DNA of 64,000 nucleotides from Telluribacter roseus (GTDB lineage Bacteria > Bacteroidota > Bacteroidia > Cytophagales > Spirosomataceae), in assembly GCF_017355915.2 (NCBI RefSeq), contig NZ_JAFEUV020000006.1:186001-250000 (forward strand), given 5' to 3'. Below are positions 1 through 64,000 of this stretch, piece by piece; within the stretch, counting starts at the first letter, position 1, and each line of letters starts with the position of its first letter. A program made the translations under genes and the position numbers. The notes beneath the pieces are model-generated. The model was not told where the DNA came from. It was given only the letters and a program-made list of their open reading frames with translations, and ran no database searches.

Positions 1-74
1 AAAATTTAAATAATTATAATTTTTCTTATAATAGTATAGGCCAGTTGTGGCATAACCTTGTAGATATACAAGAG

Positions 75-92
75 GGTGTGTTCGAACACACC
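75..92. promoter_or_regulatory. 18-bp perfect palindrome upstream of susC
   Basis: Positions 75-83 are the exact reverse complement of 84-92, with core TGTGTTCGAACACA. The site lies 134 bp before the susC start. It shares its TGTGT/ACACA arms with the next palindrome, whose centre is 31 bp away (about three helical turns). It could be one of a pair of operators, or part of the terminator of a gene left of the window. The symmetry is seen; the role is inferred. Confidence 0.45.
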
Positions 93-97
93 TCCTT

Positions 98-131
98 AAA
101 AAGCCAATGTGTACGTACACATTGGCTTTTT
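98..131. terminator. 34-bp perfect palindrome, bidirectional terminator or operator
   Basis: Positions 98-114 pair exactly with 115-131, giving a GC-rich arm GCCAATGTGTAC flanked by an A5 tract on the left and a T5 tract on the right. That is a typical bidirectional rho-independent terminator shape. The TGTGTACGTACACA core also matches the arms of the palindrome at 75-92, so an operator function cannot be excluded. Confidence 0.6.
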
Positions 132-225
132 GATTTGCTTTTGATAAAATATACATCCATATTGCTTCTGCGAAGATTCCTAGAAGATTATTCCTTAATC
201 TACTCCTAAACCCCAATTTACTTTC

Positions 226-3200
226 ATGAAAGCCACTTTTACCCTTGTTCGGTTTCGAACCACATCCATTATTTGGATGATAATGCTGGCTTGGTTCACG
301 GCACAATCTTACACGACGTTGGCAATGCCAACTTCAGTCCTCACCATCCCGGTCAAGGGAAAGGTTCTGGATGGTAAAGGTGCTCCTTTGCCCGGAGTGA
401 ATATAGTGATTCAGGGAAGTACTGTTGGAACCCAAACCGATGCGGAAGGTAACTTTACCATCAACTCCACTAATCCTAATGATATCCTGGTAGTTAGTTT
501 CATTGGATTTAAAAGCCAGAATGTTCCTGTACAGAACAAATCTGATCTCGTCATTACCCTTCAGGAGGATGTATCTAATCTGAATGAAGTGGTCGTAGTA
601 GGATACGGTACTCAGATGAAAGTGAATCTGACGGGGGCTGTCGCCACACTTGATGCCAAGCAACTCGCAGACAGACCTGTTACAAACATGTCATCGGCCC
701 TACAGGGTACATTGCCCGGGGTTACTGTGGTTCAGCGAAGCGGTCAGCCCGGTCGTGATAACGGGATCATACGGGTACGTGGGGTAGGTACCATGAATAA
801 TGCTTCTCCAATGGTAGTTGTGGACGGACTTATATCTTCCATGGAAAACCTGAATCCCAATGATATAGAGAGTATCAGCGTCTTGAAAGATGCTTCGGCC
901 GGAGCCATATACGGCTCCCGTGCCGCTAATGGTGTGATACTGGTTACTACCAAAAGAGGAAAGACCGGTAAGCCGGTGGTAAGCTATAATGCCTATGTGG
1001 GGGTCCAAAAGCCAACTAACCTTCCTGACTATCTCGGGTCGTATGAGTATGGAAAGTTATTGAACGAGGGGTTGGTAAATGAAGGACAGCAACCTAGATT
1101 CACAGAGGCTGAACTTGAAAAGTTCAGAAATGGATCTGATCCGATCAACTACCCCAATACAGACTGGTTAGGTCTGTTATACAGAGGTTCAGGTCTCCAG
1201 CAATCGCATAACCTGAGTGTTTCCGGTGGGTCTGAAGCCTCCAGGTATCTGCTTTCGTTTGGCTATCTGAATCAGAAAGGGCTAATTCAGAATACGGATA
1301 ACCAGCGGTATAATGTCCGCTTGAATCTGGATACTAAAATCACGGACCGCCTGACGGTTGGAGTTACTTCGTCATTTATCAGACAAGGTATTAGTGAGCC
1401 TTCGGCGATTTCATCGGGACAGGGGCTGAATTTTAGTATTGTGTATGCTAACCGGATACCACCAACAGTCGCCAATAAATACGCGGATGGTACCTGGACG
1501 CGGTACCTGGATGGAAACCCCAATGCCTGGATCGAGAATGGAGGTTCTATAACCGATCAGATTTCAAATGCAATGGGTAATGCTTTTGCCGAGCTGACTA
1601 TCGCAAAAGGCCTGAAATTAAGAGGATCCGCGGGTATTGATTATAACTTCATTGATAATAAGGTTCACTTGAAAGACCTGACGTATGGAGATGGTAGTTA
1701 CCAGGGACCTAATTCCATCAGGGTTAACAATCGTCGCAATTCCAGAACTACTCTGCAGGCATTCCTGACGTATGAGAAAAGTATTGGCAGCCATAATCTG
1801 AACATACTGGCCGGTACATCCCGCGAAGCCTTCATGTACAATGAGACCGGTGCTTTTCGCAGAAATCTGCCGAGCAATGATCTAACGGATATCAATGCCG
1901 GAGCTACCGAGGGAATGACGTCAGCAGGATTTAGTTATGAGAGTAAACTGGGATCTTATTTTGGAAGGGTTAATTACGATTACCTGGGCAAGTATCTGCT
2001 GGAAGCCAGTGTTCGGTATGATGGATCATCCAAATTCGCAGCGGATAAAAGATGGGGGGTATTTCCTTCCTTTTCAGCTGGCTGGCGTATATCCGAGGAA
2101 GCCTTCCTGAAGAACATCCGGGCCATCTCTGATCTTAAACTAAGAGGCTCTTACGGCTCCGTTGGTAATAATGATATAAGCGATTACTTGTACATACCCA
2201 CCGTCGCTCTGGGTGTCAATTATCCATTTGGCGGAGCTATCAATGCCGGTGCGGCTCAGCAAATAGCGGCTAACTCAAATCTGCAGTGGGAAAAGAGTAC
2301 AACTTTCGACATCGGAGCTGATTTGGCACTTTTCAATAACCGGTTAACCCTTACTGCCGACTACTATAATCGGTACACCGATAATATCCTCGTTGCCGTA
2401 CCTGTATCATCCATCTATGGTCTGCCCGCTCCAACGGTAAATGCCGGAGCTATGAGAAACAAGGGGATTGAACTCGTATTGGGACATGCCAACCGCATAG
2501 GAGACTTCTCATACAATATTTCGTTTAACATGGGAATGAACAGAAATAATGTGGAAAGGTATGCTAATCCGGCTAAAACCAGACGGATACAGGCCGAAGG
2601 TTATCCCTGGAACTCCTTCTTCGGTTATGAAGCCATAGGTTTCTATCAGACGGACGAACAGGTTCAGACCTTACCAAAAGTACTTGGCGCACCGGTTCAG
2701 AAAGGTGATCTGATCTTTAAGGACCAGAACAATGACGGGAAAATAAACGGTGACGACCGGATTGATCTGGGGAGTGACATTCCTAAAACAACCTACGGCA
2801 TGAACCTGAATGCCCGTTACAAAAACTTTGATATCGCTGTGTTGGGACAAGGGGCTGCCGATGTAAAGCAGTACCTGCAGGATCAGGTGCAGTTTGCTTT
2901 TGTAAATGGGTATAAGGCACAAACCAAGCACCTGGACCGTTGGACCCCCGAAACCCCCAATGCCCGTTTCCCCAGAACCCACGTCAGCCAGTGGCATAAC
3001 TATGCCATATCCAGCTTCAGTGTAGTTAATGCCAATTACCTCCGACTGAAAAGCCTGCAGTTCGGATATAGTATACCTCAGAAAGCACTAACGCCTCTCA
3101 AGATCAGCTCATTACGGGTATACGTAAGTGGTCAGAACTTGCTGACATTTACAAAGCTGGACAGTGGATTTGATCCGGAAAGCGCGGAAAACGCACAGTT

Positions 3201-3252
3201 TGGCTACCCTAATGTTAAAATCTATACTGCAGGCCTGAATATCAACTTTTAA
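226..3252 (+). CDS. susC: SusC/RagA-family TonB-linked outer membrane protein
   Basis: Outer-membrane TonB-dependent channel that imports a glycan or similar ligand captured by its SusD partner. At 1008 residues it has the usual SusC length. An N-terminal signal segment (about 1-33) is followed by a carboxypeptidase-regulatory-like domain (about 45-125: KGKVLDGKGAPLPGVNI, FIGFKSQ), a SusC box (EVVVVGYGTQ), a plug domain with VRVRG-like and YGSRAANGVI motifs, and a beta barrel ending in LNINF. The susD gene follows after 11 bp, so the two are cotranscribed. The substrate cannot be read from sequence; the downstream periplasmic oxidoreductase and isomerase genes suggest a carbohydrate or glycoside. 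No regulator gene is visible on the left. Confidence 0.95.
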   Translation: MKATFTLVRFRTTSIIWMIMLAWFTAQSYTTLAMPTSVLTIPVKGKVLDGKGAPLPGVNIVIQGSTVGTQTDAEGNFTINSTNPNDILVVSFIGFKSQNVPVQNKSDLVITLQEDVSNLNEVVVVGYGTQMKVNLTGAVATLDAKQLADRPVTNMSSALQGTLPGVTVVQRSGQPGRDNGIIRVRGVGTMNNASPMVVVDGLISSMENLNPNDIESISVLKDASAGAIYGSRAANGVILVTTKRGKTGKPVVSYNAYVGVQKPTNLPDYLGSYEYGKLLNEGLVNEGQQPRFTEAELEKFRNGSDPINYPNTDWLGLLYRGSGLQQSHNLSVSGGSEASRYLLSFGYLNQKGLIQNTDNQRYNVRLNLDTKITDRLTVGVTSSFIRQGISEPSAISSGQGLNFSIVYANRIPPTVANKYADGTWTRYLDGNPNAWIENGGSITDQISNAMGNAFAELTIAKGLKLRGSAGIDYNFIDNKVHLKDLTYGDGSYQGPNSIRVNNRRNSRTTLQAFLTYEKSIGSHNLNILAGTSREAFMYNETGAFRRNLPSNDLTDINAGATEGMTSAGFSYESKLGSYFGRVNYDYLGKYLLEASVRYDGSSKFAADKRWGVFPSFSAGWRISEEAFLKNIRAISDLKLRGSYGSVGNNDISDYLYIPTVALGVNYPFGGAINAGAAQQIAANSNLQWEKSTTFDIGADLALFNNRLTLTADYYNRYTDNILVAVPVSSIYGLPAPTVNAGAMRNKGIELVLGHANRIGDFSYNISFNMGMNRNNVERYANPAKTRRIQAEGYPWNSFFGYEAIGFYQTDEQVQTLPKVLGAPVQKGDLIFKDQNNDGKINGDDRIDLGSDIPKTTYGMNLNARYKNFDIAVLGQGAADVKQYLQDQVQFAFVNGYKAQTKHLDRWTPETPNARFPRTHVSQWHNYAISSFSVVNANYLRLKSLQFGYSIPQKALTPLKISSLRVYVSGQNLLTFTKLDSGFDPESAENAQFGYPNVKIYTAGLNINF

Positions 3253-3263
3253 ACCCGAAGACG

Positions 3264-4850
3264 ATGAAGCGTATATATAAAATAGTTTGTACAACCTTAT
3301 CGGTCTGGATGCTGGCCTCGTGCGGACAGAAGTTCCTTGAGGTTTCGCCAACCGATCGCCTATCCGATATGACCTTCTGGAAGACGGAGAAGGATGCGGA
3401 TATGGCCCTTGCCGGAATCTATAACAGGTGGGAGGAACACTGGAATATATTATGGTGGGACCTGATGACGGACAATGGCTTTTCGCAATATGCCTGGGAC
3501 AATGTACAGGCACTTGGCAATGGGCAAGCTAATGCCTCCAACTTCGGCCGTGATTATTTTAACTATAACCTGATCAGAAAGTATAACCAGTTCCTGGAGA
3601 AAGTGCCTCAGATAGAAATGGATGCCAAGAAGAAAGAGCGGATTCTTGCTGAGGCCCGTTTTCTTCGCGCTTACGATTATTTCCGTAAAGTACAGTTTTA
3701 TGGTGACGTCCCACTGGTAACAGAGGTGATTCAGAATCCGGAAGATGCTAAAATGGAAAGAAGCCCAAGGGCGGAAGTCGTCAATTTTATCCTGACTGAG
3801 CTGGAAGAGGTAGCCAAAGTATTGCCTGTTCAGAATATGAGACAGTCCAACGGCCATGTTACCAGTGGTGCTGCTTTGGCCCTGAAAGCCCGGCTTGAAC
3901 TGTATGAAGGAAAATATCCTGATGCCATGGCCGATGCAAAAAAAGTAATTGACATGGCAAAAAGTGGCGTGTACCAGTTGTATCCTGATTATGCCGGATT
4001 ATTTCAGGTTGAAAATGAAAGCAGTAATACAGAATCTATTCTTGAGGTACAGTATATCAAAGATACCTATGCAAATAATCTTTGGCAGCATATACTTCCT
4101 TCAAAAGAGGGAGGCTGGTCTTCGATTTCCGCTGTCCAGAGCATTGTAGATGCCTATGAGATGAAAGATGGAAAGACAATCACTGAGTCGACACTATATA
4201 ATGCTGATAAACCTTTTGAGAATCGGGATCCTCGTCTGGATATGACCATTTTGTATTCAGGAGCCAGATACAATGGAAGAGTCTATAATACACTCGAATT
4301 ATCCAGCCCTGATTTCTATCAAAGTGCTTCGGCCCCTAAAAGCGGCTATAATGTACTGAAATATAGCAAGGTCGTGCCTGAGGCGGCCTTACAAAATGGC
4401 GATGCCAATATCATGGTTATCCGACTGGCCGAAGTACTGCTGACTTTCGCAGAAGCAGCCATTGAAGCGGGTCAGAGTACTCCCGAAGTATATGATGCGA
4501 TTGATATGGTACGGTTACGTGCAAAAATGCCGGCCGTAGATCGCACCGTATATAGTACCCAGGCTAAGCTCAGGGAACTGGTAAGACGGGAAAGAAGAGT
4601 AGAACTTGCCTTCGAAGGTCTCCGGTACTGGGATATTAAAAGGTGGGACATTGGTAATCAGGCACTAAACGGTCCGGTATATGGTTCTAGGTTAGGTACA
4701 ATGGATAGCCAGACTGGTGTAGTTACCTGGTCCAATGCTCGTATCAAAGTGGAAGATCGTGTTTTTCAGGCGGGCCGTAACTATCTTTTACCTATTCCTC
4801 AGGCAGAGTTAGATGCCAATCCCAATATCAAGCAGAATGTCGGTTATTAA
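3264..4850 (+). CDS. susD: SusD/RagB-family surface nutrient-binding lipoprotein
   Basis: Surface lipoprotein that caps the SusC barrel and binds the ligand. The signal peptide ends in lipobox LASC (Cys20). Residues after it (FLEVSPTDRLSDMTFWKTEKDADMALAGIYNRW) match the conserved SusD N-terminal region, and the C-terminal part has the usual RRERRVELAFEGLRYWDIKRW signature. The 528-residue length is normal. It is translated directly after susC (11-bp gap). A strong hairpin lies between this gene and the next one, which could separate their expression levels. Confidence 0.95.
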   Translation: MKRIYKIVCTTLSVWMLASCGQKFLEVSPTDRLSDMTFWKTEKDADMALAGIYNRWEEHWNILWWDLMTDNGFSQYAWDNVQALGNGQANASNFGRDYFNYNLIRKYNQFLEKVPQIEMDAKKKERILAEARFLRAYDYFRKVQFYGDVPLVTEVIQNPEDAKMERSPRAEVVNFILTELEEVAKVLPVQNMRQSNGHVTSGAALALKARLELYEGKYPDAMADAKKVIDMAKSGVYQLYPDYAGLFQVENESSNTESILEVQYIKDTYANNLWQHILPSKEGGWSSISAVQSIVDAYEMKDGKTITESTLYNADKPFENRDPRLDMTILYSGARYNGRVYNTLELSSPDFYQSASAPKSGYNVLKYSKVVPEAALQNGDANIMVIRLAEVLLTFAEAAIEAGQSTPEVYDAIDMVRLRAKMPAVDRTVYSTQAKLRELVRRERRVELAFEGLRYWDIKRWDIGNQALNGPVYGSRLGTMDSQTGVVTWSNARIKVEDRVFQAGRNYLLPIPQAELDANPNIKQNVGY

Positions 4851-4935
4851 ATTCATGTACTTGCCTTTACCTCTATAAATTCAGTAAATAAATAGAGTCT
4901 AAGAAAGTTTACTGATAAAGTTGATGTTTCGTCTA

Positions 4936-4974
4936 TTGGTCTCAGTAGTTGCCTTGCTCAACTACTGAGACCAA
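4936..4974 (+). promoter_or_regulatory. 16-bp perfect stem-loop just before the PSD1 gene
   Basis: Positions 4936-4951 pair exactly with 4959-4974 around a 7-base loop, and the ATG of the next gene begins 8 bases later. An A-run rather than a U-run follows on the transcribed strand, so this is not a standard terminator. It could protect the susCD 3' end or limit translation of the downstream gene. Confidence 0.6.
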
Positions 4975-4982
4975 AAAATCAT

Positions 4983-7736
4983 ATGAAGAATAAGACTCTT
5001 ATACTTATAGCATCACTGGCTGTCGTTATAGCCTCCTTTACCTGGCACTCCGGCAGGTTTGGGCAGTCTGTGGATTATAACAGCCAGGTCAAACCTATAC
5101 TTAATAAACACTGCATGGGATGCCATGGAGGAGTGAAGAAGGCGGGTGAAGTGAGTTTTCTCTTTGAACATGAAATGCTGGAGCCTGGTAAATCAGGAAA
5201 AGTACCCGTAGTAAGGGGTGATGCGGATGCCAGTGAGATGATCCGCCGTATAGAAAGTACCGATCCTGATGAGCGAATGCCAAAGGGAGGTACACCTCTG
5301 AAAGAAGAAGAGGTAGAAGTACTTAAGCAATGGATCAACGAAGGGGCTGTATGGGAAAAGCACTGGTCCTACAAGCGGATCGAAAAACCCGAAGTACCTT
5401 CTTTAAATTCTGTCTGGAATTTATTTGGCTTGCTGAACAAGGAAGAGAAAGAGTGGGCGCAGAATGAGATTGATTATTTTGTACTTGAAAAGTTAAAAGA
5501 GAAAAATCTCACTACTTCACCCAAAGCAGACAAAGCTACTTTGATCAGACGCGTTAGTCTGGATTTGACAGGCCTGCCACCAACTGAAAAGGAGGTTGCT
5601 GATTTCCTGAGTGACACTTCACCGGATGCTTACGAAAAGGTAGTCGACCGGCTACTCAATAAAGCAAGTTTTGGTGAAAGGTGGGCTTCTATGTGGATGG
5701 ATCTGGCTCGCTATGCCGACACCAAAGGGTATGAAAGTGATGGTGGCAGGACCATGTGGCGCTACAGGGATTATGTTATCCAGTCCTTCAATGAAGACAA
5801 ACCTTTTGATCAGTTCACCACAGAACAGTTAGCCGGGGATTTACTGAACCAAGACAAGGATGGGTTCCCAACCGAAGTCAATATGATCGCCACCGGCTTT
5901 CACCGGAACACCATGACCAACAATGAGGGCGGGACAGACGACGAAGAGTTCAGAACCGCCGCATTGATTGATCGCGTAAATACCACCTGGGAGGTATGGC
6001 AGGGTACTACATTTGCCTGTATACAGTGCCACAGCCATCCGTATGATCCTATTCCTCACGAAGACTATTACAAATACATGGCCTTCTTCAACAATGCCAG
6101 AGACGAGGATGTCTGGGATGAATGGCCGAAGCTACGATTTTATAAAGGAGAGGATTCAGCCCGCGTGGAGCGGATCAAGCAATGGGTGTTAAAATATGAG
6201 CCGGAGCAGGTTGATGAACTGACCCAGTTTATGAAGGTGATGGAGCCTAAAATTAATGCCCATAACTTTGAGAAAGGAGACGAGTCCACTGCCTTATTGA
6301 TATCGTACTATGGGGTAAAAGATAAAGGGAATGCACGTATTCCGCAGGTTAATCTGACGGATGCGGGTAGTGTAGTCATGAGTGTTGCGACCAAAGCTGA
6401 GAATGCAGTACTATCCTTGCACCTTGACCGGTTGGACGGACAGGTACTCTCGCAGATAAAAATACCAGCAAAGGATACTGTAATAGTGGCTCCTATTCAG
6501 AAAATAACGGGCAAACATAATATTTACCTCAGTCTGCACAGCCCTAAGACCCCAAAAGAATGGGTACGGATAGCCTGGGTATCTTTTCAAAAAGAACTAC
6601 CCGGAGCCAATCAGCCGGAGTACCCGGACATAGTTGCTGAATATGCCACTGTATTGTCCAGAAATACAGAGAGTATGCCCATAATATGGGAGGGTAAAGG
6701 TGATTTCGCCCGGAAAACAAATGTATTTGTCCGGGGAAACTGGCTGGTAAAGGGGGCCGAAGTAAAGCCCGATGTACCCAGGCTACTGGCACCAATGCCC
6801 AAAGAGTACTCTCGTGATCGTTTGGGGCTGGCCCAATGGATCGTTAGCCGTGAAAATCCACTCACGGCGCGTGTGATAGTCAACCGGTTCTGGGAACAAC
6901 TCTTCGGAAAAGGTATTGTGGAGACGGTTGAAGATTTTGGCTCCCAGGGAAGTGAGCCTTCCCATCCTGAGCTGTTGGACTGGCTGGCAGTCCATTTTAT
7001 GGAGGAAGATCAGTGGAGCGTCAAGAAGCTTTTGAAAAAGATTGTCCTGTCGGCGACCTATCAGCAAAGCTCCAAATCAGATAAGGTAAGGCAGGAAAAA
7101 GACCCTTATAATATCTGGTTATCCCGTGGCCCCCGGGTAAGACTAAGCGCGGAACAGGTACGTGATCAGGCTCTGGCTATAAGTGGTCTGCTATCCCCCA
7201 AAATGTATGGTCCGAGTGTGATGCCCCCCCAGCCCGACGGGATCTGGCAATCCCCTTATAATGGGGAGAACTGGGTGGTAAGTGAGGGCGAAAACAGGTA
7301 CAGGAGGGCCGTCTATACGTACTGGAAACGAACGTCACCTTATCCTTCCATGATAACATTTGATGTACCCAGCCGGGAGTTTTGCCAGTCGCGTAGAGTA
7401 CTGACCAATACTCCTTTACAGGCTCTGGTTACCTTGAATGATCCTGTATATCTGGAAGCAGCCGAAAATTTGGCAGCACTCATGCGCAAAAAAGGCAAGA
7501 CCCCGGAGCAGCAGCTAAAAGAAGGGTACCGTATGCTTATATATCAGCCTATTGAGAAGAAGAATCTGGATGTGCTAGTCACTATTTATAATGACGCTCT
7601 CCATACCTATCGGCAAGCGCCCTCGGAAATAGATAGTATTCTGGTATTCGGACAGGATAAATCACCTGAACTAGCCGCTTTGACTGTTTCAGCCAATGTA
7701 TTACTGAATATGGCTAATGTATTGACTAAAGAATAG
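4983..7736 (+). CDS. PSCyt1/DUF1549/DUF1553 (PSD1) protein with two CxxCH motifs
   Basis: Large predicted periplasmic protein (917 residues) of a family common in Planctomycetes, Verrucomicrobia and some Bacteroidota; its reaction is not established. A signal/anchor segment (about 5-20) leads into a cytochrome-like PSCyt1 domain with CMGCH (Cys44, Cys47, His48). The DUF1549 core follows (RRVSLDLTGLPPTEKEV; WMDLARYADTKGYESD) and contains a second CxxCH at 346-350 (CIQCHSHPYDPIPHEDYYKY), then a C-terminal DUF1553 region (NRFWEQLFGKGIVETVEDFG; CQSRRVLTNTPLQALVTLND). The DUF1501 gene downstream is its usual genomic partner. Heme attachment is plausible from the motifs but unproven. Base composition is lower in G+C than in genes beyond 10,496. 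Confidence 0.9.
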   Translation: MKNKTLILIASLAVVIASFTWHSGRFGQSVDYNSQVKPILNKHCMGCHGGVKKAGEVSFLFEHEMLEPGKSGKVPVVRGDADASEMIRRIESTDPDERMPKGGTPLKEEEVEVLKQWINEGAVWEKHWSYKRIEKPEVPSLNSVWNLFGLLNKEEKEWAQNEIDYFVLEKLKEKNLTTSPKADKATLIRRVSLDLTGLPPTEKEVADFLSDTSPDAYEKVVDRLLNKASFGERWASMWMDLARYADTKGYESDGGRTMWRYRDYVIQSFNEDKPFDQFTTEQLAGDLLNQDKDGFPTEVNMIATGFHRNTMTNNEGGTDDEEFRTAALIDRVNTTWEVWQGTTFACIQCHSHPYDPIPHEDYYKYMAFFNNARDEDVWDEWPKLRFYKGEDSARVERIKQWVLKYEPEQVDELTQFMKVMEPKINAHNFEKGDESTALLISYYGVKDKGNARIPQVNLTDAGSVVMSVATKAENAVLSLHLDRLDGQVLSQIKIPAKDTVIVAPIQKITGKHNIYLSLHSPKTPKEWVRIAWVSFQKELPGANQPEYPDIVAEYATVLSRNTESMPIIWEGKGDFARKTNVFVRGNWLVKGAEVKPDVPRLLAPMPKEYSRDRLGLAQWIVSRENPLTARVIVNRFWEQLFGKGIVETVEDFGSQGSEPSHPELLDWLAVHFMEEDQWSVKKLLKKIVLSATYQQSSKSDKVRQEKDPYNIWLSRGPRVRLSAEQVRDQALAISGLLSPKMYGPSVMPPQPDGIWQSPYNGENWVVSEGENRYRRAVYTYWKRTSPYPSMITFDVPSREFCQSRRVLTNTPLQALVTLNDPVYLEAAENLAALMRKKGKTPEQQLKEGYRMLIYQPIEKKNLDVLVTIYNDALHTYRQAPSEIDSILVFGQDKSPELAALTVSANVLLNMANVLTKE

Positions 7737-7798
7737 GAAATGGCTGCTCTATCTCATGTATAGTTTGAGATGAAAAGTAGTTCTAGACAAATCAAGCA

Positions 7799-9274
7799 AT
7801 GGAAAAGCTACTTATGGAACTTCAGCATGCAGAACTTCAGCACCAGACAAGGAGGCACTTTCTGCAATCCTGTGGTTTTGGAATAGGGGCCCTGGGATTA
7901 GGTTCCTTAATGGGATCCTGCAGTACTTCCGGCTCCGAAAGGGGAGATGCTCTGGAAAATAAGCCGGCAGCTGTACCTCATTTTGCTCCGAAAGCAAAGC
8001 GGGTTATCTATATTCATATGGCAGGTGCTCCTTCCCAGCTAGAGCTTTTTGACTATAAGCCAGAGCTTGTAAAGTACCATGGACAGGATTGTCCGGCGGA
8101 GTTTCTGGAAGGAAAGAAGTTTGCGTTCATTCAGGGAGTACCCAAAATGCTCGGCCCCCAGAGCAAGTTCAACCAGTACGGCCAGTCCGGTGCCTGGATG
8201 TCCGATTACGTTCCCTATTTACAGACCGTAGCCGATGAGATTACCTTCATCAAAGCCATGCACACGGACCAGTTCAATCATGCTCCCGCCCAACTATTAA
8301 TGCATACAGGCGGGGCCAGGCTGGGGCGCCCTAGTTTAGGCTCCTGGGCGGTGTACGGGCTAGGCTCTGAAAATCAGAATCTACCGGGTTTTATAGTACT
8401 TACTTCCGGGGGTAAACAGCCCGATGCAGGGAAAAGTATATGGGGAAGCGGCTTTTTGCCCTCTGTTTATCAGGGAGTACAATGCCGTACCGGTGGTGAT
8501 CCGGTACTGTATGTTTCAAACCCTAAGGGAATGAACCGGGACTTGCGTAAAAAAACCATTGACGCCATCAATGATATCAATCGTCATATATATGAGGATG
8601 TTCAGGATCCGGAAGTATTGACTCGCATCGATCAGTATGAGATGGCTTTCCGGATGCAGATGTCGGTTCCTGAAGTAATGGATATTTCGAAGGAGCCCCA
8701 GTTTGTCCTGGATATGTATGGGGTGAAGCCAGGGGAGGGATCTTTCGCCATGAACTGTCTGCTGGCCCGTAAGCTGGTGGAGAATAACGTTCGGTTTGTC
8801 CAGCTCTTTGACTGGGGGTGGGATGGACACGGTACGAGTTCGCGTGATAATGTAGAAGAGGGATTAGTGAATAAATGCCAACAAACCGACAAGCCGGTTG
8901 CTGCCCTGTTACAAGACTTAAAAATGCGTGGATTGCTGGAGGAAACACTGGTAGTATGGGGGGGAGAGTTTGGACGCACCCCTATGCAGGAAAATCGTAA
9001 TGGCCTGGTGATGCCATTTATGGGCCGGGACCACCACCTGGAAGCCTTTACCATGTGGATGGCCGGTGGGGGAGTCAAGAGGGGATTTAGTTATGGCGAA
9101 ACCGATGAACTTGGTTACTATGGTGTAAAAGACAGAGTACATGTACATGATCTGCAGGCTACCATACTTCATCTGATGGGTTTTGATCATGAGAAGTTTA
9201 CGTATCCGTTCCAGGGGCGAAATTTTAGATTAACAGATACGGAAGGCAAGGTAGTTAAGTCAGTATTAGCTTAG
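7799..9274 (+). CDS. DUF1501 protein, Tat-exported, possibly lipidated
   Basis: DUF1501 proteins have an alkaline-phosphatase/sulfatase-like fold, but their activity is unknown. The 491-residue protein starts with a long n-region, then a twin-arginine motif RRHFLQ (Arg18-Arg19), a Gly/Leu-rich h-region and SC at 40-41, which could be a lipidation site although the -3 residue is Met. Family motifs seen are HMAGAPSQLELFDYKP, FGRTPM, GRDHH and QATILHLMGFDHEKFTYPFQGR. It follows the PSD1 gene by 62 bp, the standard pairing. Met6 is an alternative start. The n-region contains a 15-bp tandem repeat encoding ELQHA/ELQHQ. Confidence 0.9.
   Translation: MEKLLMELQHAELQHQTRRHFLQSCGFGIGALGLGSLMGSCSTSGSERGDALENKPAAVPHFAPKAKRVIYIHMAGAPSQLELFDYKPELVKYHGQDCPAEFLEGKKFAFIQGVPKMLGPQSKFNQYGQSGAWMSDYVPYLQTVADEITFIKAMHTDQFNHAPAQLLMHTGGARLGRPSLGSWAVYGLGSENQNLPGFIVLTSGGKQPDAGKSIWGSGFLPSVYQGVQCRTGGDPVLYVSNPKGMNRDLRKKTIDAINDINRHIYEDVQDPEVLTRIDQYEMAFRMQMSVPEVMDISKEPQFVLDMYGVKPGEGSFAMNCLLARKLVENNVRFVQLFDWGWDGHGTSSRDNVEEGLVNKCQQTDKPVAALLQDLKMRGLLEETLVVWGGEFGRTPMQENRNGLVMPFMGRDHHLEAFTMWMAGGGVKRGFSYGETDELGYYGVKDRVHVHDLQATILHLMGFDHEKFTYPFQGRNFRLTDTEGKVVKSVLA
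7817..7846 (+). repeat. Two-copy 15-bp tandem repeat in the DUF1501 n-region
   Basis: Units 7817-7831 and 7832-7846 both begin GAACTTCAGCA and encode ELQHA then ELQHQ immediately before the twin arginines. The two copies differ only in the last four bases, which suggests a small in-frame duplication. Confidence 0.6.
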
Positions 9275-9400
9275 AGTTAAAAGATAAATAAATAATCTCT
9301 TTTGGACTTTACCTGACGAGTAAATGTAATCAGGATGCTAGTTTGAAAGATAAAGGGGCAACAACAAAGTGTAAAGGCTTTACAAAGTTTTCAACTAATT

Positions 9401-10342
9401 ATGAATCGTCGTAACTTCCTAAATACTACAATAGCAAGCGCGGGTGTACTATCAAGCGCGGGTGTACTATCTGGACTTGAAGCTATGAGCCAGAATATGG
9501 TGGCTCCGGCTAAGTTCAAAAATAAACTTTCCCTTAAAGTACTAGGCACCAATTGGGGTTTTAAGGGAACGACAGATGCATTCTGTGCGGCTATCAAAAA
9601 AGAAGGATATGATGGTATAGAAATGTGGTGGCCAGCTACCAGGGATAAGCAAGCAGAACTGCTTTCAGCCTTGAAAAAATATAATCTGGAGGTGGGTTTT
9701 CTTTGTGGTTCGGGAGAGAGAAACTATTCGCTTCACCTTGATCAATTCAAAAAAGCCGTCAGTGCTGCTTCGACTGAGTTTTCGCAGAAACCTCTTTATA
9801 TCAATTGTCATAGCGGGAAGGACTACTTTACTTACGAACAGAATAAAGCCTTCATAGATTTTACAGCTGAAGCTTCTCAAAAAAGCGGTATTCCTGTCTA
9901 CCATGAAACCCACCGTGGACGAATGCTTTTTGCCGCTCATATTACCCGAAACTTTATTGAAAAGAACCCTTCACTGAAGCTGACTCTTGATATCTCCCAC
10001 TGGTGCAATGTCCATGAGAGTTTACTGCAGGATCAGGAAGAAACAGTAGACCTGGCACTTTCAAGAGTAGGCCATATCCATTCACGCATTGGCCATGAGG
10101 AGGGACCACAGGTCAATGATCCAAGAGCCCCAGAATGGGAAGCTACCGTCAAAGCGCACCTGAAGTGGTGGGATGCCGTCGTAGAACAAAAAGTGAAAAG
10201 CGGGGAGTCACTAACTATTTTAACGGAGTTCGGACCTCCCAATTATTTGCCAGCTATGCCGTATACTACCCAGCCACTATCAGATCAGTGGGCTATCAAT
10301 GTATATATGATGCATATGCTACGAAAAAGGTACATTGTGTAA
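9401..10342 (+). CDS. Tat-exported sugar phosphate isomerase/epimerase-like TIM barrel
   Basis: Xylose-isomerase-like TIM-barrel protein (313 residues) of the AP-endonuclease-2 superfamily, which usually isomerises or epimerises sugars at a divalent metal. The N-terminus has RRNFL (twin arginine at 3-4) and a hydrophobic stretch containing an exact 6-residue duplication (SAGVLS twice), indicating export of the folded protein. Likely metal ligands lie in YHETHRGR, LTLDISHW, HIHSRIGHEEG and ILTEFGPP. It is the last gene of the lower-G+C block and sits 127 bp after the DUF1501 gene. It resembles periplasmic isomerase-like partners of Gfo/Idh/MocA dehydrogenases; the substrate is unknown. Confidence 0.85.
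   Translation: MNRRNFLNTTIASAGVLSSAGVLSGLEAMSQNMVAPAKFKNKLSLKVLGTNWGFKGTTDAFCAAIKKEGYDGIEMWWPATRDKQAELLSALKKYNLEVGFLCGSGERNYSLHLDQFKKAVSAASTEFSQKPLYINCHSGKDYFTYEQNKAFIDFTAEASQKSGIPVYHETHRGRMLFAAHITRNFIEKNPSLKLTLDISHWCNVHESLLQDQEETVDLALSRVGHIHSRIGHEEGPQVNDPRAPEWEATVKAHLKWWDAVVEQKVKSGESLTILTEFGPPNYLPAMPYTTQPLSDQWAINVYMMHMLRKRYIV
9435..9470 (+). repeat. Exact 18-bp tandem duplication in a Tat signal sequence
   Basis: Unit CAAGCGCGGGTGTACTAT occurs twice back to back, at 9435-9452 and 9453-9470. It adds exactly six residues to the hydrophobic core of the signal peptide and keeps the reading frame. Confidence 0.85.
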
Positions 10343-10495
10343 ACACTATTAGCAAGTCTTGAAGTACTATAACTGCCTTATGAATAGTTAATTACTTAAT
10401 AAAATATATATAATCTTAAACCTAGTTCTTATTAATCCTATCTACCCTTAATCTTTTATATTTCAGTTAATTAAACTCTTACTAAACCTTTAATC

Positions 10496-11779
10496 ATGAA
10501 TACGAAGAGAAGAGAAATCTTAAAAATGGCAGGACTGGCCATAGCTGGCAGTACCCTGCCTGTTTCCTTTGTCCGGGCCGACGGGAGCTTCGTTCCTAAT
10601 GTCGACACCCTCAAAGTAGGGCTGGTAGGTTGCGGTGGACGAGGTACCGGTGCTGCCAATCAGGCGCTCAAGGCCGATCCCAATGTGGTCCTGCACGCCG
10701 TAGCGGATATTTTTACGGATAAGATGGAAACCTCCCTGGAGGGCCTCCGCAAGGTACACGGCGACCGGGTAAAGGTGGATCCGGAGCGTAAATTTGTGGG
10801 TTTTGATGCTTACCAGAAGCTGCTAAACTCCGGGGTAGATGTGGTTATACTGGCCACTACGCCGCACTTCCGGCCCGAGCACCTGATGGCGGCCGTTCAG
10901 GCCGGCAAGCATACCTTCTGCGAAAAGCCCGTAGCCGTAGATGCACCGGGCGTACGCAAGGTACTGGAAGCGGCCAAACTGGCCAAGCAGAAAAATCTGT
11001 CGCTGATGTCGGGCTTCTGCTGGCGTTACCACGAGCCCAAGCGGGCCAGTTTCGCGCGTATCCTTGACGGAGCCATCGGAGATATCTCTACGGTCTATAA
11101 TACCTACAACACCAGCGGCGTATGGTCGAAGCCACGCCTGCCTGAGTGGACCGACGCCGAAAACCAGTACCGCAACTGGTACTACTACCACTGGCTGTCG
11201 GGTGACCATATCGTAGAGCAGGCGGTACACAGTATAGATATGATGTCGTGGGCCATGGGCGGTAAGCTACCCGTCAGTGCCATGGGTACGGGTGGACGCC
11301 AGGTGCGCACCGATGCCAACTCCGGCAATATCTACGACCACTTCGCCATTACCTACGAATACGACAACGGCGCCAAGGGCTTCCACTTCTCGCGGCAGCA
11401 GGACAACACCGAACGCAGCTACGCGGTAGAGGCATTAGGTACCAAGGGCCGGGCTATAGTTAACTGCTCGCGTAACCATCACGAGATCATCGGGGCTAAC
11501 AACTGGAAGTACCAGGGACCCAACAACGATATGTACCAGACCGAGCACGACGAGCTGTTCGCTTCCATCCGGAAGGGTAAGCCGCTCAACGACGGTGAAT
11601 ACATGGCGCACAGTACGCTGCTAGCTATCATGGGGCGCATGGCGGCCTATACCGGTAAGCAGATAACCTGGGACCAGGCTATGAACTCAACTGAGAAACT
11701 AGGTCCCGATAAGTATGGATTCAATATGCCGGTTCCGGTATATGAAGTGGCTCGTCCGGGTATCACTCCATTCATATAA
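10496..11779 (+). CDS. Tat-exported Gfo/Idh/MocA-family oxidoreductase
   Basis: NAD(P)-dependent dehydrogenase-fold protein (427 residues). The N-terminus has a Tat-like signal (KRREILKMAGLAIAG...VRADG). A Rossmann motif GLVGCGGRGTG, a CEKPVAVD motif and GDHIVEQAVHSIDMM (the usual lysine and histidine catalytic regions) follow. The Tat signal implies that it is exported with bound cofactor, as for periplasmic glycoside dehydrogenases. The next gene starts 6 bp after its stop, so they form a pair. It is clearly richer in G+C than the genes before it, and the 153-bp AT-rich gap upstream probably carries its own promoter. Confidence 0.9.
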   Translation: MNTKRREILKMAGLAIAGSTLPVSFVRADGSFVPNVDTLKVGLVGCGGRGTGAANQALKADPNVVLHAVADIFTDKMETSLEGLRKVHGDRVKVDPERKFVGFDAYQKLLNSGVDVVILATTPHFRPEHLMAAVQAGKHTFCEKPVAVDAPGVRKVLEAAKLAKQKNLSLMSGFCWRYHEPKRASFARILDGAIGDISTVYNTYNTSGVWSKPRLPEWTDAENQYRNWYYYHWLSGDHIVEQAVHSIDMMSWAMGGKLPVSAMGTGGRQVRTDANSGNIYDHFAITYEYDNGAKGFHFSRQQDNTERSYAVEALGTKGRAIVNCSRNHHEIIGANNWKYQGPNNDMYQTEHDELFASIRKGKPLNDGEYMAHSTLLAIMGRMAAYTGKQITWDQAMNSTEKLGPDKYGFNMPVPVYEVARPGITPFI

Positions 11780-11785
11780 GCGCTC

Positions 11786-12703
11786 ATGGATAGAAGAACA
11801 TTCATAAAAAATACAGCCCTCGGCGCTACCGTTGTAGCGGGTACAGGATTAGTGTCGGGTACGGAAGCGATGGCTTCTGCTACCAAAGCCCGCCCCATGA
11901 TCAAGAAGAGTCTGAAGTGGGGGATGGTCAACGAAAACCTGTCCATCATGGACAAGTTTAAGATGCTGAAAGACTTGGGGTTTGATGGCGTAGAGCTGGA
12001 TTCCCCCAACGACCTGAATCCAAAAGAGGTACTGGCGGCCCGAGATAAAACCGGACTGGAGATTCCGGGCGTCGTGAACTCACTGCACTGGAAATCACCT
12101 CTGTCGGACCCGGACCCCAAGAAGCGGGAGGCTTGCGTAAAATCGATGGAAACCGCCCTGCGCGACTGCAAACTGTACGGAGGTACTACCGTGCTGCTGG
12201 TACCAGGCGTGGTCAACGATGGCATCACCTATAAGGAAGCCTACGAGCGCTCCCAGGCCGAAATCCGGAAGCTACTGCCGGTAGCCGAGCAGACGGGTAT
12301 CAAGATCGCCCTGGAAAACGTCTGGAACAACTTCCTGATCAGTCCGATTGAGGCGGCCCGCTTCGTAGATGAGATCAACCATCCGCTGCTGGGCTGGTAC
12401 TTTGACGTAGGTAATATCCTGCGTTACGGATTTCCTGCTCACTGGATCGAGGTACTGGACAAACGAATCATGAAGCTCGACATCAAGGAGTATAGCCTGA
12501 AAAAGCAGCAGGAAGAGGGGCTCTGGAAGGGCTTTGAGGTAGAATTGATGGATGGCGACTGTAACTGGCCCGCCGTAAATAAAGCGCTCGAAAAGATTGG
12601 CTACTCGGGCTGGGCCTCAGCCGAAGTAAAAGGCGGAGACCGCAAGCGCCTCCAGACCATCAGTCAGAAAATGGACGAGGTATTCAAGGCGGGGGTAGTT
12701 TAA
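11786..12703 (+). CDS. Tat-exported hydroxypyruvate isomerase/epimerase-like TIM barrel
   Basis: Second TIM-barrel sugar isomerase/epimerase-like protein (305 residues). The N-terminus MDRRTFIKNTALGATVVAGTG is a clear twin-arginine signal. Metal-ligand regions seen are ALENVWNNF, WYFDVGNI, MKLDIKEY and SAEVKGGD. It is translationally close to the oxidoreductase (6-bp gap) and probably processes that enzyme's product or a related sugar in the periplasm. It is only distantly similar to the gene at 9401, so the two are unlikely to be a recent duplication. Confidence 0.88.
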   Translation: MDRRTFIKNTALGATVVAGTGLVSGTEAMASATKARPMIKKSLKWGMVNENLSIMDKFKMLKDLGFDGVELDSPNDLNPKEVLAARDKTGLEIPGVVNSLHWKSPLSDPDPKKREACVKSMETALRDCKLYGGTTVLLVPGVVNDGITYKEAYERSQAEIRKLLPVAEQTGIKIALENVWNNFLISPIEAARFVDEINHPLLGWYFDVGNILRYGFPAHWIEVLDKRIMKLDIKEYSLKKQQEEGLWKGFEVELMDGDCNWPAVNKALEKIGYSGWASAEVKGGDRKRLQTISQKMDEVFKAGVV

Positions 12704-12707
12704 TAAT

Positions 12708-12731
12708 GAGTGATTGAGTGATTGAGTGAAT
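12708..12731 (+). repeat. Three GAGTGAtT octamers
   Basis: Units GAGTGATT, GAGTGATT and GAGTGAAT run head to tail immediately after the TIM-barrel gene. They are the reverse complement of octamers found at 12802-12834 and 13712-13743. Confidence 0.75.
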
Positions 12732-12801
12732 AGGGTCGATATTCGATTGCTGACGGTACGCCGCAGAGATTTTCAAATTAAAAATCCACTAGATAATCCC
12801 C

Positions 12802-12834
12802 AATCACTCACTCATTCACAATTCACTCATTCAC
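12802..12834 (-). repeat. ATTCACTC-type octamers overlapping the ompA-like stop codon
   Basis: Units related to AATCACTC and ATTCACTC fill this stretch. Read on the minus strand, the repeat supplies the last residues (VVNE) and the TGA stop of the OmpA-family gene, and repeats the same in-frame stop just beyond. Confidence 0.7.
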
Positions 12835-13611
12835 AACTGTGAATTCCACCCGTCGGTTGCGGGCGCGGTTGGCTTCGGTATCATTGTCAGCCAGGGGGCG
12901 GGAGGAGCCGTAGCCTCTGGCCACGAGTCGGGCAGAGGAGATGCCCTTATTGCGCAGGTAGCTGGCAATGACGCGAGCACGGTTTTCGGAGAGGTACTGA
13001 TTGAGCCGGTCATCCCCGACATTGTCGGTGTGGCCGGCTATTTCAATTTTAAGAGCGGGGTACTTTCTAAGACTGGCCGCCAGTTGGTCCAGTTGGGGGT
13101 ACGACTCCGCCCGGAGTACGTAGCTGCTCTGGTCAAAGTACACCCGGTCAAGCTGAATCGTCTCGCCGGGCCTGAGGTTTTCAAACCGTGTGTCAGGTAC
13201 TTCCTCGGTTACGGGCTTTTTGGGGGGCGGTGCCCCCGCCTGAGCAGCAGGCCTCAGAAATATCCAGAAGTTGTACTGGTTGTTTACCGCCGTGAGTGTA
13301 TCCACCCAGTGCGACTCCCGCTGGGTCTGGAAACCGGAAGCCGTAGCCACGATCAGCAGCGAGTCAGCAATAGAATAGGAGAGCTTCAGTTCAGGATTTT
13401 CGCGGCTGCTCTGGTAGGTGGCCTGACGGCCGGTTTTCTTCTCACGGATCAGAAAGCGGGCTGGTAAGGGCTTAAGTGTAGCCCGGTCAAAGGCCTGTAT
13501 CGTAACGATTGCCTTCCCGGAGCTACTGGCGCTTCCACCCTGAGCCACCGATGTTCCCCGGGCCCCAATTACAACAGCTATGATAAAAAGTAGTCTACCA
13601 AGTACTTTCAC
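12823..13611 (-). CDS. OmpA-family peptidoglycan-associated outer membrane protein
   Basis: Cell-envelope protein with a C-terminal OmpA/MotB domain that binds peptidoglycan. The domain shows VYFDQSSYVLRAESYPQLDQLA, IEIAGHTDNVGDD, NQYLSENRARVIASYL and NRRVEFTV. I place the start at GTG 13611, giving 262 residues and an ideal signal peptide (VKVLGRLLFIIAVVIGARG...AQ). The longer frame begins at TTG and its first 42 codons would translate octamer repeat DNA. A middle region of about 100 residues carries a regulatory-like beta domain (VTIQAFDRATLKPLPARFLI). Octamer repeats flank the gene on both sides and supply its stop codon. Confidence 0.88.
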   Translation of the reverse strand: MKVLGRLLFIIAVVIGARGTSVAQGGSASSSGKAIVTIQAFDRATLKPLPARFLIREKKTGRQATYQSSRENPELKLSYSIADSLLIVATASGFQTQRESHWVDTLTAVNNQYNFWIFLRPAAQAGAPPPKKPVTEEVPDTRFENLRPGETIQLDRVYFDQSSYVLRAESYPQLDQLAASLRKYPALKIEIAGHTDNVGDDRLNQYLSENRARVIASYLRNKGISSARLVARGYGSSRPLADNDTEANRARNRRVEFTVVNE

Positions 13612-13711
13612 AATCAGATGCTTTCGTACAAAATCTACCTGATATAAATAGGGCAGGAGAAGAGATTCTAAACCATCTTCTCCCACTTCACTTTTTTTAC
13701 CATCCTGCACC

Positions 13712-13743
13712 ATTCTCTCATTCACCCATTCTCTCAATCACTA
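13712..13743. repeat. Four consecutive ATTCtCTC-type octamers between ompA-like gene and polA
   Basis: The 8-bp units ATTCTCTC, ATTCACCC, ATTCTCTC and AATCACTA abut each other. They match the repeat family on the other side of the OmpA-family gene and end 5 bp before the polA stop codon. Confidence 0.7.
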
Positions 13744-13747
13744 TATT

Positions 13748-16585
13748 CTAGTGCGCTTCCAGCCAGTTGTTACCCACACCTATGCCCGTTTCCATCTTGA
13801 CGGCCATGGGTATGGCATTGCGCATGAGTTCGTCTACATTTTGTTTCAGGATATCTATTTCATCACGGTGCGCGTCGAATATTAATTCGTCATGCACCTG
13901 CAGGATCATGCGTGAGCGGAGCTTTTCTTTTCGGATAAAGTCATGGATGTTGATCATCGCCAGCTTGATCATATCCGCCGCGGAACCCTGAATGGGAGCG
14001 TTGATGGCGTTGCGTTCGGCAAAGCTGCGGTTGGTCTGGTTGCGGGAGTTGATGTCTGCCAGGTACCGACGGCGACCCAGTATGGTCTCAGCGTACTCGC
14101 ACTCCCGGGCTTTCTGGATCATGCGGTCCATGTACTCCTTCACAGCGGGGAATTCTTCAAAATAGGCCATGATGATCGTGGAGGCTTCGCTTCGGGGTAT
14201 ACCCAGCCGCTGAGCCAGCCCAAAGGCCGAGATACCGTAGATAATCCCGAAATTGACCATCTTAGCCTTGCGTCGCATGTCTGAGGTTACCTCGTCCAGC
14301 CCTACCTTAAACACTTTACTGGCGGTAGTAGCGTGGATGTCGCGGCCCTGGTTAAAGGCCTCGATCATACTCTCGTCACCACTGAAAGCCGCCATGATCC
14401 GGAGCTCGATCTGTGAGTAGTCAGCCGACAGGATCTGGAAATCTTCGTTGTGGGGGATGAAGGCCTTCCGGATCTCGCGGCCCCGTACCGTACGGATGGG
14501 GATGTTCTGAAGGTTAGGGTTGGTAGAGCTAAGGCGACCCGTAGCGGTTACGGCCTGGTTATAAGACGTATGTATACGGCCGGTACGCGGGTTGATCAGG
14601 GCGGGAAGCGCATCCACGTAGGTAGACTTCAGCTTCTGAATCTCCCGGTGGTCCAGGATCTTACGGGCTATTTCATGCTCGCCTTCCAGTTCCGATAGTA
14701 TCTCTTCGCCCGTAGCGTACTGACCGGTTTTGGTCTTCTTGGGATTCTTGACCAGTTGCATCTTGTCAAAAAGTACCTCCCCCAGCTGCTTGGGCGAGCT
14801 CAGATTAAACTCCTGTCCCGCTATGGTGAATATCTCCTGCTCCAATCCTCTCAAGTCCGTCTCAAGCAATCCCGACATATCTTTTAGTGCCTGCGTATCG
14901 ATCTTTACGCCCTCGCTTTCCATAGATACCAGTACGTTGAGCAGGGGCATTTCTACTCCTTCAAACAGCTTTACGGCCTGCTTCTTTTCCAGCTCGGGCA
15001 GCAGTACCTGGTGTAGCTGTAGAGTCACGTCGGCGTCTTCACCAGCGTATTCGGCTATCTCGGCTACGGGTACATCGCGCATGTTTTTCTGCTTGATCCC
15101 CTTCTTGCCGATCAGCGTTTCGATGGTAACAGGGTCGTAGTGGAGGTAGGTATTGGCCATCATGTCCATGCCGTGGCGCTTCTCGGGCTCCAGCAGATAG
15201 TGGGCCAGCATAGTATCCTGGAGTTTGCCCTTGACCTCGATGCCGTAGTTACGCAGTACCAGCAGATCGTACTTTAGGTTCTGACCTATTTTGCTAATGT
15301 TTTCATTCTCCAGTACTTCCCGAAAATCAGCCAGTACAGTCTCCGCTTCGCTTCGATCGGCGGGGAAAGGTACATAGAAAGCTTCGCTCGGCAGGTATGA
15401 TATTGCCAGCCCCACCAGTTCGGCCTCCAGGGCATCCAGCGAGGTAGTTTCGGTATCGAAGCAGAATTGCTCCTGCTGGCTGAGGTAGTAAGCCAGGTTT
15501 TGGCGCAGCTCGGGAGTATCTACTACATGGTAGCGATGAGCAGTGGTAGCCAGCGTACGCTTGGGGGTGAGTACCGACTCTGGCTCTTCATCCCCGGGCA
15601 AGGAAGGTAGAGCCGCTGTATCGCTGTCCTGTCCGCCGCCGAACAGGTCCAGCTGAGCCTTGCCCGAGGGAGTGGCGATCTTGGTAGCCACCGGACGAAT
15701 GGGAGAGTCGCCCAGTACACGATCGCGGAGGGTACGAAACTCCAGCTCTTCAAATAGGTCTATGATCTGCTCACGGGCAGGCGGGCAGCACGACAAGTCT
15801 CCGGGATCGAACGTAAGGGGTACGTTGGTGTCAATCGTAGCCAGTTGCTTACAGAGCAGCGCCTGCTCAGCGTGTTCCTTAATCTTCTCTCCAATCTTGC
15901 CTTTGACCTTATCCGCATTAGCAACCAGGTTTTCGACGGTGCCAAACTCCTGGATAAGCTTTTTGGCGGTTTTTTCGCCCACGCCGGGTATACCCGGTAT
16001 GTTATCCACCGCATCCCCCATCAGGCCCAGTATGTCCGTCACCTGCTCGATACGCTCTATTTCCCAGCGTTCCAGTACCTCTTTTACACCGAGTTTTTCG
16101 GCGCCCTTGCCCATAAAGGCAGGCTTGTATATGTATACATGCTCTTCCACGAGCTGCCCAAAGTCCTTGTCGGGTGTCATCATGAACACCTCAAAGTCCT
16201 GGCGGGCGGCCTGCTTGGCGATGGTACCGATCACGTCGTCGGCTTCGTAGCCATCCAGCAGCAGCAGCGGAATGTTCATGGCCTGCACCAGTTTCTTGAC
16301 GTACGGTATGGCAATGGATATATCCTCGGGCTGGGCCTCGCGCTGCGCCTTGTAAGCCTCAAACTGCACGTGGCGGAAGGTAGGCTTGGGCGTATCAAAG
16401 GCTACACCCAGGTGGGTAGGTTTTTCTTTCTGAAGTACTTCGAGCAACGTATTGGTAAAACCAAACACGGCACTGGTATTCATGCCCTTGGAGGTGATAC
16501 GCGGGTTTTTTATGAAAGCGAAGTGGGCCCGGTAGATGAGCGCCATCGCGTCGAGGAGAAAGAGCTTTTGGGTTGGTTGCGGCAT
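13748..16585 (-). CDS. polA: DNA polymerase I
   Basis: Replication/repair polymerase of 945 residues with all three modules. The N-terminal 5' nuclease has LLDAMALIYRAHFAF, DGYEADDVIGT and DNIPGIPGVGEKTA. The 3'-5' proofreading domain keeps its acidic residues (FDTETT, NLKYD, YAGEDAD), so it should be active. The polymerase domain has motif A DYSQIELRIMA, motif B KMVNFGIIYGISAFG and motif C QVHDELIFD. The start is set at ATG 16585 (MPQPTQKLF), because the longer frame starts at a TTG lying inside a TATCTTTG promoter box at 16613-16620. It converges with nothing and is divergent from the collagen-like lipoprotein gene. Confidence 0.97.
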   Translation of the reverse strand: MPQPTQKLFLLDAMALIYRAHFAFIKNPRITSKGMNTSAVFGFTNTLLEVLQKEKPTHLGVAFDTPKPTFRHVQFEAYKAQREAQPEDISIAIPYVKKLVQAMNIPLLLLDGYEADDVIGTIAKQAARQDFEVFMMTPDKDFGQLVEEHVYIYKPAFMGKGAEKLGVKEVLERWEIERIEQVTDILGLMGDAVDNIPGIPGVGEKTAKKLIQEFGTVENLVANADKVKGKIGEKIKEHAEQALLCKQLATIDTNVPLTFDPGDLSCCPPAREQIIDLFEELEFRTLRDRVLGDSPIRPVATKIATPSGKAQLDLFGGGQDSDTAALPSLPGDEEPESVLTPKRTLATTAHRYHVVDTPELRQNLAYYLSQQEQFCFDTETTSLDALEAELVGLAISYLPSEAFYVPFPADRSEAETVLADFREVLENENISKIGQNLKYDLLVLRNYGIEVKGKLQDTMLAHYLLEPEKRHGMDMMANTYLHYDPVTIETLIGKKGIKQKNMRDVPVAEIAEYAGEDADVTLQLHQVLLPELEKKQAVKLFEGVEMPLLNVLVSMESEGVKIDTQALKDMSGLLETDLRGLEQEIFTIAGQEFNLSSPKQLGEVLFDKMQLVKNPKKTKTGQYATGEEILSELEGEHEIARKILDHREIQKLKSTYVDALPALINPRTGRIHTSYNQAVTATGRLSSTNPNLQNIPIRTVRGREIRKAFIPHNEDFQILSADYSQIELRIMAAFSGDESMIEAFNQGRDIHATTASKVFKVGLDEVTSDMRRKAKMVNFGIIYGISAFGLAQRLGIPRSEASTIIMAYFEEFPAVKEYMDRMIQKARECEYAETILGRRRYLADINSRNQTNRSFAERNAINAPIQGSAADMIKLAMINIHDFIRKEKLRSRMILQVHDELIFDAHRDEIDILKQNVDELMRNAIPMAVKMETGIGVGNNWLEAH

Positions 16586-16612
16586 TACTGCTTGGTTTGT
16601 TGGATCTACTCT

Positions 16613-16620
16613 CAAAGATA
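16613..16620 (-). promoter_or_regulatory. -7 promoter element for polA (TATCTTTG)
   Basis: Exact match to the Bacteroidota -7 consensus TAnnTTTG. A start of transcription a few bases downstream leaves a 5' leader of roughly 20 bases before ATG 16585, which supports the chosen polA start. The -33 box is only weakly matched. Confidence 0.5.
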
Positions 16621-16767
16621 ATGTTCTCTCTAAGAAAAACAGTGCGCCGCCTTAATAAGGTTCGGGCATAGGCTGAATCAGAATGGATTAAAAAAGGCAC
16701 ATGTTTTGCTTATGTGTAGCCAAATCAGGATATTCGAGGCATGTAAGCCGTTACTTTATCTACTACT

Positions 16768-17325
16768 ATGAGAAAACTGAGACTACTGGCCGGATGCGTA
16801 TTCATGGCTACTATGATAACCTGGCTGGGAGCCTGTGAAGGCCCGCAGGGCCCCGCCGGACCCGCCGGACCCGCCGGCCAGCAGGGACCAACCGGTACGA
16901 CCGGACCCGCCGGACCCGCCGGTACTGCCAATGTGATCTATTCTAACTGGGCTGCCGCCGGTAACTGGAACCGGATCAATGTATTTGGCGTAGACAAGTT
17001 CTACGTTGATATAGCGGCCGCGCGTCTGTCACAGGATATTCTGGACCGGGGTGTCGTGCTGGTGTATGCCAAGCTAAGTGTTGAGAATAATCAGGTGCGG
17101 CAGTTGCCGGTGTCGGTAGTTGCGCAGTTTACCGAAGAGCTGATCGACTACACCCTGCGGGTTGGATTTGTACGCGTATGGTCTACTCCGGTAAGGCCCC
17201 CCGTTGTTCCCGAGACCAGCACTCAGTTCCGCTACGTATTGATTCCGGGGGGGCAGGCCAGCCGTATGAACTTCGAGAAACTGACTTACGATGAGGCGAA
17301 GCAGCTATTTAACCTTCCGGACTGA
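16768..17325 (+). CDS. Collagen-like repeat lipoprotein
   Basis: Predicted lipoprotein of 185 residues. The signal peptide ends in LGAC (Cys23), directly followed by nine Gly-X-Y triplets (GPQ, GPA x3, GQQ, GPT, GTT, GPA x2) and then a 130-residue globular domain that I do not recognise (YSNWAAAGNWNRINVFG...FEKLTYDEAKQLFNLPD). Short collagen-like stalks after a lipobox are common in Bacteroidota surface or periplasmic proteins and may trimerise the C-terminal head. A rho-independent terminator follows the gene. Confidence 0.85.
   Translation: MRKLRLLAGCVFMATMITWLGACEGPQGPAGPAGPAGQQGPTGTTGPAGPAGTANVIYSNWAAAGNWNRINVFGVDKFYVDIAAARLSQDILDRGVVLVYAKLSVENNQVRQLPVSVVAQFTEELIDYTLRVGFVRVWSTPVRPPVVPETSTQFRYVLIPGGQASRMNFEKLTYDEAKQLFNLPD
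16849..16921 (+). repeat. GGnCCCGCC 9-bp repeats encoding Gly-Pro-Ala triplets
   Basis: Nearly identical GGACCCGCC units occur at 16849-16875 (three copies) and 16903-16920 (two copies), separated by GQQ-GPT-GTT codons. The low codon diversity suggests recent expansion and makes the tract prone to length change in 9-bp steps. Confidence 0.8.
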
Positions 17326-17350
17326 GAACTCATATAGGAGTACTAACAGC

Positions 17351-17387
17351 AGAGCAGCTTCCGACCGGAGGCTGCTCTTTTACTTTT
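17351..17387 (+). terminator. Rho-independent terminator after the collagen-like gene
   Basis: AGAGCAGCTTCC pairs with GGAGGCTGCTCTT (one G-T wobble) around loop GACC and is followed by a T-rich tail (TTTTACTTTT). Confidence 0.8.
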
Positions 17388-17455
17388 GAAAGTACCTTAT
17401 TGAAATTGAAGGCTTAATTGGCCACTGTATCACTGGTCACTGCTAACTGAAATCT

Positions 17456-17890
17456 CTACTTCTTCACTCCCGCAAAGTACAGGAACGACTGGGTCTGTGG
17501 ATCGCTGTAGGAAATGCGCAGGACGGGCGATTTGACTTCTTTTTTGCCGTTGAACCATTCGGTGGTGGTGTAGTGGCCGATAGGCTGTCCCTGGTAGAAG
17601 AGCTTCACGCTATCCGAGGCGGCCTGTACCCGGACGCCGGTGAGGGTCTGGACGTCTTTCTGGGGGATGAAGGTGGTGCGGGTAACCTGGTACTCGCCAC
17701 CGGACTGCTTCCTGATCTCCAGGGTAGGGAGCTGGCGCTCGTCCGTGATGGCAATGCAAAGCGGGTCGAGGAAGCCGTTGGTCTTGTACTGGCCTTCGAG
17801 CGACGCAATCGTGACCGGACGGGTGGCATCAGGGTCACAGGCCCAGAGGGCTCCAATAAGAAAGAGCAGGAGTACGTATCGCTTTTTCAT
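17456..17890 (-). CDS. Small lipoprotein of unknown function
   Basis: 144-residue predicted lipoprotein with signal peptide MKKRYVLLLFLIGALWAC (Cys18 in lipobox LWAC). The mature part looks like a small beta-rich domain (SLEGQYKTNGFLDPLCIAITDE, PTLEIRKQSGGEYQVTRTTF, SVKLFYQGQPIGHYTT, SPVLRISY). I do not recognise a family. It lies downstream of the GH109-like gene on the same strand, separated by a strong hairpin, so it may be transcribed on its own or at reduced level. Confidence 0.8.
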   Translation of the reverse strand: MKKRYVLLLFLIGALWACDPDATRPVTIASLEGQYKTNGFLDPLCIAITDERQLPTLEIRKQSGGEYQVTRTTFIPQKDVQTLTGVRVQAASDSVKLFYQGQPIGHYTTTEWFNGKKEVKSPVLRISYSDPQTQSFLYFAGVKK

Positions 17891-17901
17891 AGAGGTATGA
17901 G

Positions 17902-17936
17902 TTGAGGTTCAGGGGAAAGACCTCCCTGAACCTCAA
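17902..17936 (-). terminator. 13-bp stem-loop between GH109-like gene and lipoprotein gene
   Basis: TTGAGGTTCAGGG (17902-17914) pairs exactly with CCCTGAACCTCAA (17924-17936). It has no T-run downstream on the minus strand, so it is either a weak terminator or an intercistronic stabilising hairpin. Confidence 0.5.
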
Positions 17937-17963
17937 AAAGTTGGAACGTACTGCTGCTGTCTG

Positions 17964-19367
17964 TTACAGGCTGCTCAGCATACCGAGCTGGCGGGGCTCT
18001 TTCCAGCGGCCGCGGGTAAAGTCCGGAAACTTTACTGATGCACTATTACCTTTGATCGAAAGCGCCGACAGGGGCGTAACGGCCGACCAGGAGGCTGCAT
18101 CATATACGTCCATATCCAGCGGCAGACCGCGGTTGAGGCAGTCGATCATGCGGTACATCATTACAAAGTCCATACCGCCGTGGCCGCCATTTTTGGCGAT
18201 CTCTTCCTTCATCTTGTTCCAGATCGGGTGCGTGTACTTCTCCTTTACCTCCTTGTATTCTTTATCATTGAGGAAGTTGTGGCTGTCCTTGCCTTTCATC
18301 GAGATCCGGCTCGGGTACCCTACGTGGAAGGCCTTGGTACCGGCCAGCATGTTGATGCGGTTATAGGGGCGCGCCGTCACTACATCGTGCTGGATCAGGA
18401 TCGTGCGTCCCAGGTGCGTCTTGATGAGGGTATTGTTCATATCCCCGTGCTTGAAACCCTTCTTGCCGTAGTACTCGGTACCGGGCTTGGCCAGGGTGGT
18501 GGAGTCTTCGCTGAGACTGGCTTCGAGTGAGCTCATGGATACCAGGTGGCTGAAGCGGTCGCCGCGGTCTATGTCCAGGTACTGTGATACCGGACCCAGA
18601 CCGTGCATGGGGTACAGGTTGCCGTCGCGGGTTTCGTTATGCTTCATGCGCCACATGTTGTAGTAGTAGTCGGGACTGAAGAGCTGGTCGCGCAAGTCGT
18701 GGATGTAGCCGCACTCGGCGTAGGTAAGCGTACCAAATACACCCTGATGGGCCATGTTGAGCAGCATGAGCTCTTCGTCGCCGTAGCATACGTTTTCCAT
18801 CATCATGCAGTTGCGCTGGGTCTGCTCGGCGGTATTAACGAGCTTCCAGCAGTCTTCCAGCGTGTAGGCGGCTGGTACCTCTATGGCGGTGTGCTTGCCT
18901 TGCTGCATGGCGTACACGGCCATGGGTACGTGGTCTTCCCAGGGGGTAGCTATGATCACCAGATCCAGGTCGTCGCGCTTGACCATCTCCTTCCAGGCAT
19001 CAGCCTTGCCGGAGTAGTAAGTTACACCTTTTACGCCTTTGCTGTCAAGCCACTCCTGCGCACGTTTGGTGTACCTCTCCTGTACGTCAGCAATGGCTAC
19101 AATCCGGGCTTTGTCGCCGCAGCCGTGTATCAGTTTCATGTGGCCATTGCCGCGGTTACCAACTCCAATAATACCAATACGTACCTGCTGGATGGGGGCC
19201 ACCCGCAGCCCAATGACTGACTTGCCCACGGCTTTGGGCGTGTAGGTAGTGCTTTCGATCTGAGCCTCGATGGAGTCCTTGGCTTTGGAGGTCAGGGGCA
19301 GACCCAGCGCGGAACCCAGTAAGGCTGTCGCCTTCAGAAACGAGCGACGCTGCAAAAAATCTTTCAT
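17964..19367 (-). CDS. GH109-like Gfo/Idh/MocA-fold glycosidase, Tat-exported
   Basis: 467-residue protein with a Tat signal (FLQRRSFLKATALLGSALGLPLTSKA) and a Rossmann motif GIIGVGNRGNGH. Instead of the dehydrogenase EKP motif it has IEVPAAYTLEDCW. With MMENVCYGDEELMLLNM, GYIHDLRDQ, NLYPMHGLGPVSQYL and GGHGGMDFVM this fits GH109, NAD-dependent alpha-N-acetylgalactosaminidases. Family enzymes use a transient oxidation-elimination mechanism, so export with bound NAD makes sense. The family assignment is from motif memory and the substrate is inferred. It is not linked to a SusCD pair here. Confidence 0.82.
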   Translation of the reverse strand: MKDFLQRRSFLKATALLGSALGLPLTSKAKDSIEAQIESTTYTPKAVGKSVIGLRVAPIQQVRIGIIGVGNRGNGHMKLIHGCGDKARIVAIADVQERYTKRAQEWLDSKGVKGVTYYSGKADAWKEMVKRDDLDLVIIATPWEDHVPMAVYAMQQGKHTAIEVPAAYTLEDCWKLVNTAEQTQRNCMMMENVCYGDEELMLLNMAHQGVFGTLTYAECGYIHDLRDQLFSPDYYYNMWRMKHNETRDGNLYPMHGLGPVSQYLDIDRGDRFSHLVSMSSLEASLSEDSTTLAKPGTEYYGKKGFKHGDMNNTLIKTHLGRTILIQHDVVTARPYNRINMLAGTKAFHVGYPSRISMKGKDSHNFLNDKEYKEVKEKYTHPIWNKMKEEIAKNGGHGGMDFVMMYRMIDCLNRGLPLDMDVYDAASWSAVTPLSALSIKGNSASVKFPDFTRGRWKEPRQLGMLSSL

Positions 19368-19484
19368 GTGATAAAAGGGATTAGGATAAAGATAGATAAG
19401 AGATAGCCAACACTATTTTACTTAGAAAAGTACTAGTTAATTAAATATTTTAAGAATCAAAAGGAGAAGGAGAACCCACAAAAA

Positions 19485-19512
19485 AAGAAGGAAGCTCAAA
19501 GGCTTCCTTCTT
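19485..19512 (-). terminator. Rho-independent terminator of the M1 peptidase gene
   Basis: AAGAAGGAAGC pairs with GCTTCCTTCTT across a 6-base loop. On the minus strand the stem is followed by a run of Ts. Confidence 0.8.
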
Positions 19513-19539
19513 CATAAACTATTTGATAGTTGCTAAACT

Positions 19540-22155
19540 TTAGAACTCACCAAACTGAGCGTACATTTCCTTGAGCTTGACATCGCGCTCACTGGATCGA
19601 ATATCCTTGCGGATAGAGGCTACTCCCTGAATATCCGTCAGCAGACCTAATACCTGATACGCCCCGAAGCGGACGAAGTAGGCGGGGTTGTTGCGGGCCA
19701 GACTTTCCAGGATTGGGATGCTGCGGCGTTGTATATCCGGAGTTGACTTGATGAGGTACTTACCAAATACCTGCAGGAAGTTGTACTTGTCCGAAGGCTT
19801 CATGTCTTTCATTTTTTCCAGAAACCAGTCATACTGCTCGGGCTTGGCCAGACTGGCGTAGTAATTGGCTACTGCCGTTACGATGGCGTCGTTAGCGGAA
19901 TTTTCGAAGCGGGCGGCAATGTCGTTTGCATCGTCGGGCTTACCGATCAGGTAGGCATCCAGCGCTACTGATACTACCAGGTACGAGGTATCGTTGAGGG
20001 CCTCGCGGAAGAGCGGGTCGTTGGCATTGTCACCAAAGGAAGCCAGGGTCAGTATGGCTTCGGCCCGTACCTGCGAGTGGGGGTCGATGCGGGCCCGGCT
20101 CTGAATCATTCGCTCGGCATCCACAAACTCAGCTCCGTCGTATTCGGCAAAGTTGGCTATGGCTACCTGACGGATCTTCCAGAACGGATCACTCATGGCC
20201 CGCATCATCAGGTGCCGGGCGGTGGAGTCGATGAGCTTCCCCTCCATGCGCGTCAGGGCTTCGTACTTAGGCCCAAACTTATCGGAATTATAAAACTGGA
20301 ACACCCACTCCGGACGGCTCTTTTCGTGCTCGATGGTACCTAATAGCTGCGCTTCTGAGTCAAACACAACCAGGTCGGGGCGCTTGTTCACCGGGAACTC
20401 CAGCGTCTGCCGTGACTTGTTGATCACTACATCGTACTGGTTTTTCTGACCATTTACCCATACATCTACTTTGAGGGGCAGACGGTAAACCGTAGTAGCC
20501 AGGGTATCCTGTAGCTGGCTTACTTTCAGGCGCAGCTTACCGGCCGCACCGGCGTATTCCTGCTCTACCTTGATCACGGGGTGACCCGGACGCATAAACC
20601 ACTGGTCAAAGAACCAGTTGAGGTCTTCGCCGGTCACGGCTTCGAATTCCCGGCGCAGATCATTGATCTCGGCCGATCCGAAGCGGTTGTTCTTGAGGTA
20701 ACGCTGAATAGCCAGGAAGAACGCATCATCTCCTACGTAGCGGCGAAGCATATGCAGTACCCGTCCGCCCTTAGCGTAGGAGTGGCTGTCAAACATATCT
20801 TCGCGGTGCTTGTAGAAGTACCGGATCAGGGGCACCTGCTTCTGATCTGACTCAGCCAGGTATTGCTTCGTTTCCTGCAGGTTGAGCCAATCGGCTTCGT
20901 CGTCGCCTTTGTAGTACTCGTTCCAGAGGTACTCTGAGTAGTTGGCAAACGACTCGTTGAGCGGGAGCTGCCCCCACTCTTCGCTGGTGACCAGGTCACC
21001 AAACCAGTGGTGGGCCAGCTCATGGGCAATTACATTATCCGAATTGCCATCCACGAGTGAGCGGGTATCAGCCTGTACGCCCTCTTCGTGTACCGTAGCG
21101 GTGGTGTTTTCCATGGCACCGGCCGTGAAGTCACGAACGGCGATCTGGGCGTACTTCTCCCACGGAAACTCAATGCCGAAGGTGTTGGAGAAGAAAGCGA
21201 TCATCTCGGGGGTACGGCCAAATATAGCCTTGGCATCCCTGGCGTACTGAGGCTCCACGTAGTAGCTCAGCTCCAGTCCGGTAGGCATGGTCTCTTTCAC
21301 GACGGCATAATCACCTACTGCTATCATAGCCAGGTAGGGAGCGTGGGGGAGCGACTGCCGCCAGTGGTCGGTGCGGGAACCATCGTCGTTGAGAGTACTG
21401 TTGACAAGCAGACCGTTGGAAAGCGTCTTATAGGTACTATCGACCCGGATGAAGAAGTCCTGGGTCATTTTTTCGTTGGGCGTATCTACCGTAGGAAACC
21501 AGGCGGAGTTAGCCTCCGTCTCGCCCTGAGTCCAGATCTGACGGGGCTTGCCTTCTTCCAGGCCATCGGCGTTGATGAAGTACAGGCCCTTGTCAGTAGG
21601 GTGGTCGTCGGCTTCACCACGGGGCTGCTCATTGGGCTTGGCCGTGTAGTTGATCTGTACGTACAGGGTATCCTTGCGGGTGTACTTGCGCTTGAGATGG
21701 ATGGTCAGCTTACGACGGTCATAGGTATACTCCAGCTGGTCCTGTATAGGTTCCACCACAGCCTGGCGCGATACAGAGTCAATGCGGCGCAGGGTATCGA
21801 TCTGGACTATGCTATGGATATCAAAGCCTTTGGCATCAAGCTCCAGGGTAGACTGCGGAAAAAAGTATGGCTTAAAAGTAATCAGGGCGCTGCCGAGTAC
21901 GTGCTGACGCAGCCAGTCAAAGCTTACGTTCAGCCGGGTGTGCAGGATATCGTTCTTTAAGGTGCGGCTGGGGCGGTAGGGGCCTGCTTTGGAAACGGCT
22001 CCCGGAACCCGGCGGGCCATGGTATCCCGCTGCGCTACGGCCAGACCAGACGCCTGCAGGGCAGGTGCCGCCAGGCTGAGCATAAGGATAAGACAGAATG
22101 GTTTGAACCAGGTACACATCGTTTCGCTCATTCGGTTGGTTCTTTCAACAATCAT
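19540..22155 (-). CDS. M1-family zinc aminopeptidase with C-terminal HEAT-like repeats
   Basis: Exported metallopeptidase of about 870 residues that removes N-terminal amino acids. It has the GAMEN exopeptidase motif and HELAHHWFG, with NESFAN downstream, placing zinc ligands at His380, His384 and Glu403 (numbered from the longest frame). After the catalytic domain, helical repeats (DPFWKIRQVAIANFAEYD, HSQVRAEAILTLASFGD, TSYLVVSVALDAYL) look like HEAT repeats. The longest frame starts at TTG 22161; I give the first ATG, but Met codons at 22131 or 22119 would leave a shorter n-region before the hydrophobic signal FCLILMLSLAAPALQASG. The gene stands alone with its own terminator. Confidence 0.93.
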   Translation of the reverse strand: MIVERTNRMSETMCTWFKPFCLILMLSLAAPALQASGLAVAQRDTMARRVPGAVSKAGPYRPSRTLKNDILHTRLNVSFDWLRQHVLGSALITFKPYFFPQSTLELDAKGFDIHSIVQIDTLRRIDSVSRQAVVEPIQDQLEYTYDRRKLTIHLKRKYTRKDTLYVQINYTAKPNEQPRGEADDHPTDKGLYFINADGLEEGKPRQIWTQGETEANSAWFPTVDTPNEKMTQDFFIRVDSTYKTLSNGLLVNSTLNDDGSRTDHWRQSLPHAPYLAMIAVGDYAVVKETMPTGLELSYYVEPQYARDAKAIFGRTPEMIAFFSNTFGIEFPWEKYAQIAVRDFTAGAMENTTATVHEEGVQADTRSLVDGNSDNVIAHELAHHWFGDLVTSEEWGQLPLNESFANYSEYLWNEYYKGDDEADWLNLQETKQYLAESDQKQVPLIRYFYKHREDMFDSHSYAKGGRVLHMLRRYVGDDAFFLAIQRYLKNNRFGSAEINDLRREFEAVTGEDLNWFFDQWFMRPGHPVIKVEQEYAGAAGKLRLKVSQLQDTLATTVYRLPLKVDVWVNGQKNQYDVVINKSRQTLEFPVNKRPDLVVFDSEAQLLGTIEHEKSRPEWVFQFYNSDKFGPKYEALTRMEGKLIDSTARHLMMRAMSDPFWKIRQVAIANFAEYDGAEFVDAERMIQSRARIDPHSQVRAEAILTLASFGDNANDPLFREALNDTSYLVVSVALDAYLIGKPDDANDIAARFENSANDAIVTAVANYYASLAKPEQYDWFLEKMKDMKPSDKYNFLQVFGKYLIKSTPDIQRRSIPILESLARNNPAYFVRFGAYQVLGLLTDIQGVASIRKDIRSSERDVKLKEMYAQFGEF

Positions 22156-22331
22156 ATACAAGGGGTGTTACTTTCTTTTGTGGGTTAGGCAGACCTTTTG
22201 GGCTAAGGTCGCGTACTTGCCGCTTTACGTAAAAGAGTAAATTTAGATAAATGTTTATCGTCGTATCAAATATATATTTATAACCTTCCAAACAGGCTGT
22301 TTAAGTCATATATATGTTGATTCATAGCTAG

Positions 22332-23561
22332 TTAGCCGGCATTGACGAGCCGGCCCGTTTTGGCCGCGCGCCGGGCCGGTACATACGAAACCGTAATGGT
22401 AATCAGGATGATAATAACCCCCGTAAGCAGCACATCGCTCCACACCAGTTTGATGGGATAGGCATCCACCAGCGAGCTTACCATACCCATGGATACCAGC
22501 CCGTACTGCTGCTGTAGCCAGCATAGTCCAATGCCGCCCAGCAGACCCAGGATAGCTCCCGTGAGTGCCACGATGGCTCCTTCGGCCAGGAAGATCCGTC
22601 TAACCAGCCCCTGAGTAGCACCCATAGCGTAGAGCATGGCTACATCGCCTTTTTTCTCGATGGCCAGCATACTCAGTGAAAAGAAAATATTGATAGCTGC
22701 CACCAGGATAATCATGGACAGCGTCACGGTCACGAACAACTTTTCGACCCGGATGGCCCGCAGCAGATCAGCATTGAGGGAGTCGCGGTCCTGTACTTTA
22801 AAGGTAGCGCCCAGAGCCTTTTGCAATCGCTGCTGCACCGTGCCCGGGGTGGCTTTGGGGGCTAGCTGCACCTCGAGGGACGTACGCTGATTGCCATACT
22901 GCAGCAGCGTAGCTACCTGCGACAGCGGCGCTATGACGTAGTCGTCATAGCGGCTCTCGATAAAGAAGGTACCACCCGGCCGTACCGTCACCTGGTTGAA
23001 GGCATCGGGGGCGGTCAGGTTGAGCGTCCGGCGGTCGCTGCGGGGGTACCACAGCTCCAGCGGGGTCAGGTAGTCTTCCAGCGATATCAGGAGCGCGTTG
23101 CGTACGCCTTCAGATATGACGGCGTAGGGGGTGCCATTGGGCCCCTGCAGCCGCAGGGAACCCTCAATAAGGGCCGTGTCCAGCTGTCCCCGATGCTCAA
23201 AGGTACTGTCTACCCCCTTGAGGCGTACGATGGTCTGCTGGTCGTGGTAGCGGGCCAGGGCGTTGTCTTCGATCACCTGCGTGACCGAGGCAACCCCCTG
23301 CACCGACTGTGCCGTCTTCAGCAGCGATTCGCTTACCTCAAAGCGACGTCCCTCAGCGGGCGATATTTTGATGTCCGCGTCAAATGTTTTAAAGATCTGA
23401 CGATTCAGATCCTCCATACCGTTAAATACCGACAGTACCACCACCATAGCCATGGTACCTACGCCCACGCCGATCATGGCGATGAGGGCGATGATACTGA
23501 TAAAGCTACGTTTGTTACGCGACAGAAAGTACCGGCGGGCTATCCGAAAGGGCAGGTTCAT
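22332..23561 (-). CDS. LolC/LolE-type ABC transporter permease (MacB_PCD/FtsX)
   Basis: Inner-membrane permease of 409 residues. An N-terminal transmembrane helix (SFISIIALIAMIGVGVGTMAMVVVL) begins the family motif ARRYFLSRNKRSFISIIALI, followed by a periplasmic MacB-like domain and three C-terminal FtsX helices. This is the architecture of lipoprotein-releasing LolC/E subunits. It starts 18 bp after the rbfA stop, so both are cotranscribed. The ATPase partner is not in this window, which is usual in this phylum. Confidence 0.88.
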   Translation of the reverse strand: MNLPFRIARRYFLSRNKRSFISIIALIAMIGVGVGTMAMVVVLSVFNGMEDLNRQIFKTFDADIKISPAEGRRFEVSESLLKTAQSVQGVASVTQVIEDNALARYHDQQTIVRLKGVDSTFEHRGQLDTALIEGSLRLQGPNGTPYAVISEGVRNALLISLEDYLTPLELWYPRSDRRTLNLTAPDAFNQVTVRPGGTFFIESRYDDYVIAPLSQVATLLQYGNQRTSLEVQLAPKATPGTVQQRLQKALGATFKVQDRDSLNADLLRAIRVEKLFVTVTLSMIILVAAINIFFSLSMLAIEKKGDVAMLYAMGATQGLVRRIFLAEGAIVALTGAILGLLGGIGLCWLQQQYGLVSMGMVSSLVDAYPIKLVWSDVLLTGVIIILITITVSYVPARRAAKTGRLVNAG

Positions 23562-23579
23562 ATTCCTACAACGGCTGGA

Positions 23580-23975
23580 TCAGGCTTTTTCGTCTTCGTC
23601 GTTCTCTTCATCTTCCTCGGTAGCGGGAGGAATATCGAGTCCGGCAAAAAGAGCGTCCATCTTGGCCGCGTATTCGGCGGTATCATCTATAAAAAACTGC
23701 ACCTCGGGCACGATACGTAGCTGGTGCCGGACTCTTTCGCCCAGCTTCTGGCGGATAAAACGGGCATTCTCCTGAATACTTTCCAGTAGTATGCGCTTAT
23801 TCTTCTCGGGCAGGAAGCTCAGGTAGGCCCGGGCTATACCCAGATCAGGCGTCATCCGCACCGCCGTCACGGTCACAAAAGAGCCGTTGATCAGATGTCG
23901 TGCTTCTTTCTGAAAAATATCACCAAGGTCTTTCTGTATCTGACGACCTACTTTTTGTTGTCTTTTTGATTCCAT
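23580..23975 (-). CDS. rbfA: Ribosome-binding factor A
   Basis: 30S subunit maturation factor, 131 residues. It opens with KRQQKVGRQIQKDLGDIFQKEA and contains the KH-like fold segments VTVTAVRMTPDLGIARAYLSF and VPEVQFFIDDTAEYAAKMDALF typical of RbfA. A very acidic tail (EEDEENDEDE) follows. It is first in an operon with the LolC/E-type permease. The rbfA-lolE-type pairing is familiar in Cytophagales. Confidence 0.93.
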   Translation of the reverse strand: MESKRQQKVGRQIQKDLGDIFQKEARHLINGSFVTVTAVRMTPDLGIARAYLSFLPEKNKRILLESIQENARFIRQKLGERVRHQLRIVPEVQFFIDDTAEYAAKMDALFAGLDIPPATEEDEENDEDEKA

Positions 23976-24218
23976 TCGTTTTTAATAATAGTACATTTAC
24001 AAAGTGGCGGGTGAGAAGCAATCGATCGCTTCCGGCTTCTACTCCTTCGGAAAGGCCTGGCCGGAGGTCACTTCTTTAGATACATTCTAAGCCCGCTCCA
24101 CTTCTGTAACCCAATTTTCTTCAATTAATACAAATATCCGTACTTATTTTGTTTTTGTGGGAGCCTGAGCCGTAAATTCGTAAAACAATTCGTATATCCT
24201 CATTAACCGGAAACTGCC

Positions 24219-25628
24219 TTGCTGAGTTTTTTTAGAGTTAATGCCGTCTACCAAAACATCAGCCTGGTGCTGTTCTTTTTGCTGTTGCGGCTACCTTTTG
24301 TGTTGACTGATGTCCCCCTGCTGGTTCCGGAGCTGAACTGGATGCTGGTGGGCGAGCAGATGAGCCGGGGCTTTATGCTGTACCGTGACATCTGGGACAA
24401 CGTGAGCCCTTTTTCGGGGTTGGTGTACTGGTCCATTGATACGCTGTTCGGGCGATCACAGTGGACCTATCAGATTATTGCGGCGGTACTTTCCATCTTC
24501 CAGATCCTGTACTTCAACTACGTCATTCACTCCCGTGAACTGTTTACGGAGCGGAGTTACGTACCGGGGGCTATTTATGCCCTCATGCTAAATATATCGT
24601 TTGATATGGCCACGCTGTCTCCCATGCTGATGGCGACTACCTTCCTGGTACTGGCCTTTGGTACCATGGTCAAAACAATAACCCGCCGTCAGGTTACCAA
24701 TGAGGTGTTTGAGCTGGGGATGTACATCGGAGTAGCTACGCTCTTTTATCTGCCGGCCTCGGTGTTTGTGATCTGGGCTTCGGTGTCGCTGCTGTTTTAT
24801 ACGGGAGCTACGTTCCGGCATTACCTGCTGGGCTTTTTCGGATCGGCTTTCCCGCTGCTGATGGTGGTGCTTTTTTTCTACCTCAACGACGGCATCAATA
24901 GCCTTAACCGCAACCTGCTTACTTCGGTGTTTCAGGTAAGGCAGTACAATCTGAATGATTTCTCGTCCCTGCTGATCTCGCTGCTTATTCCGCTGGTAGT
25001 AGGGGTGATGGGCTTTATGAGGTTGTTTAGTTCGGCCCGGTTTGTCAACTACCAGGCGCGGATCCAGCAGATCATGGCGATCTGGTTTTTTACCTCCATC
25101 CTGACCATCCCGCTTATGTCCTACCTGGCGCCGATGCAGTTTGTGATCTTCATTCCTCCGGCGGCTTTCTTTGCGACACACTACTTCCAGAGCTTCAAGA
25201 AGCAGTGGGCGGCTGAACTGGTATTCCTGGGTGTAATGGGAGGCATCCTGTTGATCCAGTACCAGGGCGTACTCGATCTGGTGCCCCAGCTATCGGTGGG
25301 GCGTCTGGAAAACCTCCGGACTAAACAAGCCCTGCTCCCGGAGGAGATCAAAGGAAAGCACATACTGGTGCTGGGCGAAGACGAAGGCGAGTACATGAAT
25401 AACTTCTCGGCCACCCCTTACCTCAACTGGGATCTGGCCAGCTATGACCTCGAGAATCTGGACAACTTTGACAGCGTCATCCACGTCTACGACAACTTCC
25501 GGCAGGACCCTCCGGAGTACGTCATCGACAAGCAGAATATCATGCCCAAGCTGTTTGAAAGGGTGCCGGCCCTCAAGAGCCGCTACAAGCCCAGCAAGTG
25601 GAAGGGTATCTATCAGAAAGTAGGGTAG
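24219..25628 (+). CDS. Multi-pass membrane protein of unknown function
   Basis: 469-residue integral membrane protein with roughly ten or more hydrophobic helices and a C-terminal soluble segment of about 110 residues (GKHILVLGEDEGEYMNNF...). The layout recalls GT-C-like or DUF6427-type membrane proteins of Bacteroidota, but I cannot assign a function. The start is TTG 24219, giving MLSFFRVNAVYQ, which fits the short N-terminus of such proteins; no ATG is available before residue 42. A bidirectional terminator separates it from convergent rpiB. Confidence 0.75.
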   Translation: MLSFFRVNAVYQNISLVLFFLLLRLPFVLTDVPLLVPELNWMLVGEQMSRGFMLYRDIWDNVSPFSGLVYWSIDTLFGRSQWTYQIIAAVLSIFQILYFNYVIHSRELFTERSYVPGAIYALMLNISFDMATLSPMLMATTFLVLAFGTMVKTITRRQVTNEVFELGMYIGVATLFYLPASVFVIWASVSLLFYTGATFRHYLLGFFGSAFPLLMVVLFFYLNDGINSLNRNLLTSVFQVRQYNLNDFSSLLISLLIPLVVGVMGFMRLFSSARFVNYQARIQQIMAIWFFTSILTIPLMSYLAPMQFVIFIPPAAFFATHYFQSFKKQWAAELVFLGVMGGILLIQYQGVLDLVPQLSVGRLENLRTKQALLPEEIKGKHILVLGEDEGEYMNNFSATPYLNWDLASYDLENLDNFDSVIHVYDNFRQDPPEYVIDKQNIMPKLFERVPALKSRYKPSKWKGIYQKVG

Positions 25629-25645
25629 GCACACCGCCGCCTACT

Positions 25646-25682
25646 AAAAAGCCCACCGAACTACCAGCTCGGTGGGCTTTTT
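25646..25682. terminator. Bidirectional terminator between the membrane protein gene and rpiB
   Basis: AAAAAGCCCACCGA (25646-25659) pairs with TCGGTGGGCTTTTT (25669-25682), with A-run and T-run on either side, serving two convergent genes. Confidence 0.9.
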
Positions 25683-25699
25683 ACTTTATTACTCTTCAA

Positions 25700-26134
25700 C
25701 TAGCAGGCAATCTTACTGACGCGTGTCTGGTGACGTCCTCCTTCAAACTCTGTGTTCAGGAATTTCTCAACACACTCCAGGGCCTTGTCCAACTCTATGA
25801 AGCGGACCGGCAGGCAGATGATGTTGGCGTTGTTGTGCTGGCGCGTCAGCTCCGCCAGGGTAGGTTCCCACACCAGAGCCGCCCGTATGCCCTGGTGCTT
25901 GTTAGCTGTAATACATACTCCCTGGCCGCTGCCACAGAGAAGTACTCCCGTTTCGAATTCACCGTTTTCTACGGCACTGGCTACCGGATGCGCAAAGTCC
26001 GGATAATCAGCTGAGTCAGCACTGTGTGTACCGTAGTCTGTTACCTCGTAGCCGTTTTGCTCAAGCCACTCCGTGATAGGTTGCTTGTAAGGAAAGCCGG
26101 CATGATCGGCGCCTATGGCAATCTTTTTGCTCAT
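25700..26134 (-). CDS. rpiB: Ribose-5-phosphate isomerase B
   Basis: Interconverts ribose 5-phosphate and ribulose 5-phosphate in the pentose phosphate pathway. The 144-residue protein shows the family motifs IAIGADHAGFPYKQ, YGTHSADSADYPDFAHPVA, the catalytic-cysteine loop LLCGSGQGVCITANKHQGIRAA and HNNANIICLPVRF. Length and start (MSKKIAIGADHAG) are normal. It is divergent from the LOG-family gene. Confidence 0.95.
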   Translation of the reverse strand: MSKKIAIGADHAGFPYKQPITEWLEQNGYEVTDYGTHSADSADYPDFAHPVASAVENGEFETGVLLCGSGQGVCITANKHQGIRAALVWEPTLAELTRQHNNANIICLPVRFIELDKALECVEKFLNTEFEGGRHQTRVSKIAC

Positions 26135-26258
26135 TTTATTGTTAATTAATATTGCCGAATAACTAAAATAGCTACATTGACGTTGTAACTATCCTGCTCA
26201 ATAGAGAGCGGTGTAAAGTTAAGGAGTTGAAATTTTATAATTAAACACATCATTGAAT

Positions 26259-27032
26259 ATGAATGAAGAATTAAAAGACGCGGGACCGGCTAACGTAGAT
26301 ATTTCTCTACTGAACCCGACGATCCCGGAAGATGAAGAACGGATAAAAGAAGCCTTTGAAGATAGAAACTGGAATGAGATTAAGAGTGCCGACTCCTGGG
26401 TAATCTTCAAAGTCATGGCCGAATTTGTGGAAGGCTTTGACAAGCTAGCCAAGATTGGTCCGTGCGTATCTATATTTGGTTCGGCCCGTACCAAGGCTGA
26501 TAACCCGTACTATACCATCACTGAAGAGATAGCCGCTAAGCTGGTTCGTCATGGCTATGGGGTTATTACGGGTGGTGGTCCGGGTATCATGGAAGCCGGT
26601 AACAAAGGAGCTTACGAGCAGGGTGGTAAATCAGTGGGTTTGAACATAAAATTACCTTTTGAGCAGCATAGCAACATCTACATTGATCCTGATAAGAATA
26701 TCAACTTTGATTTCTTCTTCGTCAGAAAAGTAATGTTTGTCAAATATTCACAAGGCTTTATTGTACTGCCCGGTGGATTTGGTACGCTCGATGAGCTCTT
26801 CGAAGCGCTCACGCTGATCCAGACCAAGAAGATAGGCCGGTTCCCCATTGTGTTGGTAGGCCGTAGCTACTGGGCCGGACTGATCGACTGGATCAAAGGA
26901 ACGATGTTGGAAGGCGAACGAAATATCAGCCCCGAAGATCTGAAGCTGTTCAGCCTGGTGGATACGCCCGACGAGGCCGTACGGGTGATCGACGAGTTCT
27001 ATTCCAAGTACTTACTGAAACCAAACTTCTGA
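26259..27032 (+). CDS. LOG-family nucleotide 5'-monophosphate phosphoribohydrolase-like protein
   Basis: Rossmann-fold protein (TIGR00730/LOG) related to cytokinin-activating enzymes that cleave nucleoside monophosphates to base and ribose 5-phosphate. The 257-residue protein carries GGGPGIMEAGNKGAYE and PGGFGTLDELFEALTLIQT, the catalytic/phosphate-binding signature. It has a 70-residue N-terminal extension seen in longer LOG versions. The start is ATG 26259; a TTG two codons upstream is less likely. Neighbouring rpiB makes or uses ribose 5-phosphate, but the two are divergent and the link is speculative. Confidence 0.9.
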   Translation: MNEELKDAGPANVDISLLNPTIPEDEERIKEAFEDRNWNEIKSADSWVIFKVMAEFVEGFDKLAKIGPCVSIFGSARTKADNPYYTITEEIAAKLVRHGYGVITGGGPGIMEAGNKGAYEQGGKSVGLNIKLPFEQHSNIYIDPDKNINFDFFFVRKVMFVKYSQGFIVLPGGFGTLDELFEALTLIQTKKIGRFPIVLVGRSYWAGLIDWIKGTMLEGERNISPEDLKLFSLVDTPDEAVRVIDEFYSKYLLKPNF

Positions 27033-27047
27033 TAGTACCTCTGCCCA

Positions 27048-27102
27048 TTCATCGGATGACCGGCGTGTCATCTGATGAATAACCTGGCTTAGAAAGCCAG
27101 GT
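27048..27102. terminator. Two hairpins between convergent LOG and helix-hairpin-helix genes
   Basis: TTCATCGGATGA (27048-27059) pairs with TCATCTGATGAA (27068-27079) with one wobble, and ACCTGGCTT (27082-27090) pairs with AAGCCAGGT (27094-27102). The second overlaps the 3' end of the helix-hairpin-helix gene. Neither has a strong T-run, so termination is inferred from position. Confidence 0.45.
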
Positions 27103-28063
27103 AGGGGGTAATCTTACTAATTGTCTTCTCATCCAGCACCTTTACTTTCTTAAGGTCATCGGCCGACTGGTAGGGGCCGTGCTGCTCACGGTACCTGATG
27201 ATGACCTCAGCCTGACGCTTGTTTCTCAGATACGGATGGCGCGTCAGGTCTTCGGCCGTGGCGGTGTTGATATTCAGCTTTTGTACACCCGTCTGGATAC
27301 GGGCGTAGCGGTGAAGTTCGGTCAGGGCCAGTGAGTCCAGACCATACACTTCGCTGAACTGCGTCGCCGAGTGAAAGCCGCCCAGCGCATCCCTGAACTT
27401 TACGATTCGTAACGACAGCGTACTGCCGATCCCCCTGAGCTTAATAAGTTGGGAGGTGTCGGTTGTATTGATGTCAAAGGGTACCAGGGTGGGACGTGAG
27501 CTGGCTCTGATCTCTGCTGGTAAGGCGGCAGCTGTACTACGTTCAGTGGGAGCGGGGGCATTGGCACTGGCAGTAGCCGGGGTGGATTCATCCAGTACTA
27601 TGTATGGCTCCAGCCGCTGGTACAGGTCGTCGGGGAAGTCATAAATACGTCGCAGATCCTGTTTCCGTCGGAACTTACCCCCTTTGCGGCGGTAGTTATC
27701 GATACGACGAGCCAGAAACGCCGGTACACCCAGCTCCTGTAGCTGCTCGGGAGTAGCCTCATTGGGATTGAACGCAAAGAGACGTGCTGGTTTGGCGGAG
27801 GGAGTAGCACCTGAAGGGGGTGTATAGGCTTCGTGCTCGGAGGCAGGAGCAGGCGTGGCCGCCAGGGTAGCTGCTATGCTATCCAATGACATTCGCTGTT
27901 CGGCCTTTGGTGGCTCGGCCAGGTGAGGTAGTACCCAATGCCGGAAGATCGTAGGTGCCCAGAGCAGTACCAGACTTAGTACAATGAGGAAGAGTGCTCC
28001 CCGGGCTTCCTTGGGTGAAATGCCAAAAAAGTCCTGTATATGGTAAAGAATGCGGCGAAGCAT
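27089..28063 (-). CDS. Membrane-anchored helix-hairpin-helix (ComEA-like) protein
   Basis: 324-residue protein with one N-terminal membrane helix (GALFLIVLSLVLLWAPTIF) and three ComEA-like helix-hairpin-helix modules: FNPNEATPEQLQELGVPAFLARRI, FDINTTDTSQLIKLRGIGSTLSLRIV and LNINTATAEDLTRHPYLRNKRQAEVI. A Pro/Ala-rich linker follows the helix. Such proteins bind DNA non-specifically and in some bacteria take part in DNA uptake; this role is not shown here. No other competence genes are adjacent. Confidence 0.85.
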   Translation of the reverse strand: MLRRILYHIQDFFGISPKEARGALFLIVLSLVLLWAPTIFRHWVLPHLAEPPKAEQRMSLDSIAATLAATPAPASEHEAYTPPSGATPSAKPARLFAFNPNEATPEQLQELGVPAFLARRIDNYRRKGGKFRRKQDLRRIYDFPDDLYQRLEPYIVLDESTPATASANAPAPTERSTAAALPAEIRASSRPTLVPFDINTTDTSQLIKLRGIGSTLSLRIVKFRDALGGFHSATQFSEVYGLDSLALTELHRYARIQTGVQKLNINTATAEDLTRHPYLRNKRQAEVIIRYREQHGPYQSADDLKKVKVLDEKTISKITPYLAF

Positions 28064-28204
28064 GCTGGAAAATGGTGTGTGCCTGTTAGAAAATAGGCCG
28101 GTAAGCCCTGGTCTATCAGAATAGTAACGGCAGCTTTTAAAGCATTATTTCTTCCTAAACCTACAAAATCTCTGCTTATCAATATGGTTTGCGCCCGAAT
28201 TGCC

Positions 28205-28212
28205 TAATTTTG
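28205..28212 (+). promoter_or_regulatory. -7 promoter element for glyS (TAATTTTG)
   Basis: Exact TAnnTTTG match 77 bp before the GlyRS start codon in a divergent intergenic region. A TTTG lies upstream but only 13 bp away, shorter than the usual spacer. Confidence 0.4.
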
Positions 28213-28289
28213 CGGCTATTCAATCCGGAATGTTGATTGGGACCTACGATAGCGTCTCTTAATTTATCTATACTACTTGATTACATAAT

Positions 28290-29756
28290 ATGAGCCAGGC
28301 ACCTGCTACCTCACTTCAAGACATTATCAGTCATGCCAAAGAGTATGGCTTTGTTTTTCCTTCCTCTGAAATTTACGATGGGTTACAGGCCGTATATGAC
28401 TACGGTCAGACTGGCGTAGAACTGAAAAATAACCTGAAAACCGTGTGGTGGAAGGCCATGACCCAACTGCACGACAACATAGTGGGTATTGACGCGGCCA
28501 TCTTTATGCATCCGCTCACCTGGAAGGCTTCGGGCCACGTAGATGGGTTTAACGACCCCATGATCGACAACAAAGACTCGAAGAAGCGCTACCGTGCCGA
28601 TCAGTTGCTGGAAGGTAAGGCCGAGGAGTACCGCGAGGCAGGTCAGCCCGATAAGGCTCAGGAGCTGCTCAATGAGATGGGCCGCCTGCTGGGCGCCGAA
28701 GACCTGGCCGGAGTACGTGACCTGATCATAGCCGAAGGCATCAAATGTCCCGTGTCGGGTACTGCCAACTGGACGGACGTACGTCAGTTCAACCTGATGT
28801 TCAGTACTCAGGTAGGTTCGGTGGCCGAAGACGCCAGCCAGATTTACCTGCGTCCCGAAACAGCTCAGGGTATATTTGTCAACTTCCTGAACGTACAGAA
28901 GAGCGGCCGCATGAAGGTACCCTTTGGTATAGCTCAGATCGGTAAGGCTTTCCGTAACGAAATCGTAGCTCGTCAGTTTACGTTCCGGATGCGGGAGTTT
29001 GAGCAGATGGAGATGCAGTTCTTTGTACGCCCTGGATCCGAGATGGAGTGGTACAATACCTGGAAAGAAGCCCGTATGAAGTTTCATAAGGCCATCGGAC
29101 TACCCGCCGAAAGCCTTCAGTACCACGACCACGAAAAGCTGGCTCACTATGCCAATGCCGCGGTGGATATCGAGTACAAATTCCCGTTCGGATTCCGCGA
29201 GATTGAAGGTATTCACTCACGTACCGACTTTGATCTGCGCAACCACCAGGAGCTCTCCAAGAAGAAGCAGCAGTACTTCGACTCCGAAATCAACCAGAAC
29301 TACATTCCTTACGTAGTAGAAACATCCGTAGGAGCCGACCGTCTGTTCCTGGCTACGTTCTGCAACGCCTATACCCGCGAAACAGTAGGAGAGGGCGAAG
29401 GACAGAAGGAGCGCGTGTACCTGAAGTTCCACCCCGCGCTGGCACCGGTAAAGGCTGCGGTACTACCTCTGGTGAAGAAAGACGGACTGGCTGAGAAAGC
29501 TCAATCCATTGCTCAGTTGCTGAAGTCGTCGTTCCGGACGGTATATGACGATAACGCCGCCATCGGTAAGCGTTACACCCGTCAGGACCTGATCGGTACG
29601 CCGTACTGCATCGCCGTTGATTACCAGACTATGGAAGACGACACCGTTACCATCCGCCACCGCGACTCCATGGAGCAGGAGCGGGTCCATATCAATGAGC
29701 TGAAAGATAAGATCGGCTACGAAGTAGCGATGGAGCGTATTCTGGAAGCTATCTAG
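28290..29756 (+). CDS. glyS: Glycyl-tRNA synthetase, single-chain dimeric type
   Basis: Charges tRNA-Gly with glycine. The 488-residue class II enzyme is the alpha2 type found in eukaryotes, archaea and many Bacteroidota, not the two-subunit GlyQ/GlyS form. Motif 2 is visible in YLRPETAQGIFVNF...GKAFRNEIVARQFTFRMREFEQMEMQFF, and a C-terminal anticodon-binding domain begins near LKFHPALAPVKAAVLPLV. An internal Cys (SGTANWTDVRQFN region) replaces a full zinc motif. A hairpin terminator follows the gene. Confidence 0.96.
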   Translation: MSQAPATSLQDIISHAKEYGFVFPSSEIYDGLQAVYDYGQTGVELKNNLKTVWWKAMTQLHDNIVGIDAAIFMHPLTWKASGHVDGFNDPMIDNKDSKKRYRADQLLEGKAEEYREAGQPDKAQELLNEMGRLLGAEDLAGVRDLIIAEGIKCPVSGTANWTDVRQFNLMFSTQVGSVAEDASQIYLRPETAQGIFVNFLNVQKSGRMKVPFGIAQIGKAFRNEIVARQFTFRMREFEQMEMQFFVRPGSEMEWYNTWKEARMKFHKAIGLPAESLQYHDHEKLAHYANAAVDIEYKFPFGFREIEGIHSRTDFDLRNHQELSKKKQQYFDSEINQNYIPYVVETSVGADRLFLATFCNAYTRETVGEGEGQKERVYLKFHPALAPVKAAVLPLVKKDGLAEKAQSIAQLLKSSFRTVYDDNAAIGKRYTRQDLIGTPYCIAVDYQTMEDDTVTIRHRDSMEQERVHINELKDKIGYEVAMERILEAI

Positions 29757-29781
29757 TACTCACTACATCACCCAATAAAAG

Positions 29782-29807
29782 GAGCGGCTACCCGTAGGTA
29801 GCCGCTC
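29782..29807 (+). terminator. Hairpin terminator after glyS
   Basis: GAGCGGCTACC pairs exactly with GGTAGCCGCTC around a CGTA loop. Only a short T-containing tail follows. Confidence 0.65.
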
Positions 29808-29843
29808 TTCTGCATTTATCTATATATATAAATCAACTGTAAA

Positions 29844-30338
29844 CTACTCTGCCTTCACGTTTACGCGTTCGATCGCGAGCTTGTTCAGCTTTTCGTCAGT
29901 ACTTTTCTCTTCTTCAAGAGTCTGTCCCAGTAACTGGGCTGCTTCTTTATGACCAAGTTCCTCGGCATAATGACGGGCTGTACCATAGCCAGCAATCTCG
30001 TAGTGCTCTACACGCTGTGCTTCGGCAATCAGACCGGCATCCATAACCTCAGGTGAGGCATCTTCTTTCAGGAAAGACTGTGCTTCTTTGATGATACCTT
30101 CCATGGCTTTGCACTTCTCGCCTTTAATCTTGATGTCCAGCAGTTCGGCAACTTTCTCCAGACGCTCTTTCTGCTGTCTGGTTTGCTCCAGATGCATCTC
30201 AAAAGCTTTCTTTAGCTGTGGATTGGAAGCTTTCTCCTGCATGAGTGGCAGAGCTTCGATAATCTGGTTTTCTGCGCTGTAAAGATCCTGAAGCTGGTGT
30301 TCCAGCAGGTCATCCAATTTCATCATTTTGCCTGACAT
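29844..30338 (-). CDS. DUF892 (YciE/YciF-type) ferritin-like protein
   Basis: 164-residue four-helix protein of the YciE/YciF family, linked in other bacteria to stress responses. Typical signatures are LDDLLEHQLQDLYSAENQIIEALP, HLEQTRQQKERLEKVAELL, DAGLIAEAQRVEHYEIAGYGTARHYAEELG and LLGQTLEEEKSTDEKLNKLA. The Glu/His residues of AENQ, QRVEHYE and EEEK are the expected di-metal ligands. It is preceded by a hairpin and a long non-coding gap. Confidence 0.92.
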   Translation of the reverse strand: MSGKMMKLDDLLEHQLQDLYSAENQIIEALPLMQEKASNPQLKKAFEMHLEQTRQQKERLEKVAELLDIKIKGEKCKAMEGIIKEAQSFLKEDASPEVMDAGLIAEAQRVEHYEIAGYGTARHYAEELGHKEAAQLLGQTLEEEKSTDEKLNKLAIERVNVKAE

Positions 30339-30372
30339 AACTTAGTTGGTTTTAGGTTTTTCAATGTTTTTT

Positions 30373-30407
30373 AAATCAGGGAGCCATAAGAACAGACTCC
30401 CTGATTT
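30373..30407. other. Hairpin upstream of the DUF892 gene
   Basis: AAATCAGGGAG (30373-30383) pairs exactly with CTCCCTGATTT (30397-30407) over a 13-base loop, 35 bp before the DUF892 start. If transcribed it would sit in the 5' leader of that gene; otherwise it may end upstream transcription. Confidence 0.45.
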
Positions 30408-30727
30408 GTGAACGCGATCACTACTAAACTAATCTTTCACTCCGGCGTCCACTTCGTAACTAGTAGTAAAAAAGAGTATGCCATCAGGAGAAGGCCAAGG
30501 CCAGAAAAACTATAGAAAAAGCCAAAAATGGGGCGTAGGTAGTCTCATAACAGCTTTATTGAAAAAGATTATGTAACCACTCAGCAACAGCCAATGGCAG
30601 CAGGAGCAGAAAGACGGGGGCAATCATCCACAACTGGGTGAAAATTGACAACAGCCACACCGTATAAAAAAAGCACCAACTGGATAGAAGGCGCTCAAAA
30701 GTTAATTTAACAAATAAATAACGTATA

Positions 30728-30761
30728 GTACCGGAAGAACAGGCTCCTGCTCTTCCGGTAC
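30728..30761 (-). terminator. Hairpin after murF-alr
   Basis: GTACCGGAAGA pairs exactly with TCTTCCGGTAC, with a further CAGG/CCTG inner stem. It begins 11 bases beyond the murF-alr stop. The downstream tail is A/T-rich but not a pure T-run. Confidence 0.6.
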
Positions 30762-30771
30762 ATCATGAGAG

Positions 30772-33246
30772 TTATTCTTTATAGAATACCCGCTTGACCC
30801 GCTCACTTACCCCGGTCAGAAGCTCGTACGGAATGGTGCCGATGCGGGAGGCCAGGTCGATCAGGGGAAGTTCCTTTCCGAACACGATCACCTCGTCGCC
30901 CTCGGCGGCGGTAGCGTGGGTAAGGTCTACCATGGTCATGTCCATGCATATGTTACCAAGGGTGGGGCAGAGGGTACCATTGACCCACACATGACCCACG
31001 CCATTGCCCAGGCGCCGGTCGTAGCCATCGGCGTAGCCCATAGCCAGGGTACCCAGTACAGTGTCCTGGGTAAGTCGGCCGCGTCGGCTGTAGCCTACGG
31101 TTTCGGTGGCTTTGATTCTTTTGATCTGAGAAATAACGGTCTTCATGGTACCTACCGACTGTAGGAAGCGCTGCTCCTGTCCGGTGGCTTCTACGCCGTA
31201 CAGCCCGATCCCGACCCGTACCATATCCAGCCGGAACTCGGGGAAGCGCACAATACCGGCCGAATTGAGTATATGTTTGATCACCTTGCGGCCCAGTACC
31301 TCCTCGATACGGGTGACTCCTTCTATAAAGCGCTGGTACTGCAGGCGTGAGAAGGAGTTGTGCTCCCCTTCGTCGGCTCCTACCAGGTGGCTGAATACAC
31401 TGGCAATCCGCAGCGATGGGTTGGCTCGCAGCTGATCAAGCAGCCAGTCCACTTCTTCTTCCATGAATCCCAGCCGGTGCATACCCGTGTCGAGCTTGAT
31501 ATGTACGGCCGGAGCCTGGCTGCTATCGGAGCGCTGGCGAAGGTAGTCGAGCCAGTCGGTCAGGATACGCTGGCTGTAGAGCTCCGGCTCTAGGTTATAC
31601 TCCCACAGCGTATCGAAGGTAGGGCGGGAAGGATTCATCACCATGATCGGCAGGGTGACCCCACTCTGCCGCAGACTTACCCCTTCGTCCGCGTAGGCCA
31701 CGGCCAGGTAGTCCACCCGGTGGAACTGCAGCAGGTTGGCGACTTCGGCGCTGCCGCTACCGTAGGCAAAGGCCTTAACCATCACCATTACCTTGGTCTG
31801 AGGGCCTGCCTTGGCGCGGTAGTAGTTGAGGTTGTGGGTAAGAGCATCCAGATTGATCTCCAGTACCGTGGCGTGTACTTTCTGCTGGAGACGGTTGACG
31901 ATCTGCTCAAACGAGAAAGGACGAGCCCCTTTGACGAGTACTACGCTTTCGGTTAGGGAGGGGAAAGAAAACTCCTTCAGAAAGTTGGCTGTATCCGGAT
32001 AAAACTCGCTTTCGGATAGCGACTGAAACAGACGCTGGTTCTGCTGCATTTTAGGACCTATACCAACCAGCCGTTGCACGCCTTTCTCCTGCAGGAGCAG
32101 GGCAATCTGTCCGTACAGTTCATCTTCGGGCTGACCGGTCTGCAGTACATCCGAAAGGATGACTACCTTTTGGCTCCGGTGCTCCTGCTGAGCCAGGAAG
32201 TGAAGCGCCATCGTCAGGCCCTGCAGATCATTATTATAGGTATCGTCGATGACGTAGCATCGATTGATGCCTTCTTTAATTTCCAAACGCATCGATACCG
32301 ACCGTAGCCGCTGGATGCGCTCCCGTAGGTCATCCGCCGCCATGCCGAAGTCCAGCAGGAATACCAGACAGTGCAGGAGGTTTTCGAGCGAAGCGTCATC
32401 ACGGAAGTGCGTCGTGAAGCTATGCTCGCCCAGGGTGCCGGTTAGTTGGATCTGTACCCCCTGCGTGCCGGGCGTTAACTGTACCTGCACATCGGCCTCC
32501 GCGTGGGTGGCCCAGGTCAGTGTCTGCAGTTGCCGGTTGACGGGAGAGAGGATCAGCCGTACTTCTTCCTCAATAGCGGTATAGTCCTTTCGGTAGATCA
32601 GCTTTTCGGCCCGGGTGAACAGACGCAGCTTTTCGGTAATTTTTTGTTTCTGACTACGGAATCCCTCATCGTGAGCGGAGCCAATATTGGTAAATATACC
32701 GATGGTCGGCTGGATGATGGGTTGTATGTACTCCATCTCGTGCGGACGCGAAATACCCGCTTCAAATACAGCAACGGTATGTTTTTGGTTGAGGCCCCAC
32801 ACCGACAGGGGCACCCCTACCTGCGAATTATAGCTCTTGGGGCTGGCTGCTACGTAATGGTCGGGTGTCAGTAGCTGAGCCAGCCACTCCTTCACGATGG
32901 TCTTGCCGTTGCTGCCCGTTACGCCTACTACCGGTAGGGTAAACTGTGCCCGATGCCGGGCAGCCAGGTACTGCAGCGCCCGCAGGGTATTAGGTACTGC
33001 CCATACCGTCGCGTCGGTCCAGCCTGCCAGCTCTGCCTGCAGGTCGGTAGAGAGGGCGTCTTTTTCTACCACAAACTCCCGTACACCGCGCTGGTACAGG
33101 TCGGTCAGGAAACGGTGTCCGTCGTGGCGTTCGCCCCGGATGGCAAAGAAAAGGGTTTGTTCGGGAAAGCTCAGTTGCCGGCTGTCGGTAAGCAGGTGCG
33201 ACGCCGAGGTAGTGATCTGGGCGGGAGTAGTTTCAACAAGACTCAT
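30772..33246 (-). CDS. Bifunctional MurF ligase / alanine racemase
   Basis: Fusion that makes D-alanine and adds D-Ala-D-Ala to UDP-MurNAc-tripeptide for peptidoglycan synthesis. The N-terminal half is MurF, with ATP-binding GVTGSNGKTIVKEWL and DDTYNNDLQGL. The C-terminal half, from about residue 455 (ATVLEINLDALTHN), is alanine racemase with the PLP lysine in VMVKAFAYGSG and the catalytic tyrosine in VGYSRRGRL. The fusion is known in Bacteroidota. The start is ATG 33246 (MSLVETTP, 824 residues), because the longer frame begins at a TTG inside a TACCTTTG promoter box. It lies 46 bp after corA on the same strand. Confidence 0.95.
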   Translation of the reverse strand: MSLVETTPAQITTSASHLLTDSRQLSFPEQTLFFAIRGERHDGHRFLTDLYQRGVREFVVEKDALSTDLQAELAGWTDATVWAVPNTLRALQYLAARHRAQFTLPVVGVTGSNGKTIVKEWLAQLLTPDHYVAASPKSYNSQVGVPLSVWGLNQKHTVAVFEAGISRPHEMEYIQPIIQPTIGIFTNIGSAHDEGFRSQKQKITEKLRLFTRAEKLIYRKDYTAIEEEVRLILSPVNRQLQTLTWATHAEADVQVQLTPGTQGVQIQLTGTLGEHSFTTHFRDDASLENLLHCLVFLLDFGMAADDLRERIQRLRSVSMRLEIKEGINRCYVIDDTYNNDLQGLTMALHFLAQQEHRSQKVVILSDVLQTGQPEDELYGQIALLLQEKGVQRLVGIGPKMQQNQRLFQSLSESEFYPDTANFLKEFSFPSLTESVVLVKGARPFSFEQIVNRLQQKVHATVLEINLDALTHNLNYYRAKAGPQTKVMVMVKAFAYGSGSAEVANLLQFHRVDYLAVAYADEGVSLRQSGVTLPIMVMNPSRPTFDTLWEYNLEPELYSQRILTDWLDYLRQRSDSSQAPAVHIKLDTGMHRLGFMEEEVDWLLDQLRANPSLRIASVFSHLVGADEGEHNSFSRLQYQRFIEGVTRIEEVLGRKVIKHILNSAGIVRFPEFRLDMVRVGIGLYGVEATGQEQRFLQSVGTMKTVISQIKRIKATETVGYSRRGRLTQDTVLGTLAMGYADGYDRRLGNGVGHVWVNGTLCPTLGNICMDMTMVDLTHATAAEGDEVIVFGKELPLIDLASRIGTIPYELLTGVSERVKRVFYKE

Positions 33247-33267
33247 AAATACGTAATACTTTCCCGG

Positions 33268-33275
33268 CAAAGGTA
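33268..33275 (-). promoter_or_regulatory. -7 promoter element for murF-alr (TACCTTTG)
   Basis: Exact TAnnTTTG match 22 bp before ATG 33246, sitting between corA and murF-alr. It rules out the TTG at 33270 as a start and shows that murF-alr can be transcribed apart from corA. Confidence 0.5.
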
Positions 33276-33292
33276 GAGATTTCCTTTACCCG

Positions 33293-34375
33293 CTACATCC
33301 ATTTTCGCCACTTAAAATAGATAATCAGCCCGATGGTCACTACGATCATAATGCCCCATACCGCAAAGTACCCGTACCGGGTGGTGAGCTCGGGCATATA
33401 TTCAAAGTTCATACCATAAACCCCCACTATAAAGGTCAGGGGCATGAAGATGGCTGAGAAGATGGTCAGCGTTTTCATGACGGAGTTCATGCGGTTGCTG
33501 AGGGTCGACAGGTGTACGTCCACCAAACTGGCCAGGAGTTCGCGGTAGGAGTCAATGGTATCGATGACCTGCATGGCGTGGTCGTGGAGGTCGCGCAGGT
33601 AAGGGGTGACTTCACGGGTAATGAGTGGGTTATCATCCCGCATGAGCTGGACGATGATTTCGCGCAGGGGCCATACTACACGTCTGAATAAGGTTAGCTC
33701 CCGTTTCAGCGAATACAGATCCGGCAGTGAAAAATTCTGCCTGCCACCAATGGCTTCATCCTCCATTCTGTCCAGCTCTTCGCCTACCCTTTCCAGGATC
33801 AGAAAGTAGTTGTCCACGATAATATCCATGAGGGCGTACAGCAGGTAGTCGGCTCCATAGCGGCGGGTTTTGCCGACGGAGGCTTTCAGACGCTCAATGA
33901 CGGGTACGAATATATCCCCCGTGCGCTCTTCCTGAAACGAAACCAGGACTCTGTCGCCCAGCACAAAACTCACATGTTCGGCATTAAGACAGAAAGGCTT
34001 TTCCTGTTCAATGTGCAGCATTTTGAGCGTCAGGAATAGCCGGCCCCCATCGTAGTAGTCCAGCTTGGGCTTTTGCTCGGTATTCATAACGTCTTCAAGC
34101 AGGAGCGGATGCAGGCGGAAAAGCTGCCCCAACTGCCCGATCACCTGGCTCTCGTGAATACCGTCGACGTCGATCCAGGTTACATGGGGGTCTTTATTGT
34201 GGTGATTGGGCGTACAGGCCGCCACACTTTTTACGACCTCTTCCCGATGAAAACGCTCGTTGTACTCCACCCGCTTGATCTGGGTTTTCAGCTCAATTTC
34301 CGGCCCCACGTACGTAAGGGTACCTGGTGAAGTCAGCAGATTATTCCGGGTGGATTGGCGACGACGTTTTGACAT
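33293..34375 (-). CDS. corA: CorA-family magnesium/cobalt transporter
   Basis: Inner-membrane divalent cation channel of 360 residues. A large N-terminal cytoplasmic domain ends in a long helix, followed by two C-terminal membrane helices. The signature YGMNFEYMPE follows the first helix (IFSAIFMPLTFIVGV), and the chain ends with a basic tail (YFKWRKWM). The N-terminus is Arg/Gln-rich (MSKRRRQSTRNN). It is followed closely by murF-alr; a terminator-like hairpin separates it from the upstream stress-protein gene. Confidence 0.94.
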   Translation of the reverse strand: MSKRRRQSTRNNLLTSPGTLTYVGPEIELKTQIKRVEYNERFHREEVVKSVAACTPNHHNKDPHVTWIDVDGIHESQVIGQLGQLFRLHPLLLEDVMNTEQKPKLDYYDGGRLFLTLKMLHIEQEKPFCLNAEHVSFVLGDRVLVSFQEERTGDIFVPVIERLKASVGKTRRYGADYLLYALMDIIVDNYFLILERVGEELDRMEDEAIGGRQNFSLPDLYSLKRELTLFRRVVWPLREIIVQLMRDDNPLITREVTPYLRDLHDHAMQVIDTIDSYRELLASLVDVHLSTLSNRMNSVMKTLTIFSAIFMPLTFIVGVYGMNFEYMPELTTRYGYFAVWGIMIVVTIGLIIYFKWRKWM

Positions 34376-34429
34376 TAAAGCAAGGTTATTTTGGGACTTA
34401 ATTTAATTACGGACGGGCGGAGCAAAAAG

Positions 34430-34462
34430 CAAAAGCAGTCTCAGGTACTGAAACTGCTTTTG
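34430..34462. terminator. Terminator between usp and corA
   Basis: CAAAAGCAGT (34430-34439) pairs with ACTGCTTTTG (34453-34462), and on the minus strand a GCTTTTTGC tail follows the stem. Confidence 0.65.
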
Positions 34463-34476
34463 TGAATATATAATGA

Positions 34477-35319
34477 CTAAAGTCGATCGTCATCTTTCAT
34501 ATGATATACCAGCACCGGTATATGTGTATCAAGGATGAGCTTTTTGGTGACGCTGGGATTGGTAATATATGCCTCAATAAAGGTACGCTGGCGCGCCGAC
34601 ACAATCAGTAGATCGGCTCCGACCTCATCACAGTAGGCTTCGATACCTCCCCGCACCGAATCAGCCTCCCGGATGACAAAACTTTCAGCGGGTACTCCAA
34701 ATACAGTCTGTATCTCCTCGATATACTGGTGGTCGGGCTGTATGTTAGGCTGTACCGCCCCCCGGATTTTCAGAAAGGTCAGTTGGGCGCCCCAGTGTTC
34801 CACATTACGCATCACCTTTCGCAGGATGTTGATCTCGTCGTGCTCGAGCTGGGTAGCGTATACAACTTTACGTATGGCTTTGGGCTCGGACTGGGGTGGT
34901 ACGATCAGCACCGGACAGGGTGCATCCAGGGCTATTTTGGTAGTACTGCTACCAATCAGCTTATCCAGAAATCCACCGGAGCCGGTGCGTCCCATGACCA
35001 CCATGTCGGGGCGGTGCTCCTCAATGGCTTCAAATACCGCCGGATGGATTCCCCCGACAGCCCAGATTCCTTCGGCCTGGTAGCCTTCGCTCCGGGCCCG
35101 GGCCACGTACTCTTCCAGCCGGTTACGAAATGCCTCCTCCGTTCCGTTTTCTATCGGAAGTGCACCTACCCCCGCCGGAACGGTAGCGTCCGGAACATAA
35201 GGCTGGTAAGAGTGCAGGATGATAAGCTGGATGTCGGCTGGGCTGCCCATGAGTTTGGCAGCGGCCAGAGCCCGGTCGGCATTTTCGGAGAAATCAATGG
35301 GGACAAGAATCTTTTTCAT
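34477..35319 (-). CDS. Tandem universal stress protein (UspA x2)
   Basis: 280-residue cytoplasmic protein with two UspA domains. The first (KKILVPIDFSENADRALAAA ... VVMGRTGSGGFLDKLIGSSTTKIALDAPCPVLIVPP) has the G-2x-G-9x-G-(S/T) ATP-binding pattern. The second (RKVVYATQLEHDEINIL ... LLIVSARQRTFIEAYITNPSVTKKLILDTHIPVLVY) lacks the clear glycine pattern and may not bind ATP. Tandem Usps are typical of Bacteroidota. It is likely monocistronic, downstream of queG with a 192-bp gap. Confidence 0.9.
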   Translation of the reverse strand: MKKILVPIDFSENADRALAAAKLMGSPADIQLIILHSYQPYVPDATVPAGVGALPIENGTEEAFRNRLEEYVARARSEGYQAEGIWAVGGIHPAVFEAIEEHRPDMVVMGRTGSGGFLDKLIGSSTTKIALDAPCPVLIVPPQSEPKAIRKVVYATQLEHDEINILRKVMRNVEHWGAQLTFLKIRGAVQPNIQPDHQYIEEIQTVFGVPAESFVIREADSVRGGIEAYCDEVGADLLIVSARQRTFIEAYITNPSVTKKLILDTHIPVLVYHMKDDDRL

Positions 35320-35463
35320 GAGTAGGATGAGTGTATGTTCTGAGCATCAAGTTAGGGGAATAAAATAGGGAATTGCTATTCGTCCTGCCAAAGCACCTAA
35401 AAATTATTATGCCAGTAACATACGCTCATGCTATCAAATAGCAGAAAAGTCTTTCTATGAAAG

Positions 35464-35471
35464 TACCTTTG
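35464..35471 (+). promoter_or_regulatory. Orphan -7-like element TACCTTTG pointing into queG antisense
   Basis: Exact TAnnTTTG match on the plus strand in the gap between usp and queG. No plus-strand gene follows within 1.1 kb, so a transcript from here would run antisense to queG. It may be a chance match. Confidence 0.25.
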
Positions 35472-35511
35472 CGCCGCTTCGATAGCTTACCTGTCAGGTA
35501 TTGGTTTGTAC

Positions 35512-36459
35512 TTAATCCGTTAATTTTACAAACGTAATATTGCGCTTCAGACCTTCTAGCTTGGTGCGCTTTAGGGGCGAGCGCCTGAATACTTCCCGGA
35601 ATACCTCTTCGGTTATTTCCTCCCAATCCTTAGAAGTTAATTCGGCAAGCTGAGCCGGGGGAGTGAACTCGCTGGTCTGGTGCGGTCGCGCGAAGCGGTT
35701 CCAGGGACATACATCCTGACAAATGTCACAGCCAAATACCCAGTTGCCAAACTTACCGCGTACCTCATCAGGAATGGCCTCTTTGAGCTCGATCGTAAAA
35801 TAGCTGATGCATTTGCTGCCATCTACCACGTAGGGCTCTACGATGGCATCAGTGGGGCAGGCATCCACACAGCGGGTACAGGTGCCACAGTAGTCTTTAA
35901 TAGGGCCATCCGGAGCCAGATCCACATCCAGAATTAGTTCGCCGATAAAGAAAAAGCTTCCCAGGTCGCGGTTGAGCAGATTGGTGTGCTTGCCGATCCA
36001 GCCCAGGCCGCTGCGAGCCGCCCAGGCCTTGTCCATAACAGGGGCCGAGTCCACAAAAGCCCGGCCACCTACTTCACCTACTTCCTCCCTGAGGGCGTCC
36101 AGGAGTGCCTTGAGCTTGTCTTTCAGTACGTAGTGGTAGTCAGTGCCGTAGGCATACTTTGAAATTTTATAAGTATCGTCGGTGTCAGGGAGTGGCTGCT
36201 CGGGGTAGTAGTTGAGCAGTACGGTCACGACCGACCGGGCGCCATCCACCAGCTTACGCGGATCGAGGCGCTTGTCGAAGTGGTTGGCCATCCAGGCCAT
36301 CTGGCCGTGGTAGTTGCGCGCGAGCCATTCTTCCAGCCGTGGTGCTTCCTCTTCCAGAAATCCGGCTTTGGAAATGCCACAAAAGTCAAAACCTAACTCA
36401 ATAGCTTTGGCTTTAAGGAACTTACTTCGCTGCTGACTGATTATATCTTCGGTAGTCAT
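35512..36459 (-). CDS. queG: Epoxyqueuosine reductase
   Basis: Last step of queuosine biosynthesis: cobalamin-dependent reduction of epoxyqueuosine at tRNA position 34. The 315-residue protein has the N-terminal DUF1730 cobalamin-binding region, [26 protein letters not shown], then two 4Fe-4S motifs ([16 protein letters not shown] ending near [10 protein letters not shown], and [14 protein letters not shown]). The start is ATG 36459 (MTTEDIIS), because the longer frame begins at TTG within a TATTTTTG box. The promoter box is so close that the mRNA may be nearly leaderless. It is divergent from grpE-dnaJ. Confidence 0.94.
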
Positions 36460-36463
36460 ACTA

Positions 36464-36471
36464 CAAAAATA
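36464..36471 (-). promoter_or_regulatory. -7 promoter element for queG (TATTTTTG)
   Basis: Exact TAnnTTTG match ending 4 bases before ATG 36459. A TTG lies 23 bp upstream and could be the -33 box. The geometry predicts transcription starting at or within a few bases of the start codon. Confidence 0.5.
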
Positions 36472-36575
36472 CAATCGTTCAGGCCTTTTAGTGCCAACTT
36501 GTCAGTTTTTGTGGGCTGGCAAAGTAATTTAGCACACTACTTGCTGAATAAAAGCTATAAAAGTACAAGTCAATT

Positions 36576-37136
36576 ATGTCGGAAAATACACAGAACAACC
36601 AGGAAACTCACGCCGAAGAGCCCGAAATGGAAAAAGTGACTGACAATGGGGCGGAAGAGCAGGCTCCCACCGAAGTACAGGAGAAAGACCCGATGGAGGA
36701 GCTGAGAATTGAATTAGCTGAACTGAAAGATAAATATATACGGCTGTACGCCGATTTTGAAAATTTCCGTCGTCGTACGGCCAAGGAGAAGCTGGAGCTT
36801 ATCGCTAATGCCAACGCCGAACTGTTGCGGTCTATACTGCCGGTGGTAGATGATTTTGAGCGGGCTAAGCAGTCGTTCGAAACTACAACTGAAGTAGAGC
36901 CACTCAAAGAAGGAGTTGACCTGATCTATAATAAGCTGTACAAAACGCTCGAAGGCAAAGGCCTGAAGCCCATGGATGCCAAAGGACAGCCTTTTGATGC
37001 CGAGCTGCACGAATCAGTAACGCAGTTTCCGGCTCCTACCGAAGACCTAAAGGGCAAGGTAGTAGACGAAATCGAAAAAGGCTACTATCTCAATGACAAG
37101 GTACTCAGGTACGCGAAAGTAGTAGTAGGCTCTTAA
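36576..37136 (+). CDS. grpE: GrpE nucleotide exchange factor
   Basis: Co-chaperone that releases ADP from DnaK. The 186-residue protein starts with an acidic, low-complexity segment, then a long coiled coil (LRIELAELKDKYIRLYADFENFRRRTAKEKLE) and the beta-domain signature YNKLYKTLEGKGLKPMDAKGQPFDAELHESV...VVDEIEKGYYLNDKVLRYAKVVV. It precedes dnaJ by 84 bp; dnaK is not in the window. Confidence 0.96.
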   Translation: MSENTQNNQETHAEEPEMEKVTDNGAEEQAPTEVQEKDPMEELRIELAELKDKYIRLYADFENFRRRTAKEKLELIANANAELLRSILPVVDDFERAKQSFETTTEVEPLKEGVDLIYNKLYKTLEGKGLKPMDAKGQPFDAELHESVTQFPAPTEDLKGKVVDEIEKGYYLNDKVLRYAKVVVGS

Positions 37137-37220
37137 CAAACCCTCACCCTCCCTCAGGAGGCTTCTCAAAACATCAAACCATAACTTTTGACTGGAGCAG
37201 TCATCTGTTGACTGAATAAA

Positions 37221-38384
37221 ATGGCACAGAAAAGAGATTACTACGAAATACTTGGGGTGGATCGTGGAGCTTCGGCCGACGAGATCAAGAAGTCGTACCG
37301 CAAGCTGGCGATCAAGTACCACCCTGACAAAAATCCGGATGACCCAACTGCCGAAGATAAATTCAAGGAGGCAGCCGAGGCATATAGCGTCCTGAGCGAC
37401 GAAGATAAGCGTCGTCGTTACGATCAGTTCGGCCATGCCGGAGTAGGTGGTAACGGAGGCGGCGGAGGTGCCTACGGAGCCGGCGGATTCACCATGGACG
37501 ATATATTCTCCCAGTTTGGTGATATCTTCGGTGGTGATGGTAGTCCTTTCGGAGATATATTCGGTGGTCGCGCTACGGGCGGACGCCGGGTGCGCCGGGG
37601 CTCTGATCTGCGGATCAAGCTGAAGCTGGACCTGCAGGAAGTAGCCAACGGAGTAGAGAAGAAAATAAAAGTAAAGCGCCACGTAGCGTGTAATACCTGC
37701 GGAGGCAATGGTGCCAAACACGGTACCTCTCTTACTACCTGTACCACCTGTAATGGAGCCGGTCAGGTACGTAAGGTAGTTAATACCATGCTGGGCCAGA
37801 TGGTATCCTCCAATACCTGCCCGACCTGTAACGGGGATGGCAAGATCATCAGCGAGCGCTGCGAGGCATGTGCGGGTGAAGGACGTCAGCTACAGGACGA
37901 CCTGATCACGCTCAACATTCCGGGTGGTGTTGCCGATGGCATGCAACTATCCATGTCGGGCAAGGGTAATGTACCGGCACGCGGGGGAGTAGCCGGAGAC
38001 CTGCTCATCGTGATCGAGGAGGAGGAAGACGAACACCTCAAGCGCGACGGCAACAACGTAGTGTTTGATATGCACCTGAGCTTCATCGATGCGGCGTTGG
38101 GTACTTCTACGGAGATTCCTACCATTGATGGCAAGGCACGTATCACCATAGAACCGGGTACCCAGGCGGGTAAGATCCTGCGTCTAAAGGGCAAAGGAAT
38201 CAAAGACCTCAACGGTTACGGTAAGGGTGATCAGCTGGTACACGTTAATGTATGGACGCCTCAGCAGCTTTCGGCCGACGAGCGGGCTACCCTCGAGAAG
38301 CTACGCAACTCGCCCAACTTCCAGCCCAAGCCCGGTAAGAATGAGAAAGGCTTTTTTGATAAAATGAAAGATTTCTTCCATTGA
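37221..38384 (+). CDS. dnaJ: Chaperone DnaJ
   Basis: Hsp40 co-chaperone of 387 residues. The J domain carries HPD ([10 protein letters not shown]), followed by a Gly/Phe-rich linker ([15 protein letters not shown]). Four zinc-binding CxxCxGxG repeats are present ([32 protein letters not shown]), then the C-terminal substrate-binding domains. It is the second gene of a grpE-dnaJ operon and ends at a strong bidirectional terminator. Confidence 0.97.
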
Positions 38385-38412
38385 ATTACTGATTAGTTTC
38401 CCTATAAATAAG

Positions 38413-38446
38413 AAGCGCCCCGACCGGATTTCCGGTCGGGGCGCTT
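38413..38446. terminator. Bidirectional terminator between dnaJ and the DUF2723 gene
   Basis: AAGCGCCCCGACCGGA (38413-38428) pairs exactly with TCCGGTCGGGGCGCTT (38431-38446) with a 2-base centre, followed by TTGTTT on the plus strand. Confidence 0.85.
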
Positions 38447-38466
38447 TGTTTAGGGCAGGAGCTATA

Positions 38467-41436
38467 CTACTGGCCCATTACGTTGAAGCCAGTGATATGC
38501 TTCTGGAATATGGCATCGTACTTGGCAGTTGCCTGAGCCTGATTGGATTCGCGGCAGGCGTTAACAATGGTCTGCAGGATGTACAGGTCAATGTTAGCGT
38601 CACGCTGGTTCAGCGAGCCGTGTCTCTTCACAAAATTCAGGTTTTCGTCAGAACGACGCGCCATTGTATCAGCTATCTCAAGGGCCTTCTTGTTGTTACC
38701 CATCTGGAAGAGCGGGCGGATATAGTTAGCCGATATCTGGTCGTACGGGATACTCTCATCCGGCATTACCGTCAGGGCTCTGTCCATGGCTTTGCGGGCT
38801 TCTTCTACCTTATTTTCAGAAAGCAGCTGACCCACCAGGCGCAGGAACGAGATACGGGCTGTGAATATAGGCGACCCCAGGTAGGTATTGTCATAGTACA
38901 CATCCGGGTTGTTGAGCTCACGCCAGAACATCTTGTCCATCATGGTCTTGTACATGATATCGGAGTTGACATAGCCGTCCGTAGCACCGGGTACCCGTAC
39001 AGGCAGCAGGCGGAAGGCGTAGCCTTCTAGCTGCATGTACTCTTTCAGGTTGAGGTAGTTGGATCCGGCCAGCGTAGACGAGAAGTAAATAGGACGCTTC
39101 CAGTCGTTGGTGGAAATAATATCCAGCATGATCAGGTCCGACTTGTACAGGTCACGGTTGCCGATGGTCCAGCTGATCGAGTCGCTCAGGAAGGGCGCAA
39201 AGTCGCTCTTGATGATATTCATCTTCCGTACCTCTTCTACATTAACGGGCAGGAACAGCACAGACGAAGGCAGGATAGAGGTCATATCCCCGCTGGTAAG
39301 AGGTACCTGGATCGCCTTGTTTTCCTGCTTTACCAGGCTCATGTACTCTTTCAGGTTGATACCGCCTTTAACGCCGGGTATTTCGTAGAAAGGTACAATG
39401 TCATTCTTACCAAACGCGTAGTTGTTGGCTTCGAGCGAAATCGGTAGCGCCTCCGACTCGTAGGTCTTGCGCTTCATCTGGTTGATGTACCAGTCAGTAC
39501 CCAACAGACTCAGGTTACACACCCGGACGTCGGTCCGGAAGCCTTCTACCTCCTGCACGTACCAGAGCGGGAAGGTATCGTTATCCCCACCCGTAAACAG
39601 AATAGCATTAGGCGCACATGAGTTGAGCAGGTTACGGGCAAAGTCTACCGAGTGGTAGCGGTTGCTGCGGTCGTGGTTGTCCCAGCCTTTGAAACCCATC
39701 ATAAGAGGCACGGCCAGTCCGAGCGCGGCCGCTACGGCCGAGCGGGTGGTGGCGTTCTTGAGGAAGGCCGCCATACCTTCGGCAATGGCTATGACACCAA
39801 AGCCTATCCACATACAGAAGATATAGAACGAACCTACGTAAATGTAGTCACGCTCGCGGGGCTCTACCGGTGGAGAGTTGAGGTATACAACCAGGGCTAC
39901 TCCCGTGAGCAGGAACAGCAGTCCGAGTACCAGCAGGTCACGGCGATTGCGGAAGTACTGGATCACCAACCCAAGCAGACCCAGGATAAAGGGCAGCATG
40001 AAGAAGTTATCGTGCGCTTTGTTTTTAGAGATGATCGAAGGATATTCCTTGGAGACATCCCAGGGTAGCAGGTTACCGGACCCTTCCTCGTCGCTTTCAC
40101 GACCTACGAAGTTCCAGAGGAAGTAGCGCCAGTACATATGCCCGATCTGGTACGATAGCATAAAGCCAATGTTGTCAGCCAGGGTGGGTTTCTGGCCTTC
40201 GGCCAGGCCGGTCATCTCGCGGTAAAGCTGCGGGTGGCTGCCCTGGGTGCTGTACATACGAGGTAGCAATACGTTGGCTCCGGGCTCATACTCATACTCC
40301 GGGCGGTAGTCATAGACCACGTACTTGCCATTCTGACGACGGTACATAGGCTCGCCGCGTTTCTGGCTGATTGGCCGCGACACAAACGTAGGACCGTACA
40401 GCAGCGGACGGCTACCGTACTGCTCACGCTTAAGGTACGATACAAAGCTCAGTACATCCTGAGGGTTGTTCTCGTTGATAGGCGGGTTGTAGTTGGCTCG
40501 TACCAGTACCATCAGGTAGCTGGCGTATCCGATCAGCACGAAGGTCAGGGAGAGCAGGGCTACGTTCAGGATCACTTTGTTGTTTTTCTCCGAGTAGCGA
40601 ATACCCCAGACCAGGGCTCCCAGGAACAGGATCACAAAGAATATCACGCCCGAGGTATAGGGGAGGCCGAGGGTGTTAACAAAGAAGATCTCAAACTTGC
40701 CCGCCATACTAGGTAAGCCGGGTATAATACCCGAGTTGATAATACCCAGTACTACCAGTCCGGCACCAAAGGCCAGAATACCACCAAACAGGCTGATGTT
40801 TTTATTCTTCTTGAAGTAGTACACCAGGGCAAGGGCCGGCAGCGTCACGAGGTTGAGCAAGTGAACGCCAATCGAAAGTCCTACCAGATAAGCGATGAAG
40901 ATCAGCCAGCGGTTTTCGGCAGCTTCGTCTTCGATACGCTCCCACTTAAATACAGCCCAGATCACGATAGCCGTAAAGAATGACGACATACCGTATACTT
41001 CGGCTTCAACAGCCGAGAACCAGAAGGAGTCAGACCAGGTATAGGCCAGGGCACCTACTGCCCCCGCTCCCAGCAGCAGAATCGAATCAGCAGTGGTGAG
41101 GGCTTCGTCGGTTTTGGCCAGGAGCTTACGACCCAGCAGCGTGATGGTCCAGAACAGGAAAAGTATGGTAAAAGCACTAGTCAGAACCGATACCATATTG
41201 ACCCAGAAGGCCACACTATCCAGATCACCAAAAGCAAACATGGAGAAAAGCCGACCGATCATCAGGAAGAAAGGAGCCCCCGGCGGGTGGGGTACCTGCA
41301 GCTTGAAGGCACAGGCGATAAACTCACCACAGTCCCAGAAGCTGGCCGTAGGCTCTACGGTAATAGAGTAAGTAAGTAAAGCAATCGCGAATACAATCCA
41401 ACCGGTAAGGTTGTTGTAACGTTGAAAAGGGGTCAT
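38467..41436 (-). CDS. DUF2723 membrane protein (TMEM260-like O-mannosyltransferase fold)
   Basis: 989-residue polytopic membrane protein. The N-terminus has the family signature TVEPTASFWDCGEFIACAFKLQVPHPPGAPFF, where the acidic DCGE is the likely catalytic/metal region of this GT-C-type fold. About a dozen helices follow, then a 400-residue soluble C-terminal part with helical repeats. The vertebrate homologue TMEM260 is a protein O-mannosyltransferase; the bacterial relatives are thought to act in periplasmic O-glycosylation, but this is inference here. It stands alone between two terminators. Confidence 0.88.
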   Translation of the reverse strand: MTPFQRYNNLTGWIVFAIALLTYSITVEPTASFWDCGEFIACAFKLQVPHPPGAPFFLMIGRLFSMFAFGDLDSVAFWVNMVSVLTSAFTILFLFWTITLLGRKLLAKTDEALTTADSILLLGAGAVGALAYTWSDSFWFSAVEAEVYGMSSFFTAIVIWAVFKWERIEDEAAENRWLIFIAYLVGLSIGVHLLNLVTLPALALVYYFKKNKNISLFGGILAFGAGLVVLGIINSGIIPGLPSMAGKFEIFFVNTLGLPYTSGVIFFVILFLGALVWGIRYSEKNNKVILNVALLSLTFVLIGYASYLMVLVRANYNPPINENNPQDVLSFVSYLKREQYGSRPLLYGPTFVSRPISQKRGEPMYRRQNGKYVVYDYRPEYEYEPGANVLLPRMYSTQGSHPQLYREMTGLAEGQKPTLADNIGFMLSYQIGHMYWRYFLWNFVGRESDEEGSGNLLPWDVSKEYPSIISKNKAHDNFFMLPFILGLLGLVIQYFRNRRDLLVLGLLFLLTGVALVVYLNSPPVEPRERDYIYVGSFYIFCMWIGFGVIAIAEGMAAFLKNATTRSAVAAALGLAVPLMMGFKGWDNHDRSNRYHSVDFARNLLNSCAPNAILFTGGDNDTFPLWYVQEVEGFRTDVRVCNLSLLGTDWYINQMKRKTYESEALPISLEANNYAFGKNDIVPFYEIPGVKGGINLKEYMSLVKQENKAIQVPLTSGDMTSILPSSVLFLPVNVEEVRKMNIIKSDFAPFLSDSISWTIGNRDLYKSDLIMLDIISTNDWKRPIYFSSTLAGSNYLNLKEYMQLEGYAFRLLPVRVPGATDGYVNSDIMYKTMMDKMFWRELNNPDVYYDNTYLGSPIFTARISFLRLVGQLLSENKVEEARKAMDRALTVMPDESIPYDQISANYIRPLFQMGNNKKALEIADTMARRSDENLNFVKRHGSLNQRDANIDLYILQTIVNACRESNQAQATAKYDAIFQKHITGFNVMGQ

Positions 41437-41521
41437 GTAAAATTAGTTTACAGTTTACAATGGCTTGTCAAAATGAGGTGGATAAGACCGCATACACATA
41501 GGGCTACAATGACAGCCGGTT

Positions 41522-41529
41522 CAAAATTA
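41522..41529 (-). promoter_or_regulatory. -7-like element upstream of the DUF2723 gene (TAATTTTG)
   Basis: Exact TAnnTTTG match on the minus strand 85 bp before the DUF2723 start codon. No clear -33 box was found. Confidence 0.35.
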
Positions 41530-41595
41530 GCAAAATAACCTCAACCATCCCCTTTGGGCTTTCTTAAAAAGTGTTAAACAGAGGGGAGATGCGGC

Positions 41596-41624
41596 AAAAA
41601 AAAGACCCGCCGGTAGAGCGGGCC
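41596..41624 (-). terminator. Rho-independent terminator of the ABC-2 operon
   Basis: GACCCGC (41604-41610) pairs with GCGGGCC (41618-41624) with one wobble; on the minus strand the stem is followed by an unbroken T-run. Confidence 0.8.
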
Positions 41625-41652
41625 TTCGTGGTAAAGAGACGATGTGTATAGC

Positions 41653-42984
41653 TTAGCCGCGGTAGAATACCCACTTGGCCAGCTCCTTGTAGGATACCTT
41701 CTTGCCGTACATCAGGATACCTATCCGGTAGATGCGGGCGGCCAGCCAGGTAGTACCCATAAAGCCCAGTACCAGCAGTACCATCGAGAGGGCTATCTGC
41801 CAGGCCGGTACACCAAAGGGTATACGTACCATCATGATGATAGGTGACGTAAAGGGAATGATGGAGGTCCAGAAGGCCAGGCTGCCGTCGGGGTCGCGGA
41901 GGACAAACTGCGCAAATACAAACGAGAATATGATAGGCAACGTAATAGGCAGCATAAACTGCTGCGTATCGGCGTCGTTATCTACGGCTGCTCCCACCGC
42001 GCCAAAGAGCGCGCTGTACAGCAGGTAGCCTCCCAGGAAGTAAAACAGGAAGCAGGAGATAATCAGGGGCAGGTTCAGGCTGTTGACAGCCGATAGTACC
42101 TCTGATACCGGATTTTGAGGACCTGAGTTGGCCTTTAAGGCTGAGGCAGGCATATTCTTGTTAAGATCATTAAACTGCTGCTCGATCTGCTTGGGGTCTT
42201 TCGGGAACTGATCGCCCAGCATGGCACCGGCCGCTGAGGTAAGGGCTACGGTAAGCAGTATCCACAGGACAAACTGTGTCAGACCTACCAGCGCGACCCC
42301 AATAATCTTACCCATCATGAGCTGAAAAGGCTTCACCGACGAGATGATCACCTCCACGATGCGGCTGGTTTTTTCTTCGGTAACACCCCGCATCACCTGC
42401 GTACCATACACAAATACGGAGATGTAGATCAGAAACGCACAAATCCCCCCGATGGCGGTGGCAGCGCCCGAGCTACTGCTTTTTTCGCCTTCCTCACTGA
42501 GGCTGATGGTTTGGGAGTCTACGTTGATCCGGGAGTCTTCCAGTACCCGCCGGGTAATACCCGCTTCGGTTAGCTTGATGTTCTCGATCTGCTTTTCGAT
42601 GGTCTTCTCTATATCCGACTGCAGCTCCAGACTCACGTTCTTGGGCGCGTATATCTTCACATTTTTCGGATTATCCATCACATTCTCCGGTATGTACACC
42701 AGTGCCGTAGACTTGGTGGCCTTCAGGCTGGCTTTGGCGGAGTCCAGCGACATATTGAGATACTGAAAGTTGATGGTCTTGGAGTTCTGGAACTGACCGG
42801 TAAACAAGCCGCTCTGGTCCAGTACCTGAACGTTTTTGGATTCGACGGAGCCCACCGCTACCCAGATCACCGTGGCATAAAAGCCGACGAACAGGAGCGG
42901 GGCCAGGAAGGTCATGATCAGGAAGGATTTCTTCTTGACCCTAACCATGTATTCACGTTTGAGGACGAGTAGGATGTTTCTCAT
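41653..42984 (-). CDS. ABC-2-type transporter permease (NatB-like)
   Basis: Membrane subunit (443 residues) of an ABC exporter. An N-terminal helix (FLIMTFLAPLLFVGFYATVIWVAV) precedes an extracytoplasmic domain of about 140 residues, then five to six C-terminal helices with the conserved GVTEEKTSRIVEVIISSVKPFQLMMGKIIGVALVGLTQF segment of ABC-2/NatB permeases. The ATPase gene lies 125 bp upstream on the same strand. NatAB in Bacillus exports sodium; the substrate here is not known. Confidence 0.9.
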   Translation of the reverse strand: MRNILLVLKREYMVRVKKKSFLIMTFLAPLLFVGFYATVIWVAVGSVESKNVQVLDQSGLFTGQFQNSKTINFQYLNMSLDSAKASLKATKSTALVYIPENVMDNPKNVKIYAPKNVSLELQSDIEKTIEKQIENIKLTEAGITRRVLEDSRINVDSQTISLSEEGEKSSSSGAATAIGGICAFLIYISVFVYGTQVMRGVTEEKTSRIVEVIISSVKPFQLMMGKIIGVALVGLTQFVLWILLTVALTSAAGAMLGDQFPKDPKQIEQQFNDLNKNMPASALKANSGPQNPVSEVLSAVNSLNLPLIISCFLFYFLGGYLLYSALFGAVGAAVDNDADTQQFMLPITLPIIFSFVFAQFVLRDPDGSLAFWTSIIPFTSPIIMMVRIPFGVPAWQIALSMVLLVLGFMGTTWLAARIYRIGILMYGKKVSYKELAKWVFYRG

Positions 42985-43109
42985 TTTTAAGGCGGTATGC
43001 TTTAGGCTATATGCTGTAAGCTATTTCTGTATTTAGACACACACTATTTGAATGCTACGTTTAAGAGAACCCATATATCTTGATCTCATAAACTCTTTCA
43101 AACTCTCCA

Positions 43110-44024
43110 CTAAGCTTCGGGTACTTCGTTGACGGCCCGTACAAACACATCGTTCATAGTCGGGATGTTTTCTCCGAAGGCACGGACCTCTACTTGGCTG
43201 ATCAGGTCCCGTAACAGCTGATTGGAGTTGATACCTTCCGGAAGCTGAATATCAGCGCGGTGGTAGCCGGGTTCTATCTCGCGGCTTGACCTTACGGCAT
43301 ACTGCTCTACCAGGCCGTTGAGCATACCGGTATATTCTACAAAGTACGTGTTCGTCTTGAACTGCTCCTTGATCTGCTTCTTGGGGCCGTCCAGTACCTT
43401 CTTGGACCTATTAATGAGGGCTATGTAGTCGCAGAGCTCTTCTACGGTTTCCATGCGGTGCGTCGAGAAGATCACCGTACTGCCTTTCTGACGCAGCTCC
43501 AGTATTTCGTCGCGGATCAGATTGGCATTGATGGGGTCAAAGCCCGAGAAAGGCTCATCCAGGATGATCAGGTCAGGCTCGTGCAGTACCGTCGACACAA
43601 ACTGCACCTTCTGCTGCATCCCCTTGGAGAGGTCCGAGACGTTCTTGTCCCACCAGGTCTTGATGTCAAACTTGATAAACCAGCTTTTGAGCTTCTCCAT
43701 GGCCTGCTTCTCCGATAGCCCTTTGAGCTGGGCCAGGTACAGGAGCTGGTCGCCTACCTTCATCTTTTTGTAAAGGCCGCGCTCTTCCGGCAGGTACCCT
43801 ATGTGCCTGATGTGATTTTCGCTCAGGGGTTTGCCGTCAAATAGTACATGGCCACTATCGGGACCGGTAATCTGGTTAATAATCCGGATAAGGGAGGTTT
43901 TGCCGGCACCATTCGGTCCCAAAAGTCCGAAGATGGAGCCTTTCGGAATAGAAATACTCACGTCGTCGAGGGCACGGTGGTTGGCGTACTCCTTTACGAT
44001 GTGGTGCGTTTCAAGAATATTCAT
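43110..44024 (-). CDS. ABC transporter ATPase (NatA-like)
   Basis: 304-residue ATP-binding subunit with Walker A GPNGAGKTS, signature LSKGMQQKVQF, Walker B LIILDEPFSGFDP and switch histidine FSTHRM. A C-terminal DUF4162-type tail of about 90 residues (VEYTGMLNGLVEQYAV...MNDVFVRAV) is common in ATPases paired with ABC-2 permeases. It pairs with the permease gene immediately downstream. Confidence 0.94.
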   Translation of the reverse strand: MNILETHHIVKEYANHRALDDVSISIPKGSIFGLLGPNGAGKTSLIRIINQITGPDSGHVLFDGKPLSENHIRHIGYLPEERGLYKKMKVGDQLLYLAQLKGLSEKQAMEKLKSWFIKFDIKTWWDKNVSDLSKGMQQKVQFVSTVLHEPDLIILDEPFSGFDPINANLIRDEILELRQKGSTVIFSTHRMETVEELCDYIALINRSKKVLDGPKKQIKEQFKTNTYFVEYTGMLNGLVEQYAVRSSREIEPGYHRADIQLPEGINSNQLLRDLISQVEVRAFGENIPTMNDVFVRAVNEVPEA

Positions 44025-44273
44025 AGGATACTAGTAGGGGGTGTATAAGTACTGTACGCCGGTACCCCTGTTTTATGTATAGCGGAGGCGGGGTACTTTT
44101 CAAAATTGCAAAGAAGCACACCCTTACACAACTTTTACCGGATAAATAATCCCCCGGAAGGATGAATGGCTTAAAACCAGACTGAGTGGCCCCTCCTGAG
44201 GAACAGTAGTCAGTACGGGTACCTGCGGAGGTGAATATATGAAGCTTACTGGTGCAAAAACACCAGCAAGGGC

Positions 44274-44729
44274 CTAAACAAACTTTCGAAGGCTCATCAT
44301 GTACCCCAGATGGATCCCTTCGTGGTAATTGTTGAATTCGAAGGCGTCTTTGAGCGAAGCCAGATGGAATCCGGTTGCTGTCATTCTTTCGTTATATGTG
44401 ATAAATTTCTCACTACTTAAGTCTTCCTCCGTTTTCTCTATAAGTGAAGTCAAAAGCGATTGCAGCTCCTTAATTTCGCCTTCTGAAAGGGGGACTGTCG
44501 GTCTGGTACCGGGCTGGTAAAGCTCAACCATACCATCCGATATATACATGGGCAGGCCGGATCCCTTGTATATCAGGGATTGTTGGGCTACTATGATATG
44601 CCCGATGTTCCAGATGAGGTTGTTATTAAAGCCGCTGGGTACTTTATTCAGTTGCTCGGGAGTGTAGTTGTCAATAAAGTCAGAGTAGATATTCCGGCTG
44701 GTTTTCCAGGTTTTTAATAAGGCTTCCAT
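44274..44729 (-). CDS. DinB-family four-helix protein
   Basis: 151-residue member of the DinB/YfiT-like superfamily, putative metal-dependent thiol transferases or hydrolases. The three metal-binding histidines are in LIWNIGHIIVAQQ and NNYHEGIHLGYMMSL. The substrate is unknown, although some relatives transfer low-molecular-weight thiols. It appears monocistronic. It is distinct from the YfiT-like gene at 57451. Confidence 0.85.
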   Translation of the reverse strand: MEALLKTWKTSRNIYSDFIDNYTPEQLNKVPSGFNNNLIWNIGHIIVAQQSLIYKGSGLPMYISDGMVELYQPGTRPTVPLSEGEIKELQSLLTSLIEKTEEDLSSEKFITYNERMTATGFHLASLKDAFEFNNYHEGIHLGYMMSLRKFV

Positions 44730-44895
44730 TACTACTTTTTGTTCTGATAGTTTCTGCGCCTAAATGTAGAAACGATGCCAGTAAAAACTAGGAGTTGATA
44801 AATAAATATGACTGGTACAGCTTGTCAGGCACTCGTGAATGGGGTGAATGCATTAGAAGTGGAGCCATTGTTAGCCAGGTGGAAGCAGTAAAACA

Positions 44896-44918
44896 GGTAC
44901 GGGCGCAGCGCCCGTACC
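44896..44918 (-). terminator. Terminator after the small membrane protein gene
   Basis: GGTACGGGCG pairs with CGCCCGTACC around a 3-base loop; on the minus strand TGTTTT follows. Confidence 0.7.
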
Positions 44919-44927
44919 CTTCGTGGC

Positions 44928-45356
44928 TCAGGAGTACTTGCTCCGGATCTGGAACAGGACCCAGAAGCCGATGGCGCCGCCAATGAGCAGACTCAGAATG
45001 TTGAGCTGGATGAGACTACCGAGCAGATTGAGCAGCAGGGCGTAGTACAGGATACGCCAGCCCTGGATACGGCGGTCGCGCAGCGGCGTAAACGCTACCA
45101 GGTACATGACCAGTACCAGGGCAGACAGGACAATCCCCAGCCAGAATACTGGTGTACTACCATAGGGGACTATGGCAAGCGCAACGGTACCCATACCCAG
45201 GGCCGTCAGGATGGCAAGCAGCCCCATGAGAGCCCCTATCAGCATCAGGTAGGGGCCGTACTTTACCAGAAACTCTTTCACCTCCTCCGGAAAGTCAGGG
45301 AATTTGCCCAGAAAGATAGGTTCCAGTTCTTTTTCGAGAAGCAGTTTTTGTTCCAT
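44928..45356 (-). CDS. Four-helix membrane protein of unknown function
   Basis: 142-residue protein with a soluble N-terminal 30 residues and four predicted membrane helices (LMLIGALMGLLAILTALGM, VFWLGIVLSALVLVMYLVAF, ILYYALLLNLLGSLIQL, LSLLIGGAIGFWVLFQI). The chain ends RSKYS. I recognise no domain. The gene has its own terminator and a 247-bp upstream gap, so it is probably transcribed alone. Confidence 0.78.
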   Translation of the reverse strand: MEQKLLLEKELEPIFLGKFPDFPEEVKEFLVKYGPYLMLIGALMGLLAILTALGMGTVALAIVPYGSTPVFWLGIVLSALVLVMYLVAFTPLRDRRIQGWRILYYALLLNLLGSLIQLNILSLLIGGAIGFWVLFQIRSKYS

Positions 45357-45603
45357 GGTGGTTAAGGATAAGATGAGTGGGAAAGAAGCGTGTAACGACT
45401 AAAACTAGTTTATTACCGGCAGAATGTCAATAGCTTACGAACCGAAGGTGGCAGAGGTACGCGGTAGGGGCGGTTGCCAAATTGGCTGCTAACTCAGGCG
45501 ATGTGCCGTTTTATGGCTATGTTTAGTGTATCAATGGCCGCCGCACGCACCTGTTTGTTCTGATTTCTAACCTAAAGTAGTCCGTATTTTCTAAGCCAAA
45601 CGT

Positions 45604-46902
45604 ATGAAACGACTCGCACTGCACTGGCAGATCTTGATTGGTATGGTAGCTGGTGTAGGCGCCGGATATGCTCTATCGGCCTTTACCTGGGGTACCCAGT
45701 TTGTCATCGATTGGATCAAGCCCTTTGGTACCATTTTCATCAATCTGCTGAAGCTGATTGCTATTCCGCTCATAGTGGCTTCGCTGATCAAGGGAGTATC
45801 AGACCTGCAGGATATCCGCCAGCTTTCGCGGCTGGGTACCCGTACCATCGGCCTGTATCTGGTTACGACCATCGTTGCCATTACCATAGGATTACTCGTA
45901 GTCAATTTGATTAGTCCGGGAAGCTTTATTCAGGAGGCTACCCGTACCGAACTCATGGGCAGCTTCGGCGCCAATGCGGATCAAAGCATGTCTGCCGCCG
46001 CGGCCAACAAGAACCGGGGGCCCCTCACGGCGCTGGTTGAGGTGGTACCCGACAACATCATCGGAGCGGCGGGCTCCAACAGCAATATGCTGCAGGTGAT
46101 CTTCTTTGTGGTCTTCTTCGGCATTGGGCTTATCCTGATCGCCCCCGAAAAGGCGGAGCCGGTCAAGCGTTTTTTTGACGGAGTCAATGAGGTCATCCTC
46201 AAGATGATCGACCTGATCATGCTCGTTGCTCCCATTGGAGTATTTGCTCTGCTGGCGGCCCTGGTGGCCGAGTCGCCTTCCCCGGATATATTCAAGGCGC
46301 TGGGCGTATACGCCCTGACGGTGCTGATCGGGCTGGCGGCGCTCATCTTCCTGTTTTATCCTACTCTGGTTCGCCTGTTTGCGGGAGTGTCGTACGTTCG
46401 TTTCTTTAGGGGAATAGGTCCGGCTCAGCTACTGGCCTTCTCCACCAGTTCCAGCGCCGCCACCCTGCCCGTAACCATGGAGCGGGTAGAGGAGCATATC
46501 GGGGTAGAGAAAGAAGTAACTTCGTTTGTACTGCCGGTAGGGGCTACCATCAATATGGACGGTACCAGCCTGTACCAGGCAGTGGCGGCGGTATTCATCT
46601 CGCAGGCCTTCGGGGATGATGTCACTATTATGGAGCAGCTGACCATCGTGCTGACGGCCCTGCTGGCCTCCATAGGCACAGCGGCCGTACCGGGAGCGGG
46701 CGTACTGATGCTGGTGATTGTGCTGGAGTCCATCGGAGTCAATCCGGCGGGTATCGCCCTGATACTGGCCATTGATCGCCCGCTGGACATGTGCCGCACG
46801 GTCGTCAACATCACCAGCGACGCCACCGTGGCGATCATAGTAGGTAAAAGCCTCGGCAAACTCACGTCGCCTCATCCCAAAAACTGGGACGATAACTTCT
46901 AG
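45604..46902 (+). CDS. Dicarboxylate/amino acid:cation symporter 1
   Basis: DAACS/GltP-family transporter of 432 residues that imports glutamate/aspartate or C4-dicarboxylates with protons or sodium. It has the re-entrant-loop serine motif AFSTSSSAATLPVT, the helix-7 motif GATINMDGTSLYQ and the substrate-binding helix MCRTVVNITSDATVAIIV. About eight helices are visible. A paralogue follows 159 bp downstream; the two differ at the core motif (ATTSSESALPKA in the second). Confidence 0.93.
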   Translation: MKRLALHWQILIGMVAGVGAGYALSAFTWGTQFVIDWIKPFGTIFINLLKLIAIPLIVASLIKGVSDLQDIRQLSRLGTRTIGLYLVTTIVAITIGLLVVNLISPGSFIQEATRTELMGSFGANADQSMSAAAANKNRGPLTALVEVVPDNIIGAAGSNSNMLQVIFFVVFFGIGLILIAPEKAEPVKRFFDGVNEVILKMIDLIMLVAPIGVFALLAALVAESPSPDIFKALGVYALTVLIGLAALIFLFYPTLVRLFAGVSYVRFFRGIGPAQLLAFSTSSSAATLPVTMERVEEHIGVEKEVTSFVLPVGATINMDGTSLYQAVAAVFISQAFGDDVTIMEQLTIVLTALLASIGTAAVPGAGVLMLVIVLESIGVNPAGIALILAIDRPLDMCRTVVNITSDATVAIIVGKSLGKLTSPHPKNWDDNF

Positions 46903-47012
46903 ATTTTGGGTTATTTGTCTTAACAATTGTATTATTCTTTATTTAAGTTGTCTTACGTAAGTAATTGTTAGTAAGCGGGGCTACGTTCGCTTTTATCTTT
47001 CCGCTTTTTTTT

Positions 47013-47020
47013 TATGTTTG
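47013..47020 (+). promoter_or_regulatory. -7 promoter element for symporter 2 (TATGTTTG)
   Basis: Exact TAnnTTTG match 41 bp before the ATG of the second symporter, within a T-rich stretch. It suggests that this gene has its own promoter and is not only read through from the first symporter. Confidence 0.45.
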
Positions 47021-47060
47021 CTAATTATAACAGACATTGTAGCCTCCCTTTACTAATCGT

Positions 47061-48479
47061 ATGAAGAAAAATCTAATCCTACTTAATTGGGTACTGATTA
47101 CAGTCGCCGCACTGACCACGGTACTAAGTGAATACGGAATACTCGCGATATCAGATCCGGTTTTGCTTTCGCTACGCTGGCTGGCGCTGGCCGGGCTGCT
47201 GACGTACGCTTTCATAAAGAAAAACCTTACGACCTCTATTCTGGTGGCCATGCTGGTCGGGACTGAAATAGGCTACGATTTTCCCGAATTTGCTACCAAC
47301 CTGCGCTTCCTGCGTCAGATATTCCTGCAGATGATCAAGACGGTCATTGCTCCGCTCTTGTTTGCTACGCTGGTTGCGGGCATAGCCGGCCATTCGGACC
47401 TGAAGCAGGTAGGGCGCATGGGCTGGAAATCTCTGCTGTACTTCGAGATAGTTACTACCATTGCTCTTTTTATCGGCCTCATATTTGCCAACTGGTTCAA
47501 GCCCGGTGAGGGAATCATACCTCCGGCCTCACTCAACGAAACGTTGCCTAAGGTGGAGCAGCAGGGCTGGCAGAGCATCATCACGCACGCGTTCCCCGAG
47601 AATATCGCCAAATCCATCTACAATGGTGAAGTACTGCAGATTGTGGTGTTCAGTGTAATATTTGGAGTGGCGCTGGCCATGCTTCCTGATGAGAAGAAGA
47701 AGAAGTTTGTGGGTGGCGTAGAGCTTCTGGCCGAGGTGATGTTCAAGTTCACCAAGATCATCATGCTGTTTGCTCCCATCGGGGTAGGTGCCGCCATCGC
47801 CGAAACGGTAGGTCACATGGGTATCGATGTACTTAAGAACCTGGCTATGCTGCTGGCTACGCTGTACTGCGCGCTGCTGGCCTTCCTGGGGCTGGTACTG
47901 GTGCCGGTGGCGCTGTTTGCCCGTATTCCTATCATCAAGTTTGCCAAGAATATCGCCGAGCCGGTTTCGATCGCCTTCGCTACGACCAGTTCGGAGTCGG
48001 CCCTGCCCAAGGCCATGGAGCGGATGGAGAAGTTCGGTGTACCTCGTCAGATTGTTTCCTTTGTAATGCCTACCGGCTACAGCTTCAACCTGGATGGCTC
48101 TACGCTGTACCTGGCGCTGGCTACCATATTTGTAGCCCAGGCATCGGGTGCCGACTTCCCGGTCAGTGAGCAGATCGCCATGGTATTCCTGCTCATGCTC
48201 ACGAGTAAGGGCGTAGCGGGTATACCGCGTGCTACGCTGGTGATCCTTTTGGGAGCGGTAGCTAACTTCGGACTGCCCGAGTGGCCCGTACTGCTGATCA
48301 TGGGTATTGACGAGCTGATGGATATGGCCCGTACCTCCGTTAACGTAATTGGTAACTGCCTCGCCACCGGTGTAATAGCGCGCTGGGAGGGCGAACTGGA
48401 CGACGCCAAAATGCAGGCTTCTGATCAGATACCTGACAATGGTGCTATCAAAGAACTGGAAGAAGCTGAACAGATCTGA
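47061..48479 (+). CDS. Dicarboxylate/amino acid:cation symporter 2
   Basis: Second DAACS-family transporter, 472 residues. It has two extra hydrophobic segments at the N-terminus before the conserved core (VIAPLLFATLVAGIAG). Key motifs are AFATTSSESALPKAMERM, MPTGYSFNLDGSTLYLALATIFVAQ and MARTSVNVIGNCLATGVIARWEG, which resemble the C4-dicarboxylate/glutamate group (DctA/GltP-like). An acidic tail ends the chain. It differs too much from symporter 1 to be a recent duplicate. A rho-independent terminator follows. Confidence 0.93.
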   Translation: MKKNLILLNWVLITVAALTTVLSEYGILAISDPVLLSLRWLALAGLLTYAFIKKNLTTSILVAMLVGTEIGYDFPEFATNLRFLRQIFLQMIKTVIAPLLFATLVAGIAGHSDLKQVGRMGWKSLLYFEIVTTIALFIGLIFANWFKPGEGIIPPASLNETLPKVEQQGWQSIITHAFPENIAKSIYNGEVLQIVVFSVIFGVALAMLPDEKKKKFVGGVELLAEVMFKFTKIIMLFAPIGVGAAIAETVGHMGIDVLKNLAMLLATLYCALLAFLGLVLVPVALFARIPIIKFAKNIAEPVSIAFATTSSESALPKAMERMEKFGVPRQIVSFVMPTGYSFNLDGSTLYLALATIFVAQASGADFPVSEQIAMVFLLMLTSKGVAGIPRATLVILLGAVANFGLPEWPVLLIMGIDELMDMARTSVNVIGNCLATGVIARWEGELDDAKMQASDQIPDNGAIKELEEAEQI

Positions 48480-48502
48480 ACAGACTGCCGCTGATATACC
48501 TT

Positions 48503-48534
48503 ACTCCCGGCTAGTATATGGCCGGGAGTTTTTT
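48503..48534 (+). terminator. Rho-independent terminator after symporter 2
   Basis: ACTCCCGGC (48503-48511) pairs exactly with GCCGGGAGT (48521-48529), followed by TTTTTTATTT. The convergent SRPBCC gene ends just beyond. Confidence 0.88.
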
Positions 48535-48536
48535 AT

Positions 48537-48974
48537 TTAGGACTGGAATACCTTTCTGTAAATAGGCTTTCGGTACGCAAACTGCGCCCAGAAAACCGGG
48601 TACATCAGGTAGTCGAACAGGATAAAAGGCGTACGGTACTCGATTTCATCGGCAATGACGGTACCTGTGCCCTGGCGTAGCAGCCGGTGCTTATGGCGCC
48701 AGTACTTCAGAAAAAAGGGCAGCTTGATCCCCTTGTCTATAAAGAAGATCTCCTCCTGATCGGATTCCTGCTCGGTGATCAGGCTGGTCCATTGCTCCTG
48801 AAACAGAAAAAAATTTAGCTCCAGACTGACGGTGTCGCCTTTGTGGCTGCCGTCAAACCGCAACAGGCGTACGGGTGGAAAGGGGGGGCTCAGCTTCAGG
48901 AACAGCGATTTGTCAAAGCCTTCCCAGACCTTGCGGATCGGAGCCGACACGGGAGTATGTATATGGAGTCTCAT
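48537..48974 (-). CDS. SRPBCC-family ligand-binding protein
   Basis: START/Bet v1-like fold protein of 145 residues. The pattern VSAPIRKVWEGFDKSLFLKLSPPFPPVRLLRFDG, then GDTVSLEL, and the later FFIDKGIKLPFFLKYWRHKHRL...DEIEYRTPFILFDYLMYPVF fits the family often labelled cell-division-inhibitor-like SRPBCC proteins in Bacteroidota. Ligand and role are unknown. The start is ATG 48974 (MRLHIHTPV); the longer frame begins at TTG. Confidence 0.8.
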   Translation of the reverse strand: MRLHIHTPVSAPIRKVWEGFDKSLFLKLSPPFPPVRLLRFDGSHKGDTVSLELNFFLFQEQWTSLITEQESDQEEIFFIDKGIKLPFFLKYWRHKHRLLRQGTGTVIADEIEYRTPFILFDYLMYPVFWAQFAYRKPIYRKVFQS

Positions 48975-49085
48975 GCTTTGCAATGATCAGCAGCCCGTTG
49001 ACCAGTGACCATTTTAGAGTTTAGTGTCGGTTAGTAGTAACCGTTCAACTACTCGTGGTGGCAAAGAGTTTGGTGAGAACCCTAT

Positions 49086-49436
49086 TTAATGAAGAGGTTT
49101 TTCTACTATATCCCGCCGACGGGGCTGCATAGGATTAGGCATGGGCGCCATCTTGTTACGGAACTGTGGCACAGGCTGCGGGAAAGCACCGGGCATGGGC
49201 TCTACCAGCCCGGGACGCAGGATGGGCATATTATCCCATTCGGAATACGTGACGTAGCTCGTATCACGCTGATTTAGCCAGGGCTGCGGGCCCGGCGGAA
49301 CAAAGCGGTACTGCGGGCCCGGCAGTGAATCCAGAGGGTGTACTCTGGGTACCAGGCCCGGTACCTGGGCCAGCAGATTCCCGCTATACAACAACCCTAT
49401 GGTAAGCAATGGGTACTTCATTTTTTTGATTTTCAT
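49086..49436 (-). CDS. Small exported proline-rich protein
   Basis: About 116 residues with a short signal peptide (KYPLLTIGLLYSGNLLAQ) and a Pro-rich mature part (LVPRVHPLDSLPGPQYRFVPPGPQPWLNQRD ... MPGAFPQPVPQFRNKMAPMPNPMQPRRRDI). No domain is recognised. The start is ATG 49436; Met 49421 is equally possible, and the longer TTG frame is unlikely. It is AT-rich upstream and appears to stand alone. Confidence 0.65.
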   Translation of the reverse strand: MKIKKMKYPLLTIGLLYSGNLLAQVPGLVPRVHPLDSLPGPQYRFVPPGPQPWLNQRDTSYVTYSEWDNMPILRPGLVEPMPGAFPQPVPQFRNKMAPMPNPMQPRRRDIVEKPLH

Positions 49437-49554
49437 AAAAAGACACGGCTTTCCGGAAGATGTTGCATCAGTTAGCAACAGAAACTTTTACCATAAATTT
49501 TTAAAATATATTATTAACTATTTTTATTATTGTAAAATAAATTAGAAAAGAAAG

Positions 49555-49911
49555 ATGTACACAGTCTACGGAATCTCTAACTGCAACACCGTCAAGAAGG
49601 CACTGACCTGGCTGGATGAACAGGGCGTAGCTTACCAGTTTCACGACTATAAGAAAAAGGGCATTACTCCTGAGAAGCTGGATAACTGGCTCGGGCAGGA
49701 GCCCTGGGAAAAGCTGGTGAACCGGGCAGGTACTACCTGGCGCCAACTGTCGGAAGCCGAAAAGGCCGGAGCCAGCAGTGCGGAGGGCGCTACTCAGCTC
49801 ATGCTCCAGAAGACGTCGGTAATCAGGCGGCCGTTGATCGAAGATGAGAGCGGTACCATTGTAGCGCTGGGATTTTCGGAGGAAGCCTACCACGAAGCTT
49901 TACAGAAATAA
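49555..49911 (+). CDS. ArsC/Spx-family thioredoxin-fold protein
   Basis: 118-residue protein of the ArsC/YffB group. It begins YGISNCNTVKKALTWLDEQGVAYQFHDYKKKG with a single active-site cysteine and the C-terminal SVIRRPLIEDESG motif carrying the conserved arginines. The CNT motif and length match YffB-like glutathione-dependent reductases rather than true arsenate reductase. No other ars genes are near. Followed 58 bp later by the GH18 gene. Confidence 0.88.
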   Translation: MYTVYGISNCNTVKKALTWLDEQGVAYQFHDYKKKGITPEKLDNWLGQEPWEKLVNRAGTTWRQLSEAEKAGASSAEGATQLMLQKTSVIRRPLIEDESGTIVALGFSEEAYHEALQK

Positions 49912-49969
49912 GTAATCCAATACCTGACATTCCTAACCCTTAATTCCATTTAAGTATACTGACTATTTC

Positions 49970-50971
49970 ATGACCTTTATCTTCAAACGAGTAACTATTC
50001 TATTGGCCTTTATGGCACTGGCGGGCTGTTCAAGCCTGTCCAGGACTTCATCCAGCAGTAAATCGGCGCCTAAAAACTTTATGGTGATCGGCTACTACAC
50101 GCCGGGCACGGCCGAGCCTGAGAGCATCCCCATGGACCTGCTCACGCACGTCAACTATTCGTTTGCGATACCGGCTCCGTCGGGTGATACGCTGATTCCT
50201 CTTAAAGACGACTCCGTCCTGAAGCGCCTGGTCAGGCACGTACACGACAACCGCAAGCAGGTATTTATCTCCATTGGTGGATGGGGTATTGGTGATGGTG
50301 GTGGCGAAGATGGCCGTTTTCACCGGATGGCTGAGCGTGCCGAAGGCCGCCGCGCCTTTATCGAGAGTACTATGCAGTTTGTGCGGAAGTACAACCTGGA
50401 CGGGGTGGATTTGGATTGGGAGTACCCCGATGAGGACCATCCCTCGGCTGACCACTACGTAGCGCTGGTACAGGACCTGGCCAAGCAGTTGCACGCCGAA
50501 AATAAAAAGCTGACTGCCGCGGTAGTATCGTACGGGAAGAAAGGCTACGGTATCAAGAAGGAAGCGTTCGATGCCATGGACTGGATCAACCTGATGGCCT
50601 ACGACGACGATTACAGCAAAGACTACCTGGCCGCTCACTCGCCGTACGCACTGGCTATCCAGAGCCTCGACTACTGGATTAAGGAAAGAGGCCTGCCGGC
50701 TTCCAAGGCGGTACTAGGGCTGCCCTTCTACGCCAAAAAAGGCTTCGGGCAGTATGGCCCCGGCTATAAGCAGCTCCTGGCCGATGGCGCCAGCCCCTAC
50801 GATGATTTCTGGAAGGGCTCCTTCTACAACGGTATTGTTACCACTGAGGCCAAAACCCGCCTGGCTATTGAGCGGGAGTGCCCGGGCGTGATGATCTGGG
50901 AGATTGGTCTGGATGTCAACGATGATCGTTCGCTACTGCGGGCAATCAACCGGGCTAAGGGAGGCAAATAA
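49970..50971 (+). CDS. GH18-family glycoside hydrolase lipoprotein
   Basis: Predicted lipoprotein (333 residues; lipobox LAGC with Cys20) with a GH18 TIM barrel. The catalytic motif DGVDLDWEYPDE is at 144-155, with the acid/base at Glu151, and SIGGWG lies on the earlier strand. GH18 enzymes cleave chitin or N-glycan cores by substrate-assisted catalysis, so chitinase or endo-beta-N-acetylglucosaminidase activity is possible. No chitin-binding module or SusCD is adjacent. A Ser-rich linker follows the lipidated cysteine. Confidence 0.92.
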   Translation: MTFIFKRVTILLAFMALAGCSSLSRTSSSSKSAPKNFMVIGYYTPGTAEPESIPMDLLTHVNYSFAIPAPSGDTLIPLKDDSVLKRLVRHVHDNRKQVFISIGGWGIGDGGGEDGRFHRMAERAEGRRAFIESTMQFVRKYNLDGVDLDWEYPDEDHPSADHYVALVQDLAKQLHAENKKLTAAVVSYGKKGYGIKKEAFDAMDWINLMAYDDDYSKDYLAAHSPYALAIQSLDYWIKERGLPASKAVLGLPFYAKKGFGQYGPGYKQLLADGASPYDDFWKGSFYNGIVTTEAKTRLAIERECPGVMIWEIGLDVNDDRSLLRAINRAKGGK

Positions 50972-50995
50972 ATATAAGCAGGTATATATCAATAG

Positions 50996-52258
50996 TTAGG
51001 ATAGTGGTGGCTTTTGGGTCACCACTACTAGTTTACGGCCATCGGCCAGCGTCGTAGCAAACAGGTACCGGTCGCCGCCTTCCCTGATTTTCCACTTCTT
51101 GCGCAGGTCCTGTATGGTAGCCGGGAAATTGCGCAGCGTGAGGTTAGCCTTGCCCTCGGGCAGGTAGGCGTGCAGTTCCCGGGCATCGGGCTTACATACC
51201 GCCACTACGGCAAAGCCCCTTCCGGGGAAATCGGGTAGCCACTCATCAGAGGTATAGAGGTGGCTGCTGGGGGCAATTTTGATCAGGCCAAAGCGGCTGG
51301 CTACACTGCGGAAAGCACCGGCTTTGAGCAGGGTCGCGTGCGGTTCGTACAGGTACTTCATGGGCTCTCCCAACTGTACTTCGGCCCGGGCTTCATCGGG
51401 TCGGGTAAAGTCAAAACCAGCCAACGTACTACCGTCGGCATTCAGGATACGTACTTTTAGGATAGGCTCATGCGTGGCAGGTGTATCGGTCGTGATCAGG
51501 TACAGTACTTCCTTGCATTCACTTTCCAGCCCTATCACATGTACTTCCTGCACCCCTTGAAGTTCTTTGACCGAAAGATCAATATCAAGCAGGGGCGATG
51601 TTTTGACCAGCAGGCGGGGCGCGCACCGCTGCAGAAGAGGCAGCGCCGTGACTATATCCGGTGTGCAGTCGGCCAGGCGTACGACCTTACGCTGCTGCTC
51701 GTCGCGACGGGCCGGATCGGCGTAGATCCAGTCGGCCGGAATGGGGTGCTGGCTGAGGGCCGATAGGGCTTCTTCGTTTCGAATGGTAATATGGTCTGCC
51801 CCCAGTACCTGCAGGTTATAGGCTGCCGACCGCGCTACTTCGGGCTGTTGTTCAAAGTAGGTAGTCTGCTCGAAGGACTGGCTCATGTAGTAGCAGTCTA
51901 CCCCCATGCCTCCGGTGATGTCGATGAGGTGCCTGCCGGCGAGGTGCCCGCCGGCGAGGTGCCCACCGACTACCAGTCCGGCCTTATACCGGGCCGTAGC
52001 CTGCGACGACCCCTGCTCCACCGACAGCGGCGGCGGAAACAGCAACTGCTCATTCAGGTACCATTCGGGTAGTTTATAGCGGGCCTTCTGGCGGGCGGCT
52101 ATCTGCTTTACTACCTTCTGAATATCCAGGTTAGGCGAGGAGCGGTGTTTCAGCAGCAGGGTAGCTACGTCATCCTGAATATGCTCCCGCACGAATGTTC
52201 GTTCGGCGGCTGTAAGGCCGGTGGCGTTGCTGTTATCGGGGGTTGGGGTACTTACCAT
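50996..52258 (-). CDS. Class I methyltransferase with C-terminal THUMP-like domain
   Basis: 420-residue SAM-dependent methyltransferase, probably acting on RNA. An N-terminal helical region (LTAAERTFVREHIQDDVATLLLKHR) is followed by SAM motif I DITGGMGVD, a downstream DPARRD (NPPY-like) motif and a C-terminal THUMP-like domain (LHAYLPEGKANLTLRNFPATIQDLRKKWKI). Just before motif I there is an in-frame insertion of GHLAG repeats, which is unusual for the family. A TATTTTTG promoter box ends 4 bases before the ATG. Confidence 0.88.
   Translation of the reverse strand: MVSTPTPDNSNATGLTAAERTFVREHIQDDVATLLLKHRSSPNLDIQKVVKQIAARQKARYKLPEWYLNEQLLFPPPLSVEQGSSQATARYKAGLVVGGHLAGGHLAGRHLIDITGGMGVDCYYMSQSFEQTTYFEQQPEVARSAAYNLQVLGADHITIRNEEALSALSQHPIPADWIYADPARRDEQQRKVVRLADCTPDIVTALPLLQRCAPRLLVKTSPLLDIDLSVKELQGVQEVHVIGLESECKEVLYLITTDTPATHEPILKVRILNADGSTLAGFDFTRPDEARAEVQLGEPMKYLYEPHATLLKAGAFRSVASRFGLIKIAPSSHLYTSDEWLPDFPGRGFAVVAVCKPDARELHAYLPEGKANLTLRNFPATIQDLRKKWKIREGGDRYLFATTLADGRKLVVVTQKPPLS
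51926..51970 (-). repeat. Three 15-bp repeats inside the methyltransferase gene
   Basis: Plus-strand units GAGGTGCCTGCCGGC, GAGGTGCCCGCCGGC and GAGGTGCCCACCGAC abut each other and encode VGGHLAGGHLAGRHL. The first two differ at one base and the third at two from the second. Confidence 0.85.
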
Positions 52259-52262
52259 GCTT

Positions 52263-52270
52263 CAAAAATA
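52263..52270 (-). promoter_or_regulatory. -7 promoter element for the methyltransferase (TATTTTTG)
   Basis: Exact TAnnTTTG match followed by AAGC and then ATG 52258, predicting a leaderless or nearly leaderless transcript. No -33 box is clear. Confidence 0.4.
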
Positions 52271-52440
52271 ACGGGTAGCAGGCTATGTATGGTCTTTCGG
52301 ACCTGTCTCCGGAAGCGAATCTGTCCCAAAATGTCTGTTCAAGGTGCTTCAGACCATTATTTTTTTCATGGATAGAAGGAAGAAGTCTCCAATAGGGGCT
52401 GGTAGGGCGGTGGACATTAATGAAAAGTACTTTTCTTTTT

Positions 52441-52448
52441 TAACTTTG
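52441..52448 (+). promoter_or_regulatory. -7 promoter element for acs (TAACTTTG)
   Basis: Exact TAnnTTTG match 56 bp before the acs start codon, preceded by a T-rich tract. A leader of about 50 bases is expected. Confidence 0.5.
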
Positions 52449-52503
52449 CACATACTGACTAGAGTGTAGTAGCCTAGCTATTCATTAACCCTTAGTAAAT
52501 ATC

Positions 52504-54393
52504 ATGAAAATACAAACCTTTGAAGAGTACCAGAGTGCATATAACCAAAGTGTAGAAGATCCGGAAGGCTTCTGGGCTGAGATAGCGCAGCAGTTTCAGT
52601 GGCGCAAACCCTGGAAAAAAGTACTGGAATGGAACTTCACCGATCCGACCATAAAATGGTTTGTTGGTGGAAAGCTCAATATCACCGAAAACGCTCTGGA
52701 TCGTCACCTTAAGGAGCGTGGTGACCAGCCGGCCATTATCTGGGAACCCAATGATCCGGACGATCGTCCCGTCACCATTACCTACCGTAACCTCTTCGAC
52801 CGGGTATGTCGGTTTGCCAATGTACTCAGAAAGCACGGCGTTAAAAAAGGCGACCGGGTTTGTATTTATCTGCCTATGGTGCCCGAGCTGGCCATAGCCG
52901 TCCTGGCCTGTGCCCGTATCGGAGCCGTTCATTCGGTAGTATTCGGGGGCTTCTCGGCCCGCTCCATTGCCGACCGCATCAACGACGCTGGCTGTACGAT
53001 GGTCATTACTTCTGATGGTGCTTACCGTGGTGCTAAGGTAATACCTATGAAAGACACGGTGGATGACGCCCTGGAGCGGTGCCCTACAGTTCAGAACGTG
53101 ATCGTTATGGCTCGCACCCGCACGCCGGTATCAATGCTCAAAGGCCGTGATATGTGGTGGGAAGAGGAGATCAAGCACGTGGAGGTAGACTGTACCGCCG
53201 AAGAGATGGATGCTGAGGACATGCTCTTTATCCTGTATACCTCCGGCTCTACCGGCAAGCCCAAAGGCGTAGTACATACCTGCGGGGGCTACATGGTGTA
53301 CGCTACCTACACCTTTACGAATGTATTTCAGTACGAGCCGGGTGAGGTACACTTCTGTACTGCCGATATCGGCTGGATCACCGGCCATAGCTATATTGTA
53401 TACGGGCCGCTCTGCGCGGGGGCTACTTCCCTGATGTTCGAAGGCGTACCTACCTGGCCGGATGCCGGTCGCCTGTGGCAGATCACCGATAAGCACAAAG
53501 TAGATATACTCTATACGGCACCTACGGCCATCCGTTCGCTGATGAGCTTCGGCCTGCAGTACGTCAAAGATTACAACCTGGGATCTATTAAGAAGCTGGG
53601 ATCGGTAGGGGAGCCTATCAACGCTGAGGCATGGCAGTGGTTTAAGCAGCACATTGGCAAGGGCAAGGCACCGGTAGTAGATACCTGGTGGCAAACCGAA
53701 ACGGGTGGTATCATGATATCCTCGCTGGCGGGCGTAACTCCCGAGAAAGCGACCTACGCCACGCTGCCGCTGCCGGGCATACAGCCCGTACTGGTGGACG
53801 AAAACGGGCAGGAAATTCAAGGCAACGGCGTAAGTGGTAACCTGTGTATCAAGTTTCCGTGGCCGGGTATTATCCGTACTACCTACGGCGACCACGAGCG
53901 CTGCCGCCAGACGTACTTCTCGACCTACCCCAATATGTACTTTACGGGTGATGGCTGTCTGCGCGATGAGGATGGTTTCTACCGTATCACCGGCCGGGTG
54001 GATGACGTGATTAACGTATCGGGGCACCGCATCGGTACGGCCGAGGTTGAGAACGCAATTAATATGCACCTGGGCGTAGTGGAATCGGCCGTAGTAGGGT
54101 ACCCGCACGACATCAAGGGGCAGGGTATCTATGCCTACGTCATCACCGAAAGCAAGCCCGAAGATGCCGAATCACTGCGTAAAGATATTGCGGCTACGGT
54201 ATCACGGATCATCGGCCCTATAGCCAGGCCGGACAAGATGCAGTTTGTAAGCGGCTTGCCCAAAACGCGCTCCGGTAAGATCATGCGCCGTATCCTGCGT
54301 AAGGTAGCCGAAGGCGATACTTCCAATATGGGTGATACGTCTACGCTGCTCGATCCGGGTATTGTAGATGAGATCAAGGAAGGTGCACTGTAA
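52504..54393 (+). CDS. acs: Acetyl-CoA synthetase
   Basis: AMP-forming enzyme that activates acetate to acetyl-CoA. The 629-residue protein carries ATP-binding YTSGSTGKPKGVVHT, WWQTETGG, GDGCLRDEDGFYRITGRVDDVINVSGHRIGTAEVE and the C-terminal SGKIMRR motif with Lys592, the residue regulated by acetylation in many Acs enzymes. It is a normal full-length Acs and is monocistronic between its own promoter and a bidirectional terminator. Confidence 0.97.
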   Translation: MKIQTFEEYQSAYNQSVEDPEGFWAEIAQQFQWRKPWKKVLEWNFTDPTIKWFVGGKLNITENALDRHLKERGDQPAIIWEPNDPDDRPVTITYRNLFDRVCRFANVLRKHGVKKGDRVCIYLPMVPELAIAVLACARIGAVHSVVFGGFSARSIADRINDAGCTMVITSDGAYRGAKVIPMKDTVDDALERCPTVQNVIVMARTRTPVSMLKGRDMWWEEEIKHVEVDCTAEEMDAEDMLFILYTSGSTGKPKGVVHTCGGYMVYATYTFTNVFQYEPGEVHFCTADIGWITGHSYIVYGPLCAGATSLMFEGVPTWPDAGRLWQITDKHKVDILYTAPTAIRSLMSFGLQYVKDYNLGSIKKLGSVGEPINAEAWQWFKQHIGKGKAPVVDTWWQTETGGIMISSLAGVTPEKATYATLPLPGIQPVLVDENGQEIQGNGVSGNLCIKFPWPGIIRTTYGDHERCRQTYFSTYPNMYFTGDGCLRDEDGFYRITGRVDDVINVSGHRIGTAEVENAINMHLGVVESAVVGYPHDIKGQGIYAYVITESKPEDAESLRKDIAATVSRIIGPIARPDKMQFVSGLPKTRSGKIMRRILRKVAEGDTSNMGDTSTLLDPGIVDEIKEGAL

Positions 54394-54428
54394 GAAGTTG
54401 ATCGGAGATTCTCCTGACCATAAATAAC

Positions 54429-54464
54429 CCGAAGAGGGACGGTAGTACTACCGTCCCTCTTCGG
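54429..54464. terminator. 36-bp perfect palindrome terminating acs and the AsmA-like gene
   Basis: Positions 54429-54446 are the exact reverse complement of 54447-54464 with no spacer. The right arm includes the last codons and TAG stop of the convergent AsmA-like gene, and the site begins 36 bp beyond the acs stop. Confidence 0.75.
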
Positions 54465-56928
54465 CTATCTGAGGCTTTTCTTCTTTTCCCTTGCGGAGTC
54501 GCTTAAAGGGATCGTACTTGATATTTACTTCACCCCCTTCGTCCACCGCTCTCAGAAAAATGTTCATCCCCTTCATGTACTCCATACTGTGCTCCGCTAA
54601 TTGGTAGTCAGCGCCTCGTTTTTTCAGATTCTGAAGGGGGAGCTGTATGCTAAGATCTGTTTTCTTGCCAAAGCTGTATATCCCATTTACGAACAGAGTC
54701 AGTACGTTGGACTCGATTTCCATCTCCGGGATTTCAATTTCCTGCCCTTTCAGCACAAACTGCTTCCGGATGGGGGCAAATTTGACGTGGTCAAAGTCCC
54801 GGCTTTTGAACAGTAGATTTTTGATCTTGATGAAAGGCTCAAACTGTTTGACTTCGGCCCCAATCAGCGCTATATCCAGCTTACCACTCATGGACTCGGG
54901 CCGGAGGCTGGCGTTGTCCATCAGGTTGGAGTCAAATACAAAGTCAGCATCCAGCTTACCCTGAATGTTCTGATCGGTGATCGCCTTCTGCCCAAAGTTT
55001 TCCAGCGAATAGAATACCGACTGCACGTCGGTATTGGTAAGCTTGCCCTGGGCGTGCAGGACGGACGAACCCGCAGGACCGATGTTATCAATATAACCGG
55101 ATAGCTTCAGGCTTCCTCCAAACGCATTCATGGATATATTATCCAAACTAACCTTGGTATCGGTAAGGGTCATTTTACCGCGGATCTTATTAGCAGTGAA
55201 TCGCTTGTACTGCGCCTTGTTGGATTCCAGCGTAGCTACTACTTCGGTCTGGTCGATCACTTTATCCAGTACCTGCGACAAACGGAAGTTGGGATTTACT
55301 CGCGCCTGGTCGGGTGTTTTCTTTTTCAGGAAGAAGTCCAGCCAGGTCAGCTGCCAGTCCGGGACTTTTACGTGCAGATTGGCTTTGGGAGTAATAGGCG
55401 CGCCCATCACCTGGGTCAGCAGATCCACCGCATTTCCGGATACGAAGTAGGTATTCTTTCCATCATAAAACCGCAGGTCTTTGCTTTGCAGCTCATCTTC
55501 ATCGATGGAGATGGTACCTTTGATCTTGCTCAGATTTACATTCTGGGGCAGGTACGAGAACGCTACATTGTCCATGACAATCTTTCCGGCCAGCTTGCCG
55601 GTAGGGCGGTTGGTCGTTTTGTCATAGTAGGAGAGCAGATTGCCCTGGTAGCGAAAGCCTACGCTGATCGAGCCGCTTTTGACCTGGTACCGGCCGGGGT
55701 CCAGCAGGGAGTTCAGCGAGGCCGGATCTGCCGTCAGAGAACTCTCGATGACGGTTTTTATATTCTTGAAATCTTTGACAACAATACTGCCCTCCAGCGG
55801 TATGCTCTCAAAGTACCCCCTGACCCGGGTGCCGGTAATCTGGGAGTTGGCATCACCCGCCGGAAGTGCCGGGTTAGCCTGATTGGTAAAGGTACCCACC
55901 GCGGTCATTTTTCGTAGCTTGCCTATGGGTAAGTTGTAGTCGAAGGTACCGGATTCATACGCTATATGCACCTTAGGCATACCTGTTCCCAGATTACCTT
56001 CCAGTTGCACTTTGGCCTTTACTACCGGTAGGATCTTCACCCGGGTAACCATTTTTTCGATGTAGCCGGGCAGGAGTTTGAGCGCGGTAGGTAGGGCTAT
56101 GGTATCCGTCGTGAACTCTGCCTTTATCTTTCCCGGCTTCTGGACCAGGTCCACCTGCCCCGACAGTTGTATGGGGTGCCCCGAAGCGATCTGAAGCTCG
56201 GAAGGGCGGACGATTAGTTGCTTATTGGTTTGATGATAGGCAAATTCCAACTGCAGGGTAGTTTCCTGCTTTTTTAGGAACGAGCCTTTTTTCGGATGAA
56301 AAGTAAGTCCTTCAAAGTAGATACCGCCCTCTACCTGACCACTCCATGTGGAGTCTCTGTAGCCTACATGTGAAATAACCTCCCGCAGAGTACCGGCAAG
56401 ATATTTCTGATTGAGTGTATCGGAGTAGTGTAGGGTAAAGTTCTGAAAAGACAGCTTGTTGATCCCCCCAAAAAACTCGGTGGCAGCATGACTATTGTTT
56501 TTCTTTTTGTTGGTTCTACGCGGGGTCAGGACTGACAGGTTAGAATAGCCATTCTTTTGCTTGAAGATGATCGCTGTACCATCCTCAATAGCCAGGCTCT
56601 TTACTTTCACTCTGCTGCTCATAAATTCCCTCAGATCAAGGGTTATGTTCAGGCGCTGCGCCTGCAGCAGGTGGGTCTTATGGCTGACATAGAGTGTATC
56701 GTTCAGGGTAACGTCATGCAGCGAAAATGTAAATCCAACCCCACTTCTGAGGGGGGCGAAGGTGAATTTCCTGGCTTCAAGCTGGCCGTCTATATTGTCA
56801 TTGATGTACTCTTTGATTTGTTCAAAGACTCTTTCCTGGTTTTGCCAGGCCCACACACTCATTCCACCCATAAGCAGTAGAATGCTTAGGGCTACCACTA
56901 CGAAGCCTTTTACTACTTTTGAAAACAT
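54448..56928 (-). CDS. AsmA-family protein
   Basis: Inner-membrane-anchored periplasmic protein of 826 residues. One N-terminal helix (GFVVVALSILLLMGGMSVWAW) is followed by long beta-rich repeats with the AsmA/DUF748-like pattern (TFAPLRSGVGFTFSLHDVTLNDTLYV, SLDNISMNAFGGSLKLSGYIDNIG) and an AsmA_2-type C-terminus. Such proteins are thought to move or organise lipids between membranes. The start is ATG 56928; the longer frame begins at GTG. Its 3' end overlaps a palindrome terminator. Confidence 0.85.
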   Translation of the reverse strand: MFSKVVKGFVVVALSILLLMGGMSVWAWQNQERVFEQIKEYINDNIDGQLEARKFTFAPLRSGVGFTFSLHDVTLNDTLYVSHKTHLLQAQRLNITLDLREFMSSRVKVKSLAIEDGTAIIFKQKNGYSNLSVLTPRRTNKKKNNSHAATEFFGGINKLSFQNFTLHYSDTLNQKYLAGTLREVISHVGYRDSTWSGQVEGGIYFEGLTFHPKKGSFLKKQETTLQLEFAYHQTNKQLIVRPSELQIASGHPIQLSGQVDLVQKPGKIKAEFTTDTIALPTALKLLPGYIEKMVTRVKILPVVKAKVQLEGNLGTGMPKVHIAYESGTFDYNLPIGKLRKMTAVGTFTNQANPALPAGDANSQITGTRVRGYFESIPLEGSIVVKDFKNIKTVIESSLTADPASLNSLLDPGRYQVKSGSISVGFRYQGNLLSYYDKTTNRPTGKLAGKIVMDNVAFSYLPQNVNLSKIKGTISIDEDELQSKDLRFYDGKNTYFVSGNAVDLLTQVMGAPITPKANLHVKVPDWQLTWLDFFLKKKTPDQARVNPNFRLSQVLDKVIDQTEVVATLESNKAQYKRFTANKIRGKMTLTDTKVSLDNISMNAFGGSLKLSGYIDNIGPAGSSVLHAQGKLTNTDVQSVFYSLENFGQKAITDQNIQGKLDADFVFDSNLMDNASLRPESMSGKLDIALIGAEVKQFEPFIKIKNLLFKSRDFDHVKFAPIRKQFVLKGQEIEIPEMEIESNVLTLFVNGIYSFGKKTDLSIQLPLQNLKKRGADYQLAEHSMEYMKGMNIFLRAVDEGGEVNIKYDPFKRLRKGKEEKPQIAEEGR

Positions 56929-57253
56929 AGGATTAACCACTAATTCGGAAGGCGACAGCTTTTGCTGGTTTATGTATCATCCATTCAGGAATAGCCTGAT
57001 CTTCATACCCTAAGCGAGTACTTCGATAGTCATATTACAAAACCATGCCATCACATTGAGGTGGTGGCGAGGACGCCGGAGTGGCGACCAGGGAAAGAGG
57101 AGGCCTGTTATGGATGAAGAGTGAAAACCAGGCTGGGAAAGGTACCTTAGATTTGTACAATTATTTCCCCACCTGCCTACACCTCCCAAACCAGTATAAC
57201 CAAAAAAAGGAGCCCCTGGTAGAGAGGCTCCTTTCAAGATATAATTAGTTCGT
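56929..57253. other. 325-bp gap between the AsmA-like gene and the Cys-rich gene
   Basis: No gene is supported here. The left part should hold the promoter of the AsmA-like gene. A plus-strand TAGATTTG (57148-57155) matches the -7 consensus but faces no plus-strand gene. A terminator for the Cys-rich gene lies at the right end (57206-57234). Confidence 0.5.
57206..57234 (-). terminator. Rho-independent terminator of the Cys-rich gene
   Basis: AAAGGAGCC pairs exactly with GGCTCCTTT over an 11-base loop, and on the minus strand a T7 run overlaps the end of the stem. Confidence 0.8.
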
Positions 57254-57409
57254 TTATCGTCGGGTACTGGTAGTCATCTTATCTATTTCACAGCCACAGC
57301 CCTTGCCACAGCCTCCCGCATTGCGGCGGTTCATTGACTGCCAGGTACGCCAGCCCAGGTAGCCCAGGGCCACTACAAAAATAAGGATAACCAGGATCTG
57401 CTGTGTCAT
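57254..57409 (-). CDS. FeoB-associated-type Cys-rich small membrane protein
   Basis: 51-residue protein too short for most gene finders. It has one N-terminal membrane helix (QILVILIFVVALGYLGW) and a cytoplasmic tail with CGKGCGC, four residues after the RRN turn, then EIDKMTTSTRR. This matches the size and layout of FeoB-associated Cys-rich membrane proteins, which may handle iron or a redox centre. No feoA/feoB is present in the window. The reading frame was checked codon by codon, and its own terminator follows. Confidence 0.75.
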   Translation of the reverse strand: MTQQILVILIFVVALGYLGWRTWQSMNRRNAGGCGKGCGCEIDKMTTSTRR

Positions 57410-57450
57410 AGATAAAATAGTCGGTTACTGCTCCATAAACACAGGAGAGC

Positions 57451-57984
57451 CTACCAATTGTTCCGCCTGGCCAGCTGATACGCGTGCTGATAGTGGTGGT
57501 CGCTGTGCCAGGCGTACATGGCAATGTACTCATCCAGCCGTACGGTCTGTTTGCTGCCGGGGTGGTAGTAGGTACGGGCCAGCCCCTTTTCATCCAGCGA
57601 GTTCAGGAGCAGTACCCACCGCAGATGCAGGTACTTAAGGAGTTGAATCGAGTACTCAACCGAAGCAGTCTGCGCATCGGGAAGCTCAGCCCAGAGTCCT
57701 TCTTCGTAGGGCCTGACGGTAGGATTATCTTCGGTAAGGGCCAGCCGCAGGCGGGTATAGGCGTTGATATGGCTGTCGGCTACGTGGTGAATCAGCTGCC
57801 GCACGGTCCAGCCGTCGGGACGGTAGGGGGTATCCAGCTTGTGATTGTCCCAGCTGCCCAGCAGATTGATAAACTTGGAGGGCAGGGCACTTATAACCTG
57901 AATGTTGGTTTTGACTTCATCCGGCGAGTAGCTGGCCTTGCCTGTAAACCGACCAATCGGATAGCGTAGTTGTTCGAGTTCCAT
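57451..57984 (-). CDS. YfiT-family bacillithiol transferase-like protein
   Basis: 177-residue DinB-superfamily protein. YPIGRFTGKASYSPDEVKTNIQVISALPSKF at the N-terminus and the metal-binding histidines in WTVRQLIHHVADSH and YAWHSDHHYQHAYQL are typical of YfiT/BstA, Ni/Zn-dependent thiol transferases that use bacillithiol. The start is ATG 57984; the longer frame starts at TTG. It lies 41 bp upstream of the Cys-rich gene, so the two are probably cotranscribed. Confidence 0.9.
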   Translation of the reverse strand: MELEQLRYPIGRFTGKASYSPDEVKTNIQVISALPSKFINLLGSWDNHKLDTPYRPDGWTVRQLIHHVADSHINAYTRLRLALTEDNPTVRPYEEGLWAELPDAQTASVEYSIQLLKYLHLRWVLLLNSLDEKGLARTYYHPGSKQTVRLDEYIAMYAWHSDHHYQHAYQLARRNNW

Positions 57985-58021
57985 GTGGGGGATCAAGTAG
58001 AGTAGTACGCCTAAAAATATT

Positions 58022-58783
58022 CTATTTCATTACTAAAAACAAAGAACTGCCAAAGGGGGCGCTCGACAGGGCGGTTTCTTCCAGCTTCATGATACCGAGC
58101 AGCAGACCATTGATAAGGTCGCCCGGGTAGCTGACGTCCGAATCAACCTCCTGCCTATTGACCCGGCCACGCCGGAGCTGGTACTGCTGCCACTGCCTGA
58201 CGGCCAGGATAGGTACTGACAGCGCAAAGGGCCAGTAGGTATGGCGTTGAATAGACAGCCCTGCCTGCCCGGCGTACCGCTCAAAGTCTGCGTGCTGAAA
58301 GCGCCGCGAGCTACCCACGGCTACATCATGCGTACCGGCAAAGGCCTCAAAGGCGTGGATATTGACCAGCAGCAGCCCTCCGGGGAGCAGCCTCTTGCGG
58401 AACGAGGTCAGCGCGTTTACAATCTCTGCGTCCGTCAGGAAGTATAGGGCGTCGTTGCAGGTAATAACATCGTAGTGCTCTCCGGGCCGGAAGTCATCCA
58501 CCCGGCGCAGGTCGCCAAAGCTCACGTCCAGTCCTCGTTCCTGCGAGAAGTCAATGGCGTGCCGGGAGTAGTCGAAGCCGGTCAGTTGCGGGTAGCCCTG
58601 CTCACGCAGGTAGGAGAGCAGTCCTCCGGTACCACAGGCCGCATCCAGGATCCGGATGGGGTGGTTGTCCGGGCCAAACTGCCGCTGGATCTGCCGCAGT
58701 ACCCTTCCGTGCAGCGACTGGTACCACCACAGGCGGCGTTCTACATCGTACATCCGCTGGTATTCGGTCCGGTTGTCAATCAT
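58022..58783 (-). CDS. SAM-dependent methyltransferase of the sugar operon
   Basis: 253-residue class I methyltransferase. The N-terminal DVERRLWWYQSLHGRVLRQI resembles the VExxHWWFxxR start seen in methyltransferases next to polyprenyl-phosphate glycosyltransferases. SAM motif I is LDAACGTGGLLSYL, with ITCNDALYFL and LLPGGLLLVNIHAFEA further on. It overlaps the GT2 gene by 8 bp, so coexpression is near certain. It may methylate the amino sugar or its lipid-linked form; the acceptor is not visible. Confidence 0.88.
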   Translation of the reverse strand: MIDNRTEYQRMYDVERRLWWYQSLHGRVLRQIQRQFGPDNHPIRILDAACGTGGLLSYLREQGYPQLTGFDYSRHAIDFSQERGLDVSFGDLRRVDDFRPGEHYDVITCNDALYFLTDAEIVNALTSFRKRLLPGGLLLVNIHAFEAFAGTHDVAVGSSRRFQHADFERYAGQAGLSIQRHTYWPFALSVPILAVRQWQQYQLRRGRVNRQEVDSDVSYPGDLINGLLLGIMKLEETALSSAPFGSSLFLVMK

Positions 58784-59702
58784 GACGGTTCAGGAGGATT
58801 TTCTTGATGACATACTGGGGCTGGCCGCTCTGTGCCATAAAGCTCTTGCCAATGTACTCACCCAATACGCTCAGCAGGGTACACTGGATACCGCCGATCA
58901 GGATGAGCGTGGCCGTAACTACCTGCCAGCCCTTGGGATCGTCGGGACCTATGACCCACTGCCCAAACAGGAACAGCAGTAGCAAACTTCCGAGCCCGAC
59001 CAGGCCCAGCCCCACGGGCATAAACAGCCGGATGGGCATGGCGGAGTAGCAGAACAGGATGTTCAGGAACAGCGAGATAAGCTTGCGCCACGTGTAGCTC
59101 GACTCTCCCTGCTGTCGCTTTTGATGGCTTACCTGCACGGTACCTATGTTGCGCGTCACCCGGAAGATCAGCCCGTCAATGTAGGGGTAGGGGCCTTTGT
59201 ATTTAATGATCTCCTGCACTACGTCCTGCCGTATCAGCTTAAAGCTGGACAGGTACAGGTCCTTGGGTTTGTCGAGCAGGTAGCTGGTCAGCCAGTTGAC
59301 GAGCCGGCTGCCCCAGTTGCGGTAGGAGGCGTGTTCCTTTTTAGCGTAATAGGTATATACCACGTCAAAGCCACCTCGCGTGGCCGCATCTACCAGTTTG
59401 ATGATTTCAGAAGGTGGGTTCTGGAAGTCATCGTCAATCATAACGCAGTACTCGCCCCGGGCGTGGTTGAGGCCGCACATCACGGCATTGAACTCTCCAA
59501 AGTTGCGTCGGAGCGAAATGAACCGGACATTCGGATACAGCTCCGCCAAGTGGGTACATACTTCTTCGGACCGGTCACGGCTGCCGTCATTGACCAGCAC
59601 AATCTCAAAATCAACACCGGCCAGGGCCTGCTGCAGTGTATCGACCAGCGGACTTATCGTACCTTCACTGTTATAAACGGGTATAATGACAGATAGCTGC
59701 AT
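58776..59702 (-). CDS. GT2 polyprenyl-phosphate glycosyltransferase (ArnC/DPM1-like)
   Basis: 308-residue inner-membrane glycosyltransferase. GT-A motifs are VIIPVYNSEGTI, VNDGSRDRS and the metal-binding DDDFQNPPSEI, then KRQQGESSYTWRKLISLF before two C-terminal membrane helices. This architecture is typical of ArnC-like enzymes that transfer a sugar from a nucleotide donor to undecaprenyl phosphate. It starts in a TGATG overlap with the aminotransferase stop and overlaps the methyltransferase, so all are translated together. Confidence 0.92.
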   Translation of the reverse strand: MQLSVIIPVYNSEGTISPLVDTLQQALAGVDFEIVLVNDGSRDRSEEVCTHLAELYPNVRFISLRRNFGEFNAVMCGLNHARGEYCVMIDDDFQNPPSEIIKLVDAATRGGFDVVYTYYAKKEHASYRNWGSRLVNWLTSYLLDKPKDLYLSSFKLIRQDVVQEIIKYKGPYPYIDGLIFRVTRNIGTVQVSHQKRQQGESSYTWRKLISLFLNILFCYSAMPIRLFMPVGLGLVGLGSLLLLFLFGQWVIGPDDPKGWQVVTATLILIGGIQCTLLSVLGEYIGKSFMAQSGQPQYVIKKILLNRHD

Positions 59703-60796
59703 CAGGCTCTTTCAAACTGGTTAAGTACCCGGATCACCTGCTCCACCTCCGCGTCGGTCATCGCCGGGTTGAGGGGCAGGCTCAGCACCTGATCATGAAT
59801 CTGCTCAGTAACCGGCAGGTGGAGGTAGTTGATAGGAGCATAGGCCGGTTGCTTGTGTATCGGCAGCGGATAGTGTATTTCGGTAAGTATGCCCTCCTGC
59901 TGTAAGTACTCCCTCAGTCGCTGGCGATTGGGGTGCCTGACCACAAACAGGTGCCAGGCGTCCTCTTCCGGCCGGTCGGCAGGGGGAAGTACCAGTCCCG
60001 GTACCCTGATCTCCTGCAGATACCGTCGGGCTATCTGCCGGCGACGATCATTTTCTTCATCCAGGTAGGGGAGTTTGATGTTCAGGATAGCGGCCTGTAT
60101 CTCGTCCAAACGGCTATTGATGCCCTGGTACTCATTGTAGTACTTGACACCCGAGCCGTAGTTACGCAGGTACCTGATCTTATCAGCCAGTACCGGATCA
60201 TGGGTCGTAATGGCACCGGCATCACCCAGAGCTCCCAGGTTTTTGGTGGGATAAAAGCTGAAGGCAGTGGCATCGGCCAGGCTGCCGGCCTTCCGGCCCC
60301 GGTAGCAGGCGCCGTGTGCCTGGGCTGCATCGGCTATTACTTTGAGGCCGTACTTGCTGGCCAGCGCCCGGATCGGCTCCATCTCACAGCAGCGGCCGTA
60401 CAGGTCTACCGTCAGGATGGCGCAGGTCCTGTCAGTGATTTTTTCCTCGATCAGGGTAGGATCAATCAGCATGGTGACTGGGTCAGGCTCTACCCACACA
60501 GGCTCCAGCTGGAGGAAGCTTACGGGAAGTACCGAGGCTATGTACGTATTGGCCGGTACAATCACTTCACTACCTGGCTGGAACCCGTACGCCTGCAGGA
60601 TCAGTTCAATGGCTTCCAGGCCGTTGGCTACTCCCAGGCAGTGTGCAGTACCGCAGTAGCTGGCAAAGTCCCGTTCAAAGGTCTGTAACTCCTTTCCCAT
60701 GATGTACCAGCCCGAACGAAGTACCCGTAGGCTGGCCTCTTCTATGGCTGTCTGGTGACGTTCATTGATACGCTGGAGGTCCAGAAATGGAATCAT
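59702..60796 (-). CDS. DegT/DnrJ/EryC1/StrS sugar aminotransferase (FdtB/QdtB-like)
   Basis: 364-residue PLP-dependent aminotransferase. The PLP lysine is Lys185 in [16 protein letters not shown], with DAAQAHGA before it and [27 protein letters not shown] after. These motifs match enzymes that aminate dTDP-3-keto-6-deoxyhexoses to 3-amino sugars. Its position 29 bp after a ketoisomerase gene supports that reaction. It ends in a TGATG overlap with the glycosyltransferase. Confidence 0.92.
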
Positions 60797-60825
60797 AAAG
60801 TGGTGAGGGCCGAACGAGCCAGCCG

Positions 60826-61224
60826 TTATTCGGAATAGGCTTTACTGATGGTAGAAGGAGAAGGATAAGGCTCGTAGATGTAGTCACTCTTGTCATAGTA
60901 TTCGTTGGAAAGTACCAGCAGGATGGCATCCTGTGAAAAAGCCTCCATGGTATGCCAGTCCTCAGGCTCAAGTATCAGGCAGGTACTTGGATCATCCAGT
61001 ACGTAGCAAGCCTCCTCATATCCGTCATTGACATTCACTTTGCAGTGCCCGTGCAGGCAGATCAGTGCGTTCCAGGTCTTTTTGTGCCGGTGCCCGCCTC
61101 TGGGTATTTGCCCGGCTCCATAGATGTAGAATACGCGCCTGATAGGCCCGGGGATAATATTCTCGAATACAGTAAGATTACCTGAATCCGCAGGGTATGT
61201 GTCTAGCTTTATACACTTAGGCAT
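60826..61224 (-). CDS. FdtA/QdtA-like sugar 3,4-ketoisomerase (cupin)
   Basis: 132-residue cupin of the FdtA/QdtA/WxcM family, which converts dTDP-4-keto-6-deoxyglucose to a 3-keto isomer. The family pattern [33 protein letters not shown]...[32 protein letters not shown] includes the catalytic histidine pair. The start is ATG 61224 (MPKCIKLD); the longer frame begins at TTG. First gene of the sugar operon, with an AT-rich 153-bp upstream region that probably holds its promoter. Confidence 0.9.
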
Positions 61225-61377
61225 GAACGTGTGAGATAGTGTCACTAACAAAGAGTATGCAATGAATGGTAATAAAGCCTTACCCAATTCAGGGATCTAA
61301 AATAGTTATTTTTTTACAAAAAGATCACTCGGGATATATTAAAAAATTATTTCTAACCTAGTATAAATCAGTTACTT

Positions 61378-62169
61378 TTAGAAGATATCCCTGATGACGG
61401 ATACCAGTTCACCCTGCATAGCACAGGCCGCTACAATATTGCCGCCAAAGAGGTAGTCGTCTCCCCCCTCAAAATCTGTGACGGTACCCCCGGCTTCCTT
61501 GATGAGGAGTATTCCGGCAGCCATATCCCAGGGGTGCAGGTTGTACTCGTAGAAGCCCTCGAAACGTCCCGCTGCTACATACGCCAGATCCACGGCAGCG
61601 GCACCCAACCGGCGTACCCCGTGCGTCTTGCGCATCAGTGTACTCAGGATCTCCATGTACTGATGCTGCTTCTCAAAGTTGCGGTAGGGGAATCCGGTGG
61701 CGATAAGGCTTTCGCTGAGGTGCTGGGCCTTAGATACCTGCAGGCGTCTGCCGTTGCACCAGGCACCACCGCCCTGCCATCCGTAGAATAGCTCGTCCTT
61801 ACTGGGCTCGTGAATAATCCCAATCAGCGGCTCCTTGCCCCGCACCAGTCCTACGCTCACGCAGTACACCGGCAGGCCGTGTACGAAGTTGGTGGTTCCA
61901 TCCAGCGGGTCGATGATCCAGTTCAGGGCTTCGGTGTTACTGTCTTCGCCGGTAGTACCCTCTTCTGTAATGAAACTTGCTTCGGGCAGTATCTCCCGCA
62001 GGCCCGCTACCAGTAGTTTTTCGGTTTCCTTATCGACATACGATACCAGGTTGTTAATATCCTTGTACTCGATACGCTCGGTATTGAATGTATTCGCTTC
62101 CTGCTGGATGAAGGCGGAAGCCTTTTTGACTACCTCAATGGCTTGCTGGGTGAGTGCTTCAAGATTCAT
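61378..62169 (-). CDS. Inositol monophosphatase family protein
   Basis: 263-residue member of the SuhB/IMPase family, Mg-dependent phosphatases. Metal-binding motifs are ITEEGTTGE, WIIDPLDGTTNFVHGLP and the C-terminal NLHPWDMAAGILLIKEAGG. The natural substrate may be a sugar or inositol phosphate. It starts in an ATGA overlap with the DUF4105 gene stop and is the last gene of an rsmI operon. Confidence 0.94.
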   Translation of the reverse strand: MNLEALTQQAIEVVKKASAFIQQEANTFNTERIEYKDINNLVSYVDKETEKLLVAGLREILPEASFITEEGTTGEDSNTEALNWIIDPLDGTTNFVHGLPVYCVSVGLVRGKEPLIGIIHEPSKDELFYGWQGGGAWCNGRRLQVSKAQHLSESLIATGFPYRNFEKQHQYMEILSTLMRKTHGVRRLGAAAVDLAYVAAGRFEGFYEYNLHPWDMAAGILLIKEAGGTVTDFEGGDDYLFGGNIVAACAMQGELVSVIRDIF

Positions 62170-63359
62170 GCTGTTTTCTTTTGTGGAATTTTGGATAGTG
62201 AATTATTCATGTAGTACACCCGGATGATCAGCGTCACCAGGATCGGGATGACTACGTAGTTATGCTTCAGGAGATTGCCGGTAGCCAGGAGCAGCAGTAC
62301 GGTATATCCTATCAGAGCAAACTGAAACCAGGCGGGTTTGTTGGTTTTGGACAGGGAGAATATAAACGGAAACCACAGCGGAAAAGCCCACAGGATATCG
62401 TAGTTCCAGGCCGTAACGCCGTGGTCGGTACCAAACCACAACAGGACGATTAACCAACCCGTCAGACCTACAATCGTGAACAGGATCTTATCGAACAGGA
62501 AGTTGAGCTTGTTGTATTTAATCTGCCACAGGGTAAAGAGTAGTACCAGGGCCGCCAGCGCCCAGAAGAAAACCTTCGGCGTAAGCCAGGTATCATCTAC
62601 CTGAACGGGTGCCGCCGTAAACAGATCTATGGTACTGGCTACCAGCGGGAGTGTCTGTCCGTTGATCAGTACCCGGGAGTCGTCGTAGGCGGCGCTCAGG
62701 TTATTGGGCAGAAAGGTGGCCTGCATTGGCGTAGCTATCTCGTCCGACGGTGCCCCGATGGCCAGGTCCATGCCAAAGTCGGCCCAGGGCTTCTGGGTAT
62801 AGGCGTAGCGGTCTATCCACTGCCGGAAGCTCAGTGTATCGTGGGTATAGCCGGGGTAGTAAAGGCTGTCGCCGCAGGCGGCGATAATGGCATCCTGCAG
62901 GCGGCTTGAGCAGTTGTCGTAGAAAAACTTGTACTGGTACTCCCGGTTTTCGGGCAGGAAGTTATGCTCCAGAAACTGGTACAGCCGGTCTTTCTGCGCG
63001 GGTGTCATGTTGAGTAACTGTTGCTTCACGGAGCGGTTTTCAGTCTGCCAGTAGTACACTTGCGGCATCAGCGGACCCGTAGACAACTGATAGGGCAGGG
63101 TACCCCGCATAAACTTGATGTAGAAGTTCTCGGTATGGAAGTTGAAGGTACCGTAGTTATAGGCTTTGTCGATGCCGGTGGCAGGATCTGAGATCCAGAG
63201 TACACTATGGCCGAAGCTCGAGTACAGTTCCTGACCCGGCCCTACCGTAACCAGACTGACCCGGGCGTCAGGGCTCAGCGACTGTGCCACCGAGGAATGA
63301 ATAATGAAAAATGTAAAATGAAGAATGAAAAGGAGCCTGAGGGGGAGGCTGGTACCCAT
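62166..63359 (-). CDS. DUF4105 membrane protein (Lnb-like N-terminal domain)
   Basis: 397-residue protein with a signal peptide (LLFILHFTFFIIHSSVAQ), a DUF4105 domain (VSLVTVGPGQELYSSFGHSVLWISDPATGIDKAYNYGTFNF, FLPENREYQYKFFYDNCSSRLQDAI) and about five C-terminal helices. The DNCSSR cysteine and the early histidine resemble the Lnb/lipoprotein-transacylase-like catalytic pair, but activity is unproven. The start is ATG 63359, because the longer frame starts at TTG and would overlap rsmI. The signal peptide is coded by ATTCATT-rich repeat DNA. The gene overlaps the IMPase gene by 4 bp. Confidence 0.88.
   Translation of the reverse strand: MGTSLPLRLLFILHFTFFIIHSSVAQSLSPDARVSLVTVGPGQELYSSFGHSVLWISDPATGIDKAYNYGTFNFHTENFYIKFMRGTLPYQLSTGPLMPQVYYWQTENRSVKQQLLNMTPAQKDRLYQFLEHNFLPENREYQYKFFYDNCSSRLQDAIIAACGDSLYYPGYTHDTLSFRQWIDRYAYTQKPWADFGMDLAIGAPSDEIATPMQATFLPNNLSAAYDDSRVLINGQTLPLVASTIDLFTAAPVQVDDTWLTPKVFFWALAALVLLFTLWQIKYNKLNFLFDKILFTIVGLTGWLIVLLWFGTDHGVTAWNYDILWAFPLWFPFIFSLSKTNKPAWFQFALIGYTVLLLLATGNLLKHNYVVIPILVTLIIRVYYMNNSLSKIPQKKTA
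63294..63335 (-). repeat. ATTCATT-type short repeats coding the DUF4105 signal peptide
   Basis: On the minus strand this stretch is a run of ATTCTTCATTTTACATTTTTCATTATTCATT-like units (five CATT-containing steps), encoding ILHFTFFIIHSS. The composition is unlike the surrounding gene. Confidence 0.6.
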
Positions 63360-63363
63360 ACGT

Positions 63364-64000
63364 TTATTCTTTTCCGGCAATGACGATAACAATTTCACCT
63401 TTGATAGTTTTTTCAGCAAAATAAGTAATTATTTCCTCTAACGTACCACGCACGTTCTCTTCGTATAATTTGGTCAGCTCACGTGATACACAGGCCTGCC
63501 TTTCGGCGCCAAAGTACTCCGCAAACTGCTGCAGGGATTTGACCAGCCGGTGGGGCGATTCGTAGAATATCATCGTACGCTCTTCCTCGGCCAACTCCTT
63601 CAGGCGGGTCTGGCGGCCCTTCTTGTGGGGCAGAAACCCTTCAAAGGTAAAGCGGTCGCAGGGAAGGCCGGAGTTGACCAGCGCCGGTACAAAAGCCGTC
63701 GGACCGGGCAGGCACTCGACCGGTATCTTGTACTTGATGCACTCCCGCACCAGCAGGAAGCCCGGGTCAGAGATAGCCGGGGTACCCGCGTCGGATACCA
63801 GGGCCATGGTTTCGCCTTTGAGCATCCGCTCCAGCAGTCGTGTGATGGTCTGGTGCTCGTTATGAATATGGTAGCTCTGCATGGGCTTACTGATGTCCAG
63901 GTGGCGCAGCAGGTTGCCCGAGGTCCGGGTATCTTCGGCTAGTACTACATCCACACTTTTGAGCACATTGATGGCTCGCAGTGTAATATCCTCCAGGTTA
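63364..64000 (-). CDS. rsmI: 16S rRNA (cytidine-1402-2'-O)-methyltransferase, 5' end cut by window
   Basis: Methylates C1402 of 16S rRNA. The frame remains open to the window edge, where NLEDITLRAINVLKS precedes DVVLAEDTRTSGNLLRHL, as in complete RsmI; about a dozen N-terminal residues lie outside. Further motifs are LVSDAGTPAISDPGFLLV, LPGPTAFVPALVNSGLPCDRFTFEGFLPHKKGRQTRL and IFYESPHRL. The DUF4105 gene starts 4 bp after its stop, so the two are cotranscribed. Confidence 0.94.
   Translation of the reverse strand, partial: NLEDITLRAINVLKSVDVVLAEDTRTSGNLLRHLDISKPMQSYHIHNEHQTITRLLERMLKGETMALVSDAGTPAISDPGFLLVRECIKYKIPVECLPGPTAFVPALVNSGLPCDRFTFEGFLPHKKGRQTRLKELAEEERTMIFYESPHRLVKSLQQFAEYFGAERQACVSRELTKLYEENVRGTLEEIITYFAEKTIKGEIVIVIAGKE

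Follow-up and report, generated by a model that had tools for sequence, protein, structure and literature searches.

A four-gene cassette of Telluribacter roseus predicted to supply a lipid-linked, methylated Fuc3N for envelope glycosylation

Four adjoining genes of Telluribacter roseus are best read as the donor module of a three-component periplasmic glycosylation system, with a rare amino sugar, methylated 3-amino-3,6-dideoxygalactose (Fuc3N), as the predicted sugar. They lie on contig C6 of a genome of approximately 6.3 Mb, within a stretch of 64,000 nucleotides that we analysed as a whole and refer to as the window. The same gene set recurs in other genera of the Spirosomataceae, which live in soil and water, and on balance we think it probable that its four members are dedicated to the supply of a lipid-linked, probably methylated Fuc3N for use in an envelope glycan.

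Results

Position and conservation of the cassette

The cassette comprises the following genes.

60826 to 61224, minus strand: fdtA-like gene, predicted C4-inverting dTDP-4-keto-6-deoxyglucose 3,4-ketoisomerase (cupin); 132 aa from ATG; Pfam, PDB alignment
59702 to 60796, minus strand: DegT/DnrJ/EryC1-family sugar 3-aminotransferase (FdtB/QdtB type); 364 aa; Pfam, PDB matches, PLP lysine
58776 to 59702, minus strand: ArnC/GtrB/DPM1-type GT2, predicted polyprenyl-phosphate sugar transferase with C-terminal membrane helices; 308 aa; Pfam, ArnC structures
58022 to 58783, minus strand: class I SAM methyltransferase, constant fourth member, predicted aminosugar methylation; 253 aa; Pfam, AlphaFold, gene order

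The initial annotation had described four overlapping or nearly abutting genes, and all four open reading frames were found at these positions on the minus strand. Twenty-nine bases separate the fdtA-like gene from that of the aminotransferase, which overlaps the GT2 gene by 1 base; the GT2 and methyltransferase genes overlap by 8 bases. Each of the four proteins passes its curated Pfam cut-off.

When 59 genomes were searched with the methyltransferase, 30 gave matches at E 1.3e-47 or better, and the 33 relative loci that we examined consist of these 30 strong ones (the T. roseus locus itself included) and 3 weak ones. At 24 of the 33, all of them in the same family, the Spirosomataceae, the four genes occur together in the same order and on one strand. 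This quartet is absent from the 3 weak loci. L043 and L056 have no FdtA beside the aminotransferase, L059 has no aminotransferase, and L051, L052 and L060 retain the methyltransferase alone. Within a named collection, of which the best 80 of 318 GT2 relatives were retained, 68 of the 80 loci carry the quartet, no gap in it exceeding 300 bases; the named and other locus sets overlap, so that 24/33 and 68/80 are not additive. Of the 12 named loci without the quartet (L073, L117, L121, L125, L128, L130, L132, L133, L134, L138, L141 and L143), some lie at contig ends; FdtA is missing in Emticicia, and the aminotransferase in Fibrella and Fibrivirga. Cassette-bearing genera include Telluribacter, Arundinibacter, Dyadobacter, Rhabdobacter, Persicitalea, Siphonobacter, Larkinella, Runella, Spirosoma, Fibrisoma, Flectobacillus and Jiulongibacter, and the flanks of the cassette vary between most of them. 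Since order and strand are kept and the flanks vary, the cassette is conserved beyond chance. The nearest relative examined is a genome of the same genus (G001, cassette locus L032), against which the four cassette genes give dN/dS values of 0.114, 0.093, 0.062 and 0.079. Searches of the open PMC library turned up no account of such a cassette.

Two further features proposed for the T. roseus unit hold among its relatives. No N-acetyltransferase gene occurs in the unit at any of the 24 and 68 full-cassette loci, and the methyltransferase stands in the place of an acetyltransferase as the constant fourth member (at 24/33 and 68/80 loci). Elsewhere in its genome T. roseus encodes hexapeptide proteins, among them one of PglD type (L162) and two that are NeuD-like by eye (L158 and L164).

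Sugar synthesis and configuration

The ketoisomerase matches the FdtA family PF05523 (E 3.2e-29; 101.8 bits against a cut-off of 23) and the FdtA structure 2pa7 (E 1.5e-23). In the Fuc3NAc pathway, as set out in PMC2943079 and in the pathway legend of PMC4878081, a C4-inverting 3,4-ketoisomerase with three active-site histidines is followed by a 3-aminotransferase. Residues H45, H47 and H91 of the T. roseus protein align with FdtA His49, His51 and His95, and among 97 aligned relatives histidine occupies these positions in 95, 97 and 90 sequences, respectively. At the third position the remaining sequences have leucine (5) or arginine (2), so that a few relatives may differ. Histidine rather than arginine at FdtA position 95 is described in PMC2943079 as a mark of C4-inverting isomerases; the presence of H91 at this position thus points to dTDP-3-keto-6-deoxygalactose as the intermediate, and hence to Fuc3N. 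Going by this one diagnostic residue, the product is likely to be dTDP-Fuc3N, of the galacto series, and not Qui3N. The sugar that had been proposed for the cassette, a 3-amino-3,6-dideoxyhexose, is supported and can be narrowed to a probable configuration. FdtA is present in a single copy in the T. roseus genome, which also has one RmlB match above the cut-off (479 bits); an open reading frame beside it is RmlA-like by eye.

The aminotransferase matches PF01041 at E 1.6e-112. Its closest PDB chains are 5u1z (E 9e-126) and 7n63, both of which carry only the name 'putative aminotransferase', followed by QdtB (3frk; E 1.1e-106, 360 bits). The PLP lysine, K185, is kept in all 104 aligned relatives. 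When NCBIfam equivalogs (PseC, ArnB-type, DesI, WecE, ArnC and others) were compared with the cassette proteins, all scored far under their cut-offs, the 4-amino models against the aminotransferase included, and none of those named functions is directly applicable.

Transfer to a lipid carrier

The third protein matches PF00535 (E 5e-31), carries a DDDFQNPP motif, and aligns over nearly its full length with ArnC structures (E 2.5e-39, 138 bits, residues 2-303) and with Synechocystis sll0501 (E 2.2e-32, 116 bits, residues 2-300), both alignments spanning the C-terminal membrane part. Against the NCBIfam ArnC equivalog it scores 159.5 bits, below the cut-off of 529. We predict from the ArnC and sll0501 homology that this GT2 is a polyprenyl-phosphate sugar transferase, and that its product is a lipid-phosphate donor.

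The methyltransferase

The fourth protein matches PF13489 (Methyltransf_23) at E 1.2e-16, and its AlphaFold model (pLDDT 92.9) has a class I fold. VIA-align places CmoM at the top (Z 19.6), with TylM1 entries at Z 17.5-18.6; since 999 of 1000 chains score at least Z 8, the class I fold alone carries little information, and the comparison does not tell N-, O- and C-methylation apart. In Foldseek the first rows are prenyl-diphosphate methyltransferases, a likeness that we set aside for its poor superposition (TM by query length 0.53-0.60, rmsd 7.8-9.6). A sequence search returned 19 PDB chains at E 1e-3 or below, nine of which bear the name of a sugar methyltransferase or an N-methyltransferase (3bxo, 5bsz, TylM1 entries and CalS10). 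The chain 3bxo is an N,N-dimethyltransferase, which we take to be DesVI. The match to the sugar N-methyltransferases is weak (26-29 bits). Because such enzymes appear among the 19 chains and no sugar O-methyltransferase is named there, N-methylation is weakly preferred to O-methylation.

Family features are LWWY near the N-terminus and GTHD..VG..RRF. A wider search added 14 further places: 13 with distant relatives, and L192, which is another excerpt of a locus already in the set. Several of the 13 adjoin a multi-pass gene or a GT2 gene (L180, L181, L182 and L185 among them) and others do not; those near such genes have no FdtA nearby, so that the methyltransferase family is not restricted to aminosugars. 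Genes for membrane glycosylation are thus frequent but not invariable neighbours of this type of methyltransferase, which is not tied to FdtA.

A membrane protein behind the cassette

In several genera the gene directly 3′ of the methyltransferase encodes a member of one multi-pass membrane family (about 520 aa, with a range of approximately 500-600 aa). A profile built from three sequences found a member in this position at 21 of 113 scanned loci, the three training loci included; the 21 belong to Runella, Siphonobacter, Larkinella, L044 and one MAG, and two Siphonobacter loci have second copies. Overlaps of 4 or 8 bases with the methyltransferase gene occur at many loci. Other, unrelated multi-pass proteins follow the methyltransferase at L040 and L049, at L053, at L054 and at L059, and at L055 and L058 a PMT_2 protein adjoins the cassette on the opposite strand. 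Of the 32 loci outside the named set that have the methyltransferase, 9 have behind it a multi-pass protein at least 430 aa long; for close gene pairs on one strand in the same loci the count is 15 of 237, a background that partly includes the nine (rough Fisher p 1e-5 after approximate subtraction, relatedness uncorrected). The initial annotation had suggested a search for conserved linkage to an ArnT-like or DUF2723 transferase; in part of the family the multi-pass protein at 21/113 loci may provide such a partner. The window's own DUF2723 protein is unlinked.

Conserved residues of the family after its first membrane segment (E54, D58 and R86-P87) resemble what we take to be the first-loop motif of GT-C enzymes, and on the grounds of this motif and of topology we regard the family as candidate periplasmic GT-C transferases. 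Comparison with Pfam and PDB profiles gave no match, and so none to a known GT-C or to ArnT, hhalign gave no support for a relationship to three PMT_2 proteins, and the plasmid collection held no match. The structure model, made from three sequences only, has a mean pLDDT of 46.

T. roseus has a homologue of this protein at C2:84962-86545 (684 bits), unlinked to the cassette and beside a GH3-like gene, together with two more distant paralogues. The sister genome G001 has the cassette, and its best match to the multi-pass protein scores 214 bits against 684 in T. roseus; lacking a close copy, it shows that this family cannot be the universal partner. Close homologues (>500 bits) occur in 6 of the 59 genomes, against a cassette at 24 of 33 loci, and we reject a close family-wide co-occurrence of the two. 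Two other candidate partners within the window were likewise set aside: the DUF2723/TMEM260-like protein (38467-41436) is approximately 17 kb off, with no sign of a link to the cassette, and the multi-pass open reading frame at 24219-25628 is far off, unlinked and without a Pfam match. No flippase was seen in the cassette, and the sole GtrA-family match in the T. roseus genome is unlinked and modest (41.6 bits).

In T. roseus, L193 and L194 the multi-pass gene has a GH3-like gene (named by eye) beside it or close by; 27 named loci of Dyadobacter type, and L036 as well, have one in the vicinity of the cassette. As a bridge, this gene is suggestive, not proof, of an old linkage of cassette and multi-pass gene.

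Discussion

The route that we propose would start with RmlA and RmlB, encoded elsewhere, which would supply dTDP-4-keto-6-deoxyglucose. The FdtA homologue would convert this to the 3-keto galacto sugar, and the aminotransferase would then form dTDP-3-amino-3,6-dideoxygalactose (dTDP-Fuc3N). The methyltransferase would methylate the sugar, most likely at its 3-amino group, with either the nucleotide sugar or the already transferred sugar as its substrate. Placement of the sugar on polyprenyl phosphate, at the cytoplasmic side of the membrane, would fall to the ArnC/GtrB-like GT2. Once flipped, the lipid-linked sugar would presumably serve as donor for a multi-pass membrane glycosyltransferase that modifies an envelope glycan; for this last enzyme the candidate is the fifth operon gene of some genera, with its homologue at another locus in T. 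roseus. The path from 3-keto to 3-amino sugar to polyprenyl phosphate had been suggested from the T. roseus sequence, and the protein families, the active-site residues and the conserved gene set all support it.

Several known systems share parts of this scheme. The predicted first steps of the cassette are those of the dTDP-Fuc3NAc pathway (Aneurinibacillus FdtA and its partners; Xanthomonas wxc), from which it differs in having no acetyltransferase and, in its place, a methyltransferase and an ArnC-like GT2 that would direct the sugar to a lipid phosphate. In Xanthomonas, PMC4878081 describes a proposed FucNAc branch from the same nucleotide sugar, with an acetylated product. The pathways of the antibiotic aminosugar N-methyltransferases TylM1 and DesVI likewise combine a ketoisomerase, an aminotransferase and a class I methyltransferase of the same fold; sequence similarity to these methyltransferases is, however, weak (the 26-29 bits given above), and the sugar of the cassette is predicted for a lipid carrier and the envelope rather than for a natural product. 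Ravidosamine, an antibiotic sugar, is N-dimethylated Fuc3N. With ArnC-ArnT, which places 4-amino-4-deoxyarabinose on lipid A, the cassette shares a GT2 with full-length alignment to ArnC and, as predicted, a donor that is an aminosugar on polyprenyl phosphate. It departs from that system in its score (159.5 against the ArnC cut-off of 529), in its sugar, a 3-amino-6-deoxyhexose, and in that no adjacent membrane protein matches ArnT. The GtrA/GtrB/Gtr and GT136 systems have in common with it a GtrB-like polyprenyl-phosphate GT2, by homology, and, at some loci of the family, a neighbouring multi-pass protein whose first-loop motif we take to be GT-C-like; unlike them, the cassette would also produce the nucleotide sugar itself, includes a methyltransferase and lacks a linked flippase. 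In the three-component scheme, as outlined in PMC11127046, a lipid-linked donor, a flippase and a GT-C enzyme act together. The cassette fits the first of these components, to which it would add sugar synthesis and methylation.

Three other explanations deserve consideration. The cassette could feed a standard Fuc3NAc path: dTDP-Fuc3N would receive its N-acetyl group from an unlinked acyltransferase, and the methyltransferase would O-methylate that sugar or the acceptor glycan. T. roseus does encode NeuD/PglD-like hexapeptide proteins (L158, L162 and L164), and distant relatives of the methyltransferase pair with GT2 and multi-pass genes where aminosugar enzymes are missing. Nevertheless, the conserved unit has no acyltransferase gene, consisting at 68 of 80 named loci of four closely spaced genes, and we judge this path rather unlikely. 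The pairing of methyltransferase and GT2 at loci without FdtA or the aminotransferase (L128, L130 and L134), together with the prenyl-diphosphate methyltransferases in the top Foldseek rows, might instead suggest that the methyltransferase is merely co-regulated and acts on something other than the sugar, such as the acceptor or the lipid carrier. Given that the Foldseek alignments are poor and that VIA-align puts other class I enzymes first, we consider this improbable.

Some GT2 enzymes with membrane helices glycosylate membrane lipids directly, and in T. roseus neither a flippase nor a transferase is linked to the cassette. The GT2 might thus put the aminosugar directly on a membrane lipid, as the head group of a glycolipid that the methyltransferase finishes. 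The full-length ArnC and sll0501 matches, which take in the C-terminal membrane part, and the multi-pass protein directly 3′ of the cassette in part of the family argue against such a role, and we consider it improbable as well. A donor module for lipid-linked, methylated Fuc3N thus remains the reading we prefer, and the simplest account of its surroundings is a fixed donor module with an exchangeable last step. We speculate, tentatively and with more doubt than confidence, that this may amount to an envelope modification common to the Spirosomataceae, in which a constant module makes polyprenyl-phosphate-linked, N-methylated Fuc3N, akin to ravidosamine, and variable, hitherto unnamed multi-pass transferases, representing new GT-C families, place it on different surface glycans.

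We found no paper dedicated to the envelope glycans of the Spirosomataceae in the openly accessible literature; the cassette offers a specific predicted sugar, methylated Fuc3N on polyprenyl phosphate, and a route to it. Its target is most likely a cell-surface molecule. If the methyl group is carried on nitrogen, a modification best known from antibiotic sugars would enter envelope glycobiology. With the donor genes fixed and the membrane protein behind them varying, the Spirosomataceae would be a good source of new periplasmic glycosyltransferases and of their acceptors.

Other Loci in the Window and Beyond

Besides the predicted aminosugar cassette, the window carries the following genes:

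38467-41436, TMEM260/DUF2723-type, protein O-mannosyltransferase-like membrane protein (989 aa; PF11028, E 6.6e-76)
45604-48479, two multi-pass transporter-like genes in tandem (432 aa and 472 aa)

The DUF2723-type gene is unlinked to the cassette.

Elsewhere in this genome, a homologue of the fifth-gene family, one family of multi-pass membrane proteins that directly follow the cassette methyltransferase in some loci, is housed in a small separate glycan cluster on contig C2 (L172:2527-11164), whose other members, named by eye, include one GH3-like and three GT2-like genes; two further loci, L193 and L194, repeat parts of this cluster. On contig C14 (L174:7101-11280), a multi-pass protein, a class I methyltransferase, and a second multi-pass protein are flanked by ilvB/ilvN-like and ilvC-like genes (labels assigned by eye), and one of the multi-pass proteins is a distant relative of the fifth-gene family. 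An ilvN-like gene similar to that of L174, with a methyltransferase and a multi-pass gene nearby, is present in L181, L187, and L191.

Locus L132 belongs to a MAG labelled Candidatus Sumerlaeaceae and, going by that label, lies outside Bacteroidota. Its GT2 is 55% identical to the window's GT2, a methyltransferase (30%) adjoins it, and an aminotransferase (44%) is close by; these genes possibly reflect transfer.
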